Source: Desulfarculus sp. (GTDB taxonomy: Bacteria; Desulfobacterota; Desulfarculia; Desulfarculales; Desulfarculaceae). From it: DNA of 49,184 nucleotides. Positions 1 to 49,184 of this stretch are shown here, in pieces (position 1 is the stretch's first letter; the number at the start of each line of letters is the position of its first letter). Made by a program: the position numbers and the translations under genes. Location: positions 1 through 49,184 of the forward strand of contig JACRDC010000094.1 in NCBI GenBank assembly GCA_016218705.1, written 5' to 3'. The notes beneath the pieces were generated by a model. It saw only the letters and a list, made by a program, of their open reading frames with translations, did not search any database and was not told the origin of the DNA.

Positions 1-209
1 TCCGCCCTGGCGTGGGCAGGGGCCGCAGGTATCCCGTATTCCTTGCCGGGTTGGATCATAGCAGCCCCCTGCCGGTGCCCCAGGAATGGCCGGGCTAAGA
101 GCGGGACACGGGGCTTGGGCGGCCAAAAACCAAAGCTCGCCGGCCAGAGGATGCCCAGATCAAGGGGCAACAACCTAATACTGTATGATTGTCATTAAGT
201 TGGTATCAG
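1..209 (-). repeat. Dispersed repeat family B, copy 1 (inverted relative to the copy at 48755-48966)
   Basis: This stretch is the reverse complement of 48755-48966 with only scattered substitutions and very short indels (I judge about 85-90% identity by eye). It holds an internal inverted repeat (GGCAGGGG near 14-21, with CCCCCTGCC near 67-75), so it can fold. It runs off the left edge of the window. Its right border reaches the stop codon of the minus-strand gene ending at 206, so the repeat appears to supply that stop. No transposase or conserved protein is recognisable in any frame. It is best described as a non-coding dispersed intergenic element. Confidence 0.75.
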
Positions 210-655
210 TCGTCGTAGCCCGGGGCTTGGGGCGCGCAATCGCCCAGGCCGGGGTCGTAGTAGTAGCCCGCCGGGCACAGGGGCAGACAGCGCCGCCAGC
301 GCCCCGACCAGCGGTGGTAGGGTCCGCAGTCGGTCCAGGTGGTGCTCTCCACGCAGCGGGCCTGCCGCCTCGACCAGCGCAGGCCCGGCGGGCAGCCCTC
401 GGGCGGCGGCGGCGCGCCCTGGCCGGGCAGGGCCATGGGCGGCCCGCCGGGCGGCAGGTTCTCGGGGCCGCTGACGCATTGCTGTATCTGATAGGACCAG
501 TAGAGCCCGGGCGGGCACTCCTGCCCCGGCCAGGGGGCCATGGCGGGGTCGGCCAGGGTGTCGGGCATGGTGGCCAGGGCCGGGGCGGCCAAGGCCAGGA
601 CCAGACTAAGTGCCAGGCTAAGGGCCAGGGACGTGATGGCTAGCAGTCTAGTCAT
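206..655 (-). CDS. Small secreted Cys-repeat protein (four C-x12-C units)
   Basis: The 149-residue product has a signal peptide (hydrophobic residues about 5-27, ending near ALA) and then four copies of a unit of the form C-P-P-G-x-x-W-S-x5-C. The first two (CPPGLYWS..., CPPGLRWS...) are canonical, the third is CGPYHRWS and the last, CPAGYYYD, is degenerate. Two Cys per unit suggests one disulfide each in the periplasm or outside the cell. The start is set by a strong ribosome-binding site (AAGGAGG, 4 bases before ATG). It lies 23 bp downstream of the related gene ending at 679, so the two form an operon and look like products of duplication. The stop codon falls at the border of repeat family B, so the C-terminus may have been trimmed by the repeat. 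Function unknown. Confidence 0.7.
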   Translation of the reverse strand: MTRLLAITSLALSLALSLVLALAAPALATMPDTLADPAMAPWPGQECPPGLYWSYQIQQCVSGPENLPPGGPPMALPGQGAPPPPEGCPPGLRWSRRQARCVESTTWTDCGPYHRWSGRWRRCLPLCPAGYYYDPGLGDCAPQAPGYDD

Positions 656-678
656 GTTGCCTCCTTGTCTTGGCGGGC

Positions 679-1461
679 TCACCTGGTCTTGGGCACCGCC
701 GGGGCCAGGCCGCCGCCCGGCAAGGGCGTGCGGTCGGGCATGCAGCGCCCCCAGGCCGAGGACCAGTGGTGCCCCGGCTGGCAGCCGGTGGGCGGCGGGG
801 TGGCCAGGGGCGCGGGGCTGGTGTCGCCGACGCAGGTGGCCAGTTCCGGCGACCAGACCATGCCCGGCGGACAGGCCTGGGGCGAGGCGGGCAGGCAGCG
901 CCCCAAGCGGGCGTCCCAGTCCTGGCCCGGCGGGCAGTCCCCCAGGGGACGGCGCTCCAGGGGGCCGGCCATGGGCAGGCAGCGGCGGCCGGCCGCGGAC
1001 CAGCGCTCCCCCGGCGGGCAGGGTGGCGGGGTCATGGGCGCCTCGGGCGGCGGCTCGCCATGCACGGGCAGGCAGCGCTCCCGCTGGCTGGACCAGTAAT
1101 GCCCCGGTGGGCAGCGGAAGGGCGAGGCCGTCTCGCCGGCGGGTGCTACCTCCTGGCAGCGCCCCAAAATCTGCGACCACCTCTGCCCCGGCGGGCAGGT
1201 GGGCTCCTTGGCGGCCTTGGGCAGGCAGCGGCGCTGGCCGGTGGACCACTCCTGGTCGTCGGGGCACTTGGGTGTCTGCACGGGGTCGCGCACCCAGGCC
1301 GAGGGCAGGCAACGCCCCTCCCGGGGCGACCAGGACTCGCCGGGGCCGCAGCCAAAGGGCGAGGAGGGCGTGTTGCGGAAGGGCGAAGAGGCCGCCGCCG
1401 CCGGGCTGGCCAGGGCCAGGGCCAAAAGCAGAAGCGCGCCGCAGGTGGTATATAGCTTCAT
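679..1461 (-). CDS. Secreted Cys-repeat protein (eight C-x12-C 'CPPGxxWS...RCLP' units)
   Basis: The 260-residue product begins with a clear signal peptide (residues 1-24, AxA-type cleavage after PAAAA). The rest consists of eight units with the pattern C-P-P-G-x-x-W-S-x5-C-L-P, for example CPPGHYWSSQRERCLP, joined by Pro-rich linkers. Each unit has two Cys 13 residues apart, one Trp and usually a basic residue before the second Cys. The spacing recalls small disulfide-stapled binding modules such as chitin-binding peritrophin-like domains, but I do not recognise a named family. It is first in a two-gene operon with the four-unit paralogue downstream. The unequal repeat number suggests growth by unit duplication. 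Role unknown; a surface or periplasmic binding role is a guess. Confidence 0.75.
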   Translation of the reverse strand: MKLYTTCGALLLLALALASPAAAASSPFRNTPSSPFGCGPGESWSPREGRCLPSAWVRDPVQTPKCPDDQEWSTGQRRCLPKAAKEPTCPPGQRWSQILGRCQEVAPAGETASPFRCPPGHYWSSQRERCLPVHGEPPPEAPMTPPPCPPGERWSAAGRRCLPMAGPLERRPLGDCPPGQDWDARLGRCLPASPQACPPGMVWSPELATCVGDTSPAPLATPPPTGCQPGHHWSSAWGRCMPDRTPLPGGGLAPAVPKTR

Positions 1462-1886
1462 GGCCGGTCTTCCGGTTTGGCGGCAGGGGTTGGGCCGGGG
1501 CGCGGGCCCTGGCCATCACTTAACCTATAGCCTACCACAACCGGACCGGGTGTGTGCCAGGGGCTGGCACGGCTTGTCCGGCCAATGACCGCATGAACCG
1601 GGTCCATTTGGTACCCGGCGGGTTACGCATGGCTAACCCGCCCTACCCCATGATTTGTGCGGCCTCGCGGCGGGGGCCGCCGGTCTTGGCCAAGGGAACA
1701 GCCTCGCCCGGCCCGTTATGCCCCGTGGGGGCACCCCACCCTTGCGGGGCAGGGCGGGACATGATAATCTTCAGCGGTTTAAATACACACGTCCCCCGAC
1801 CCAGGGCCCTGGTGCCGGCTTTTTCACAGCCGGTGGGCGTCTGGGGTTGACGGGGGCGGCGGACAACAACTTCGTGGAGGATTATC
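1462..1886. other. Divergent intergenic region and rpsB leader
   Basis: No gene is supported in these 425 bases between the minus-strand Cys-repeat operon and rpsB. A perfect 9-bp inverted repeat (GGCGGGTTA 1617-1625, TAACCCGCC 1634-1642) is present. Near 1742-1768 a TTGCGG and a GATAAT hexamer are 15 bp apart, a weak sigma-70-like candidate for rpsB. A second hairpin (CCGGCT 1815-1820, AGCCGG 1828-1833) lies in the probable rpsB 5' leader, where S2 autoregulatory structures occur in other bacteria; I cannot show that it matches a known S2 leader. Confidence 0.5.
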
Positions 1887-2720
1887 ATGGCTTACGTGAC
1901 CATGCGCCAGCTTTTGGAAGCCGGCGTGCACTTCGGGCACCAGACCCGGCGCTGGAACCCCAAGATGAAGCCCTACATCTTCGGGGCCCGCAACGGCATC
2001 TACATCATTGACCTGCAAAAAACCGTCAAGATGTTCCGCACGGCCTACGACTTCGTGGTGGACGCCGTGGCCCGGGGCGGTGACGTGCTTTTCGTGGGCA
2101 CCAAGCGCCAGGCCGCCGACATCATCCAGGAAGAGGCCGACCGCTGCGGCATGTACCACGTCAACTACCGCTGGCTGGGCGGCATGCTCACCAACTTCCA
2201 GACCATCAAGCGCTCCATCGAGCGCTACAAGTACCTGGAGGGCATGTTCACCGACGGCACCATCAGCCGCTTCCCCAAGAAGGAGACCGTCTCCATGGCC
2301 CGCGAGCTGGAGAAGCTCCAGCGCAACCTGGGCGGCATCAAGGACATGGGACGGCTACCCGCCGTGGTCTTCTTGGTGGACATCAAAAAGGAAAAGATCG
2401 CCGTCAGCGAGGCCAAGCGCCTGGGCGTGCCCACGGTGGCCATCGTGGACACCAACTGCGACCCCGAGGGGATTGACTACATCATCCCCGGCAACGACGA
2501 CGCCATCCGGGCCATCCGGCTCACCGCCGGCAAGGTGGCCGAGGCGGTGCTGGAGGGCAAGGCCCTGCGCGAGAGCCGCATTGGCGGCGGCCGCGAGGAG
2601 CGGGCCATGGTGGAGATTCCCCAGGACATGCCCGAGTTGACCGTGGGCCGCGAGGAAGAGGGACCCGAGGTGCTGGTGATCCGCCGGGCCGAGAAGCCGG
2701 CGCCCCCGGCCGCCCAGTAG
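1887..2720 (+). CDS. rpsB: 30S ribosomal protein S2
   Basis: The 277-residue product is a clear S2. It opens with [19 protein letters not shown] and contains the [19 protein letters not shown] block and the [20 protein letters not shown] signature near residues 190-210. S2 binds the 30S head near S1. Length is slightly above the usual 230-260 because of a Glu/Pro-rich tail. The start is preceded by GGAGGA at good spacing. It heads the rpsB-tsf-pyrH-frr-uppS-cdsA-dxr-rseP order, with tsf 90 bp downstream, as in many bacteria. Its promoter is probably within the 1740-1770 region. Confidence 0.98.
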
Positions 2721-2810
2721 GCGGGCTGTTTCAGGTCCCAGGCATTCATTCAGGCCGCCGGCGGGCATGACCGCCCGTCCGGCTGGCCATACAGATAAGG
2801 AGCAAAGGCC

Positions 2811-3410
2811 ATGAGCATCACCGCCGCCATGGTAAAAGAGCTGCGCGACAAGACCAACGCCGGCATGATGGATTGCAAGAAGGCCCTGGGCGAGTGCAAC
2901 GGCGACATGACCAAGGCCGTGGACTGGCTTCGGCAAAAGGGCCTGGCCGTGGCCGCCAAACGGGCCGACCGCCAGGCCAGCGAGGGCCAGATCGTTAGCT
3001 ACATCCACGCCGGCGGCAAGCTGGGCGTGCTGGTGGAGGTCAACTGCGAGACCGACTTCACGGGCAAGACCGAGGAGTTCAGCCAGTTCGCCAAGGACCT
3101 GGCCATGCAGGTGGCCGCCGCCAACCCCATCTGCGTGTCCCCGGAGGAATTGCCGGCCGAGGTGGTGGAGCGCGAGAAGGACATCTACCGCGCCCAGGCC
3201 TTGGAATCCGGCAAGCCCGAGAAGATCTGGGACAAGATCATCGAGGGCAAGCTGAAGAAATTCGAGTCCGAGTCCTGCCTGCTGAAGCAGGCCTTTGTCA
3301 AGGACCCGGACAAGACCATCGAGGACCTCTTGAACGAGATGCGCGCCAAGACCGGCGAGAACGTGCAGGTTCGCCGCTTCGTGCGCTTCGTGCTGGGCGC
3401 CCAGTCCTAG
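2811..3410 (+). CDS. tsf: Elongation factor Ts (short form)
   Basis: EF-Ts is the guanine-nucleotide exchange factor for EF-Tu. The 199-residue product has the N-terminal UBA-like domain with VKELRDKTNAGMMDCKKAL and the core motif VEVNCETDFTGKTEEF near residues 75-90, which contacts EF-Tu. The E. coli protein is about 283 residues; this one is of the short class with a reduced core. A ribosome-binding site (AAGGAG) lies about 10 bp before ATG. It follows rpsB, as is standard. The 90-bp gap holds a GC-rich imperfect hairpin without a T-run, so read-through from rpsB is expected. Confidence 0.97.
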   Translation: MSITAAMVKELRDKTNAGMMDCKKALGECNGDMTKAVDWLRQKGLAVAAKRADRQASEGQIVSYIHAGGKLGVLVEVNCETDFTGKTEEFSQFAKDLAMQVAAANPICVSPEELPAEVVEREKDIYRAQALESGKPEKIWDKIIEGKLKKFESESCLLKQAFVKDPDKTIEDLLNEMRAKTGENVQVRRFVRFVLGAQS

Positions 3411-3426
3411 CCTAGAAATACACACC

Positions 3427-3465
3427 CCGCCGGATGCCCGGGGCCGCTGGTCCCGGGTCCGGCGG
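3427..3465 (+). other. Stable GC-rich hairpin between tsf and pyrH
   Basis: CCGCCGGA (3427-3434) and CCCGGG (3437-3442) pair with CCCGGG (3452-3457) and TCCGGCGG (3458-3465), giving a 6+8 bp stem with a 2-base bulge and 9-base loop. No T-run follows, so it is not a canonical intrinsic terminator. It could stabilise the upstream rpsB-tsf message or attenuate read-through into pyrH. Confidence 0.5.
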
Positions 3466-3497
3466 CCGGCCGCTCTCCACCAGCCGGGGAGGTCATC

Positions 3498-4217
3498 TTG
3501 GGCAACAGCCCCGCCTTTCAGCGCGCCCTGCTAAAGGTCTCCGGCGAGGCCCTCATGGGCCGCTCCCAATTCGGCATCCATCCCGACATGCTCTCCTACG
3601 TGGCCGATGAGCTGGTCGGCGCCGCCGCCCTGGGCTGCCAGTTGGGGGTGGTGCTGGGCGGGGGCAACATCTTTCGAGGTGTCAGCCAGAGCGCCCAGGG
3701 CATGGACCGCGTGCAGGCCGACCACATGGGCATGCTGGCCACGGTGATGAACTCGCTGGCCCTGCAGGACGCCCTGGAGAAACGCGGCCTGCCCACCCGG
3801 GTGATGAGCGCGCTGACCATGCCCCAGGTGGCCGAGCCCTTCATCCGCCGCCGGGCGCTCAGGCACCTGGACAAGGGGCGCCTGGTCATCTTCGCCGCCG
3901 GCACCGGCAACCCCTACTTCAGCACCGACACCGCCGCGGCCCTGCGCGCCCAGGAGGTAGGCTCCCAGGTGCTCCTCAAGGCCACCAAGGTGGACGGCAT
4001 CTACGACAGCGACCCGGTAACCAACCCCCAGGCCCTCAAGCTGGACCACCTGACCTACGACGAGGTACTGACCCGCCATCTCAAGTTCATGGACGCCACC
4101 GCCATCAGCCTGGCCGGCGAGAACCGCCTGCCCGTGATCGTCTTCGACCTCTTGAAGCCGGGCAACATCCTGCGGGCCTTGAGGGGCGAGGCGGTGGGCT
4201 CGCGCGTGGAGGGATAG
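3498..4217 (+). CDS. pyrH: UMP kinase
   Basis: Phosphorylates UMP to UDP in pyrimidine synthesis. The 239-residue product carries amino-acid-kinase-fold motifs: LLKVSGEALMG at residues 11-21, LGGGNIFRG near 50-60 for phosphate binding, and AAGTGNPYFSTDTAAALRA near 135-150, the UMP kinase signature. The start is TTG, chosen because GGGGAGG lies 6-8 bases upstream and no ATG fits before the first motif. It follows tsf by 87 bp and is 4 bp from frr, so it is likely co-transcribed with both. Confidence 0.97.
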   Translation: MGNSPAFQRALLKVSGEALMGRSQFGIHPDMLSYVADELVGAAALGCQLGVVLGGGNIFRGVSQSAQGMDRVQADHMGMLATVMNSLALQDALEKRGLPTRVMSALTMPQVAEPFIRRRALRHLDKGRLVIFAAGTGNPYFSTDTAAALRAQEVGSQVLLKATKVDGIYDSDPVTNPQALKLDHLTYDEVLTRHLKFMDATAISLAGENRLPVIVFDLLKPGNILRALRGEAVGSRVEG

Positions 4218-4221
4218 ACAC

Positions 4222-4779
4222 ATGATCGAGGACGTGAAGCAAGAGGCCAAGGACCTCATGGACAAAGCCATAGAGTCCTTGAAGCGCGACTTCAACCGCG
4301 TGCGCACCGGCCGGGCCTCCATCACCCTGCTGGACGGCATCCGGGCCGACTACTACGGCCAGGCCACCCCCTTGAGCCAGATGGCCAGCCTGTCGGCGCC
4401 CGAGCCCCGCCTGCTGATGATCCAGCCCTGGGACCCCAAGTCCCTGGAAGCCATCGAGAAGGCCATCCTGAAGAGCGACCTGGGGCTCACCCCCCAGAAC
4501 GACGGCCGCGTGGTGCGCCTGAGCATTCCGGCCCTGACCCAGGAGAGGCGCAAGGAACTGGCCAAGGTCGTGCGCAAGATGGGCGAGGAGACCAAGGTGG
4601 CGGTGCGCAACGCCCGCCGCGAGGCCAACGAGATGCTCAAGGAATACAAGACCGAGGGCGAAATCAGCGAGGACGACGCCCGCCGGGGCCAGACCGAGGT
4701 GCAGAAGCTCACCGACGACTTCATCGCCAAGGTGGACGGGCTCTTGGCCGAAAAGGAGAAGGAAATCCTGGAGTTCTAG
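4222..4779 (+). CDS. frr: Ribosome recycling factor
   Basis: RRF splits post-termination ribosomes with EF-G. The 185-residue length is exact for the family. Visible hallmarks are the N-terminal helix with FNRVRTGRASITLLDGI, the domain II segment PLSQMASLSAPEPRLLMIQPWD, and the C-terminal helices with RRKELAKVVRKMGEETKVAVRNAR. An SD-like GGAGGGAT lies upstream within the end of pyrH, which is only 4 bp away, pointing to translational coupling. Confidence 0.97.
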   Translation: MIEDVKQEAKDLMDKAIESLKRDFNRVRTGRASITLLDGIRADYYGQATPLSQMASLSAPEPRLLMIQPWDPKSLEAIEKAILKSDLGLTPQNDGRVVRLSIPALTQERRKELAKVVRKMGEETKVAVRNARREANEMLKEYKTEGEISEDDARRGQTEVQKLTDDFIAKVDGLLAEKEKEILEF

Positions 4780-4808
4780 GGAGACCCCTGGACCCGGGTA
4801 TCGCCGCC

Positions 4809-5574
<766 letters not shown>

Positions 5575-5582
<8 letters not shown>

Positions 5583-6402
5583 GGCCCCGGGCCGCCGCGT
5601 CATGCAGGGCCTGGGGCCGAGGGTGGTCACCGGTCTGGGCCTGGCCTTGGGCGCGGTGGCGCTGGTGCTTGCGGCGCCCCTTTTCGTGCTGGGCCTGGTG
5701 GTGGCCGGCCTGGCGGTGCTGGGCATGCGCGAATACCTGCGCCTGGCCCTGCCCGGGGCCTCCCTCTGGGAAAAGGCCGCCGCCCTGGCCCTGGCCGCTG
5801 CCCTGCCCCTGGCCGCCCTGCTGGGCGGCCACGCCACGGCCGGGGCCTTGGGCCTGGGCCTGACCCTGTGCGCCACGGCGGCCATGGCCGGTCCCGGCCA
5901 GCCCCAAGAGATTATGGACCGCCTTCTGCGCCTGGGCTGGGGACTGCTCTACGTGCCCGGCCTATTGAGTTCCTACCTGCTGCTGGGGGGCATGGAGCAG
6001 GGGCGCCTGCTTATTCTTTTTGTGGTGGTGGTGGTGGTGATGGCCGACAGCGGGGCCTATTTCGCGGGCCACCTGCTGGGCAGCCGCCGCCTGGCCCCCC
6101 GGCTCTCGCCAGGCAAGACCCTGGAGGGCCTGGCCGGCGGCCTGGCGCTGGCCGGCCTGGCGGGGGGCGTCTTCGCCCATCTGTTCCTGGCCGACACCCC
6201 GCCCCTGGCCGGGGCCGGCCTGGGACTGGTCCTGGCCGGCTTCAGCGTGGCCGGCGACCTCCTGGAATCCACCCTCAAACGCGCCTCGGGGGCCAAGGAC
6301 TCGGGCAGCCTCTTGCCCGGCCACGGCGGCCTGCTGGACCGGGTGGACGGCCTGTTGGTGGCCGCCCCGGTGCTGCTCTTGTGCCGGGTGCTGTGGTGGT
6401 AG
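5575..6402 (+). CDS. cdsA: Phosphatidate cytidylyltransferase
   Basis: Makes CDP-diacylglycerol from phosphatidic acid and CTP at the inner membrane. The product (about 275 residues) is strongly hydrophobic with several membrane segments, and its C-terminus has the CdsA signature: ESTLKRASGAKDSG, then LLPGHGGLLDRVDG. I place the start at GTG 5575, which overlaps the end of uppS by 8 bp with GAGGG upstream; ATG 5602 is an alternative that removes 9 residues. The open frame extends up to 5521 inside uppS. CDP-DAG is the substrate of PssA encoded 4 kb downstream. Confidence 0.93.
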
Positions 6403-7565
6403 CGCGGCGCCTGGCCATACTGGGCTGCACCGGCTCAATCGGCCAGAACGCCCTGGAGGTGGTGCGGGCCTATCCGGGGCGCTTCCAGGTGGTCAGCCTG
6501 GCCGCGGCCCGCTCGGTCAAGAAGCTGGCCCAGCAGGCCATCGAGTTTAAGCCCCAGGTGCTGACGGTGATTGACCAGGCGGCGGCGGCGGCCCTCAAGG
6601 ACCTGCTCCCGCCCGGGCTGGCCGCGCGGGTGACCCATGGCCCCCAAGGCTATCTGGAGGCCGCCGTGGGGGCCGGGGCCCAGGTGGTCTTGAGCGCCAT
6701 GGTGGGGTCCGCCGGCTTGTTGCCCACCTTTGCCGCCGTGCAGGCCGGGCTGACCGTGGCCCTGGCCAACAAAGAGACCCTGGTGGCCGGCGGGGAGCCG
6801 GTGATGGCCGCCGCCCGGGCCAAGGGCGCGGTCATCCTGCCCGTGGACAGCGAGCACTCGGCCATCTTCCAGGCCCTCATGGGCAACGACCCCGGCCGGG
6901 TGCGCTGCCTGTGGCTCACGGCCAGCGGCGGGCCTTTCCGCGACTACAGCGCCCCGGAGCTCAGCCGGGTGACCCCGGCCCAGGCCCTTAACCACCCCAA
7001 CTGGAGCATGGGTCCCAAGATCACCGTGGACTCGGCCACCCTGATGAACAAGGGCCTGGAGGCCATCGAGGCGCGCTGGCTTTTTGACCAACCCCTGGAT
7101 AACATCAAGGTGGTGATTCATCCCCAGTCGGTGGTGCACTCCCTGGTGGAGTACGTGGACGGCTCGGTGCTGGCCCAACTGGGCCTGCCCGACATGCGGC
7201 TGCCCATAGCCTTTGCCCTGGCCTACCCGGAGCGCCTGGCCTCGGCCCTGCCGGCCCTGCCGGTGACCTCCATGGGTCCCCTGACCTTCAGGGAACCCGA
7301 CCTGGAGCGCTTCCCGGCGCTCGGCCTGGCCTACCAGGCCGGCCGGGCCGGCGGCACCTGCCCGGCGGTGCTCAACGGGGCCAACGAGGTGGCGGTGGCG
7401 GCCTTTCTGCGGGGGGCCTTAAGCTTCACCGGCATCGCCCAGTGCGTGGCCGCGGTGCTGGAGCGCCACCAGGCCGGGGCCGCCGACTCGGTGGCCGCGG
7501 TGCTGGAGGCCGACCGCTGGGCGCGCGAGGCGGCCCGCGCCTGGTTGGCGGCCCGCGCCGCCTAG
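6393..7565 (+). CDS. dxr: 1-deoxy-D-xylulose 5-phosphate reductoisomerase
   Basis: First committed enzyme of the MEP isoprenoid pathway, DXP to MEP with NADPH. About 390 residues, the family length. It has an NADPH-binding loop ILGCTGSIGQN, where the usual first Ser is Cys, the metal-binding VDSEHSAIFQ, the active-site NHPNWSMGPKITVDSATLMN and the HPQSVVHSLVEY segment. No ATG is available; I chose GTG 6393 (GTG 6396 is equally possible), overlapping the cdsA stop. Tight overlaps on both sides suggest translational coupling in the rpsB-rseP run. Confidence 0.95.
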   Translation: MVVARRLAILGCTGSIGQNALEVVRAYPGRFQVVSLAAARSVKKLAQQAIEFKPQVLTVIDQAAAAALKDLLPPGLAARVTHGPQGYLEAAVGAGAQVVLSAMVGSAGLLPTFAAVQAGLTVALANKETLVAGGEPVMAAARAKGAVILPVDSEHSAIFQALMGNDPGRVRCLWLTASGGPFRDYSAPELSRVTPAQALNHPNWSMGPKITVDSATLMNKGLEAIEARWLFDQPLDNIKVVIHPQSVVHSLVEYVDGSVLAQLGLPDMRLPIAFALAYPERLASALPALPVTSMGPLTFREPDLERFPALGLAYQAGRAGGTCPAVLNGANEVAVAAFLRGALSFTGIAQCVAAVLERHQAGAADSVAAVLEADRWAREAARAWLAARAA

Positions 7566-7652
7566 CCACGGGGCACTAGAGTTAAAACCCAAACGGTGCT
7601 GTATGATAGACCTTGGACCGCCTAACCGCCCCCGCCTCCAAAGAGGAGCCAC

Positions 7653-8726
7653 ATGCTCACGGTAATTAGCGCCGTCGTGGTCCTGGGCGTGCTCATCTTC
7701 GTGCACGAGCTGGGGCACTTCCTGCTGGCCAAATGGGCCGGCGTGGGGGTAACCACCTTCAGCCTGGGCTTTGGCCCCCGCCTGGTCGGCTTCAAGAAGG
7801 ACGGCACCGACTACCGCCTGTCGGCCATACCCCTGGGCGGCTTCGTGCGCATGGTGGGCGAGCACCCCGGCGAGGAGATCGCCCCCCAGGACATCCCCCG
7901 TTCCTTCAGCCACAAGCCGGTGCTCTGGCGCCTGGCCATCGTGGCCGCCGGCCCGGTGAGCAATGTCATCTTCGCCTTCCTGACCTACTACCTGCTCCTG
8001 ACGGCCTGGGGCCTGCCCACCATGAGCGCCCAGATCGGCGAGGTGCTGGAACACCAGCCCGCGGCCCTGGCCGGGGTGCTAAACGGCGACCGGGTGGTGG
8101 CCATCAACGGCCAGCCCGTGGAGCACTGGGGCGAGATCGCATCCGCCGTGCAGGGCAGCCAGGGCCAGCCCTTGCAGGTGCTCTTGGAGCGCCGGGGCCG
8201 CCAGGTCTCGCTGGCCATCGTGCCCCAGGCCCAGCGGGTCAAGGACATCTTCGGCGAGGAGCGCGAGATATTCCGCGTGGGCATCAAGGCCAGCGGCGAG
8301 TCCTTCATCAAGTCGGTGGGGGTCATGGAGTCCCTGGGCCTGGCGCTCAAGAAGACCTACTTGGCCGGCGAGATCATCGTGCTCAGCGTGGTCAAGATGG
8401 TGCAGCGCAAGGTGGAGATGGACAGCCTGGGCGGCCCCATACTCATCGCCCAGGTGGCCGGCCAGGCCGCCCGCCAAGGCCTGCCCACCCTGCTGGACCT
8501 GGCGGCGCTGTTGTCGGTGAACCTGGCCATACTCAACCTGCTGCCCATCCCGGCCCTGGACGGCGGGCACCTCTTCTTCTTCCTGGTGGAGGCCGTCACC
8601 CGGCGGCCGGTCTCCATCTCGGTGCGCGAGAAGGCCCAGCAGGTGGGGGTGGCCATCCTGATAATGCTGATGGCCTTTATCTTCTACAACGACATCGCCC
8701 GCCTGGTGGCCGGCGGCGGCCAGTAG
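7653..8726 (+). CDS. rseP: RIP metalloprotease RseP (site-2 protease)
   Basis: Membrane zinc protease that cleaves substrates inside the bilayer, classically anti-sigma factors. The 357-residue product has the zinc site FVHELGHFLLA near residues 15-25 in the first membrane segment, one PDZ domain (residues about 115-190, with GDRVVAINGQPV), and the second active-site motif NLLPIPALDGGHLFF near 295-309, whose Asp completes zinc binding. E. coli RseP has two PDZ domains; one is common in this phylum. The RBS is GAGGAGC before ATG. The gap after dxr (87 bp) holds a TATGAT hexamer that might give an internal promoter. Confidence 0.96.
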   Translation: MLTVISAVVVLGVLIFVHELGHFLLAKWAGVGVTTFSLGFGPRLVGFKKDGTDYRLSAIPLGGFVRMVGEHPGEEIAPQDIPRSFSHKPVLWRLAIVAAGPVSNVIFAFLTYYLLLTAWGLPTMSAQIGEVLEHQPAALAGVLNGDRVVAINGQPVEHWGEIASAVQGSQGQPLQVLLERRGRQVSLAIVPQAQRVKDIFGEEREIFRVGIKASGESFIKSVGVMESLGLALKKTYLAGEIIVLSVVKMVQRKVEMDSLGGPILIAQVAGQAARQGLPTLLDLAALLSVNLAILNLLPIPALDGGHLFFFLVEAVTRRPVSISVREKAQQVGVAILIMLMAFIFYNDIARLVAGGGQ

Positions 8727-8735
8727 GCCCACGCC

Positions 8736-9437
8736 TTGGCCATCCTGGCCATAGACACCGCCCAGAGCGCCGGCGGCCTGGCCCTGGTCAGTGACGGCCG
8801 GGTGCTGGGCGAGGTGCTGATTGACTCGCCCCAGACCCACTCCCGCCGCCTGTTGCCGGCCATGGAATTCCTATTGGCCCAGTGCGGCCTGGCGCGCCAC
8901 GGCCTGAGCGGCCTGGCCGTGAGCCTGGGGCCGGGCTTCTTCACCGGCCTGCGCATTGGCCTGGCCAGCGCCCAGGGCCTGGCCCTGGCGCTCGGCCTGC
9001 CCGTGGCCGGCTTCTCCTGCCTGCGCCTCATGGCCGCCGGCCTGGCCGGGGCCCGGGGGGTGGTCTGGGCCGTGGCCGACGCCCGGCGGGGCCTGGTCTA
9101 CGCCGCGCCCTTCCGGGCCGGCCAGGATGGCCTGGAGCGCCTGGACGCCGACGCGGCCTACAGCCCCGCCCGCCTGGCCCCGCTGCTCACGCCCCCAGCC
9201 CTGTTGGTGGGGGCCGGAGCCAGGCTATACGCCGCCGAGCTTGTGCGCCCCGGCCTGGAGCTGGCCCCGGCCTGGGCCGACACCCCACGGCCCGGACTCC
9301 TGGCCCTCTTGGGCCAGGAGCGCCTGGACCAGGGCCAGGGACTAAGGCCCGAGGAGTTGCGCCCCCGCTACTGCCGGCCCTCGGACGCCGAGGTGCGCTT
9401 CGGCCTGCCCCTGGACGGCTACCGGCTGATAGAATGA
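8736..9437 (+). CDS. tsaB: tRNA t6A-modification protein TsaB
   Basis: TsaB (YeaZ) scaffolds TsaD in the synthesis of N6-threonylcarbamoyladenosine at tRNA position 37. The 233-residue product has the ASKHA-fold N-terminus LAIDTAQSAGGLALV, the DSPQTHSRRLLP motif at about residues 29-40, and GPGFFTGLRIGLASAQGLAL near 67-86, which is diagnostic. The start is TTG 8736, 10 bp after rseP; no earlier ATG or GTG is in frame. TsaD, TsaC and TsaE are not in the window. Confidence 0.92.
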   Translation: MAILAIDTAQSAGGLALVSDGRVLGEVLIDSPQTHSRRLLPAMEFLLAQCGLARHGLSGLAVSLGPGFFTGLRIGLASAQGLALALGLPVAGFSCLRLMAAGLAGARGVVWAVADARRGLVYAAPFRAGQDGLERLDADAAYSPARLAPLLTPPALLVGAGARLYAAELVRPGLELAPAWADTPRPGLLALLGQERLDQGQGLRPEELRPRYCRPSDAEVRFGLPLDGYRLIE

Positions 9438-9450
9438 CGCCAAGGCCGGT

Positions 9451-9479
9451 TTGACAGGGCCATGGCCAGCGTGTAATTA
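9451..9479 (+). promoter_or_regulatory. Sigma-70-type promoter for ydcH-psd-pssA
   Basis: TTGACA (9451-9456), a 17-bp spacer and TAATTA (9474-9479). The position just after tsaB, 32 bp before the ydcH start, supports a separate transcription unit for the phospholipid genes. Confidence 0.6.
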
Positions 9480-9510
9480 TCCTCCCAACCAATACCCGGG
9501 TGTAACAGGC

Positions 9511-9747
9511 ATGGAACAAAAGGACCTGGAACTAATCCGCGAGCTGGTGGACAGCGACCAGGAGTTGGCCGAGCTTTGGCGCCGGCACCTGGAGCTGGAA
9601 ACCCAACTGGAGAACATGAATCAACGCGTGTACCTCACCAGCGAAGAGCAGGTGGAGCGCAAGCGCCTGCAAAAAATCAAGCTGGCCGGCCGCGACCGCA
9701 TGGACGCCATCCTGGCCACCTACCGCCAACAGGGCCGGCAGGCCTGA
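9511..9747 (+). CDS. YdcH-like DUF465 small coiled-coil protein
   Basis: The 78-residue product is charged and helical and matches the pattern of the YdcH/DUF465 family: an N-terminal helix with DQELAELWRRHLELE, then TSEEQVERKRLQKIKLAGRDRMDAI. Family role is unknown. I start at ATG 9511 rather than at the upstream in-frame ATG 9451, because 9451 lies on the -35 element of the apparent promoter and the extra 20 residues do not resemble the family. It is followed by psd with 20 bp between, so likely the first gene of that operon. Confidence 0.85.
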   Translation: MEQKDLELIRELVDSDQELAELWRRHLELETQLENMNQRVYLTSEEQVERKRLQKIKLAGRDRMDAILATYRQQGRQA

Positions 9748-9767
9748 AGGGCGGACGCCTCCACCGC

Positions 9768-10424
9768 ATGGGCCGTTTTTCCATGAAGATGGACAAGTTC
9801 CCCCTGGCCATGAGCGGCTGGGCCTACCTGTTGGCCACCGTGGCCCTGGCCGGCGTGGCCAGCGCCCTGGGGGTGTGGTGGATGGCCTGGCCCCTGTGGC
9901 TCATCGCCGCCTGGATGGCCTGGTTCTTCCGCGACCCGGCCCGGGACAGCCAGGCCGGCCCCGAGGCGGTCATCGCCCCGGCCGACGGCAAGATCGTGGC
10001 CGTGCAGGAGGTGGCTTGCCCGGAGCTGCCCGGGGGCCGGGCGCGCCTGGTCTCCATCTTCATGAACATCTTCGATGTGCACGTCAACCGCCTGCCCGTG
10101 GGCGGCCAGGTGGTCTCGGTGGCCCACCAGGCCGGCGACTTCGACCCGGCGGACCAGCCCCAGGTGAGCCGGGGCAACGAGCGCCAGGAGATCGTCATCG
10201 CCAGCGACCGGGGCCATGCGCTCCTGGTGGTGCAGGTGGCGGGCCTGGTGGCCCGGCGCATCGAATGCTGGCTCACCCCCAGCCAAATAGTGCACCGCGG
10301 CCAGAGATTTGGTATGATTAGATTCGGATCGCGCGTGGACGTGTATCTGCCCCTGCAGGCCATGGTGCAGGTTAGCCTCGGCCAGAAGGTCAAGGCCGGG
10401 GAAACGGTTATTGGAGCGCTTTAG
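9768..10424 (+). CDS. psd: Phosphatidylserine decarboxylase, short (archaeal-like) type
   Basis: Decarboxylates phosphatidylserine to phosphatidylethanolamine. The product is about 218 residues, the short PSD class. It has a hydrophobic N-terminus (residues about 15-45), FFRDPAR, the APADGKIV motif, FMNIFDVHVNR (catalytic His) and IRFGSRVDVYLP near the end. The GS within FGSR is the self-cleavage site that leaves the pyruvoyl group on the small subunit. ATG 9783 and 9789 are alternative starts. It overlaps or abuts pssA, which supplies its substrate. Confidence 0.94.
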   Translation: MGRFSMKMDKFPLAMSGWAYLLATVALAGVASALGVWWMAWPLWLIAAWMAWFFRDPARDSQAGPEAVIAPADGKIVAVQEVACPELPGGRARLVSIFMNIFDVHVNRLPVGGQVVSVAHQAGDFDPADQPQVSRGNERQEIVIASDRGHALLVVQVAGLVARRIECWLTPSQIVHRGQRFGMIRFGSRVDVYLPLQAMVQVSLGQKVKAGETVIGAL

Positions 10425-10428
10425 CCAC

Positions 10429-11223
10429 ATGGCCCGAGGCCGCAAAAAGCTCACCCGCAGCCAGCGAAGGGAGAGGCGCAGGAAGAGTATCTTCGTGCTG
10501 CCCAACCTCATCACCTCCGCCAGCATGTTCGCGGGCTTCTGGGCCATGGTGGCGGCCATGGAAGGCAAGTTCGTGGAAGGCGCCCTGGCCATCCTGATCG
10601 CCCTGGTCCTGGACGGTCTGGACGGCAAGGTGGCCCGGGCCACGGGCACGGTCAGCCGCTTCGGCGTGGAGTACGACTCGCTCTCCGACCTGGTGGCCTT
10701 CGGCGTGGCCCCGGCGGTGCTCTTCTATCTCTACTCCCTCAAGTCCTTCGGCCGGCTGGGCTTCTTGGCCGCCTTCCTTTTCGCGGCCTGCGGGGCCCTG
10801 CGCCTGGCCCGCTTCAACGTGCAGGTGGAGACCGTGGGCACCAAGTACTTCGTGGGCCTGCCCATCCCGGCGGCGGCCTCGGTGCTGGCCACGGCGGTGC
10901 TTTTCCTGGACCAGTTGGGCATCACCGCCCCGGTGGACTCGCTGCCCCTGTTGATAATGGTCTACCTGCTCAGCTTCCTGATGGTCAGCCAGATCCACTA
11001 CATGTCCTTCAAGGAGCTGGGCCTGGCCAAGCTCAAGTCCTTCAATGGCCTGGTGGCCACCCTCCTGTGCTTCATCCTGGTGGCCATGCAGCCCCAGATC
11101 ATGGGATTCGTCCTACTGGCCCTATATGTGCTCGGTGGGCCCTTCGGCGCCAGGTACATGGCCAAGAAGAGGGCACTCACCGAGCCTACCCCGACCCTGG
11201 ACGAGCGGACCGACAACGTCTGA
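10429..11223 (+). CDS. pssA: CDP-diacylglycerol--serine O-phosphatidyltransferase
   Basis: Integral membrane enzyme of the CDP-alcohol phosphotransferase family that makes phosphatidylserine. The signature D-G-x2-A-R-x8-G-x3-D-x3-D is present as DGLDGKVARATGTVSRFG followed by VEYDSLSD near residues 60-85. About eight membrane segments follow a basic N-terminus (ARGRKKLTRSQRRERRRK). The start is either ATG 10429 or TTG 10411, which overlaps the psd stop and has GGGGA upstream; the core does not change. It acts directly before Psd and uses CDP-DAG from CdsA. Confidence 0.94.
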   Translation: MARGRKKLTRSQRRERRRKSIFVLPNLITSASMFAGFWAMVAAMEGKFVEGALAILIALVLDGLDGKVARATGTVSRFGVEYDSLSDLVAFGVAPAVLFYLYSLKSFGRLGFLAAFLFAACGALRLARFNVQVETVGTKYFVGLPIPAAASVLATAVLFLDQLGITAPVDSLPLLIMVYLLSFLMVSQIHYMSFKELGLAKLKSFNGLVATLLCFILVAMQPQIMGFVLLALYVLGGPFGARYMAKKRALTEPTPTLDERTDNV

Positions 11224-11288
11224 CCGTCCTGCCCCGGCAAAAAGCTTCCAAAACTAAATAGTCCCCCGATCATCCTTGGAGTACAGCC

Positions 11289-12827
11289 ATGTCCGAGTAC
11301 GTAAAGATATTTGACACCACCCTGCGCGACGGCGAGCAGTCCCCCGGCGCCTCCATGAACCGCGAGGAGAAGCTCCGGCTGGCCCACAAGCTGGCCCAAC
11401 TGGGCGTGGACATCATGGAGGTGGGCTTCCCGGCGGCCAGCCCCGGCGACTTCGAGGCCGTGAAACTCATCGCCCAGCAGGTGCAGGGGCCGGTGATCTG
11501 CGGCCTGGCCCGCACCCGCTCCGCCGACATCCACCGGGCCTGGGAGGCCGTGCAGTACGCCCAGAACCCGCGCATCCACGTCTTCGTGGCCTCTAGCGAC
11601 ATACACCTGCAATACAAGCTGCGCATCAGCCGCGAGCAGATGCTGGAGCAGGTGAAAAGCGGCGTTAGCCTGGCCAGGAGCCTGTGCGCAGACGTGCAGT
11701 TCTCGGCCGAGGACGCCAGCCGCACCGACCCCGACTTCTTGTGCCAGGTCGTGGAACTGGCGCTCAAGCACGGCGCCACCACCATCAACATCCCCGACAC
11801 GGTGGGCTACGCGATGCCCCAGGAGTTCTACAAGCTCATCAAATATATACGCCAGCAGGTGCCTCAGGTGGCCCAGGCCACCATCTCGGTGCACTGCCAC
11901 GACGACCTGGGCCTGGCCGTGGCCAACTCTTTAGCCGGGGTGCAGGCCGGCGCCCGCCAGGCCGAGGTGTGCATGAACGGCATCGGCGAACGGGCCGGCA
12001 ACGCCTCCCTGGAGGAGATCGTCATGGCCATCGCCACCCGGGGCAAGGAGCTGGGCCTGGTCACGGGCATCAACCGCGCCGAGATCGTGCCCACCAGCCG
12101 CCTGGTGACCATGATTACCGGCCTGCCGGTGCAGCCCAACAAGGCCATCGTGGGGGCCAACGCCTTTGCCCACGAGTCGGGCATCCACGTGGACGGCGTC
12201 TTGAAGCAGCCCCTGACCTACGAGATCATGACCCCGGCCGAGGTGGGCCTGACCACCAACTGGCTGGTGCTGGGCAAGCACTCGGGCCGGGCCGGGCTCA
12301 AGTCCCGGCTCATGGAGATGGGCTACGAGTTCGGCGAGGAGGACTTCGAGCGCCTGTTCACGGCCTTCAAGGTGCTGGCCGACAAAAAGAAGGAAGTCTT
12401 CAACGAGGACCTGGAGGCCCTGATCGCCGACGAGATTCTGCGCATACCCTCGCGCTGGCGCCTGGAGTACCTCAACATCGTCAGCGGCACGGTCACCGTG
12501 CCCACCGCCACGGTCAAGATCAGCGACAACGGGCAGGTAATGCAGGACTTCGGCTCCGGGGTGGGGCCGGTGGACGCGGTGTACAACACCATCGTCAAGA
12601 TCACCGGCAGCCAGGCCCGGCTGTTGCGCTTCGGCATCGCATCCGTCACCGGCGGCCTGGACGCCCAGGGCGAGGTGACGGTGCGCCTGGGCCAGGACGA
12701 GCTGGAGGTGTTGGGCAAGGGCTCGGACCCCGACATCCTGGTGGCCGCGGCCAAGGCCTATCTCAACGGGCTCAACCGCCTGGAGTACCTCAAGGCCAAC
12801 CCCCGGCCGGTGCCCAACGGGGATTAA
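11289..12827 (+). CDS. leuA: 2-isopropylmalate synthase
   Basis: First step of leucine synthesis: acetyl-CoA plus 2-oxoisovalerate. The 512-residue product has the DRE-TIM motif FDTTLRDGEQSPG at residues 8-20, metal ligands in VHCHDDLGLAVANSL near 199-214, MNGIGERAGNASLEE near 228-243, and a C-terminal LeuA regulatory dimer domain from about residue 390. Length fits the bacterial LeuA1 class. It follows pssA by 65 bp, as in several Desulfobacterota. No leader peptide with Leu codons is evident in that gap, so control is not shown. Confidence 0.97.
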   Translation: MSEYVKIFDTTLRDGEQSPGASMNREEKLRLAHKLAQLGVDIMEVGFPAASPGDFEAVKLIAQQVQGPVICGLARTRSADIHRAWEAVQYAQNPRIHVFVASSDIHLQYKLRISREQMLEQVKSGVSLARSLCADVQFSAEDASRTDPDFLCQVVELALKHGATTINIPDTVGYAMPQEFYKLIKYIRQQVPQVAQATISVHCHDDLGLAVANSLAGVQAGARQAEVCMNGIGERAGNASLEEIVMAIATRGKELGLVTGINRAEIVPTSRLVTMITGLPVQPNKAIVGANAFAHESGIHVDGVLKQPLTYEIMTPAEVGLTTNWLVLGKHSGRAGLKSRLMEMGYEFGEEDFERLFTAFKVLADKKKEVFNEDLEALIADEILRIPSRWRLEYLNIVSGTVTVPTATVKISDNGQVMQDFGSGVGPVDAVYNTIVKITGSQARLLRFGIASVTGGLDAQGEVTVRLGQDELEVLGKGSDPDILVAAAKAYLNGLNRLEYLKANPRPVPNGD

Positions 12828-12839
12828 CCCCTTCCCCCC

Positions 12840-12875
12840 AAAAAACCGGGGGCCGGTCCCAGGCGGGGCCGGCCC
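12840..12875 (-). terminator. Intrinsic terminator of the PEP-CTERM gene, possibly bidirectional
   Basis: An 11-bp stem (12850-12860 with 12865-12875, one G-T pair, AGGC loop). Reading on the minus strand it is followed after four bases by six Ts (12840-12845), a canonical terminator for the gene ending at 12899. The same stem lies 22 bp after the leuA stop and may also end leuA transcription, though there is no T-run in that direction. Confidence 0.75.
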
Positions 12876-12898
12876 TCGTGATTTGTAGGTGGTGTCGC

Positions 12899-13672
12899 CT
12901 AGCGTTGCCGGCGGCGCCGCAGCCAGCCCAGCACGCCGGCCGCCGAGCCGAAGAGTACCAGGGAGGCCGGCTCGGGCACCGAGGGCGTGGCCGCCACGTC
13001 CACCCCGCGCACCAGGTAGTCGCTGCCCCAGCTCTGGCCGGACACGTAGTCGGCGCTGAAGAAGCGCAAGGAGGTGGTCACTGTGCCCGGCGGCAGATTG
13101 ACCACGTAGGTGCCGGCGCTTTGGCCCACGAACTGGCCCACCGGGGCGAAGAAGGTCAGGGGCGCGGCATAGCCGTTGTCCAGCACCACCCAGCCCTTCT
13201 CGGTGGTCGGGGCGTTGATGTTGTTGACGTCGTTGAAGAAGTTGCCCAGGGTGAAGGAATTGAGGATCACCGGGGCGTTGAAGTTGAGCACCAGGGCCTC
13301 GCGGGCGTCAATCTCGTTGACGCCGGTGCCGGGCAGGTTGTTCAGGGGGGCGTTGGGTGGCTTGACGCCCACGGCCAGGCCGCGGTCGCCGGCGTAGGTG
13401 ACCATGTACAGCCCCGCGGCGCTGCCGCCGCTGGGGTTGATGCCCGGCTGCCAGGTGCCCGCAGGGGTGCTGTACCAGGATTGGCCCTGAAAATCCAGGC
13501 TGTAGCCGCTCAGCCCATAGCTGCTCAGGGAGTAGCCCGTGGCCGAGCCGCCGGGGGAGGAGAACCCTGACCCCAGGAGCCCGCCGAACTCGATGTAGGC
13601 GGCCTGGGCCAGGCCCGCCGGTAAAAGCAAGGCCAGGGCCAGGAGGGTCATGCGCGCTGCGTGCCTTATCAT
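12899..13672 (-). CDS. PEP-CTERM sorting-domain secreted protein
   Basis: The 257-residue product has a signal peptide (MTLLALALLLPAGLAQAA, residues 8-25), a Gly/Ser/Tyr-rich region with GYSLSSYGLSGYSLDF, and a beta-rich middle with no recognised catalytic motif. It ends in a textbook PEP-CTERM tail: VPEPASLVLFGSAAG, a hydrophobic segment and then WLRRRRQR. Such tails are processed by an exosortase (EpsH family) and mark export to the surface or matrix. No exosortase is in the window. It has its own promoter and terminator, so it is monocistronic. Function beyond surface display is unknown. Confidence 0.85.
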   Translation of the reverse strand: MIRHAARMTLLALALLLPAGLAQAAYIEFGGLLGSGFSSPGGSATGYSLSSYGLSGYSLDFQGQSWYSTPAGTWQPGINPSGGSAAGLYMVTYAGDRGLAVGVKPPNAPLNNLPGTGVNEIDAREALVLNFNAPVILNSFTLGNFFNDVNNINAPTTEKGWVVLDNGYAAPLTFFAPVGQFVGQSAGTYVVNLPPGTVTTSLRFFSADYVSGQSWGSDYLVRGVDVAATPSVPEPASLVLFGSAAGVLGWLRRRRQR

Positions 13673-13708
13673 GTGCCGTCCCCCGCGAAGGTTTCCTATT
13701 AGCGTTGA

Positions 13709-13736
13709 ATTATACCATGCTGTGCCCAAGCCCCAA
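13709..13736 (-). promoter_or_regulatory. Sigma-70-type promoter of the PEP-CTERM gene
   Basis: On the minus strand, TTGGGG (13731-13736), a 16-bp spacer and a perfect TATAAT (13709-13714). It ends 36 bp before the ATG at 13672, where GGGGGA serves as ribosome-binding site. Confidence 0.65.
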
Positions 13737-13867
13737 GAATATTGTGCACGGCTGTGAAACCTGGCCAGCGGCCCATCCCGGGATGGCGCCCCCGGGCTCG
13801 ACTGGGCCGGGGCCTTGGCATAAAATGGGCCTTGAAGCTGGCCGGCCGGCCCAGAAAGGACCGCTCC

Positions 13868-15244
13868 ATGACCTTGGACGACAAGGCCCTGCCCCACGCC
13901 GGGCTGGGGGTGCTCATCGTTGACGACGAGGCCAACATCCGCGCCACCCTGGGGCTGACCCTGGAGGCCATGGGCTGCCGGGTGGTTCAGGCCGCCGACG
14001 GGGCGCGGGCACTGGAGGCCCTGCGCCTGGAGCCCCTGGACCTGGCCTTCTTGGACCTGCGCCTGGGCCGCGACAACGGCCTGGACCTGTTGCCCGGGCT
14101 GTTGGCCGAGCGCCCCGAGTTGGCGGTGGTGGTCATCACCGCCCACGCCACCTTCGACACCGCCGTGGAGGCCATCAAGCGCGGGGCCCAGGACTACCTG
14201 CCCAAGCCCTTCACCCCGGCCCAGATACGCCACCTGGTGGAGCAGGTGGCCGTGCGCGGCCAGATACTGCGCCGCGCCCAGGACCTGGAGGATCGCCTCA
14301 GGCAGGCCATGCCCGAGGCCCGCCTGGAGACCGAGGCCCCGGCCATGCAGGCCGTGCTGGAGGTGGTGGCCCGCGCGGCCCGCTCCGAGGTGCCGGTGCT
14401 CTTGCGTGGCGAAAGCGGCACCGGCAAGGAGGTGGTGGCCCGCGTCCTGCACGCCGGCAGCCCCCGGGCTGTACGGCCCTTCGTGGTGGTCAACTGCCCC
14501 ACCTTGAGCGAGGACCTCTTGGCCAGCGAGCTATTCGGCCACGCCAAGGGGGCCTTCACCGGCGCCCTGCGCGACCACCCCGGACGGGTGGAGGCGGCCC
14601 AGGGCGGCACCCTGTTTCTGGACGAGATCGGCGAGCTGCCGGCCTCCCTGCAGGCCAAGCTCTTGCGCTTCTTGCAGAACAAGGAATTCGAGCGCGTGGG
14701 GGAGAACCTGACCCGCACCGCCGACGTGCGCGTGCTGGCCGCCACCAACCGCGACCTGGAGGCCGACATCCAGGCCGGTCATTTCCGCGAGGACCTCTAC
14801 TACCGCCTCAGCGTGGTGGAGGTGACCTTGCCCGCCCTGCGCCAGCGCCCCGAGGACATCCTGCCCCTGGCCCGGCACTTCATGGAGTTTTTTGCCCGCG
14901 CCGCCCGCCGGCCGGTGCCCGAGCTGACCCCGCCAGCGGCCCAGGCGCTGACCCGCCACGCCTGGCCGGGCAACATCCGCGAGCTGCGCAACGCCCTGGA
15001 GCGGGCCATCGTGCTGGCCAGCGGCCCCGTCCTGGAGCCCCTGGACTTCCCCGGGCGCATCGCCCAGGGCGCCGAGGCCGTGCCCAGCCTGGGCGGCGAC
15101 TTCACCCTGGAGCAGGTGGAGGAGGAGCACATCCGCCGGGTCAGCGGCCGCGCCGCCACCTTGCAGGAGGCGGCGGCCATCCTGGGGGTGGACGCCTCCA
15201 CCCTGTGGCGCCGCAAGAAGCGCAAGCAAGAGGGGCGGGTGTGA
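13868..15244 (+). CDS. Sigma-54-dependent response regulator (NtrC/AlgB-like)
   Basis: The 458-residue product has a receiver domain (residues about 15-130; VLIVDDEANIR, phospho-Asp in LAFLDLRLG, Lys in YLPKPF), a AAA+ sigma-54 activator domain (about 155-385; Walker A GESGTGKE, GAFTGA loop, Walker B LFLDEIGELP, WPGNIRELRNALERA) and a C-terminal Fis-type helix-turn-helix (LQEAAAILGVDASTLWRRKK). The tail resembles AlgB, whose usual partner is KinB. The start at ATG 13868 has AAGGA upstream. It is convergent with the kup operon encoding a KinB-like kinase, and a sigma-54 promoter is visible upstream of that operon, so it likely controls it. That link is inference. Confidence 0.93.
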   Translation: MTLDDKALPHAGLGVLIVDDEANIRATLGLTLEAMGCRVVQAADGARALEALRLEPLDLAFLDLRLGRDNGLDLLPGLLAERPELAVVVITAHATFDTAVEAIKRGAQDYLPKPFTPAQIRHLVEQVAVRGQILRRAQDLEDRLRQAMPEARLETEAPAMQAVLEVVARAARSEVPVLLRGESGTGKEVVARVLHAGSPRAVRPFVVVNCPTLSEDLLASELFGHAKGAFTGALRDHPGRVEAAQGGTLFLDEIGELPASLQAKLLRFLQNKEFERVGENLTRTADVRVLAATNRDLEADIQAGHFREDLYYRLSVVEVTLPALRQRPEDILPLARHFMEFFARAARRPVPELTPPAAQALTRHAWPGNIRELRNALERAIVLASGPVLEPLDFPGRIAQGAEAVPSLGGDFTLEQVEEEHIRRVSGRAATLQEAAAILGVDASTLWRRKKRKQEGRV

Positions 15245-15291
15245 TCTGCACGTCCATTTGACGGGCGACCCGCTACCAGCCGCTTGTTCTC

Positions 15292-15389
15292 CGATAAAAA
15301 CCGGGCGGGGATAAACCCCGCCCCTACATTAACACAATGTGATTATTGCCTTTTATCGTGCAGGGGCGGGGTTTGTCCCCGCCCGTCTT
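15292..15389. repeat. REP-like palindromic pair (family R), copy 1
   Basis: Two inverted GC-rich arms (15303-15325 and 15362-15384) differ at one position. Each arm is itself a near palindrome, GGGCGGGG-ATAAA-CCCCGCCC. Flanks are CGATAAAAACC on the left and CGTCTT on the right, as in the second copy at 47557-47645. The 36-base centre is unrelated between copies. It sits between convergent genes (regulator and kup), a usual place for REP/BIME elements, and may also act as a transcription stop for both. Confidence 0.85.
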
Positions 15390-15440
15390 GCTTCGGCGAG
15401 CCATCCACGGCAGCCGCCGGCCTAGGCCAGAACGGCTACC

Positions 15441-15461
15441 CCACCCGACCCGTATGTGCCC
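15441..15461. repeat. Short dispersed repeat (CCACCCGACCCGTAT...), copy 1
   Basis: A 21-base sequence starting CCACCCGACCCGTATGTGCC is found here and, with one change, at 40006-40026 and 40183-40203. It is always in intergenic DNA just after a gene. Here it lies at the 3' end of kup. Small dispersed intergenic repeat; no known name. Confidence 0.5.
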
Positions 15462-15476
15462 GCCGCGGCTCGCCGC

Positions 15477-17378
15477 CTACAGGGCCACCTGCATGCCGAT
15501 CTCGATGACGCGGTGGGGGGGTATGCCGAAGAAGACCGCCGGGTTGCTGGCGTTGCGCGACATGAAGGCAAACAGGTTCTTGCGCCAACGGCCAAGGCCC
15601 GATTTGCCGGAGGTGAGCAGGGTCTCGCGGCCCAGGAAATAGGTGGCGGTGAGCGGGTCCAGGAGCAGGCCCAGCTTGCTGGCCTGGCGCAGGATGCGGG
15701 GCACGTTGGGGGTCTCCATGAAGCCGTGCCAGGCCAGGAGGCGGTAGAACCCCTGGCCCAGGTCCTCCAGTTGCAGGCGCTCATCCTCGGCCACCGTGGG
15801 CACCTCGGCCGACTGCATGGTCAAGAAGATCACCTTCTCGTGCAGCACCTTATTGAGCTTGAAGTGGTGCAGCAGGGTCACCGGCGTGCCCTGGGCCGAC
15901 AGGGTCAGAAACACCGCCGTGCCCGGCACCCGGTGGGGCGCCACTTGGGCCACTTCCTTCAGAAAGGCCTCGATGGGCAGACGGGAGCCGCGCATCTGCT
16001 TGCCCAGGGTCTGGCGGCCGGCCAGCCAGGTGGTCATGGCCAAGGTAATCAGGAGGCCCACCAGAAGGGTGAACCAGCCGCCGTCCATGAGCTTGAGCAG
16101 GTTGGAGCCGAAGTAGGTGGCGTCAAAGAGCAAGAACAGCGTCACCAGGGGCGCCGCCCTCCACAGGGACCAGCCCCAGACGCGGCGCACCACGAAGTAG
16201 TAGAGCACCGAGGTGATGCCCATGGTGGCGGTGACCGCGATGCCGTAGGCCCCGGCCAGGCGGCTGGAGTCCTGGAAGGCCAGCACCAGGGCCAGGCAGG
16301 CCACCATCAGGCCGTAGTTGGCGCCCGGCACGAAGATCTGCCCCTCGGTGGCTTCCGAGGTATGCACCACGTGCAGGCGCGGCGAGTAGCCCAGTTGCAC
16401 CGCCTGCTGGGTCAGGGAAAAGACGCCGGAGATCATGGCCTGGCTGGCGATGACCGTGGCCATGGTGGACAGGGCCACCATGGGATAGAGCAGGGGTGTG
16501 GGCACTAGGCCGTAGAAGGGGTTGACGGCCAGGGCCGGCTGGCTGAGCAAAAGGGCGCCCTGGCCGAAGTAGTTGATGAGCAATGCGGGGTAGACCATCA
16601 CGAACCAGGACAGCCGTATGGCCTGGCGTCCGAAGTGCCCCATGTCGGCGTAGAGGGCCTCGCCGCCGGTGATGCACAGGACCACCGAGGCCAGGACCAC
16701 CAGGCCGTGCAGGTGGTGCAGGGCAAAGAAGCGCACGGCGTGGACGGGGTTGAGGGCCGCCAGCACCTGGGGGTGCTTGACGATCTCCATCAGGCCCAGG
16801 GCGGAGATGGTGAAGAACCACAGCATCATGATGGGGCCGAAGACCCGGCCGATGCCGGCGGTGCCGTGGCGCTGCACCAGGAACAGACCGGTCAGCACGG
16901 CGCAGGTAAGGGGCAGCACGGCGGGCTTGGCCGCCTGGGTGGCCACCTCCAGTCCCTCGATGGCCGAGAGCACCGAGATGGCCGGGGTGATGATGCCGTC
17001 GCCGTAGAGCAAGGCCGCCCCGAAGACCGCCGCCAGGGCGATCAGCGCGTTCTTGCGCCCCGGGGCCTGCCTGTCCTTGGACAGCAGGGCCAAGAGCGCG
17101 AAGATGCCGCCCTCGCCCCGGTTGTCGGCCAGCAGGATGAAGGCCACGTACTTGACCGTGACCACCACGGTCAGTGACCAGAAGACCAGGGAGAGCACGC
17201 CCAGCACATTGGTCTGGTCCACGGCGATGGCGTGCAGGCCGTGGAAGCACTCCTTGATGGCGTACAGGGGGCTGGTGCCGATGTCGCCGTAGACCACGCC
17301 CAGGGCGGCCAGGGACATGCTGGCCAGGCCGGCCCGGTGGTTGGGGCTGGCCTGATGGTCGGGGGCAGTCTGGTTCAT
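15477..17378 (-). CDS. kup: Kup-family low-affinity K+ uptake protein
   Basis: A K+/H+ symporter of the KUP/HAK/KT family. The 633-residue product has the N-terminal signature ALGVVYGDIGTSPLYAIKE (residues about 22-40), LSLVFWSLTVVVTVKYV, NRGEGGIFALLALL, an alternation of about twelve membrane segments to residue ~450, and a cytoplasmic C-terminal domain. The start at ATG 17378 is placed so that the protein begins about 20 residues before the first conserved segment, as in E. coli Kup (622 residues). It is the third gene of the minus-strand operon behind a KdpD-like sensor and a histidine kinase, with a 117-bp gap to the kinase gene. Confidence 0.95.
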   Translation of the reverse strand: MNQTAPDHQASPNHRAGLASMSLAALGVVYGDIGTSPLYAIKECFHGLHAIAVDQTNVLGVLSLVFWSLTVVVTVKYVAFILLADNRGEGGIFALLALLSKDRQAPGRKNALIALAAVFGAALLYGDGIITPAISVLSAIEGLEVATQAAKPAVLPLTCAVLTGLFLVQRHGTAGIGRVFGPIMMLWFFTISALGLMEIVKHPQVLAALNPVHAVRFFALHHLHGLVVLASVVLCITGGEALYADMGHFGRQAIRLSWFVMVYPALLINYFGQGALLLSQPALAVNPFYGLVPTPLLYPMVALSTMATVIASQAMISGVFSLTQQAVQLGYSPRLHVVHTSEATEGQIFVPGANYGLMVACLALVLAFQDSSRLAGAYGIAVTATMGITSVLYYFVVRRVWGWSLWRAAPLVTLFLLFDATYFGSNLLKLMDGGWFTLLVGLLITLAMTTWLAGRQTLGKQMRGSRLPIEAFLKEVAQVAPHRVPGTAVFLTLSAQGTPVTLLHHFKLNKVLHEKVIFLTMQSAEVPTVAEDERLQLEDLGQGFYRLLAWHGFMETPNVPRILRQASKLGLLLDPLTATYFLGRETLLTSGKSGLGRWRKNLFAFMSRNASNPAVFFGIPPHRVIEIGMQVAL

Positions 17379-17495
17379 GGCGTGGTCCTGTTCATTCTCA
17401 TTTGGCCGAAGGCTATAGTGTACTCTTCCCGCGCGGCGATGCAAGCGGCCGGCACACCGGGCCGCAGGGGTAACCAGACGCAATTATTATTCATG

Positions 17496-19328
17496 CTAAT
17501 TGGGGCCAGCCACCGGCAGGGTGAACCACAGCCGGCTGCCCTGGCCGGGTTGGCTCTCTAGGCCGATCTCGCCGCCATGGGCCAGCACCGCCTCGCGGGC
17601 GATGTAAAGGCCCAGTCCAGCGGCCCCGGCCGGCTCCTCGCCGGCCCCCTGGAACCTCTCGAAGACGTGGGGCAGGCGCTCCGGCTCGATGCCCTCGCCG
17701 GTGTCGGTGACGCCAAAGAGCACCGCCCCCGCCTGGGCCGTGGCCTCCAGGGTCACCCGGCCGCCGGCCGGGGTGTGGCGCAAGGCGTTGGCGATGAGGT
17801 TGGAGAAAACCAGCCCCACCCGCTCCGGGTCGGCCGAGACCCGGGCCGGGCCGGGGCCTTGGCCCAGGGCCAGTTCCACCCCCCGGCGCTGGGCGGCGGC
17901 CTGGTGGGCCTTGTGGGCCTCGGCCAACAGCCAGGCGGCCTCCACCGGCAGGCGGCGCAGGCTGTAGCCGTCCTGGCCCAGGCGCGACATGTCCAAGAGG
18001 TCCTCCACCATGGCCTTGACCCGCTCGCAGTCCTGGCGGGCGGCGGCCAGCAGGTCGGCCTGCTTGGCGCTCAAGGGGCCGGCCGCGCCCTCCAGGCAAA
18101 GGTGAATGGCCATGCCCAGCGAGGTGAGAGGGGTGCGGAACTCGTGGGCCACGGTGGCCACCATGTCGGTCTTCATGCGGTCGAAGCGCCACAGCCGGGT
18201 GACGTCCTGCCACACCAGGGTGGCCCCGGCCAGGCCGCCGCCAGGGTCCAGCACCGGCGCGGCCCGGGGCAGCAGGTAGCGGCCGCCCTGGGCACCAGCC
18301 AGGCGAAAGGCGTCCTGAAAGCCCTTGGGCGCCACGCTTCCCCGGCCCTCCAGCACCTGGGCCAACAGCTCCCGCACCCTCTGGGCCAGGCCGGGGTCCA
18401 GCCCCTCCCAGGCCGGCTGGCCGGTATGGGGTGGGGCGGCGTAGAGCCCCTCGGCGGCCTGGTTTAGGTTCACCAGGCGGCCTTCCAGGTCCAGGACCAG
18501 CACCGGGTCGGAGAGGCTGTTGAGGGTGGCCTGGGAGGCCTCTTGGGCCAGGAGCAGGGCGCCCAGGGAGCTTTGACGGTAGGCCAGCAGGCGCGAGGCC
18601 ATTTCGTTGACCCGCCCGGCCAGTTGGGTGATCTCGTCGCGGCCGCTCAAGCGCACCCTGGTCTCGAAGTCGCCGCCGCCGATGCGCGAGAGGGCCTGGC
18701 CCAGCACCGACAGGGGGCGCAGCAGGTGGGCGGTCAGCCACAGGGTCAGGGCCAGGCCCCCGGCCAGGGCGGCCAGGGAGACGATGGCCATGGTGGTCTG
18801 GAAATTGGCGGCCTGTAGGCGGGCCTGGTCGCTTTTGACCTCCATGGCCCGCTGGTTGATCTCCACGATCTGGTCCTGGGCCTTCTTGACGGCCAGGAAG
18901 GCCGGCATCAGCAGATCGGAGAAGGCCTTGGCGGCCTGGCCGGCCTGGTCCAGGTCCATGGTCCCCATGTACGACTCACGGTATCTTTGCCAAGCCTGGT
19001 GCAACTCCTGGGTGGCCTCGCTCTCGCCGGCCTCGGCCACGGCCGTGTCCTGTCCGCGCAGGCTCTGCTCAAAGCGCTCCATGTGCCGGGCCACCTGGGC
19101 CCCTTGCCAGGCCTGGCCGGCCAGGGCGCTGGCCTGGGCCAGGTCGTGCAGGCGCTCCAGCGATTCGGTCATGCTGCGCACCTCGCGCACGCTGCGGTAG
19201 TTCTCGCTGAGGATATCGTGGGATTGGCGGCCCAGGGCGGCGGTGGTGAACAGGGCCAACAGCCCCACCAGCAGCAGGGCGGCCCACAGGGGCACCTGGG
19301 CCAGCAAGAGCTTGGAGCGCAGGGTCAT
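17496..19328 (-). CDS. Membrane histidine kinase (KinB-like)
   Basis: The 610-residue product has an N-terminal membrane helix (about 8-31), an extracytoplasmic helical sensor (about 35-175), a second membrane helix (about 180-200), HAMP (about 200-250), PAS (about 260-370), and a HisKA domain with phosphorylated His in VAHEFRTPLTSL (about residue 395). The HATPase has N box NLIANALRHTP, G1 DTGEGIEPERLPHVF and G2 GAAGLGLYIARE. This order is that of KinB, partner of AlgB. It is 3 bp downstream of the KdpD-like gene and upstream of kup. It lacks the KdpD/UspA input domains, which are encoded as the separate upstream protein. Confidence 0.93.
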   Translation of the reverse strand: MTLRSKLLLAQVPLWAALLLVGLLALFTTAALGRQSHDILSENYRSVREVRSMTESLERLHDLAQASALAGQAWQGAQVARHMERFEQSLRGQDTAVAEAGESEATQELHQAWQRYRESYMGTMDLDQAGQAAKAFSDLLMPAFLAVKKAQDQIVEINQRAMEVKSDQARLQAANFQTTMAIVSLAALAGGLALTLWLTAHLLRPLSVLGQALSRIGGGDFETRVRLSGRDEITQLAGRVNEMASRLLAYRQSSLGALLLAQEASQATLNSLSDPVLVLDLEGRLVNLNQAAEGLYAAPPHTGQPAWEGLDPGLAQRVRELLAQVLEGRGSVAPKGFQDAFRLAGAQGGRYLLPRAAPVLDPGGGLAGATLVWQDVTRLWRFDRMKTDMVATVAHEFRTPLTSLGMAIHLCLEGAAGPLSAKQADLLAAARQDCERVKAMVEDLLDMSRLGQDGYSLRRLPVEAAWLLAEAHKAHQAAAQRRGVELALGQGPGPARVSADPERVGLVFSNLIANALRHTPAGGRVTLEATAQAGAVLFGVTDTGEGIEPERLPHVFERFQGAGEEPAGAAGLGLYIAREAVLAHGGEIGLESQPGQGSRLWFTLPVAGPN

Positions 19329-19331
19329 GGC

Positions 19332-20399
19332 CTAGGTGCCGTCCTCGGCCAGGTCCAGGATGTGCAAATCGAAATCGGCGCCGTGCCGTAGCAGGCGAAA
19401 GGCCAGGGACAGCCCTAACAGGCCCTTCCAGGCCGCCCCGCGCGAGCGGCCCAGAACGATGTGGCGCACGCCGTGGGCGCTGGCGAAGTCCAGCAGGGGG
19501 CGCAGGGGGTCCCTGCCCTCCAGGCGCACCACCTCGGCGCCCCGGCGGCTGGCCTCCTGGCAGGCCTGGTTCAGGGCGGGCAGGTGGCCACGCCCCTGGG
19601 AGGGGCTTACGTGCACGGCGAACCAGCTACCGCCCTGGCGGCTGATAACCTCTTCCACCCCGGCCAGCAGCCGCCGGGCCAGGGCGGGCTGGGGGGGCAG
19701 GCAGACCATGAGCCGCCGGCAGGCCCCGGGGGCCTGGCCCGGGGCCATACCCTGGGTCTGGCCCTGGGCCAGGGGGGGCTGCATGACTTGGCGCAGGGCC
19801 AGGAGGGCCTGGGCGGGCAGGTGTGGTGGGGGAGGCGCACCCGGAGGACCAGCGGGGGCGGTCTCCTCCAGCAGGATGATCTGATCCGCCCGGCGCCAGA
19901 AGGAGGCCGGCAGGACCTGGCGCGGACTCTCCGGGCCGCCGGCCGGGGCCAGGCCGGGCAGGCCCTCCAACTGCCGGAGGTCGGCAGAGGCCAGCACGCT
20001 TATGCCGGCGGCCAACAGGGCCTCCACGTCCTGGTGGCGGGCCTGGTGGGTGGCGCCGGGCACGTTGCGGTGGGCCAGGTCCTGCACCACCGCCACCCGG
20101 GGCCGCCGCCTTAGCACCGCCGGCAGGTCCATCTCCTCCACGGCCAGACCGCGGTACTCCAGACGGCGGTGGGGCAGGCGCTCCAGGCCCTGACCCAGGG
20201 GTCCCTGGCCGGTACCGCCGTTTTCCAGGTAGGCCAGGACCACCTCCAGGCCGCGCCGCTGGAGATAGCGGGCCAACTCCAGCAGGGCCTGGGCCTGGCC
20301 GGCGGGCGGCCCCAGGCCCAGGCAGAGCTGAAGCCTGCCGCGCTGGCCCTGCTCCAGCAGGCGGATGAAGCCCTCGGCCTTGTCCCTGAAGGGGGTCAT
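19332..20399 (-). CDS. Stand-alone KdpD-like sensor: KdpD N-domain plus UspA domain, no kinase
   Basis: The 355-residue product matches the cytoplasmic N-terminal part of KdpD. Residues about 1-210 follow the KdpD domain (RLLEQGQRGRLQLCLGLG; RRPRVAVVQDLAHRNVPGA, equivalent to VDELAHTNAPG; RHQDVEALLAAGISVLAS; LRQLEGL). Residues about 230-355 are a UspA-like domain ending IVLGRSRGAAWKGLLGLS and FDLHILD. The Walker A (GAPGVGKT in canonical KdpD) is degraded to GPPAGQAQ, losing Lys and Thr. No membrane segments, HisKA or HATPase follow. The start at ATG 20399 gives an N-terminus collinear with KdpD; longer in-frame starts exist upstream. It probably senses a cytosolic signal for the adjacent kinase. 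Confidence 0.85.
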   Translation of the reverse strand: MTPFRDKAEGFIRLLEQGQRGRLQLCLGLGPPAGQAQALLELARYLQRRGLEVVLAYLENGGTGQGPLGQGLERLPHRRLEYRGLAVEEMDLPAVLRRRPRVAVVQDLAHRNVPGATHQARHQDVEALLAAGISVLASADLRQLEGLPGLAPAGGPESPRQVLPASFWRRADQIILLEETAPAGPPGAPPPPHLPAQALLALRQVMQPPLAQGQTQGMAPGQAPGACRRLMVCLPPQPALARRLLAGVEEVISRQGGSWFAVHVSPSQGRGHLPALNQACQEASRRGAEVVRLEGRDPLRPLLDFASAHGVRHIVLGRSRGAAWKGLLGLSLAFRLLRHGADFDLHILDLAEDGT

Positions 20400-20463
20400 G
20401 TGCCCGCGTCCCGCTTTTGGGTGGCCTCTGGCCGGTTCGCTGCCCGGCCCCGGCCCTTCTCCC

Positions 20464-20480
20464 AGCGAAATCGGTGCCAA
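20464..20480 (-). promoter_or_regulatory. Sigma-54 promoter upstream of the KdpD-like/kinase/kup operon
   Basis: On the minus strand the sequence TTGGCACCGATTTCGCT matches the -24/-12 consensus TTGGCACG-N4-TTGCW with one change in each element and the invariant GG-N10-GC spacing. Transcription would start near 20453, about 54 bases before the ATG at 20399. It fits control by the sigma-54 activator encoded at 13868-15244. Confidence 0.6.
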
Positions 20481-20667
20481 GCCGGGCCGCGCGCCCCCTG
20501 GCCCACCCCCTGGGACCACCTGTGCCATTAGCTTCAATTCTGGCATGGATAAACCCTGGGCTCCCCGCCGGCCTTCCCCTTGGGTGGCCTTCCGCCCCGC
20601 CGGGGTTTGCTTTTTGCAACCCGCCACGCCCAGGCGTTGCATCCTGCAAGCGCCACGGGCGCCGGGG

Positions 20668-22341
20668 CTAGTCCTCCTGGCGCACCTTGAACTGCTCGAT
20701 GCTGGCGCGCAGGTCGCGGGCGGCCCGCACCATGGTCTCGCTGGCGCTGGCCGCCTCTTCCACCAGGGCGGCGTTCTGCTGCACCGCCTGGTCCATCTGG
20801 CTCACGGCCTTGTTGATCTCCTCGATGCCCGTGGCTTGCTCCTGGCTGGCGGCGCTGATTTCGGCGATGGTGTCGGCCACCTGCTGCACATTGGTGATGA
20901 TCTCGCCCAGGAGCCGGCCGCTCTCGGCCACCGACTGGTTGCCCTGCTCCACCTTGGCCACGCTGTCGGTAATCAGCCCCTGTATCTGCTTGGCCGCCTG
21001 GGAGGAGCGGCCCGCCAGGCTGCGCACCTCGCCGGCCACCACGGCAAACCCACGGCCCGCCTGGCCCGCCCGGGCGGCCTCCACGGCGGCGTTAAGGGCC
21101 AACAGGTTGGTCTGGAAGGCGATCTCGTTGACCACCCCGATGATCTCACTTATCTTCCTGCTGGAGTCGGTGACGGCGGCCATGGCCTCCATGGTGCGCT
21201 CCACCACCTGGCCGCCTTGGCGGGCCATGGCCGAGGCGCCACGGGCCATCTCGTTGGCCTGCCGGGCGTTGTGGGCGTTGTTCTTGACCGAGCTGGTCAA
21301 TTGTTCCAGGGCGCTGGCCGTCTCCTCGATGGCCGCGGCCTGCTGCTGGGTGCGGTCGCTCAGGTCCTGGTTGCCCTGGCTGATCTCCTGGGCACTCTGG
21401 GCCACGGCAAAGGAGGCCTGGTTGACCTGGCGCACGGTCTGGGAGAGGTTGTGGTTCATCTGCTCCACGTCGCCCAGGACCTGGCCTATCTCGTCGCCCC
21501 GGCGCAGGTAGGCCTGGTCCACCTGGCTGGTGAAATCGCCGGCCGCGGCCCGCTTGATGACCAGGGCCGAGGCCAGGATGGGCCGGCTAAGGCCCCGGGC
21601 GGTCAGCCAGGACAAGACCCCGCCCACGGCCAAGAGCAGGGCGGCCACCAGGCCGGCGGTCAGCAGGTTGCCTCGCACCTTGGCGTCGGCCGGGGCCAGG
21701 GACTGTATCACCTGGAAGGCCCCGCGTATCTCGCCCTCGCGCCAGTTCTCCATGCGGCCGCCCAGGGGGTCCAGACCTTGGTCGTTGCCCCACAGGGCCT
21801 GGGAGGTGGCCGGGTCGCCGTGGCAGTACAGGCAGGTGCGGCTCAGGCGCACGGCCCGGAAATAACGCACCGAGTTGTGCTCGTGGTCCAGGACCACGGC
21901 CTCCTCCTGGTTGGCCTCGGTCATGGCCTTGAGCACCCGGGCCTCCAACTCCGTGGGCTCGTTGGCCGGGTTGCGGGGGTGGAACTTGGGCACCCGGAAC
22001 TGGTATTGCCCTTCCTGGGCCTTGCGCATGGCCGTCTGCCAGGCCGTGACCACCGGCACGGTGGCAAAGAGCTTGTCGCGCTCGCCCTTTTGGCCCATCT
22101 CCCTCATCTGGCTGGTGGTGAACAGCCCCAGGTCCCACTTGGCCTCCATCTCCTGGCGGGCGCTCTCGGCGGCCTGGGTCAGGGTGCGGGCCTTGTCCAC
22201 GTAGGCCGCCAGGGACTCCTGCCTGGTGCCGTAGGCATAGATGACGAAGAGCACCGCCAACAGCCCCACCACGAAGGCCAACTGGGTGGCGATGATCCTC
22301 TGGCGGATGCTCCAGCCGCCGGCCTTGACGCCCAGTCTCAT
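20668..22341 (-). CDS. Methyl-accepting chemotaxis protein with periplasmic c-type heme sensor (DUF3365/Tll0287-like)
   Basis: The 557-residue product has a membrane helix (about 17-37), a periplasmic domain with a CxxCH heme site (CLYCHGDP, residues 170-177), a second membrane helix (about 221-241), a HAMP region, and a signalling domain. The hairpin tip is [20 protein letters not shown], the most conserved MCP segment. The domain with one covalent heme fits the Tll0287/DUF3365 class seen in redox or gas sensors. No C-terminal CheR/CheB pentapeptide (NWETF type) is present; it ends EQFKVRQED. The RBS is GAGAGG. Upstream on the same strand is a CxxCH protein of the P460 type, likely functionally linked. 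Confidence 0.92.
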
Positions 22342-22497
22342 GGGTACCTCTCTCCCCTTGGCCAACCAATCCGCACCCTCCGCACAAACGCTTCCCTGGC
22401 CTCCCATGATAGGCCATGGGCAGCGCAAATAAAATTCATTATGAAGGCCAGGCCGCGGGCCTGGCGGGGTCAGGGAGGGGAGATGGCGGCGGACAGG

Positions 22498-23019
22498 CTA
22501 GCGAAGCCGGTGGTCCAGCACGAAATCGTTGTCCCGGGCGGTATTGTGGCACTTGAGGCACTGGTCCACCACGCCCGACTGCATCACCTTGCCGGTGCCG
22601 CTGTAGTGCACCCAGAACCAGTCGTTGCCCTTGGGGTTGAAACCCTTGACCTTGTACATCACCGTGTAGGCGATTATCTGGTCACTGGGGGCGTAGGTGT
22701 TGCTGTTCATGCCAAAGCCCTCGCGCACCAGGATGGACCCCGGCGGCAGGGTGGTGCCCTTGGCCTGCAAGGCCACGTCATTTATGTAGATTTTCACGTA
22801 GAAGCCAAAGGGCGAGGTGCTGCGGCGCAGCTTCTGGAACTCCTGCCAGGTGCCCCACTTGCGGAAGTTGGGCTCCTGGGTGATGTAGTTCCACAGCGCC
22901 TGGGCGTCGGCGGCCGGGGGCTCCATGGCCCCCAGGGGGGCCGCCCAGGTCCAGAGCAGCAGGGCGCACAGCACCGCCGAGCCCCCCCACCGGACCACGC
23001 GTTGGCATGAAGTGGTCAT
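22498..23019 (-). CDS. Cytochrome P460-like periplasmic heme protein
   Basis: The 173-residue product has a signal peptide (basic start, hydrophobic 12-31, cleaved near GAMEPP) and a C-terminal heme site CLKCHNTARDNDFVLDH (C at about 154). The segment YKVKGFNPKGNDWFWVHY and the GKVMQSG-x-VDQCLKCH arrangement match the cytochrome P460 family. In that family a cross-linked heme oxidises hydroxylamine or binds NO. The Lys that forms the crosslink cannot be fixed by eye. The RBS AAAGGAG is strong. A promoter precedes it, and the heme chemoreceptor gene lies 156 bp downstream on the same strand, so the pair may sense a shared ligand (inference). Confidence 0.82.
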   Translation of the reverse strand: MTTSCQRVVRWGGSAVLCALLLWTWAAPLGAMEPPAADAQALWNYITQEPNFRKWGTWQEFQKLRRSTSPFGFYVKIYINDVALQAKGTTLPPGSILVREGFGMNSNTYAPSDQIIAYTVMYKVKGFNPKGNDWFWVHYSGTGKVMQSGVVDQCLKCHNTARDNDFVLDHRLR

Positions 23020-23113
23020 TTTGGGCTCCTTTCCGGCGGCGCGGGGCGCCCGCGGCCACGCCGGTCAATGCCCCCAACCGGTGTGGCCGGTGGGTTGGCT
23101 TGCTTTTCGATGA

Positions 23114-23142
23114 ATCATATACCAAGCGCGCGGACTTGTGAA
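23114..23142 (-). promoter_or_regulatory. Sigma-70-type promoter of the P460/chemoreceptor genes
   Basis: On the minus strand TTCACA (23137-23142), 17-bp spacer, TATGAT (23114-23119). It is about 95 bp upstream of the P460 start codon and downstream of the thioesterase gene. Confidence 0.6.
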
Positions 23143-23191
23143 TTGCCTTGTGGCTTCAACGCCGGGGCCAGGCGGGCGGGCGGCGGGGGGG

Positions 23192-23659
23192 TCAGCTCTC
23201 CAGGAACTTGGGCGGCAGGCCGGCCTGGCCCCCCAGGCTCAAGGATTCCAAGGCCATGAGCGTCACGGTGCCGTGGGCCAGGAGCCGTCCCTGAGGGTCC
23301 TCCACGCGGGCCTCGGCCAGGCCCAGGGTCTTGCCCAGCTTCAGGGCCCGCCCCAGGCCGATGAGCCGGCCGGTCACGGCCGGCGCCAGGTAGTTGAGCT
23401 TCATCTCCACGGTGGTCAGCCCCAGGCCGGGGCCGGTCTGGGTGTAGAGGGCCCAGAAGCCGGCGGCGTCCACCAGGCCGGAGAAACCCCCGCCGTGAAC
23501 CATGCCGAAGGGTTGCAGGTGCTTGTGCTCCAGGACGATCTCCAGACGGGAGCTGCCCGGCCCCAGGCCGGCGATGCGCATGGACTGGAGCTGGAAGTAG
23601 GGGCTCTGGTCCACCAGGCGGCTGACGGCCGCCACCCAGGCGGGGTTGAGAGTGGGCAT
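23192..23659 (-). CDS. PaaI-family hotdog thioesterase
   Basis: The 155-residue product is a single hotdog-fold domain with HLQPFGMVHGGGFSGLVDAAG (residues 47-67), the active-site motif HGG followed by the long central helix, and TTVEMKLNYLAPAVTG at about 82-97. This pattern is that of PaaI/YbgC-like acyl-CoA thioesterases. Substrate is not evident. It is on the same strand as the P460 gene downstream and the helical-repeat gene upstream (66-bp gap), with a promoter candidate separating it from the P460 gene. Confidence 0.87.
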   Translation of the reverse strand: MPTLNPAWVAAVSRLVDQSPYFQLQSMRIAGLGPGSSRLEIVLEHKHLQPFGMVHGGGFSGLVDAAGFWALYTQTGPGLGLTTVEMKLNYLAPAVTGRLIGLGRALKLGKTLGLAEARVEDPQGRLLAHGTVTLMALESLSLGGQAGLPPKFLES

Positions 23660-23724
23660 GGCTTGGCTCCGAGGCTGGGGGCTAACGGCCTAAAAGTCCA
23701 TGGACTGGCTTTTGCGACATCCTG

Positions 23725-24414
23725 CTAATGCCTCGTTATCTGGCCAGATTCTGCTCGGTAGCCAGCGCGCTCCATGACCTTGAGGGCGCATTCCCGGGCC
23801 AGGCGGGCCTTGTCGAGGTCCTCCTTGGCCTGATAGAAGCTGCCCAGGTTGTCGTAGACGAACAAGAGCAGGTCAGGGTCGGCCTGGGGGTCCTGTTCGG
23901 CTTGGCGGGCCACGCCCCACAGGAGGTCCTCGGTGACCTGGTCCTGGCCTTGCAGGCTGTAGAAGGTGGCCAGGGAGGTGAGGTTGTAGGAAAAGGCCCG
24001 GTCCAGGCCGGCGGCCAGGGAGCCTTGCAGGATGGCGGTCAGGCGCCGGGCCAGGGCGGCGGAGTGCTCGTGGCGGCCATGCAGGGCCTCCAGGAAGATC
24101 AAGTCGCTGATTACCGTGCCCGCCTCAGGGGAGTCGCCGCCCCACAGGTCCTCGGCCAGGGCCAGGGCCTCGCCGGCCAGTTGGCTGGCCTGGGGCAGAC
24201 GCTTCAAGGCCAGGCTGATCTTGCACAGGGCGTTGAGCGCCGCCCACAGGGCCGTGCGGTCGCCCCGCTGGCGGGCTTGGTCCACGGCCTGTTCCAGGCT
24301 GCCGGCCTGGGCCTGGAGGTTGATGCCCTGCTGGTGCATCTTCTCGGCCAGGGCGTTGTTCCAGACCTGCCAGATATCCATGCCTTGGGACGCCTTGGGC
24401 TGCGGTTGTTCCAT
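23725..24414 (-). CDS. TPR-like helical repeat protein of unknown function
   Basis: The 229-residue product is almost wholly helical, without signal peptide. Repeated 34-residue-like patterns (RTALWAALNALCKISLAL, ASQLAGEALALAEDLWG, FSYNLTSLATFYSLQGQ, FVYDNLGSFYQAKEDLDKA) indicate four or so tetratricopeptide units. The last unit is the most canonical. It is probably a cytosolic scaffold. It is divergent from the MgtE-like gene at 24635. The N-terminal residues MEQPQPKASQG look unstructured. Confidence 0.75.
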   Translation of the reverse strand: MEQPQPKASQGMDIWQVWNNALAEKMHQQGINLQAQAGSLEQAVDQARQRGDRTALWAALNALCKISLALKRLPQASQLAGEALALAEDLWGGDSPEAGTVISDLIFLEALHGRHEHSAALARRLTAILQGSLAAGLDRAFSYNLTSLATFYSLQGQDQVTEDLLWGVARQAEQDPQADPDLLLFVYDNLGSFYQAKEDLDKARLARECALKVMERAGYRAESGQITRH

Positions 24415-24634
24415 GAGTTCCGGCCTTTGCCCACATTATGTGGATGATGTGTTTGGGCGGCGGGGCGCCCTGGCCCGGCCCGCCACCTATTGATTAATGT
24501 ACTGGCAGCCAGGCGGCCGGGCAAGGGCTTATCCCAGGCGGCCGGCGACGGTGTGCCCGAATCGTAACCTGATTGTGTCTGGTGGCCGCCGCCGGCTAGG
24601 GGTATGATAGGCCCGACCTCAGGCGGGAGGGACG

Positions 24635-25906
24635 ATGAAGCCGTCGGTGTCCCTGGACAGCGAGCATGGGTTTTTCTTGAGCGACCTCTTGGGCAGGCGG
24701 GTGCTGGCCGAGCCGCCGGGGCGCATCCTGGGACGGGTGCAGGACCTGGTGGCCGACGCCCGCCTGGCGGTGCCGCCCATCACCGGCCTGGTGGTGGCGG
24801 GACCGGGCAAGGACCGCCACTTCCTGCCCTGGTCGCGAGTGCTGGCCATCACCAAGAAGGCCGTAATCGTGGCCCACGGCGGCGACCAGCCCCTGCCCCC
24901 GGTGGCCGTCTCCCCCGGCGAGATGCTCTTGAAGGAGCAACTGCTGGACAAGCAGATCGTGGACACCGCCGGGGCCAAGGTGGTGCGGGTCAACGACCTG
25001 CAACTAAAGCCGCGCGCCGGCGCCATGGTGCTGTCCGGCGTGGACGTGGGTTTCAGGGGCCTGATGCGCCGGGTGGGATTGCAGGCTTTCACCGAGGCCC
25101 TCTTGCGCTGGGTCTTCAGCTACCAGTTGGGCGACAACCTCATCAAGTGGCACCTGGTGCAGACGGTGGGCTCGGAGCACATTCTCAGGCTAAGGCTGTC
25201 CCAGGCCCGTCTGTCGCGCCTGCACCCGGCCGATCTGGCCGACATCCTGGAAGACCTTGACCCCCCCACGCGGGCGCGGGTCTTCCAGGCCCTGGGCACC
25301 GAGCTGGCCGCCGACATCCTGGAGGAGGCCGAACCCAAGGTGCAGGTGGCCCTGATAAAGGACATGCCCACCGAGGAGGCCTCGGACATCCTGGAGGAGA
25401 TGAGCGCCGACGAGGCCGCCGACGTGCTCCAAGGCCTGGACAAGAACCGGGCCGAGACCCTGTTGCAGGAGATGGAGCAGGAGCAGGCCACCCAGGTGCG
25501 CTGCCTGTTGGACCACGACAAGGAGACCGCCGGCGGCATCATGACCTCGGACTTTTTGGGCCTGCCTCCCCAGGAGAAGGCCGGCCGCGCCCTGGAGGTC
25601 CTGCGCGAGGAGACCCCTGACCTGGACGTGGTCTACTATATCTATGTGGAGGACCAGGACGGCCGTCTCCTGGGCGTGGTGAGCCTGCGCGAGCTACTTA
25701 CCGCCGATGCCGGCGCCCGCCTGGATTCGCTGATGACCACCCGCCTGGTGGCCGTGGACCTGGAGGAGGAGCCCGGCGAGGTGGCCGAGCTGTTCGCCAA
25801 GTACGGCTTTCGCGCCCTGCCGGTGCTGGACAAGCAGGGGCGCATCCACGGCGTGATACGCTTCAAGGCCCTTCTGGAGGCCGTGGCCCCCCACCTGGGC
25901 CGCTAG
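24635..25906 (+). CDS. Soluble MgtE N-domain/CBS protein with PRC-like N-terminus (no channel domain)
   Basis: The 423-residue product has a PRC-barrel-like N-terminal half (residues about 15-165), then an MgtE N-type helical superfamily domain (about 185-290: LHPADLADILEDLDPPTRARVF, DMPTEEASDILEEMSADEAADVLQ). Two CBS motifs (about 300-420: IMTSDFLGLP, YYIYVEDQDGRLLGVVSLRELL, LMTTRLVAVD, FRALPVLDKQGRIHGVI) follow. In MgtE these parts bind Mg2+ and gate the pore; the membrane domain is absent here. It is 27 bp upstream of an NRAMP-related transporter with Mg2+-type residues, suggesting that this protein senses Mg2+ for that transporter (inference). Confidence 0.9.
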   Translation: MKPSVSLDSEHGFFLSDLLGRRVLAEPPGRILGRVQDLVADARLAVPPITGLVVAGPGKDRHFLPWSRVLAITKKAVIVAHGGDQPLPPVAVSPGEMLLKEQLLDKQIVDTAGAKVVRVNDLQLKPRAGAMVLSGVDVGFRGLMRRVGLQAFTEALLRWVFSYQLGDNLIKWHLVQTVGSEHILRLRLSQARLSRLHPADLADILEDLDPPTRARVFQALGTELAADILEEAEPKVQVALIKDMPTEEASDILEEMSADEAADVLQGLDKNRAETLLQEMEQEQATQVRCLLDHDKETAGGIMTSDFLGLPPQEKAGRALEVLREETPDLDVVYYIYVEDQDGRLLGVVSLRELLTADAGARLDSLMTTRLVAVDLEEEPGEVAELFAKYGFRALPVLDKQGRIHGVIRFKALLEAVAPHLGR

Positions 25907-25933
25907 GAAAGCCATGCAAGAGGACGGACCGCC

Positions 25934-27205
25934 ATGCCCGACAGCCAGACCAGCGGCGCCCACAACCAGGCGCGCGCCAGCTATTGGCGGCGCCTGGCCC
26001 TGGTGCTGGCCGTGGTGGGGCCGGGCATCATCACCTCCAACGTGGACAACGACGCCGGCGGCATCACCACCTACTCCCTGGCCGGGGCCGAGTATGGCCT
26101 GAGGCTGCTCTGGACGCTTTTCCCCATCACCCTGGCCCTGATCGTGGTGCAGGACATGAGCGCCCGCATGGGCGCGGTCAGCGGCAAGGGCCTGGCCTCC
26201 CTGATCCGCGAGCGCTTCGGCGCCGCCGTGACCTTCTACCTGATGATCGGCCTGGTGCTGACCAACCTGGCCAACACCGTGGCCGAGTTCGCCGGCGTGG
26301 CCGCCTCCATGGCCCTCTTCGGGGTGGCCCCCCACTGGTCGGTGCCCATCGCGGCCGTGGCGGTCTGGCTCCTGGTCATCAAGGGCTCCTACAAGGCCGT
26401 GGAAAAGATATTTTTATGGGCCTGCCTGTTCTACGTGGCCTACATCGTCTCGGGTTTCTTGGCCGGCCCGGACTGGGGCCAGGTGTGGGGCGAACTGGCC
26501 CGGCCCAGGCTGGACCTGAGCCCCGGCGCCCTGACCATGGTGGTGGGCCTGGTGGGCACCACCATCGCCCCCTGGATGCAGTTCTACCTCCAGGCCTCGG
26601 TGGTGGACAAGGGACTGACGGCCAAGGATTATAAAATCGTGCGCTGGGACGTCATCGTGGGATCCATCACGGTGTCGGTGGTGGCCTTCTTCATCGTCCT
26701 GGTCTGCGCTTTCACCCTCAACGCCAACGGCATCAAGATCGAAAGCGCCGAGCAGGCGGCCATGGCCTTGAAGCCCCTGGCCGGGCGCTACGCCGCCGAC
26801 CTGTTCGCCTTCGGCCTTCTTAACGCCTCGCTGTTCGCCGCCTCCATCCTGCCCCTGTCCACGGCCTACACCGTCTGCGAGGCCTTTGGCTGGGAGTCCT
26901 CGGTGGACCGCAAGTTCGAGGAGGCCCCCCAGTTCTACATACTCTACTCCCTGATGGTGCTGGGCGGGGCGCTGACGGTGATGCTGCCGGGCATGCCCTT
27001 GATCTCCATCATGTACATCTCCCAGGTCATCAACGGCCTGGTGCTGCCGGTCATCCTTTTCTTCATGATTAAGCTCATCAACGACCCCCGCATCATGGGG
27101 GAGCAGGTCAACGGCCCGGTGGCCAACACCCTGGGATGGACCACCGTGGCCGTGGTCGGCGGCCTGACCCTGGTGATGGTCTGGCAGTCCACCCTGGGCG
27201 GCTAA
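25934..27205 (+). CDS. NRAMP-related divalent metal transporter, probably Mg2+ (NRMT type)
   Basis: The 423-residue product has about eleven membrane segments in the NRAMP/SLC11 fold. The TM1 metal motif DPGN reads DAGG here (in SNVDNDAGGITTYSLAGAEYG by alignment to the AGAxxG end). The TM6 motif MPH reads APW (in GTTIAPWMQFYLQAS). Replacement of the TM6 Met by Ala is a mark of NRAMP-related magnesium transporters, since that sulfur selects transition metals. It is co-oriented with and 27 bp after a detached MgtE regulatory domain, which supports Mg2+ as substrate. Mn2+ is an alternative. Ribosome-binding site AAGAGGA. Confidence 0.85.
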   Translation: MPDSQTSGAHNQARASYWRRLALVLAVVGPGIITSNVDNDAGGITTYSLAGAEYGLRLLWTLFPITLALIVVQDMSARMGAVSGKGLASLIRERFGAAVTFYLMIGLVLTNLANTVAEFAGVAASMALFGVAPHWSVPIAAVAVWLLVIKGSYKAVEKIFLWACLFYVAYIVSGFLAGPDWGQVWGELARPRLDLSPGALTMVVGLVGTTIAPWMQFYLQASVVDKGLTAKDYKIVRWDVIVGSITVSVVAFFIVLVCAFTLNANGIKIESAEQAAMALKPLAGRYAADLFAFGLLNASLFAASILPLSTAYTVCEAFGWESSVDRKFEEAPQFYILYSLMVLGGALTVMLPGMPLISIMYISQVINGLVLPVILFFMIKLINDPRIMGEQVNGPVANTLGWTTVAVVGGLTLVMVWQSTLGG

Positions 27206-27349
27206 CACACCCTCCCACTGCCCGCTTGCCCGGGCCCCGCCCGCGAGGGTACACTTTGCGGTGGCGTCCCGGCCCCGGCGGCGCCACGCCGGCCAGTCTC
27301 AACCTCCATTCCCGCGCGGCGCATGCCCGCGGGCAGGATCAGGCGCGCC

Positions 27350-28507
27350 ATGATCGCACACCCCCGCAAGAGCCCTCTGCCCGCCAAACTCCACCTCCTG
27401 GCCTGTGCCCTGCTCATGGCCGCCCTGCTCCTGGCCCCGGCCTGCTCCCGCGAAAACAAGGCCCAGCGCGAGCGCCCGCCGGTACCGGTGACCGTGGGCC
27501 AGGCGCGCCAAGAGGACGTGCCCGAGGTCATCAAGGCCATCGGACGCGTGGAGGCGCTCTCCACGGTCTCCATCAAGAGCCGCGTCACCGGCCAGCTCAT
27601 GACCGTGCATTTCAAGGAGGGCCAGTTCGTCAAGAAGGGCGACCCCCTGTTCACCATTGACCCCGCGCCCTTTGAATCGGCCCTCAAGCAGGCTTTGGCC
27701 CTGGCCGCCCGCGACCAGGCCCAGGCCGAGAAGGCCGCCGAGGACTTCAGGCGCTACCAGGAACTGGTCAGCCGCAAGGCCGTGAGCGCCGCCCAGTACG
27801 AGCAGTTCCAGATGGAGGCCCGGGCCAAGGCCGCCCAGGCCCAGATGAGCCAGGCCGAGGTGCAAAACGCCCGGCTCAACATCAGCTTCTGCCACATCGC
27901 CTCGCCCATCGCCGGGGTCATGGGCAGTTTGCAGGCCTACGCGGGCAACATGATAAAGGCCAACGACGACAAGCACATGGTCACAATCACCCAGGTGCAG
28001 CCCATCCTGGTGGCCTTCGCGGTGCCCGAGCAACTTCTCTCGCGCATTCGCCGCTTTCAGGCCCAGGGCCAGCTCAAGGTGCGGGCCGCCCCCCCCGGCG
28101 ACGACGACCTGCCGCTCAGCGGCGGCCTGGTCTTCGTGGACAACACCGTGGACACCGCCACCGGCACCATCAAGCTCAAGGCCTCCTACGACAACCCCGA
28201 CCACCTGTTGTGGCCGGGCCAGTTCGTAAACATCAACATGCTGCTCACCATCCGCCAGGGCGCGGTGGTGGTGCCCAGCAAGGCCCTGTCCGTGGGCCAG
28301 GCCGGCACCTACGTCTTCGTGGTGCAGCCCGACCAGACCGTGCAGGTGCGCCAGCTCAAGCTGGGCTTAAGCCTGGACGGACTGACCGTGGTGGAGGAGG
28401 GCCTCAAGGCCGGCGAGCAGGTGGTCACCGACGGCCAGTTGCGCCTGACACCCGGCGCCAGGATCGTCATCAAGGGCCAGGACGAAGGCGGGGAAGCCAG
28501 GTCATGA
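27350..28507 (+). CDS. RND efflux periplasmic adaptor (membrane fusion protein)
   Basis: Bridges an inner-membrane RND pump to an outer-membrane channel. The product (385 residues from ATG 27350; ATG 27323 is an upstream alternative lacking an RBS) has a signal with a Cys at residue 32 (LLLAPACS), a marginal lipobox, so it may be a lipoprotein. It has the lipoyl halves (VSIKSRVTGQLMTVHFKEGQ and FCHIASPIAGVMGSL), a helical hairpin rich in Ala/Gln between them, and beta-barrel and membrane-proximal domains with VPSKAL. It resembles the MdtA/AcrA class. It overlaps the pump gene at ATGA. Confidence 0.94.
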   Translation: MIAHPRKSPLPAKLHLLACALLMAALLLAPACSRENKAQRERPPVPVTVGQARQEDVPEVIKAIGRVEALSTVSIKSRVTGQLMTVHFKEGQFVKKGDPLFTIDPAPFESALKQALALAARDQAQAEKAAEDFRRYQELVSRKAVSAAQYEQFQMEARAKAAQAQMSQAEVQNARLNISFCHIASPIAGVMGSLQAYAGNMIKANDDKHMVTITQVQPILVAFAVPEQLLSRIRRFQAQGQLKVRAAPPGDDDLPLSGGLVFVDNTVDTATGTIKLKASYDNPDHLLWPGQFVNINMLLTIRQGAVVVPSKALSVGQAGTYVFVVQPDQTVQVRQLKLGLSLDGLTVVEEGLKAGEQVVTDGQLRLTPGARIVIKGQDEGGEARS

Positions 28508-31500
28508 GCATCTCCGGCATCTTCATCCGCCGGCCGGTGATGACCTCGCTCATCTGGCTGGGGGTCATGATCTTCGGCATCATGGCCTACCGCCAGTTGC
28601 CGGCCTCGGACCTGCCCAGCGTGGACTTCCCCACCGTGCAGGTGACGGCCACCCTGCCCGGGGCCAGCCCCGAGACCATGGCCTCGGCGGTGGCCACGCC
28701 GCTGGAGCGCGAGTTCTCCACCATCGCCGGCGTGGACTCCATCAACTCCCAGAGCGCCACCGGCATCACCAACATCACCCTGCAATTCAGCCTGGACCGC
28801 ACCATAGACGCGGCCTCCCAAGACGTGCAGGCGGCCATCACCCGCGCCTCGTCCAAGCTGCCCCAGAACATGCCGACCCCGCCCTTCTTCCGCAAGGTCA
28901 ATCCGGCGGACATGCCCATCCTCTACCTGGCCCTGAGTTCGCCGCTATTGCCCCTGTCGGCCATCAACGAATACGCCGACACCTTCATGGGCCAGCGTAT
29001 CTCCATGATAAGCGGCGTGGCCCAGGTTATGCTCTACGGCGCCCAGAAATACGCCGTGCGCGTGCAGCTCGACCCCAAGGCCCTGGCCAGCCGCGGCCTG
29101 GGCCTGGACGAGGTGGCCGGCGCCGTGGCCAAGGCCAACGTCAACCTGCCCACCGGCACCCTGCAAGGCCCCCACCAGGCCTTCACCGTGCAGGCCACCG
29201 GCCAGCTCAACGACGCCGCCGGCTACCGGCCGGTGATCGCGGCCTACCGCCAGGGCAACCCCGTGCGCCTGAGCGAGCTGGGCCGGGTCATTGACAGCGT
29301 GGAAAACGACAAGCTGGCCAGTTGGTACAACAACACCCGCGCCGTGGTGTTGGCCATCCAGCGCCAGCCGGGCACCAACACCATCGAGGTGGTGGACGCC
29401 ATCAAGAAGCTCCTGCCCCACTTCGAGGCCCAGTTGCCGGCCTCGGTGAAGATCAACATCCTCTACGACCGCTCCCAGTCCATCCGCTCCTCCCTGGAGG
29501 ACGTGAAGTTCACCCTCATGCTCTCCATCGCCCTGGTGGTGCTGGTGGTCTTCTTGTTCCTGCGCAACCTCTCGGCCACGGCCATCACCAGCCTGGCCCT
29601 GCCCGCCTCCATCGTGGGCACCTTCGCGGCCATGTCGCTGATGGGCTTCAGCCTGGACAACCTCTCGCTGTTGGCCCTGACGCTGTCCGTGGGCTTCGTG
29701 GTGGATGACGCCATTGTCATGCTGGAGAACATCGTGCGCCACCTGGAGAAGGGCGCGGGGGTCATGGAGGCCGCCTTCCAGGGTGCCAAGGAGATCGGCT
29801 TCACGGTCCTGTCCATGACGCTGTCCCTGGTGGCGGTCTTCATACCGGTGCTGTTCATGGGCGGCATCCTGGGCCGGCTCCTTCACGAGTTCGCGGTGGT
29901 CATCGGCCTGGCCATCCTCATCTCGGGCTTTGTCTCCCTGAGCCTCACCCCCATGCTGTGCAGCCGCTTTCTGCGCCCGCCCAGCCACCAGGAGCACGGC
30001 CGGCTCTACCAGGCCTCGGAGCGCGTCTTCGAGGCCTGGCTGCGCGCCTACGACTGGGCCTTGACGCGGGTGCTGGGGCACCGCCGCCTGACCATGCTGG
30101 TGCTGCTGGCGCTCACCGGCGGCACCCTGTACCTGTTCACCGCCATGCCCACCGGCTTCATCCCCGACGAGGACCAAGGACAGATATTCTGCTTCACCGA
30201 GGCCACCCAGGGCATCTCCTACGACTCCATGGTCAGCCACCAACTGGCCCTGGCCAGCATCGTCAGCCAGGACCCCAACGTGACCGACTTCATGTCCTCG
30301 GTGGGGGTCAGCGGCCCCAACCTCACCGGCAACACCGGGCGCATGTTCATGCACCTCAAGGAACGCCCCGAGCGCAAGCTGCACGTCAACGAGGTCATCA
30401 ACGGGCTCCGGGCCAAGATGGCCCAGGTGCCGGGCATCCAGGCCTTCTTGCAGAACCCGCCGGTGATACGCATCGGCGGCACCCTGACCAAGAGCCTCTA
30501 CCAGCTCACCCTGCAAAGCCCGGAGATGGACCTGCTCTACCAGGCCGCGCCCCAGCTAGAGGCCAAGATGCGCGAATTGCCCATTCTGCGCGACGTGACC
30601 AGCGACTTGCAGATCAAGAACCCCCAGGTGACGGTGCGCATAGACCGCGACAAGGCCAGTGCGCTGGGCATCAGCTCCCAGCAGGTGGAGGACGCCCTGT
30701 ACTACGCCTACGGCACCCGCCAGGTCTCCACCATCTACGCGCCCAACAACCAGTATCAGGTGATCCTGGAGCTTCTGCCCGAGTACCAGCGCGACCAGGA
30801 TTCGCTGTCCATGCTCTATGTGCGCAGCACCAGCGGCGAGTTGGTGCCCCTGCAATCGGTCTGCAAGATCACCCGCGACACCGGCCCCCTGGTGGTCAAC
30901 CACGCCGGGCAACTGCCCGCCGTGACCATCTCCTTCAACCTCACCCCCGGGGCCAGCCTGGGCGAGGCCGTGAGCAAGGTGCAACGCCTGGCCGCCCACA
31001 CCCTGCCCGCCGGCATCACCATGGGCTTCCAGGGCGTGGCCCAGGCCTTCCAGTCCTCTCTGGCCGGCATGACGCTCCTGCTCATCATGTCCATCCTGGT
31101 CATTTACCTGGTCCTCGGCGTGCTCTACGAGAGCTACATCCACCCGGTGACCATCCTCTCGGGATTGCCCACGGCGGCCTTTGGGGCGTTGTTCACCCTG
31201 ATGCTCTTCGGCATGGAGCTGAACCTCTATGCCTTCGTGGGGGTCATCATGCTGGTGGGCATCATGAAGAAGAACGCCATCATGATGATTGACTTCGCCA
31301 TCGTGGCCCAGGCCGAGGGCGGCAAGACGCCCCAGGAGGCCATCCACGAGGGCTGCCTGGTGCGCTTTCGCCCCATCATGATGACCACCATGGCCGCCCT
31401 GATGGGCACCCTGCCCATCGCCCTGGGCCTGGGGGCCGGGGCCGAGTCCCGGCGTCCCCTGGGCCTGGCCGTGGTGGGCGGGCTTCTGGTCTCCCAGATG

Positions 31501-31626
31501 CTAACCCTGTTCGTCACCCCGGTGTTCTACACCTACATGGAGTCCTTCCAGGAGCGTCTAAGGGCCTGGCGGGCACGGCGGCGCCAGGCACGGCGGCCGG
31601 AGCAGAACCAGACCAGCCAAGGCTGA
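28504..31626 (+). CDS. RND multidrug efflux transporter (MdtB/MdtC-like)
   Basis: The 1040-residue product is a proton-driven HAE-1 type RND pump. Visible are FIRRPVMTSLIWLGVM at the N-terminus (TM1), the TM4 proton-relay motif SVGFVVDDAIVMLENI (paired Asp), MTLSLVAVFIPVLFMGG, IPDEDQGQI after TM7, and GIMKKNAIMMIDFA near TM10. The start ATG 28504 overlaps the adaptor stop by 4 bp. The sequence resembles MdtB/MdtC more than AcrB. No outer-membrane TolC-type gene is in the cluster, so a TolC elsewhere is presumably used. Confidence 0.95.
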   Translation: MSISGIFIRRPVMTSLIWLGVMIFGIMAYRQLPASDLPSVDFPTVQVTATLPGASPETMASAVATPLEREFSTIAGVDSINSQSATGITNITLQFSLDRTIDAASQDVQAAITRASSKLPQNMPTPPFFRKVNPADMPILYLALSSPLLPLSAINEYADTFMGQRISMISGVAQVMLYGAQKYAVRVQLDPKALASRGLGLDEVAGAVAKANVNLPTGTLQGPHQAFTVQATGQLNDAAGYRPVIAAYRQGNPVRLSELGRVIDSVENDKLASWYNNTRAVVLAIQRQPGTNTIEVVDAIKKLLPHFEAQLPASVKINILYDRSQSIRSSLEDVKFTLMLSIALVVLVVFLFLRNLSATAITSLALPASIVGTFAAMSLMGFSLDNLSLLALTLSVGFVVDDAIVMLENIVRHLEKGAGVMEAAFQGAKEIGFTVLSMTLSLVAVFIPVLFMGGILGRLLHEFAVVIGLAILISGFVSLSLTPMLCSRFLRPPSHQEHGRLYQASERVFEAWLRAYDWALTRVLGHRRLTMLVLLALTGGTLYLFTAMPTGFIPDEDQGQIFCFTEATQGISYDSMVSHQLALASIVSQDPNVTDFMSSVGVSGPNLTGNTGRMFMHLKERPERKLHVNEVINGLRAKMAQVPGIQAFLQNPPVIRIGGTLTKSLYQLTLQSPEMDLLYQAAPQLEAKMRELPILRDVTSDLQIKNPQVTVRIDRDKASALGISSQQVEDALYYAYGTRQVSTIYAPNNQYQVILELLPEYQRDQDSLSMLYVRSTSGELVPLQSVCKITRDTGPLVVNHAGQLPAVTISFNLTPGASLGEAVSKVQRLAAHTLPAGITMGFQGVAQAFQSSLAGMTLLLIMSILVIYLVLGVLYESYIHPVTILSGLPTAAFGALFTLMLFGMELNLYAFVGVIMLVGIMKKNAIMMIDFAIVAQAEGGKTPQEAIHEGCLVRFRPIMMTTMAALMGTLPIALGLGAGAESRRPLGLAVVGGLLVSQMLTLFVTPVFYTYMESFQERLRAWRARRRQARRPEQNQTSQG

Positions 31627-31671
31627 ACCGCCACATCAGGCCGGAGGGTGCCGTCCCGGCGCGGGGGGGAT

Positions 31672-34056
31672 ATGGGCAAATGGTTTAGGAGGCTCTTGGG
31701 ACTGGCCTTGCTCCTGGCCTTGGCGGGCGCGGCCCTTTATTTCTACCTGCCCCGCCTCAACGGCTATCAGCAAGACGGCTCCCTGGACCTGCCCGGGCTC
31801 CAGTACCCAGTGACGGTGACCCGCGACGAGAAGGGCATGGCCCACATCCAGGCCCAAAGCCTGGAGGACGCGGTGCTGGCCCAGGGCTTTGTCACGGCCC
31901 AGGACCGCATCTTTCAGATGCAGACGACCAAGATGTTCGTGGAGGGGCGCCTGGGCGAGTTTCTGGGCGACAGGGCCGGCACCAGCGATCGCTTGCTGCG
32001 CACCCTGGGGTTCAAGGCCCTGGCCCAGCGCCAGTACCAGGCCCTGGGCGCCCAGGGCCGGCTTTTCTTCGAGCGTTATGCCCAGGGGGTCAATGCCTTC
32101 CTGGAGCGCTGTCCCGGCGACCTGCCCCTGGAGTTCACCCTGGCCGGAGTCAAGCCCGAGCCCTGGCGCCCCCAGGACAGCCTGGCCCTGCTCTATTACA
32201 TCGGCTACAGCACCTCGGGCAACCTGACGCACGAATTGATGGCCCAGGCCCTGGTGGACAAGCTGGGACCGGAAAAGGCCCGGGGGATGATGCCGCTGAA
32301 CATCAACCCCGACGACCCCGACGACGCCGGCGTAGAGGCCGCCCCGCCCCCGCCCCAGGCCCTTGGTCTGGAGCCCTTGGCGGCCCTGGCGCCCCTGCTC
32401 CAGGAAGGCCCCTACCGCCTGGGCAGCAACAACTGGGCGGTGAGCCCGGAGCGTAGCCAGAGCGGCCGGGCCATGCTGGCCGGCGACCCCCACCTGGACG
32501 CCCGCCTCCTGCCCGGCCCCTGGTACCCCCTGGGCCTGGCCGCGCCCGGCCTCAGGGTGGTGGGGGTGAACATGGCCGGGTTGCCGGGCATAGCCTTGGG
32601 GCGCACCAACCACCTGGCCATCAGCATGACCAACAACTACGGCGACACCCAGGACCTGTACCTGGAGGCCCTGGACCCCGCGGACCCGGGCCGTTACCTG
32701 GAGGGTGGGCGCTCCCTACCCTTCGAGGTGAGCGAGGAGACGCTACTCTTCAGGGACAAGCAGGCCCCCGGCGGCCTGCGTCAGGAAAAACTCCTGGTGC
32801 GCCGCACCAGCCGGGGGCCGGTGGTCAGCGGGTTGATGTCGGCCCTCAAGGGGGAGCGGGTCTTAACCCTGCGCTGGTCGCCGGCCGAGAAGCTGGTGGA
32901 AGACCTGGGGTTGATGCACATGCTGACCGCCGCCTCGGCGGCCGAGATGGACCGGCACCTTACCCGGGTGCCCATGCTGTGCCTCAACTGGGTCTTTGCC
33001 GACACCGCCGGCAACATCGGCCATCGGGTCTCGGGCGCCCTGCCCCTGCGCCGGGAAGGCGGGGCCTGGCCCTACCCCGTGGGCGCTGGCGGCGACAACT
33101 GGCGGGGCTGGATCCCACCGGAGCAGATGCCCCATGAGAGCAACCCGGCCCGGGGCTGGCTGGGCACCTGCAACCAGAAGGTCGTCCCCCATGACTACCC
33201 CCACTACTATTCCAACTTCTTCGCCTCCGGGCACCGCTACCGGCGGCTCAAGGAATTGCTGGACGCCCCCGGCGCCAGGAGCGCGGATGACTTCTGGCGC
33301 CACCAGCGCGACGTCAAGAGCCTGCTGGCCGCGCAGGTGGCCCCGGCCATGGCCAGGGAACTGTCATCCCACGCCGACACCGCGGAGATGGGCCAAGTCT
33401 TGGCCGGGTGGGATTTTGAGGAGGGCACCGAGGCCGTGGCGCCCAGCATCTTCAACCTCACCTGGTACAACTTCGCCCGCCTCTTGTACGAACCAGACCT
33501 GGGGCCGGAGTTGACCCGGCGCCTGCTCAACGACCTGTACTTCTGGGAGGAGCGCCTGGCCCGCGATGTGCAAACCGGGGTCTATCCCCCGGGAGTGAAC
33601 GCCGGCGAGCTGTGGCGGCGGGCGGCCCTGGAGACCAAGGCCCACCTACAGGAACAACTGGGCGCTCAACCGGCGGACTGGCGCTGGGGCCGCCTGCACT
33701 ACCTGGAGTTGATCAGCGTGTTGAGGCGCGAGGGCTGGGGCAAGGAGCTCTTGGGCAGCGGACGCCTGCCCCTGGCCGGCTCGGCGGCCACCCTGCTGCG
33801 CGGCCGGCCGGCCCTGGGCAAGGACATGGGCGCGGTCATCATGGCCTCGCTACGCATGGTGGCCGACCTTGGCGACCCGGACAAGGTGTTGGCGGTTATC
33901 CCCGGCGGGGTCTGCGAGCGCCTGTTCAGCCCCCACCGCACCGATCAGGTGGAGGCCTTCATGAGCGGCCATAAGCTCTACTGGTGGTTCAGCCAGGAGG
34001 CCCTGGACCAGCACGCCCGGCACCGTTTGAACCTGGTGCCGGCCCAGGACAAATAG
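31672..34056 (+). CDS. Penicillin acylase family (Ntn-hydrolase) protein
   Basis: The 794-residue product has an N-terminal membrane anchor or signal (residues 8-27), an alpha-chain region with DEKGMAHIQAQSLEDAVLAQGFVTAQDRIFQM (split: residues about 53-85), and then the self-processing site LGSNNW. Ser252 would become the N-terminal nucleophile of the beta chain. DPHLDARLLP and the GLPGIALGRTNHLA stretch follow, as in the family. Related enzymes cleave amides such as N-acyl-homoserine lactones, cephalosporins or acyl-lipids; the substrate here cannot be told. It follows the RND pair by 45 bp with a G-rich RBS. Confidence 0.9.
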   Translation: MGKWFRRLLGLALLLALAGAALYFYLPRLNGYQQDGSLDLPGLQYPVTVTRDEKGMAHIQAQSLEDAVLAQGFVTAQDRIFQMQTTKMFVEGRLGEFLGDRAGTSDRLLRTLGFKALAQRQYQALGAQGRLFFERYAQGVNAFLERCPGDLPLEFTLAGVKPEPWRPQDSLALLYYIGYSTSGNLTHELMAQALVDKLGPEKARGMMPLNINPDDPDDAGVEAAPPPPQALGLEPLAALAPLLQEGPYRLGSNNWAVSPERSQSGRAMLAGDPHLDARLLPGPWYPLGLAAPGLRVVGVNMAGLPGIALGRTNHLAISMTNNYGDTQDLYLEALDPADPGRYLEGGRSLPFEVSEETLLFRDKQAPGGLRQEKLLVRRTSRGPVVSGLMSALKGERVLTLRWSPAEKLVEDLGLMHMLTAASAAEMDRHLTRVPMLCLNWVFADTAGNIGHRVSGALPLRREGGAWPYPVGAGGDNWRGWIPPEQMPHESNPARGWLGTCNQKVVPHDYPHYYSNFFASGHRYRRLKELLDAPGARSADDFWRHQRDVKSLLAAQVAPAMARELSSHADTAEMGQVLAGWDFEEGTEAVAPSIFNLTWYNFARLLYEPDLGPELTRRLLNDLYFWEERLARDVQTGVYPPGVNAGELWRRAALETKAHLQEQLGAQPADWRWGRLHYLELISVLRREGWGKELLGSGRLPLAGSAATLLRGRPALGKDMGAVIMASLRMVADLGDPDKVLAVIPGGVCERLFSPHRTDQVEAFMSGHKLYWWFSQEALDQHARHRLNLVPAQDK

Positions 34057-34063
34057 GGACGGC

Positions 34064-35440
34064 CTACTCCGGCCCCAGGGTGAGGTACTGGGCCACGGCG
34101 CCGCGCTGGGCCAGCACCGTGACCCGGGGCAGCAGGCGGTGCTTGGCCATCTGGCGCAAAAAAGCCTCGCGGCTGGGGGTGGGGCCGTCGCCCACCTGGC
34201 GAATCAGGTCGCCGGGCTCCAGGCCCACGTCCTCGGCGGCCGAGCCCCGGCGCACCTTCTCGATCATCACCGCCGAGCCCGGCCGCACCCGATGGCGCAT
34301 GGCCGCCGGCCCACTCAGGTCCACCACCGTGAAGCCCAGGCGGCGCCAACTTATCTCCATGGCCCGCTCCTGGGGGAAGGGCCGGGCCTTGAGCGCGCGC
34401 TCCAGGGGCTGGCCGTTTTGCACCAGCCCCAGGCGCACCTCCTGGCCCACGCCCACCTCGGCCAGGGCCAGGCCGTAGTCGCCACTGTCCTTGATGGCCC
34501 GGCCGTTGACCGAGGTCAGCACCATGCCCCGGGCTAGGCCGGCCTCGGCGGCGGGGCTCTGCTCCATCACCTCCACCACCAGGGCGCCCCGGGGCTCCTT
34601 GAGGCCGAAGTGCTGGGCCAGGCGGGGGGTGACGTCCTGCAACTCCAGGCCCAGCCAGGAAGGCACCACCTGGCCGTAGCGCACCAGGTCCTCCACCACC
34701 CGCCGCACCCGGTTGACCGGGATGGCGAAGCCGATGCCCTGGGCCTGCTGGAAGATGGCGGTGTTGATGCCGATGACCTCGCCGTCGGCGTTCAAGAGCG
34801 GCCCACCGGAGTTGCCGGGGTTGATGCTGGCGTCAATCTGGATCAGGTCATGCATCCACTGGTTGCCCGCCGAGCGCACCTTGCGCCCCAGGGCGCTGAC
34901 CACGCCCACGGTGACGGTGTGGGACAGGCCGAAGGGGTTGCCGATGGCGACGACGTCCTCGCCGATCATGATCTGCTCGGAGTCGCCCAGGCTGAGCTGG
35001 GGCAGGGCGCCCTGGGGGGCGATGCGCAGCACCGCCAAGTCGCTCTGGGGGTCGGCGCCCAGCACCTGGGCCGCGAAGACCCGCTGGTCGGCCAACTGCA
35101 CGCTTATCTCGCTGGCGGCGCTGACCACGTGGCTGTTGGTGACAATGAGCCCCCGCCGGCCGTCCAGGATGAAGCCCGAGCCCAGGCTGGAGTGCTCCCG
35201 CTGCATGGGCTGGAAGAACTCCTCGAAGAAGCGGTCCATGGCCTCGTCGCCGGAGCGGAAAGCCCTTACCTGCACGCGGGTCTTGGTGGAGATGTTGACC
35301 ACCGCCGGGCCGGCCTGCTGCACCACGCGCACCGCCGGGGTGGCGCGGCTCAAGCGGTCGGCCAGGGCCGGGGCCGGGGTCAGCCACAAGGCCGCCAGCA
35401 GGGCCGCCACGGCCCAGCCCAGCAGAGAACGCGCCCTCAC
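34064..35440 (-). CDS. HtrA/DegP-type periplasmic serine protease
   Basis: The 458-residue product has a signal peptide (hydrophobic 8-27, ALA cleavage), a trypsin-like domain with the triad His (TNSHVV), Asp (QSDLAVL) and Ser (INPGNSGGPLLN), and two PDZ domains (about 270-360 and 375-455, with GMVLTSVNGRAI and EPGDLIRQVGD). It acts as a protease or chaperone on misfolded envelope proteins. The start is GTG 35440, because it lies 4 bp after htpX and the signal peptide starts right there. It is in an operon with htpX, another envelope stress protease. Confidence 0.94.
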   Translation of the reverse strand: MRARSLLGWAVAALLAALWLTPAPALADRLSRATPAVRVVQQAGPAVVNISTKTRVQVRAFRSGDEAMDRFFEEFFQPMQREHSSLGSGFILDGRRGLIVTNSHVVSAASEISVQLADQRVFAAQVLGADPQSDLAVLRIAPQGALPQLSLGDSEQIMIGEDVVAIGNPFGLSHTVTVGVVSALGRKVRSAGNQWMHDLIQIDASINPGNSGGPLLNADGEVIGINTAIFQQAQGIGFAIPVNRVRRVVEDLVRYGQVVPSWLGLELQDVTPRLAQHFGLKEPRGALVVEVMEQSPAAEAGLARGMVLTSVNGRAIKDSGDYGLALAEVGVGQEVRLGLVQNGQPLERALKARPFPQERAMEISWRRLGFTVVDLSGPAAMRHRVRPGSAVMIEKVRRGSAAEDVGLEPGDLIRQVGDGPTPSREAFLRQMAKHRLLPRVTVLAQRGAVAQYLTLGPE

Positions 35441-35444
35441 CGGC

Positions 35445-36395
35445 CTAGGACCAATCTATGCCGCCCTGTCCACCACGGGGGGGTGGCGGGGGCGGAGGGG
35501 CGTAGCCGCCGGGGGCCATGGGGGCCACGTAGGGCTGGGCGTAACCCTGGCCGGCCATGGCGCGCAAGCGGGCCATGCGCTCGGCGATGGGCGGATGGGT
35601 GGAGAACAGGCTGGCAAACGAGGAGCCGCTCAGGGGGTTGACGATGAACATGTGGGCCGTCTGGGGCTGAGCCTGGAGCATGGGCTGGGCCTGGTTGGCC
35701 TGCTCCAGCTTGCCCAGGGCGGCGGCCAGGGCCTCGGGGTCGCGGGCCATGGCAGCGCCCTCCTGGTCGGCCAGGTACTCGCGGCCGCGGCTCACGGCCA
35801 TCTGGATCAGGAAGGCCCCCACCGGGGCCAGGATGGACATCAGGATCATGCCCAGCATGCCCCCGCCGCCGCCCTCCTCGTCGTCGCGGCCGCCGCCGAA
35901 GATGGCGCCGAAGCGGGCCAGGTTGGCCAGCACCATCACCGCCCCGGCCAGGGTGGCGGCCACCGAGCCGATGAGGATGTCGCGGTCCTTGACATGGGCC
36001 AACTCGTGGGCCAAGACGCCACGCAGCTCGCGGGGGTTCAGGATGCGCATTATGCCGCTGGTCACCGCCACAACGGCGTGCTCGGGGTCGCGGCCGGTGG
36101 CGAAGGCGTTGGGTGTTTCATCCTCGATGATGTACACCCGGGGCACGGGCAGGCCGGCGGTGGCGGCCAGCTCGCGCACCATGTTGTACAACCCCGGGGC
36201 CTGGTACTCATCCACGGGCTGGGCCTGGTACATGGCCAAGACGATCTTGTCGGAATACCAGTAGGAGAAGAAGTTCATGGCCACGGCCAGCACCAGGGCG
36301 ATCATCATGCCGCCACGCCCGCCAATCACTCCCCCCAGCAAAACCAGCAGGCCGGTCAGCGCCCCCAGGAGCAGCACGGTCTTGGTTTGGTTCAT
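35445..36395 (-). CDS. htpX: HtpX-family membrane zinc protease
   Basis: M48 protease that degrades damaged inner-membrane proteins. The 316-residue product has two N-terminal membrane helices (residues about 5-20, 25-45), [18 protein letters not shown] (zinc site HELAH at about 131-135) and the third ligand Glu in [29 protein letters not shown] is a family hallmark. I use ATG 36395, because HtpX proteins begin MNQ-xKT and AGGGTG is upstream; GTG 36404 is possible. The C-terminus carries a Pro/Gly-rich tail. HtrA lies 4 bp downstream. Confidence 0.94.
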
Positions 36396-36439
36396 CTTCG
36401 ACACCCTATGGAGTTAAGGTTGCGAGTTTTTCGTCACTA

Positions 36440-36468
36440 AAGGTAAGCGGGGGGTGGGCGCTTGTCAA
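36440..36468 (-). promoter_or_regulatory. Sigma-70-type promoter of htpX-htrA
   Basis: On the minus strand TTGACA (36463-36468), 17-bp spacer, TACCTT (36440-36445), 44 bp upstream of the chosen ATG at 36395. The -35 is perfect, the -10 is weak. Confidence 0.55.
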
Positions 36469-36478
36469 TGAGGGCCGA

Positions 36479-36507
36479 TTGACAGCCCCGGGGGCCAAGG
36501 CTACACT
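36479..36507 (+). promoter_or_regulatory. Sigma-70-type promoter of surE
   Basis: TTGACA (36479-36484), 17-bp spacer, TACACT (36502-36507). It ends only 8 bases before the ATG at 36516, so the message would have an almost leaderless start. Confidence 0.6.
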
Positions 36508-36515
36508 CCTAGGCC

Positions 36516-37280
36516 ATGCGCCTACTCCTCACCAACGACGACGGGGTCTACGCCCCGGGCCTGTCCGCCCTGCACGCGGCCCTGGCGCCCCTGCACGAGG
36601 TCATCGTGGTGGCCCCGGAGACCGAGCAGTCGGCGGTGGGGCACGCCATCACCCTGGCCGACCCCATAAGGGTGCGCCGCCTGGGGCCGCGCACCGGCTT
36701 CGACGGCTGGGCCGTCACCGGCACCCCGGCCGACTGCGTCAAGCTGGCGGTCAGCGAGCTGTTGCCCCAGGCCCCGGAACTGGTGGTCAGCGGCATCAAC
36801 CTGGGGGCCAACGTGGGGGTGAACCTGCTCTACTCGGGCACCGTCTCGGCGGCCACCGAGGCGGCCATCCTGGGACTGCCGGGCGTGGCCTTCTCCCTGG
36901 GCACCCTCAAGGACCCGGACTTCACCTACGCCGCGCGGGTGGCCGCCCACCTGGTGGGGCTGCACCCCTCCCTGGGGATGCCCAGCCACGTATCGCTGAA
37001 CGTCAACGTGCCGGCCCTGCCCGCCCACAAGATAAAGGGCATCCGCTTCACCCGCCAATCCAACGCCCGCTTGGTGGAGCGCTTCCTGCGCCGCTCCGAC
37101 CCCCGCGGGCACATCTATTACTGGCAGGCCGGCGAGACCATGGGCACCGAGGGCGACCTGGAGACCGATTACCCCGCCCTACGGGCCGGCTACGTCACCG
37201 TCACCCCCGTGCGCCACGACCTTACCCACGAGGACATGCTGGCGCAACTGGGCGTCCTCGGCCTGGATCTGCCCGCCTAG
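36516..37280 (+). CDS. surE: 5'/3'-nucleotidase SurE
   Basis: Metal-dependent nucleotidase/phosphatase. The 254-residue product has RLLLTNDDGVYAPGL at residues 2-16 (metal ligands Asp8, Asp9), the APETEQSAVGHAITL motif (Ser ligand near 38-42) and VVSGINLGANVG (Asn ligand near 92), all diagnostic. Length matches. The ATG overlies no clear ribosome-binding site; with the promoter just upstream, translation may be near-leaderless. It diverges from htpX. Confidence 0.95.
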   Translation: MRLLLTNDDGVYAPGLSALHAALAPLHEVIVVAPETEQSAVGHAITLADPIRVRRLGPRTGFDGWAVTGTPADCVKLAVSELLPQAPELVVSGINLGANVGVNLLYSGTVSAATEAAILGLPGVAFSLGTLKDPDFTYAARVAAHLVGLHPSLGMPSHVSLNVNVPALPAHKIKGIRFTRQSNARLVERFLRRSDPRGHIYYWQAGETMGTEGDLETDYPALRAGYVTVTPVRHDLTHEDMLAQLGVLGLDLPA

Positions 37281-37596
37281 CCCCGGCGACCCCAGGCCAT
37301 TCCTTCCGGCCCTTGTGCCTATTTGCATCGCCCCGGTTCCGTAAAACCTTCCGCTTGTGCATCTTTGGGGTGTTTTTCCCCGGGCCATGGGGCAGGAAGC
37401 CGCTTTTGACCCAACAATGTGGGAAAGTGAAAAAACTCGCTTAATGCACAAGGATGGAGATTTTTATATTTATATAGCAAAAACTCTATCTTAACCTCCA
37501 GGCCTCCCGCCGCTCCCAACCTGGTATGCAAATTGCCTTAAAGGATGGTGCCTGCCCATCGAGGGCAAAAGCGCATCGAGTCTAGGGAGGTTTCGC
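37281..37596. other. Intergenic region with an A+T-rich patch and a sigma-54 promoter
   Basis: These 316 bases hold no supported gene besides regulatory signals. From about 37430 to 37500 the sequence is unusually A+T-rich for this genome. Perfect inverted sites CTTGTGCAT (37354-37362) and ATGCACAAG (37444-37452) lie 161-171 bp and 71-79 bp upstream of the -24 GG of the sigma-54 promoter at 37522, typical distances for activator sites. The A+T-rich patch between could bind IHF. All of these roles are inference. Confidence 0.45.
37522..37537 (+). promoter_or_regulatory. Sigma-54-like promoter of the zinc-ribbon gene
   Basis: TGGTATGCAAATTGCC has the GG-N10-GC core with GG at 37523-37524 and GC at 37535-37536, and the TTGC of the -12 element. 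Transcription would start near 37548, 49 bases before the ATG at 37597. Confidence 0.55.
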
Positions 37597-37776
37597 ATGC
37601 CAGCTTATGAGTATACCTGCACCAACTGCCCTGAGCGCGAGGTGCGCATCACCGGCATAGACGACCACACCGTGATCTGCGACAAGTGCGGACAGGTGAT
37701 GGTACGCCAAATGGACGTGGACACCCTGCTGGCCACCTATACCGGCCCATCGGACCAGGCCGAGAGCACCACCTAG
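37597..37776 (+). CDS. Small zinc-ribbon protein (FmdB-like)
   Basis: A 59-residue product starting MPAYEYTCTNCPE. Two CxxC pairs (Cys8/Cys11 and Cys28/Cys31) form a zinc ribbon. The opening MP-x-YEY-x-C-x-x-C is that of the FmdB/CxxC_CxxC_SSSS regulatory-protein family. A strong ribosome-binding site (GGGAGG) is 6 bases before ATG. It is monocistronic and preceded by a sigma-54-like promoter, so expression is probably conditional. After it, a perfect palindrome (37902-37917) in the gap before the next gene may end transcription. Function is unknown. Confidence 0.75.
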   Translation: MPAYEYTCTNCPEREVRITGIDDHTVICDKCGQVMVRQMDVDTLLATYTGPSDQAESTT

Positions 37777-37950
37777 CCCGGCGGCGGGCCACACCGCCAG
37801 GGCTTGTAGCGGACCGTGGAGGCCACCACCGGGCGCCTGCCTGGCGGTATCCGCTCAATCCAGCCGAACAACTAAACAATATCGTGCCGTCCGCGACGCC
37901 GGCCAGCCATGGCTGGCGTTTGGCCGTGCCCTGGCCTATGATTGCTCCCC

Positions 37951-38745
37951 ATGGAGCGCGCGCCCTCACCCCACGGACTGCCAGGGTCCCTGAACGCGGC
38001 CCTGGCCGCCTTCCGCCGCCAGGGCCTGGCCGTGGCCCTGGAGGATGTTTACCAACGCCTGCCCGCCACCACCTGCGCCCGCCAGGGGCATTGCTGCGGT
38101 CTGCTGCCGCCCCTGGCGCCGGTGGAGATGCTGGCCTGGCTGGATGGGCTCCAGGCCCGGCCCGCCGCCGAGCGCGCCGAGCAAATTGCCGCGATGCTTG
38201 AGCATTTCCTGACCAATGCCGCCCAGCGCCGGCCCTGCCCCTGGGCCCAGGCCACGGCCTGCGCCATCTACCCAGTGCGCTTCCTGGCCTGCCGGGCCTA
38301 TGGCCTGTGGTCGCCCGAAGCCTATGCGGGCCGCCGCCAGGCCGCCCTCATGGCCCAAGAACGCATCGCCCAGGCCTGGGCCGGCCTGGGGGTGACGCTG
38401 CCCGCCGAGGTGCTGGCCCCGGGGCCGGAATACTGCCAGCAGGTGCGTGTGGCAGCCCCTGGGGAGAATCTCCCCAGGGCGGATGATCTGTTGCATGCCT
38501 GCGAGTCCGAGATGGAGCGCCTGGCAAAAATTCTGCCCCCTGACCCGGATGTGCCCGCCGCCGGCGGCGACCTGTCTCATTTGCTGGCCCGGCTGGTGCT
38601 GGGGCCACGGGGCTGCCTGACCGCCAAGGTGCGGGTGACCAAGGCCCTGCTGGCCGGCCAGAAACGGCAGGCCCGCCAAATCCTGGACCAGCATCTGGCC
38701 GTGGGCCGGGCCTGGGCCGCCACCTGGGAGGAAACACCATCGTGA
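37951..38745 (+). CDS. YkgJ-family cysteine-cluster protein
   Basis: About 264 residues from ATG 37951 (TTG 37942 is possible). It has the Cys pattern of the YkgJ/zinc- or iron-chelating domain family: ARQGHCC (about residues 44-52) and PCPWAQATACAIYPVRFLAC with the following RAYG (about 95-116). Cys-rich clusters of this type probably bind metal. The C-terminal half is helical without recognised motif. The stop overlaps the start of the next small gene (GTGA), so they are coupled. Role not known. Confidence 0.75.
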   Translation: MERAPSPHGLPGSLNAALAAFRRQGLAVALEDVYQRLPATTCARQGHCCGLLPPLAPVEMLAWLDGLQARPAAERAEQIAAMLEHFLTNAAQRRPCPWAQATACAIYPVRFLACRAYGLWSPEAYAGRRQAALMAQERIAQAWAGLGVTLPAEVLAPGPEYCQQVRVAAPGENLPRADDLLHACESEMERLAKILPPDPDVPAAGGDLSHLLARLVLGPRGCLTAKVRVTKALLAGQKRQARQILDQHLAVGRAWAATWEETPS

Positions 38746-38951
38746 ACCCCGCCGCCTGCACCCTGCCCCGCTGGCCCCATTTGACCGCCTTGCTAAGCCA
38801 GCGAGGCTGGCGGGTGCACCACTTGGCCAAGATGCTGGACGCCCGGCCCAGCCAGGTCTTCGCCTACCTGCACGGCCAGGCCGAGATGCCCCGCCATTTG
38901 CGCCGCCGCCTGGAACGCCTGCTGGGGCTCACCCCGGGCAGCCTGGATTAA
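38742..38951 (+). CDS. Small helix-turn-helix protein
   Basis: A 69-residue product with start GTG overlapping the previous stop by four bases. The pattern LTALLSQRGWRVHHLAKMLDARPSQVFAYLHGQAEMPRHL (split: residues about 15-53) fits a lambda/XRE-type helix-turn-helix, with turn at LDARPSQV and a following helix RRLERLLGL. It resembles a minimal XRE DNA-binding domain. Given its coupling to the YkgJ-like gene, the two may act together, but nothing in the sequence shows how. Confidence 0.6.
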   Translation: MNPAACTLPRWPHLTALLSQRGWRVHHLAKMLDARPSQVFAYLHGQAEMPRHLRRRLERLLGLTPGSLD

Positions 38952-39006
38952 CTCCCGGCTAGGCCGCCCGCCGGGCCAGCCCCCTGCCGCCTGGAAGGGG
39001 ATCAAG

Positions 39007-39948
39007 ATGCCCCCAGTGCCCGCACCGCCCCCCAGCGCCCCCGCCGCCGGCCTTGGCCGGAGCGCCGGGATGGCCGGCCTGTGGTACGCCCTGGCCGCGG
39101 TGACGGTCTGGGGGCTGTTTCCCATCTACATCAAGGGCATGGCCGAGGCCAACCCCCTGGAGATTCTCTGCCACCGCATCGTCTGGTCCGTGCCGGTCAC
39201 GGCCCTGATGCTGGGCGCCGGTGCGCGCTGGCGCGAACTGGCCCAGGCCCTGGGACGCCCGGGCGTGCGCCTGACGCTTCTGGCCAGCGCCCTGTGCATC
39301 AGCATCAACTGGCTGGGGTACATTTACGCCGTCAACTCGGAGCAGGTCTTGCAGGGCAGCCTGGCCTACTTCATATACCCCCTGCTCAACGCCCTCCTGG
39401 GCCGCGTCTTCTTGGGCGAGCGCCTGCGGCGCGGCCAGGTGGCCGCCGTGCTGTTGGCGCTCTCGGGCACCCTGGTGTTGACCATGGGCTATGGCCAAGC
39501 CCCCTGGCTGGCCCTACTCATGGCCACTTCCTTCGGTTTATACGGCCTATTGCGCAAACGGGTGGACATAAACGCCGTGGGTGGCCTCTTCCTGGAAACC
39601 TTGGCCCTGACGCCCCCGGCCCTGGCCTGCCTGTGGGTGCTGGACAGCCGGGGCCAAATGGCCTTTTTCCAGGCCGGCTGGACCACCCAGGCCCTCCTGC
39701 TGGCCGCCGGCCTGGCCACCAGCCTGCCCCTGGTGTGGTTCACCAAGGCGGCCCGGCGCCTGTCGCTCACGGCGCTGGGCATGAGCGCCTACCTGGGTCC
39801 CAGCCTGCAATTCGTGCTGGCGGTGTTTCTCTATGGCGAGACCTTCACCCGCCTGCACCTGGTCTCCTTCGGCCTGATCTGGGCCGGCCTGGCGCTTTTC
39901 ATCGCCGAGATGCTGCACCAGGGGCGTAAGGTGGGGGGCGGACGCTGA
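39007..39948 (+). CDS. rarD: RarD/EamA-family transporter
   Basis: The 313-residue product has ten membrane segments of the DMT superfamily. RarD-type hallmarks are the N-terminal AVTVWGLFPIYIKGM, HRIVWSVP near residue 57, NWLGYIYAVNSEQVLQGSLA (residues about 98-117) and LGPSLQFVLAVFLYGE. E. coli RarD is 296 residues. The RBS GGAAGGGGAT is good. An N-terminal Pro/Ala-rich extension of about 18 residues precedes TM1. The last 27 codons are duplicated just downstream (40045-40125). Substrate unknown. Confidence 0.88.
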   Translation: MPPVPAPPPSAPAAGLGRSAGMAGLWYALAAVTVWGLFPIYIKGMAEANPLEILCHRIVWSVPVTALMLGAGARWRELAQALGRPGVRLTLLASALCISINWLGYIYAVNSEQVLQGSLAYFIYPLLNALLGRVFLGERLRRGQVAAVLLALSGTLVLTMGYGQAPWLALLMATSFGLYGLLRKRVDINAVGGLFLETLALTPPALACLWVLDSRGQMAFFQAGWTTQALLLAAGLATSLPLVWFTKAARRLSLTALGMSAYLGPSLQFVLAVFLYGETFTRLHLVSFGLIWAGLALFIAEMLHQGRKVGGGR

Positions 39949-40221
39949 CGGTGTTGTTCGGTGCGCCCACCACGGGAGCCGGCAGCCTCTGGCAGGGCCA
40001 TGAGGCCACCCGACCCGTATATGCCCAGCCCGGGGCACCGGGCCTTCGGCCTGATTTGGGGCGGCCTGGCCTTGTTCATCGCCGAGATGCTGCACCAGGG
40101 ACGCAAGGCTGGGGGAGGCCGCTGACGATGTTTTTCGACGCGCTCACCACGGGAGCCGCCAGCGTCTGACAGGGCCATGAGGCCACCCGACCCGTATATG
40201 CCCAGCCCGGGGCACCGGGCC
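39868..40221 (+). repeat. 177-bp tandem duplication covering the rarD 3' end
   Basis: Unit 1 is 39868-40044 and unit 2 is 40045-40221, both exactly 177 bp. Each contains the 3' end of rarD (FGLIW...AEMLHQGRK...GGGR-stop) and about 95 bp of downstream DNA. Coding differences between units are mostly synonymous (for example ATC/ATT, CTT/TTG, CGT/CGC). The final ~50 bases are identical. Unit 2 has no start codon or upstream part, so it is a tail-only rarD remnant. Confidence 0.9.
40006..40026. repeat. Short dispersed repeat (CCACCCGACCCGTAT...), copies 2 and 3
   Basis: This 21-base sequence (CCACCCGACCCGTATATGCC and one more base) occurs in rarD duplication unit 1 and again at 40183-40203 in unit 2. 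A third copy with one change is at 15441-15461. It forms part of the identical terminal 50 bases of both duplication units. Confidence 0.5.
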
Positions 40222-40251
40222 GGGGGCTCGCGGCGTAAACCCGCCCCGCCA

Positions 40252-40280
40252 TTGCCTAAACATCGCGCCTGGGTTATAGT
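40252..40280 (+). promoter_or_regulatory. Sigma-70-type promoter of ubiD
   Basis: TTGCCT (40252-40257), 17-bp spacer, TATAGT (40275-40280), 25 bp upstream of the ATG at 40306. Confidence 0.6.
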
Positions 40281-40305
40281 CAAGAATTCCCGCGGGGAGG
40301 CGAGC

Positions 40306-41766
40306 ATGGACGCACCGGCCAGCATGGGCGAGTTCATCAAGGTCTTGGATAAGGCCGGCTGCTTGAAACGCATCGCCGAGCAGGTGGACCCCCATCTGGA
40401 GATCACGGCGCTCTCCGAGCCGGTGATGAAGACCGGCGGGCCGGGGCTGTTGTTCGAGAAGGTCAAGGGCGTCTCCTGCCCCCTGGCCATCAACCTCTTC
40501 GGCAGCCGCGAGCGCATGTGCCTGGCGCTAGGCGTGGGCCGCCTGGAGGAGACGGCCCAGCGGCTCAAATCGCTCATGGAGATGGACCTGCCCCAGGGCC
40601 TGTGGCCCAAGATCAAGACCGCTTTACCCAAGCTCAAGGAGTTGGCCGCCTTCGGGCCAAGGCAGGTCAAGGACGCCCCCTGCCAGGAGGTGATCCTGGA
40701 GGGTGACCAGGCCACCCTGGACATCCTGCCCATTCTCACCTGCTGGCCCGACGACGCCGGCCCCTTCATCACCCTGCCCCAGGTCATCACCGCCCATCCC
40801 CAGACCGGCAAGCAGAACTGGGGCATGTACCGCATGCAGCGCTTTGACGCGCGCACCACGGGCATGCACTGGCACCGGCACAAGGGCGGGGCCGCCCACT
40901 ATCGCGCGGCCAAGGAGTTGGGCCAGCGCCTGCCGGTGGCCGTGGCCCTGGGCGGGCCGCCGGCCGCCGTGTACGCGGCCTGCGCGCCCTTCCCCGAGCA
41001 CCTGGAAGAGACCATGCTCAGCGGTTTTCTGTTGGGCAAGCCGCTGAAAGTCATCAAGGCCGTGACCAGCGGCCTGTTGGTGCCGGCAGAGGCCGAGGTG
41101 GTGCTGGAGGGCTACGTGGACCCAGCCGAGCCCTGGCGCCGCGAGGGACCCTTTGGCGACCACACCGGCTACTACTCCCTGGCCGACGACTACCCGGTCT
41201 TCCACCTGACCGCCGTGACCCACCGCAAAAACTTCATATACCCCACCACCATCGTGGGGCGGCCGCCCATGGAGGACTTCTACCTGGGCCTGGCCACCGA
41301 GCGCCTGTTCCTGCCCCTGCTCAAGACGGTGCTGCCCGAGATCGTGGACTACCACATGCCCGCCGAGGGCGTGTTCCACAACCTGGTCTTCGTGAGCATC
41401 AAGAAGGAATACCCCGGCCAGGCCTACAAGGTAATGAACGCCCTGTGGGGCCAGGGGCAGATGATGTTCGCCAAGGTGCTGGTGATCGTGGACGGGCACG
41501 TCAACGTGCAGGACCCCCAGGAGGCCTGGTGGGAGGCCCTGAACCACATAGACCCCCAGCGGGACATCCTCTTCACCCGGGGGCCGGCCGACGCCTTGGA
41601 CCACGCGGCGCAACTGCCCTGGCTGCACAGCAAGATGGGCATTGACGGCACGCGCAAGCTGCCCGACGAGGGCTTCACCCGGCCCTGGCCGGAGCGCATC
41701 GTCATGACGCCAGAGGTGCAGGCGCGGGCCAACGAGAAGCTGAGGAAGTGGGGGCTGCTGCGCTAG
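40306..41766 (+). CDS. UbiD-family decarboxylase
   Basis: A prenylated-flavin-dependent decarboxylase. The 486-residue product has TCWPDDAGPFITLPQVIT, NWGMYRMQRFDARTTGMHWH (active-site Arg region) and EGPFGDHTGYYSLADDYPVF with catalytic Glu, followed by TTIVGRPPMEDFYLG, which together define UbiD. RBS GGGGAGG before ATG 40306 sets the start; the frame is open further upstream into the rarD duplication. It is followed by ubiA after a MITE-like element. In organisms using the futalosine pathway such a pair (MqnP/MqnL-like) processes menaquinone precursors; ubiquinone synthesis is unlikely in an anaerobe, but neither is shown here. Confidence 0.93.
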   Translation: MDAPASMGEFIKVLDKAGCLKRIAEQVDPHLEITALSEPVMKTGGPGLLFEKVKGVSCPLAINLFGSRERMCLALGVGRLEETAQRLKSLMEMDLPQGLWPKIKTALPKLKELAAFGPRQVKDAPCQEVILEGDQATLDILPILTCWPDDAGPFITLPQVITAHPQTGKQNWGMYRMQRFDARTTGMHWHRHKGGAAHYRAAKELGQRLPVAVALGGPPAAVYAACAPFPEHLEETMLSGFLLGKPLKVIKAVTSGLLVPAEAEVVLEGYVDPAEPWRREGPFGDHTGYYSLADDYPVFHLTAVTHRKNFIYPTTIVGRPPMEDFYLGLATERLFLPLLKTVLPEIVDYHMPAEGVFHNLVFVSIKKEYPGQAYKVMNALWGQGQMMFAKVLVIVDGHVNVQDPQEAWWEALNHIDPQRDILFTRGPADALDHAAQLPWLHSKMGIDGTRKLPDEGFTRPWPERIVMTPEVQARANEKLRKWGLLR

Positions 41767-41806
41767 GGGCATGATGGGCTGGGCATGGAAAAAATATAGG
41801 GAGCGG

Positions 41807-41931
41807 CTGTCATTGCGAGGAGCATCTCTGGAGAGATGCGACGCGGCAATCTTCCGTTTCGGTCTTTTTCAGTGCCAGCCCGAGCAGAAAGAGCGAAGCG
41901 GGAGATTGCTTCGCTGCGCCCGCAATGACAG
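41807..41931. repeat. MITE-like dispersed element with CTGTCATTGCG terminal repeats
   Basis: A 125-bp non-coding element with perfect 11-bp terminal inverted repeats (CTGTCATTGCG 41807-41817; CGCAATGACAG 41921-41931) and internal GAGATTGCTTCGC. Elements of this kind (ending TGTCATTGCGAG and carrying GAAGCAATC) are widespread in many bacteria. It sits between ubiD and ubiA. A degenerate half of the same pattern lies at 48708-48740. Confidence 0.8.
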
Positions 41932-41973
41932 ATGTTTATGGATTTGTATTAATTAACGGCAGCAATAAAGACC

Positions 41974-42894
41974 ATGGTTGATTCAGCAACATCGCAAGAC
42001 GCATCCGCCTCTTCCTGGTCCGCCGCCCTGCTGCGCCGGCTACAGGACTTCGCCGCCCTGGTCAAGTTCAGCCACACCATCTTTTTGTTCCCCTTCGCGC
42101 TCAGCGCGGTGATATTGGCCCACGGCGTGCGGCCCCTGACCCTGGGCGTGATGTTCTGGGTGGTGGTGGCGCTCGTCTCGGCGCGCTCGGCGGCCATGGT
42201 CATGAACCGCATCGCCGACCGGGACTACGACGCCCAGAACCCCCGCACCAAGGACCGCCCCCTCATCACCGGCCAGGTGAGCGCCCTCCAGGCCTGGCTG
42301 TGGCTCGTCGCGGCCTGCGCCATCTTCGTGCTGGCGGCCTGGAGGCTGGGCGACATCTGCCTCAAGCTCTCGCCGGTGGCGCTCATCTGGGTGCTGGGCT
42401 ACAGCTTCACCAAGCGTTTCACCGCCCTGTGCCATGTGTGGTTGGGCCTTGCCACGGCCTTGGCCCCCCTGGGGGCCTGGCTGGCGGTGGCGGGGCAGTT
42501 CAGTTGGGGGGCGGTGGTGCTGGCCTTGGCCTGCGCCGCCTGGGTGGCCGGCTTCGACGTGATCTACGCCTGCCAGGACATCGCCTTTGACCAGGAGCAG
42601 GGGCTGAAATCCCTGCCGGCCCGCCTGGGGCTCTCGCGCGCCCTGTGGGTCAGCCGGGGCCTGCACGCGGTTGCCATGCTGGGCTTTTTCCTGGTGGGGC
42701 TGATCTTCGGCCTGGGGCGGGTATACTTCGGCGGGGTGGGGCTGATAGCGGCCATCCTGCTGGTGGAGCAATGGCTGGTGGCCCGGCGCCTGGCCAACGT
42801 GCCCATGGCCTTCTTCACCTTGAACGGCCTGGTCTCCATACTGTACCTGGCCTTCCTGGCCCTGGACCGCTGGTGGGGGACGCCTGGTGTCTAG
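41974..42894 (+). CDS. UbiA-family prenyltransferase
   Basis: A membrane prenyltransferase that attaches a polyprenyl chain to an aromatic acceptor. The 306-residue product has the two Asp-rich prenyl-diphosphate/Mg2+ motifs: NRIADRDYDAQNPRTKDRPL (about 72-91) and YACQDIAFDQEQGL (about 196-209), with eight or nine membrane segments. It follows the UbiD gene, suggesting menaquinone synthesis (MqnP-type role). The end overlaps the J-domain/receiver gene by 8 bp. The start lacks a clear RBS and follows an A+T-rich patch that includes TTAATTAA, after the MITE. Confidence 0.92.
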   Translation: MVDSATSQDASASSWSAALLRRLQDFAALVKFSHTIFLFPFALSAVILAHGVRPLTLGVMFWVVVALVSARSAAMVMNRIADRDYDAQNPRTKDRPLITGQVSALQAWLWLVAACAIFVLAAWRLGDICLKLSPVALIWVLGYSFTKRFTALCHVWLGLATALAPLGAWLAVAGQFSWGAVVLALACAAWVAGFDVIYACQDIAFDQEQGLKSLPARLGLSRALWVSRGLHAVAMLGFFLVGLIFGLGRVYFGGVGLIAAILLVEQWLVARRLANVPMAFFTLNGLVSILYLAFLALDRWWGTPGV

Positions 42895-43531
42895 CCTGGA
42901 ACTGGACCTGCGCCACCTGGGGGTGCTGGAAAAAGCCGTGCAGATCGCCGGCGAGCTGGGCGCCAAGGCCGCCGTGGTCTACGTGCGCTCCTCCTACCGC
43001 CTGCTGTGCAAGGTCTATCACCCCGACCTGCACCGCCAGCACCGCCAGGCCGCCGAGGAAGGGCAACGCAAGCTCAACGCCATCAAGGAGCGCTTGGACA
43101 TGACCGGCGACGATGAAATGGCCCGCTTTCTGGGCGGGGCCGCCACCCGCGCCACCGACGGCCACCCCCGGGTGCTGGTGGTGGAGGACGAGGAGGGGCT
43201 CAAGGAAAACCTGGCCGAGCTACTCAGGCTGGAGGGCTACCACGTGGGCACCGCCAGCAACGGGTTGCAGGGGCTCAAGGCCCACCTGTCCTTCCGCCCC
43301 GAACTGGTGATAACCGACGTGGTGATGCCCATCATGGACGGCGTGGAGATGGTGCGCCAGCTCCGGCAGCGCCAGCCGGGCATCAAGGCCCTGTTCATCA
43401 GCGGCTTCTTCGGCACCCGCAGCATCCGGGGGGAGCTGATGGAGGAGATAGACCGCCACGGCTATCCCCGCCTGGCCAAGCCCTTCCGCCCCAGCCAGCT
43501 TTTCGCCCTGGTGCGCCAGGCCCTGGTTTAG
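42887..43531 (+). CDS. J-domain-like / receiver fusion protein
   Basis: The 214-residue product joins an N-terminal segment like the DnaJ J-domain core, with YRLLCKVYHPDLH (HPD at 45-47) and the following helix QRKLNAIKERLD, to a receiver domain from about residue 94 (RVLVVEDEEGLKENL, phospho-Asp in VITDVVMPIMDG, Lys in LAKPF). No output or kinase domain follows. The start is GTG 42887, overlapping ubiA by 8 bp, so translation is coupled. J-domains usually stimulate Hsp70 (DnaK) ATPase; a phosphorylation-controlled co-chaperone is one reading, but it is inference. Confidence 0.8.
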   Translation: MSSLELDLRHLGVLEKAVQIAGELGAKAAVVYVRSSYRLLCKVYHPDLHRQHRQAAEEGQRKLNAIKERLDMTGDDEMARFLGGAATRATDGHPRVLVVEDEEGLKENLAELLRLEGYHVGTASNGLQGLKAHLSFRPELVITDVVMPIMDGVEMVRQLRQRQPGIKALFISGFFGTRSIRGELMEEIDRHGYPRLAKPFRPSQLFALVRQALV

Positions 43532-43655
43532 TAGGATGTCTGCGGGAAGCAAAAAGCCGCCTGTCTGAGTTCATGTCACGGGGGGATGAAACCGCGCCTG
43601 CCCTAGGCAAACAAGCCCATGGCCGGCGGCCGCTCAAGCCGCCCCGGAGGTTGGC

Positions 43656-44678
43656 ATGGAACTGAAGTTCGAGATCACGCGCTCCCGCACCCGCTTCCTG
43701 GACCCCTTCAAAAAGTTCGAGACCACCGAGCTGGACATCGAGAGCCGCAAGGACCCCCTGAGCGGCGATTCCACCCGGGTGCTCTCCTTCCGCGCCCGGC
43801 CCCTGGGTCCCATAGACCACCAGGTGTACATCGAGCGCTCCCAAGAGAGGCCCTGCCCCTTTTGTCCCGAGAACCTGGAACGCATGACCACCCGCTACCT
43901 GCCCCAGGACCTGCCCGAGGGGCGCCTGAGCCAGGGCGGGGCCACGGTGTTTCCCAACGCCTTTCCCTACGAGGCCATGAACGCGGTGCTGGTGCTCTGC
44001 CCGGAGCACTACCTAAGGCCCAGCCAGTTCAGCACCGAGATACTGGCCAACGGCCTGTCCCTGGCGGCGGTGGCCTTCAAGCGCCTGGCCAAGGGGCAGA
44101 CCTACGCCTCGGTCAACTGGAACTACCTCATGCCCGCCGGCGCCGGCCTGGTGCATCCTCACTTCCAGTTGGCCGCCGGCAAGTCACCCACCCGCTTCCA
44201 GGCCAACCTGCGCACCCGCGCCCGGGCCTATGCCCGCGCCAAGGAGAACGGCGACATCGCCAGCGACTACATCCTGGCCGAACGCCAGGCCGGAGCGCGC
44301 TGGCTGGGGCGCCTGGGGCCGGCCTCCTGGCTGACCCCCTTCGCCCCCCGGGCCATCTACGACGTCATGGCGCTCATCCCCTGTGACAAGGGCCTTTTGG
44401 ACCTCAAACCCGGCCAGATCGAGAAGCTGGCCCAGGGCATCAGCCGGGTGCTGGCCTTCTTCGAGTCCGAGGGCGTGGGCTACTTCAACTTCACCCTGCA
44501 CACCCAGCTCAAGTCCGGGGCGGGTCTACCCTGCATGCTGCGCCTGGTCAGCCGCGTGGACATCCCGCCCATGGGGGTGGATGAGATTAATTATTTCGAG
44601 AAGCTGCACGACGAGATGATAACCTTCCTGCCCCCCGAGGAGCTGGCCCAGCGCCTCAGGCCCCACTGGGCGGGCTGA
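43656..44678 (+). CDS. GalT-like nucleotidyltransferase (HIT superfamily)
   Basis: The 340-residue product has zinc-type CPFCPEN (residues 66-72) and the active site AGAGLVHPHFQLAA near 165-178, the HxHxQ pattern of galactose-1-phosphate uridylyltransferase, where the second His carries the nucleotidyl group. The rest diverges from E. coli GalT, so nucleotide and sugar may differ. It is preceded by a 124-bp gap and has GGAGG before ATG. It could transfer UMP or AMP between sugar phosphates; the exact reaction is not clear. Confidence 0.85.
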   Translation: MELKFEITRSRTRFLDPFKKFETTELDIESRKDPLSGDSTRVLSFRARPLGPIDHQVYIERSQERPCPFCPENLERMTTRYLPQDLPEGRLSQGGATVFPNAFPYEAMNAVLVLCPEHYLRPSQFSTEILANGLSLAAVAFKRLAKGQTYASVNWNYLMPAGAGLVHPHFQLAAGKSPTRFQANLRTRARAYARAKENGDIASDYILAERQAGARWLGRLGPASWLTPFAPRAIYDVMALIPCDKGLLDLKPGQIEKLAQGISRVLAFFESEGVGYFNFTLHTQLKSGAGLPCMLRLVSRVDIPPMGVDEINYFEKLHDEMITFLPPEELAQRLRPHWAG

Positions 44679-44722
44679 TAGCGGGTCCCTCGCGGGGGGG
44701 CGGCCAGGCTGGAGGCGCGCCC

Positions 44723-46378
44723 ATGCCCGAGCCCCTGACCATCACCCTGGGCGAATTGCTGGAGCGCATCGCGGCCGAGGCCCCCCAGCGCGAGGCCCTG
44801 GTGGACCTGCCCAGCGGCCAACGCCTGACCTACGCCCAGTTCAACCGGGAGGCCGAGGACCTGGCCCGGGGCTTTTTGGCCCTGGGCCTGGAGCCGGGCC
44901 AGCACCTGGCCCTGTGGTCGCCCAACCGCCCCGAGTGGCTCACCGCCTGGTTCGCGGCGGCCAAGGCCGGCCTGGTGCTGACCAGCGTGGACATGGGCGC
45001 CAGCTCCCAGCAGTTGGCCTATGTCCTGGCCCAGTCGCGCTCCCGCTGCCTGGTCATGGCCCCGGGCCTGGCCGGCGGCGAGTATGTGGACACCTTGCGC
45101 CAGCTCTGTCCCGAGATGGACCAGCCGGCGCCCCAGGGGCTAAGATGCGAGCCCCTGCCCGACCTGGCCCGGGTGGTGGTCATGGAGGGACAGTGCGCCG
45201 CGCCGGCCGGGGCGCTCTCCTGGGCCGGGCTAATTGAACTGGGGCAAAAGGTGGCCCCCCAGGCCCTGCCTGAGCGCCAGGCCGGCCTGGACTGCCACCA
45301 GCCGGCCACCCTGCTCTACACCTCGGGCACCACCGGCGCGCCCAAGGGCGTACTCTCCACCCACTACGGCCTCTTGAACACCTCGGCCTTCGGGGCGCGC
45401 AATCAACTCTTGTCCGAGAGCGACCGCCTGTGCCTGTCGGTGCCCCTGTGCCACATGTTCGGCTGCGTCTGCGTGGCGCTGGCCGGCCTCATCGCCGGCG
45501 CCACCCTGATCATCCCCTGGCGCGCCGCCGACCCGGGGGCCACCCTGGCCGCCGTGGCTCAAGAGAAATGCAGCGCCCTCTACGGCCCGCCCACCTCTTT
45601 CATCGCCATGATGGAACTGGACGAGTACCGCCGCCTGGATCACCAAAGCCTGCGCACCGGCATCATGGCCGGGGCCCAGTGCCCCATCGAGGTGATGCGC
45701 CGGGTGGTGGAGGAGATGGGCGTGACCTACATCCTCAACGGCTACGGCCAGACCGAGGCCTCCTCCTGGATCGCCCAGACCCGCCCGCATGACCCCTTGG
45801 ACCTGCGCGTCTCCACCGTGGGCCGGCCCATTGACGGCGTGGAGGTGAAGATCATCGAGCCGGCCAGCGGCCAGGCCCTGGGTCAGGGGCAGGTGGGCGA
45901 GATCTGCGCCCGGGGCTTCAACATGCACGGCTACTACCAGATGCCCGCCGCCACCCACGCCGCCCTGGACCCCGAGGGCTGGCTGCACACCGGCGACCTG
46001 GGCAGTCAGGACCAGCAGGGCTACCTGCGCATCTCGGGCCGCCTCAAGGAGGTCATCCGCCGGGGCGGGCAGATCATCTTCCCGGCCGCCGTGGAAGAGG
46101 TGCTCTTCACCCACCCGGCCATCAACAACGCCCAGGTCTTCGGCGTGGACCACGACGAGTTGGGCGAGGAGGTGGCCTGCTGGATCAGGCTGGAGAAGGG
46201 CGCCAGCCTTGATGCCGACCAGGTGCGTGGGTTCCTCCAGGGCAAGGTGCCCCAGAGCCACCTGCCCACCCACTACAAGTTCGTGGAGGGCTTCCCCATG
46301 ACCCCGGTGGGCAAGATACAGAAGTTCCGCCTGCGCCAGATGTTTGCCCAGGAAAAGGGCACCCCCGGGGCCTCCTAG
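44723..46378 (+). CDS. AMP-forming acyl-CoA synthetase/ligase
   Basis: Activates a carboxylic acid with ATP and joins it to CoA. The 551-residue product shows the P-loop-like LLYTSGTTGAPKGV (A3, about 197-210), NGYGQTEASS (A5), EGWLHTGDLGSQD (A7), SGRLKEVIRRGGQIIFP (A8) and a C-terminal PVGKIQKF (A10 Lys). These define the ANL superfamily; fatty acyl or aromatic substrate cannot be told. RBS is GGAGGC before ATG. It is followed by a terminator-less gap and the divIVA promoter. Confidence 0.92.
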   Translation: MPEPLTITLGELLERIAAEAPQREALVDLPSGQRLTYAQFNREAEDLARGFLALGLEPGQHLALWSPNRPEWLTAWFAAAKAGLVLTSVDMGASSQQLAYVLAQSRSRCLVMAPGLAGGEYVDTLRQLCPEMDQPAPQGLRCEPLPDLARVVVMEGQCAAPAGALSWAGLIELGQKVAPQALPERQAGLDCHQPATLLYTSGTTGAPKGVLSTHYGLLNTSAFGARNQLLSESDRLCLSVPLCHMFGCVCVALAGLIAGATLIIPWRAADPGATLAAVAQEKCSALYGPPTSFIAMMELDEYRRLDHQSLRTGIMAGAQCPIEVMRRVVEEMGVTYILNGYGQTEASSWIAQTRPHDPLDLRVSTVGRPIDGVEVKIIEPASGQALGQGQVGEICARGFNMHGYYQMPAATHAALDPEGWLHTGDLGSQDQQGYLRISGRLKEVIRRGGQIIFPAAVEEVLFTHPAINNAQVFGVDHDELGEEVACWIRLEKGASLDADQVRGFLQGKVPQSHLPTHYKFVEGFPMTPVGKIQKFRLRQMFAQEKGTPGAS

Positions 46379-46397
46379 GGCTACAACCTGAAAAGAC

Positions 46398-46426
46398 TTG
46401 ATTTTTTGCCCATGAACCGCTATTAA
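46398..46426 (+). promoter_or_regulatory. Sigma-70-type promoter of divIVA
   Basis: TTGATT (46398-46403), 17-bp spacer, TATTAA (46421-46426), about 50 bp upstream of the ATG at 46477. Confidence 0.6.
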
Positions 46427-46476
46427 TGGGTAGACGCTTTGCCCCCCTGGGGGCTATTGGGAAAGGAGGCGTCCCC

Positions 46477-46974
46477 ATGGATGCCGAGGATATCCGCCGC
46501 CGCAGCTTCAACCGCCGCTTCCGGGGCCTGGACCCCCAGGAGGTGCAAGCGGTGCTGGAGCAGGCCGCCGAGGGCATGGGCCACCTGCAAAGGGAGGCCG
46601 AGGGCTTGCGGCACGAGGTGGAGGAGCTCAAGAAAGACCTCCAGGAATACCGCGGCCGCGAACAGAGCCTGGAGGCCGCCCTGGCCCAGACCCGCCAGGT
46701 ATCGGAGAGCCTCAAGGCCAACGCCGAGCGCGAGGCCCAACTCTTGATCGCCGAGGCTGAGTTGCAGGCCGAGAAGACCCTGGGTCAGGCCCACAACCGC
46801 CTGGCCCAGATACACGACGACATCGCCGAACTCAAGCGCCAGCGCGCCCAGTTCGAGGTGCGCCTGCGCTCCCTGGTGGAGGCCCACCTCAAGCTCCTGG
46901 ACGTGGAGCGCGACCGCGACCGCGAGCTGGCCGAACTGGAAGACAAGATCAAGTTCCTGCGCTCCCCCTCCTAA
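46477..46974 (+). CDS. DivIVA-domain coiled-coil protein
   Basis: The 165-residue product has the N-terminal DivIVA module SFNRRFRGLDPQEVQAVLEQ (residues 9-28), where the FxxxxRGxDxxEV pattern is diagnostic, then a long charged coiled coil (about 35-155). DivIVA/GpsB-type proteins mark curved membrane or the septum. The start ATG 46477 has GGAGG at suitable spacing; the in-frame upstream extension does not fit. It is followed by a hairpin-rich element and yggU, with which it forms a common gene pair in this phylum. Confidence 0.9.
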   Translation: MDAEDIRRRSFNRRFRGLDPQEVQAVLEQAAEGMGHLQREAEGLRHEVEELKKDLQEYRGREQSLEAALAQTRQVSESLKANAEREAQLLIAEAELQAEKTLGQAHNRLAQIHDDIAELKRQRAQFEVRLRSLVEAHLKLLDVERDRDRELAELEDKIKFLRSPS

Positions 46975-46975
46975 T

Positions 46976-47245
46976 TCAGGTGGCAATCAAATCCATCCAT
47001 GGCTTTGATTGCCTATCGGCCGGGCAAAAACGTGGCTCGGCCCCACAAAGCAGGCTTTGTGGGGACCCCAAGTTTTGCCCGGCCTCCCGGGCGCTGGCGC
47101 GCCCAGCGGGCCTCTTCGGGATTCCCAGCCAACTTGTTGGCTGGGGTGAATCTTCGGGGTCCCCAGCCGACTTGTTGGCTGGGGTGGTTCTTGGCCCGCA
47201 TATCAAGTTGCGACCAAACAATCTGTTTGATCGCAACACGATATA
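46976..47245 (-). repeat. Hairpin-rich dispersed element (family H), copy 1
   Basis: A run of six or more hairpins fills the gap between divIVA and yggU: 46982-47013 (10-bp stem), 47018-47084 (12-bp outer stem GGCCGGGCAAAA with an inner 10-bp stem at 47041-47064), 47089-47104, 47124-47145 (9 bp), 47161-47184 (10 bp, one G-T) and 47207-47237 (14 bp, one mismatch). The two hairpins at 47113-47185 are a tandem duplication of a ~38-bp unit. In the other orientation the element matches 49048-49184 with conserved flanks and different stem arms. No protein is credible in any frame. Confidence 0.85.
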
Positions 47246-47250
47246 ACCCC

Positions 47251-47538
47251 GTGCTGGCGGTCAAGGCCCAGGACGGCGGCGCCAGTTTCAACGTGCGGGT
47301 GGTCCCCCGGGCCGCCCGCGACCAGTTGGGGCCGGTGCAGGAGGGCACCCTCTCGGTGCGCCTGAACGCCCCGCCGGTGGAGGGCGCGGCCAACGCCGCC
47401 CTGGTCAAGCTCATCGCCAAGGCCCTGGAGGTGGCCAAGGGCCGGGTGCGGGTCGTCGCCGGCGAGCATTCACGCCAAAAACGCCTGTGGGTAGAGGGCC
47501 TGGAGCCGGAGGACGTGCTCCACCGGCTGGGGCTGTGA
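47251..47538 (+). CDS. YggU-family (DUF167) protein
   Basis: About 95 residues from GTG 47251: NVRVVPRAARDQLGPV, SVRLNAPPVEGAANAALVKLIAKAL and VVAGEHSRQKRLWVEG are typical of DUF167. No known enzymatic role. No SD sequence precedes the GTG, because the hairpin element ends only 5 bp upstream. The native leader may have been replaced by the element. The upstream in-frame stretch to 46999 is translated element and should not be counted. It overlaps the next gene at TGATG. Confidence 0.88.
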   Translation: MLAVKAQDGGASFNVRVVPRAARDQLGPVQEGTLSVRLNAPPVEGAANAALVKLIAKALEVAKGRVRVVAGEHSRQKRLWVEGLEPEDVLHRLGL

Positions 47539-48659
47539 TGCCGGGGCTTGTACTAAAAGACGATAAAAACCGGGCGGGGATAAACCCCGCCCCTACACGA
47601 AGAGGAAATCTTGATGTAGGGGCGGGGTTTATCCCCGCCCGTCTTACTTTGCCTCTACTGGCCCTGCTGCTCTGCCTGGCCGCCGCGCCGCTTTGGGCCG
47701 CCCCTGCACCGCCCCTGCCCCCGCCTCCTCCCCTGACCGTGCAGGCCGCCACGCCCCAACTTGAGGCCCACGTGCGCGCCATCGTGCAGGAGACCGCCCC
47801 CAGCCTGGCGGCCTGGGTGGGGGCCATCCCGCCCCGCATCCAGGTGGTGGTGGCGGTGAGCGAGGAGGACTTCAAGGAGCGGGTGGCCCAATTGGACGGC
47901 CCCCGCTGGGCCGCCGGCCTGGCGGTGCCCAGCCAGGGCCTGATTCTCTTGCGCTCGCCCCGCCAGCTCATCGAGCCCGAGCAGTTCCGCCAGCTCCTGG
48001 CCCACGAGCTGACCCACCTCTACCTCTCGGCGGCCCTGCGCAACCGCGAGCACCCCCTGTGGCTGGAGGAGGGCCTGGCCATGTACGCCTCGGGCGAGGG
48101 CGGCTGGGAGCGGGCGGCGGCCATGGCCAAGGGCGTGCTGCAGGGCCGGCTGTTGCCCCTGGCCGAGCTGGAGCACGCCTTCCCCGGCGACCAGGATGGC
48201 GCCGCCCTGGCCTACGCCCAGTCATACTACCTGGTCTCCTTTCTGCTCAACCAGCACGGCCAGGACGTGCTAGCCAAAATCATCGCCGAGTTGGCCCGGG
48301 GCAAACCCCTGACCGCCGCCCTGCGCGAGGCCACCGGCCAGGGGCTCTACGCCCTGGAGCGGGACTTCAAGGAGGAGATGACCAGCCGCTTCTCCTGGCT
48401 GACGGTCATCACCGCCGGGGGCACGGTCTGGGTGCTGATCTCGCTGGTGGCCGCCGTGGGGCTGGTGCTCAGGCGGCGCGCCCACAAGGCCCGCATGTCG
48501 GCCATGGCCGATGGCGGCGAGCACGGCGGGGTGCAGGATATGCGCCGGCGCTGGCCGCCGGGACCCAGGCCACGCTTGCGGGGGATTGAGCCGGGGGGCC
48601 AGGGCCGCCGGGAAGAGCCGGAGCGCGCCGGCCAGGAGGGGGATCAGGGAAAGGTTTAG
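47538..48659 (+). CDS. Membrane-anchored MA-type metallopeptidase, N-terminus interrupted in frame by a REP pair
   Basis: The 373-residue product (from ATG 47538, which overlaps the yggU stop as TGATG) has a gluzincin zinc site LLAHELTHLYLS, then HPLWLEEGLAMYASG, the peptidase MA pattern. An extracytoplasmic domain follows, and a C-terminal membrane helix (TVITAGGTVWVLISLVAAVG) with a charged tail. The hydrophobic signal LPLLALLLCLAAAPLWA lies after a REP element at 47557-47645 that is read in frame (residues about 7-36). The TTG at 47649 after the REP is an alternative start that restores a short but basic-poor signal peptide. Start uncertain; core certain. Confidence 0.8.
   Translation: MPGLVLKDDKNRAGINPAPTRRGNLDVGAGFIPARLTLPLLALLLCLAAAPLWAAPAPPLPPPPPLTVQAATPQLEAHVRAIVQETAPSLAAWVGAIPPRIQVVVAVSEEDFKERVAQLDGPRWAAGLAVPSQGLILLRSPRQLIEPEQFRQLLAHELTHLYLSAALRNREHPLWLEEGLAMYASGEGGWERAAAMAKGVLQGRLLPLAELEHAFPGDQDGAALAYAQSYYLVSFLLNQHGQDVLAKIIAELARGKPLTAALREATGQGLYALERDFKEEMTSRFSWLTVITAGGTVWVLISLVAAVGLVLRRRAHKARMSAMADGGEHGGVQDMRRRWPPGPRPRLRGIEPGGQGRREEPERAGQEGDQGKV
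47557..47645. repeat. REP-like palindromic pair (family R), copy 2
   Basis: Two perfect 26-bp inverted arms (47572-47597 and 47615-47640), loop 17 bases, bounded by AAGACG (47557-47562) and CGTCTT (47640-47645). It matches the arms and flanks of the copy at 15292-15389, but with a different centre. It lies inside the open reading frame of the MA peptidase gene, translated without stops. Confidence 0.9.
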
Positions 48660-48707
48660 GCCTGGCGCCCCCAGCCGGGCAGGCCCGGCCCCGCCACGTC
48701 GTGCTGG

Positions 48708-48740
48708 CAGTCCTTGCGAACGCAGTGAAGCAGTCTTTCA
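48708..48740 (-). repeat. Degenerate half of the TGTCATTGCG MITE-like element
   Basis: The segment around CCTTGCGAACGCAGTGAAGC resembles the right half of 41807-41931 read in reverse (CATTGCGGGCGCAGCGAAGC), with about three-quarters of positions equal. No partner half is seen. It is likely a decayed remnant. Confidence 0.4.
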
Positions 48741-48754
48741 CTTCGTTCCCTGGC

Positions 48755-48966
48755 CTGATGCCAGTTTAATAACAACGATCATATAGTATTAGGTTGTTGG
48801 CTTTTGATCCGGGCATCCTTTGGCCGGCGGGCTTTGATTTTTGGCCGCCCATGCCCCGTGTCCCGCTCTTAGCCCGGCCATTCTTAGGGCACCGGCAGGG
48901 GGCTGCCATGATCCACCCGGGATAAGGATACGGGGTCCCTGCGGCCCCTGCCCACGCCAAGGCGGA
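48755..48966 (+). repeat. Dispersed repeat family B, copy 2
   Basis: Reverse complement of 1-209, with substitutions and very short indels. Conserved blocks include ATTAGGTTGTTG, CCCCGTGTCCCGCTCTTAGC and GGCAGGGGGCTGCC. Internal inverted repeat GGCAGGGG/CCCCTGCC. It lies after the peptidase gene and before the hairpin-rich element. It continues to the right beyond what copy 1 shows. Confidence 0.75.
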
Positions 48967-49047
48967 GAGTCCACCCCGCGCCGGCATCCGCGCCGGCAAA
49001 GCCAGTATGGCCGGGCGGCTCTAGCGGGACACAAAAAGAAACCGCTT

Positions 49048-49184
49048 ATACCAAGTTGCGATCAAACGAGTAGTTTGATCGCAACTTGGTATGCGGGCCA
49101 AGAACCACCCCAAAAAAGCCGCGCTTTTTTGGGGACCCCGGTGGATGGCCCGCCGGGCGCGAAAGCGCCCGGGAGGCCGGGCAA
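49048..49184 (+). repeat. Hairpin-rich dispersed element (family H), copy 2, cut by window end
   Basis: A 20-bp perfect stem (49048-49067 with 49073-49092, loop GAGTA), a 12-bp perfect stem (49108-49119 with 49123-49134) and an 8-bp stem closed by a GAAA tetraloop (49153-49160 with 49165-49172). It shares GCGGGCCAAGAACCACCCC (49093-49111) and GCGCCCGGGAGGCCGGGCAA (49165-49184) exactly with the reverse of copy 1 (47181-47199; 47075-47094), while the stem arms between differ. Confidence 0.85.

Follow-up and report, generated by a model that had tools for sequence, protein, structure and literature searches.

We think it probable that the hairpin-rich repeat at the end of this contig is a nest of two layers: a MITE outside and, inside it, separate lineages of a hairpin module whose pairing is needed when the module spreads and is later lost by decay. 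By this account, the two copies present differ because they carry different lineages of the inner module. The whole is best filed as a new MITE that carries a REP-like module of its own kind.

The window, the whole stretch of 49,184 nucleotides that was analyzed, is one entire contig (C64) of a 4.2-Mb draft genome (G000) from the Desulfarculaceae, the family of Dethiosulfatarculus sandiegensis (G006). Three further labels recur below: G002, G003 (the sister species) and G031 (from another family of the same class). A preliminary description had reported two inverted, hairpin-rich stretches here. Its sequences, coordinates and orientation are correct, both exact shared blocks are present in the two copies, and the hairpins that it named (CCCCACAAAG/CTTTGTGGGG, CCCCAGCC../..GGCTGGGG and CCCCAAAAAAGC/GCTTTTTTGGGG) all exist. 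Copy 1 is complementary to copy 2 over two pairs of arms, 47180-47246 with 49046-49112 (87%) and 47075-47112 with 49147-49184 (92%), and each copy, as single-stranded DNA, has a far stronger fold than its shuffles (z about -11). Copy 1 lies between a divIVA-family gene, with its stop at 46974, and a DUF167 gene. It is old: its ends have decayed, and it contains two inserts in tandem. Copy 2 retains an intact TACCAA end adjoining TTA, one copy of the TNA target duplication, and is truncated by the contig end. Many further copies likewise run off contigs, because the assembly breaks at the MITE repeat. The features are as follows.

46976..47246, + strand: MITE copy 1; outer ends degraded, both inner insert sites filled
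46982..47013, + strand: H1 of copy 1; hairpin, loop core CCATCCATGG
47018..47084, + strand: H2 of copy 1; GGCCGGGCAAAA / TTTTGCCCGGCC, module inserted in loop
47041..47069, + strand: inner module in the H2 loop of copy 1; CCCCACAAAGC..GCTTTGTGGGGACCCC
47089..47104, + strand: H3 of copy 1; GGGCGC TGGC GCGCCC
47106..47199, + strand: H4 of copy 1; GCGGGCC / GGCCCGC, two tandem modules in loop
47118..47148, - strand: first tandem inner module of copy 1; arms AGCCAAC.., outer motif decayed
47156..47186, - strand: second tandem inner module of copy 1; CACCCCAGCCAACAAGTCGGCTGGGGACCC on the - strand
47200..47244, + strand: terminal hairpin H5 of copy 1; degraded terminal inverted repeat of the right end
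49046..49184, - strand: MITE copy 2; cut by the contig end
49048..49092, - strand: terminal hairpin H5 of copy 2; ATACCAAGTTGCGATCAAAC/GTTTGATCGCAACTTGGTAT
49093..49153, - strand: H4 of copy 2; GCGGGCC / GGCCCGC, inner module in loop
49106..49141, + strand: inner module of copy 2; CACCCC-AAAAAAGC-CGC-GCTTTTTT-GGGGACCCCGG
49155..49170, + strand: H3 of copy 2; GAAA loop

The interval between the copies (47246-49045) is mainly ordinary coding sequence (DUF167, peptidase MA) and also holds two other repeat families. Positions 48858-49032 hold a dispersed repeat, about 175 bp long and bounded by GTGTCCCGCT..AGCGGGACAC; it has many copies in the sister species, and the MITE has several times inserted in or beside it (C43, C106, C118, L128). 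At 47571-47641 and about 15307-15380, an inverted pair of GTAGGGGCGGGGTTTATCCCCGCCC hairpins fits the GTAG-tagged REP type, and similar sequence stands beside module arrays in L203 and L221. At 41808, TGTCATTGCGAG starts a CGTC-REP-like dispersed repeat.

The preliminary description was right that the element is dispersed; the genome holds far more than the two copies it knew. One strand carries the terminal sequence 154 times and the other 152 times, the near-equal counts that about 150 palindromic ends, each a terminal-hairpin site, should give. Reading about 80 loci revealed the anatomy of the element, a non-coding series of five hairpins: H1 is GCAATCAAAGCCATCCATGGCTTTGATTGC, H2 is GGCCGGGCAAAA/TTTTGCCCGGCC, H3 is GGGCGC-loop-GCGCCC, H4 is GCGGGCC/GGCCCGC and H5 is ATACCAAGTTGCGATCAAAC/GTTTGATCGCAACTTGGTAT. 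The loops of H2 and H4 take optional inserts. The element begins with TACCAA and finishes with TTGGTA, with terminal inverted repeats TACCAATATGCAATCAAAG / TACCAAGTTGCGATCAAAC. Copies range from 78 to about 245 bp and fall into length classes: 78 bp (half of H1 and H5 only), then about 160, about 200 and about 240 bp for copies with no, one and two inserts, respectively. The GAAA tetraloop that had been singled out in copy 2 is present, and it is the commonest of several GNNA loops: the 56 H3 sites carry 27 GAAA, 18 GTAA and 11 other loops.

Two sequences elsewhere touch on this anatomy. A dispersed palindrome, GAGAAAGCCATGGATGGCTTTCTC (L202, L212, L219, L058), has the loop core GCCATGGATGGC in common with H1 and H4, with different arms; this core occurs 143 times in the genome. 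In G031, the MITE end TAATACCAAGTTGCGATCAAACATTT adjoins the TCATTGCGAG repeat (L065 1501-1522, L072 1501-1522), perhaps as part of a related element.

The outer element is a MITE that inserts with a 3-bp TNA target duplication. The family that the preliminary description did not recognize is, in its outer layer, of a known class, the sort of outcome which that description had listed as counting against its reading. Identical 3-bp duplications, always TNA, flank 24 of the 28 full copies in the own genome. Of the 25 copies with TNA at both flanks, 24 have matching middle bases (7.1 expected on permutation). Joining the flanks of G000 copies and searching the sister species with them yielded six empty orthologous sites, which lack the element and show TNA once, or a triplet one base away from it; at two of the six, the duplication around the G000 copy is imperfect (CAA/TAA and TTA/TTG). 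H2-H4 are missing from three 78-bp copies, two of which have perfect duplications, as do seven copies of a subfamily with altered H1/H2. Because such copies carry duplications, the inner hairpins are dispensable in cis for movement of the MITE. Movement is presumably driven in trans by a DDE-type transposase. The own assembly, a draft that may miss collapsed multi-copy elements, has no PF01609 or PF13586 match, and no IS5-type transposase sharing the MITE ends was found, the candidates in G002 lacking them.

Other bacterial MITEs, such as Chunjie of Geobacter uraniireducens and QMITE2 of Coxiella burnetii, are likewise short and non-coding; they have terminal inverted repeats, duplicate a short target and number tens to hundreds per genome, among them size variants and many partial copies, and QMITE2 also has an internal palindromic REP (PMC10969869, PMC5896051). 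The present element consists of serial hairpins nearly throughout, has a palindrome of its own at each end and houses a variable-arm hairpin module in two loops, features that set it apart from QMITE2 and, its ends left aside, from Chunjie.

The insert in those loops is a second entity. The inner module has the form CCACCCCA-arm-loop-arm'-YGGGGACCCCGG, a hairpin of 36-44 nt; within the MITE, the feet CACCCC and GGGGACCCCGG flank a palindrome, and the H2 and H4 inserts stand in opposite orientations. What had been described as one hairpin with differing arms differs between the copies because each holds its own version of a distinct hairpin cassette, rather than through a demonstrated rewriting of one hairpin in place. 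Outside the MITE, the module stands alone or in tandem, often directly after a stop codon; further dispersed palindromes hold it in their loops. Its hosts comprise the H2 and H4 loops, the GAGAAAGCCAT..ATGGCTTTCTC loop (filled or empty), the TCATTGCGAG repeat and tandem arrays near stop codons. In two hairpin contexts, the loop GCCATGGATGGC is either empty or, in related copies, filled by a module next to a repeated GGAT, which suggests module insertion. The module is presumably mobile. An outer palindrome surrounds the module in 20% of cases versus 4%, and is thus enriched but not general.

Pairing of the module's arms is real. Among modules preselected as paired at 5 or more positions, the arms pair at 89% and 85%, versus 50% and 38% when arms are exchanged between modules. 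Because the search pattern is loose enough for chance matches, pairing itself served as the test: among unselected distinct genome-contig matches, 6 or more of the 8 arm positions pair in 66%, versus 4.6% with arms exchanged, and in a second set, contigs binned as viral, the figures are 49% and 6%. In an alignment of 20 selected module variants, the covariation score is 0.446 versus 0.114 in shuffles, with two-sided changes at 8 of 12 pairs. Covariation, which the preliminary description had proposed to examine, is strong between lineages, as measured on selected variants. Outside the search pattern, a C before CACCCC (85%) and an A as the first arm base (85%) are conserved, and the last arm base is T or C.

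The module matches 81 times in the own genome, 41 times in G002, 37 times in the sister species and 19 times in D. sandiegensis, with 0-1 matches to the reversed pattern, and is rare in the remainder of the class. A scan of 85,000 species genomes placed it, among the matches listed, in Acidobacteriaceae, Clostridia, Alphaproteobacteria, Thermus and others. The arms in these distant bacteria are quite different from those in Desulfarculaceae. Rfam returned no credible match to the module at gathering or permissive thresholds, and literature searches on the module motif and on acidobacterial palindromes turned up no description. One Rfam candidate, the Acido-Lenti-1 RNA (RF01687), was rejected: it weakly matches H3 only (21.3 bits versus a gathering score of 37) and leaves the module unmatched.

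A rival reading of this strong covariation is that a transcript of the module, or of the whole element, is under selection as a structured RNA. Several modules directly follow stop codons, 45 of the 56 H3 hairpins have the GNRA-like loops GAAA or GTAA, and the closing position is nearly always compatible with A-U or G-U on the GGGGTCCCC strand. RNA stems tolerate G-U and not A-C. At the inner positions of the module, read in the CACCCC orientation, mismatches have no wobble bias, with 27 G-T versus 38 A-C (p = 0.21) and 40 others; therefore neither strand shows a clear wobble signature of the selection as RNA that the preliminary description had offered. Next to the CCCC/GGGG foot, 86 of 164 pairs are A-T, 51 are A-C and 1 is G-T, which puts A with T or C in 137 cases; a sequence motif could explain the pattern, as could a U that pairs with A or G when the other strand is read. 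A crude count reveals no strand preference relative to genes; the ORF caller behind it yields long spurious frames in GC-rich DNA, which makes "inside ORF" counts unreliable, and we use the strand result alone. The window has no Rfam match at gathering score. Together with the uncompensated decay described next, these observations make the RNA reading the less likely one, and we regard it as unlikely.

If structure were selected in every copy, or if both arms were rewritten together in every copy, stems should change on both sides, and the preliminary description had named uncompensated decay as the refuting result. They mostly do not, either within the genome or between orthologs. Of the 62 H5 hairpins, half (31) show no change and the remainder are almost all altered on one side only. 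Pair changes number 35 one-sided versus 4 two-sided, in a count that takes in a few G003 loci; the two-sided ones fall in two copies, of which one is from G003. The one-sided H5 changes are mostly non-wobble and have no strand bias, again contrary to what an RNA stem would predict. A MITE shared with the sister species at the same site (C36/L172) has one-sided differences. In a set of 24 orthologous palindromes, whatever their type, one-sided change affects 27 pairs and two-sided change 4, the latter in two loci; the one-sided rate gives an estimate of roughly 0.3 two-sided pairs by chance. These decay counts come mainly from the MITE terminal hairpin and less from the module. The claim that arms change while pairing is kept thus stands between lineages, far beyond chance, and mostly fails for single copies.

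In-place rewriting of both arms, by template switching or quasipalindrome correction, nevertheless has one candidate locus. At the C10 hairpin (L200 in G000, near its position 800; L216 on C43 in G003), three adjacent pairs have changed on both sides, the G000 left arm exactly complements the right arm over 19 bp, and the loop is nearly unchanged, while G003 differs. This locus looks like templated copying of one arm and is a candidate template-switch event. At a second locus, the orthologous array L201/L210, the paired arms differ at one shared gene end, for which tandem units lost and gained would also account. One-sided changes alone are seen in the majority of orthologous palindromes and of H5 copies. 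Ongoing arm rewriting is thus not the rule, with a single locus as a candidate, and as the general explanation of the arms it strikes us as quite unlikely.

The remaining comparison is with REPs. Like the GTAG and CGTC families of REPs and REPINs, the module is a short palindrome whose stems are species-specific and differ by complementary changes, and it forms dimers and clusters, some of them inserted within other palindromes (PMC3733652, PMC3116915). A need for pairing at spread, followed by decay of the copies, would be expected of miniature elements with a hairpin that an enzyme recognizes in single-stranded form, as for REPs (PMC8266576). One could take the module to be a REP mobilized by a RAYT/TnpA-REP (Y1) transposase. 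It resembles REPs in size, in palindromic form, in its tandem arrays, in stem types that vary with the species and in insertion within other palindromes (PMC3733652); REPINs are reported to show compensatory changes (PMC3116915), and the 13 genomes with Y1 matches are those picked as acidobacterial. However, the feet CCACCCCA and YGGGGACCCCGG replace the GTAG or CGTC tag, a flanking RAYT is absent, and the own genome has no intact PF01797 gene. Y1 genes are also absent from the six non-acidobacterial module genomes tested, and the one genuine module near 30 Y1 loci corresponds to background density. Mobilization by a RAYT is, in our judgment, very unlikely, and the module is apparently REP-like and undescribed.

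We return to the nested MITE and module lineages. Pairing seems to be filtered as lineages spread rather than kept up copy by copy. The notion is that a step in module spread would need the conserved feet and a formed hairpin, not particular arm bases. Since spread would ignore those bases, founders of new lineages would have intact, freely drifting arms, and in module copies left behind the two sides would afterwards decay separately. The interpretation offered in the preliminary description is, overall, partly supported. More tentatively, we raise the possibility that CCACCCCA-hairpin-YGGGGACCCCGG represents a so far undescribed family of mobile hairpins that spans phyla, recognized by its feet and structure with the arms free, and served by a structure-specific enzyme, probably acting on single strands, that is distinct from RAYTs.

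These findings suggest how DNA repeats can acquire strong pairwise covariation: lineages turn over and are filtered when mobilized, and no copy-by-copy maintenance is needed. The point bears on any RNA discovery pipeline in which covariation counts as proof of an RNA. The cross-phylum module, with its fixed feet and free arms, provides a concrete lead to a new structure-specific mobilizing enzyme.
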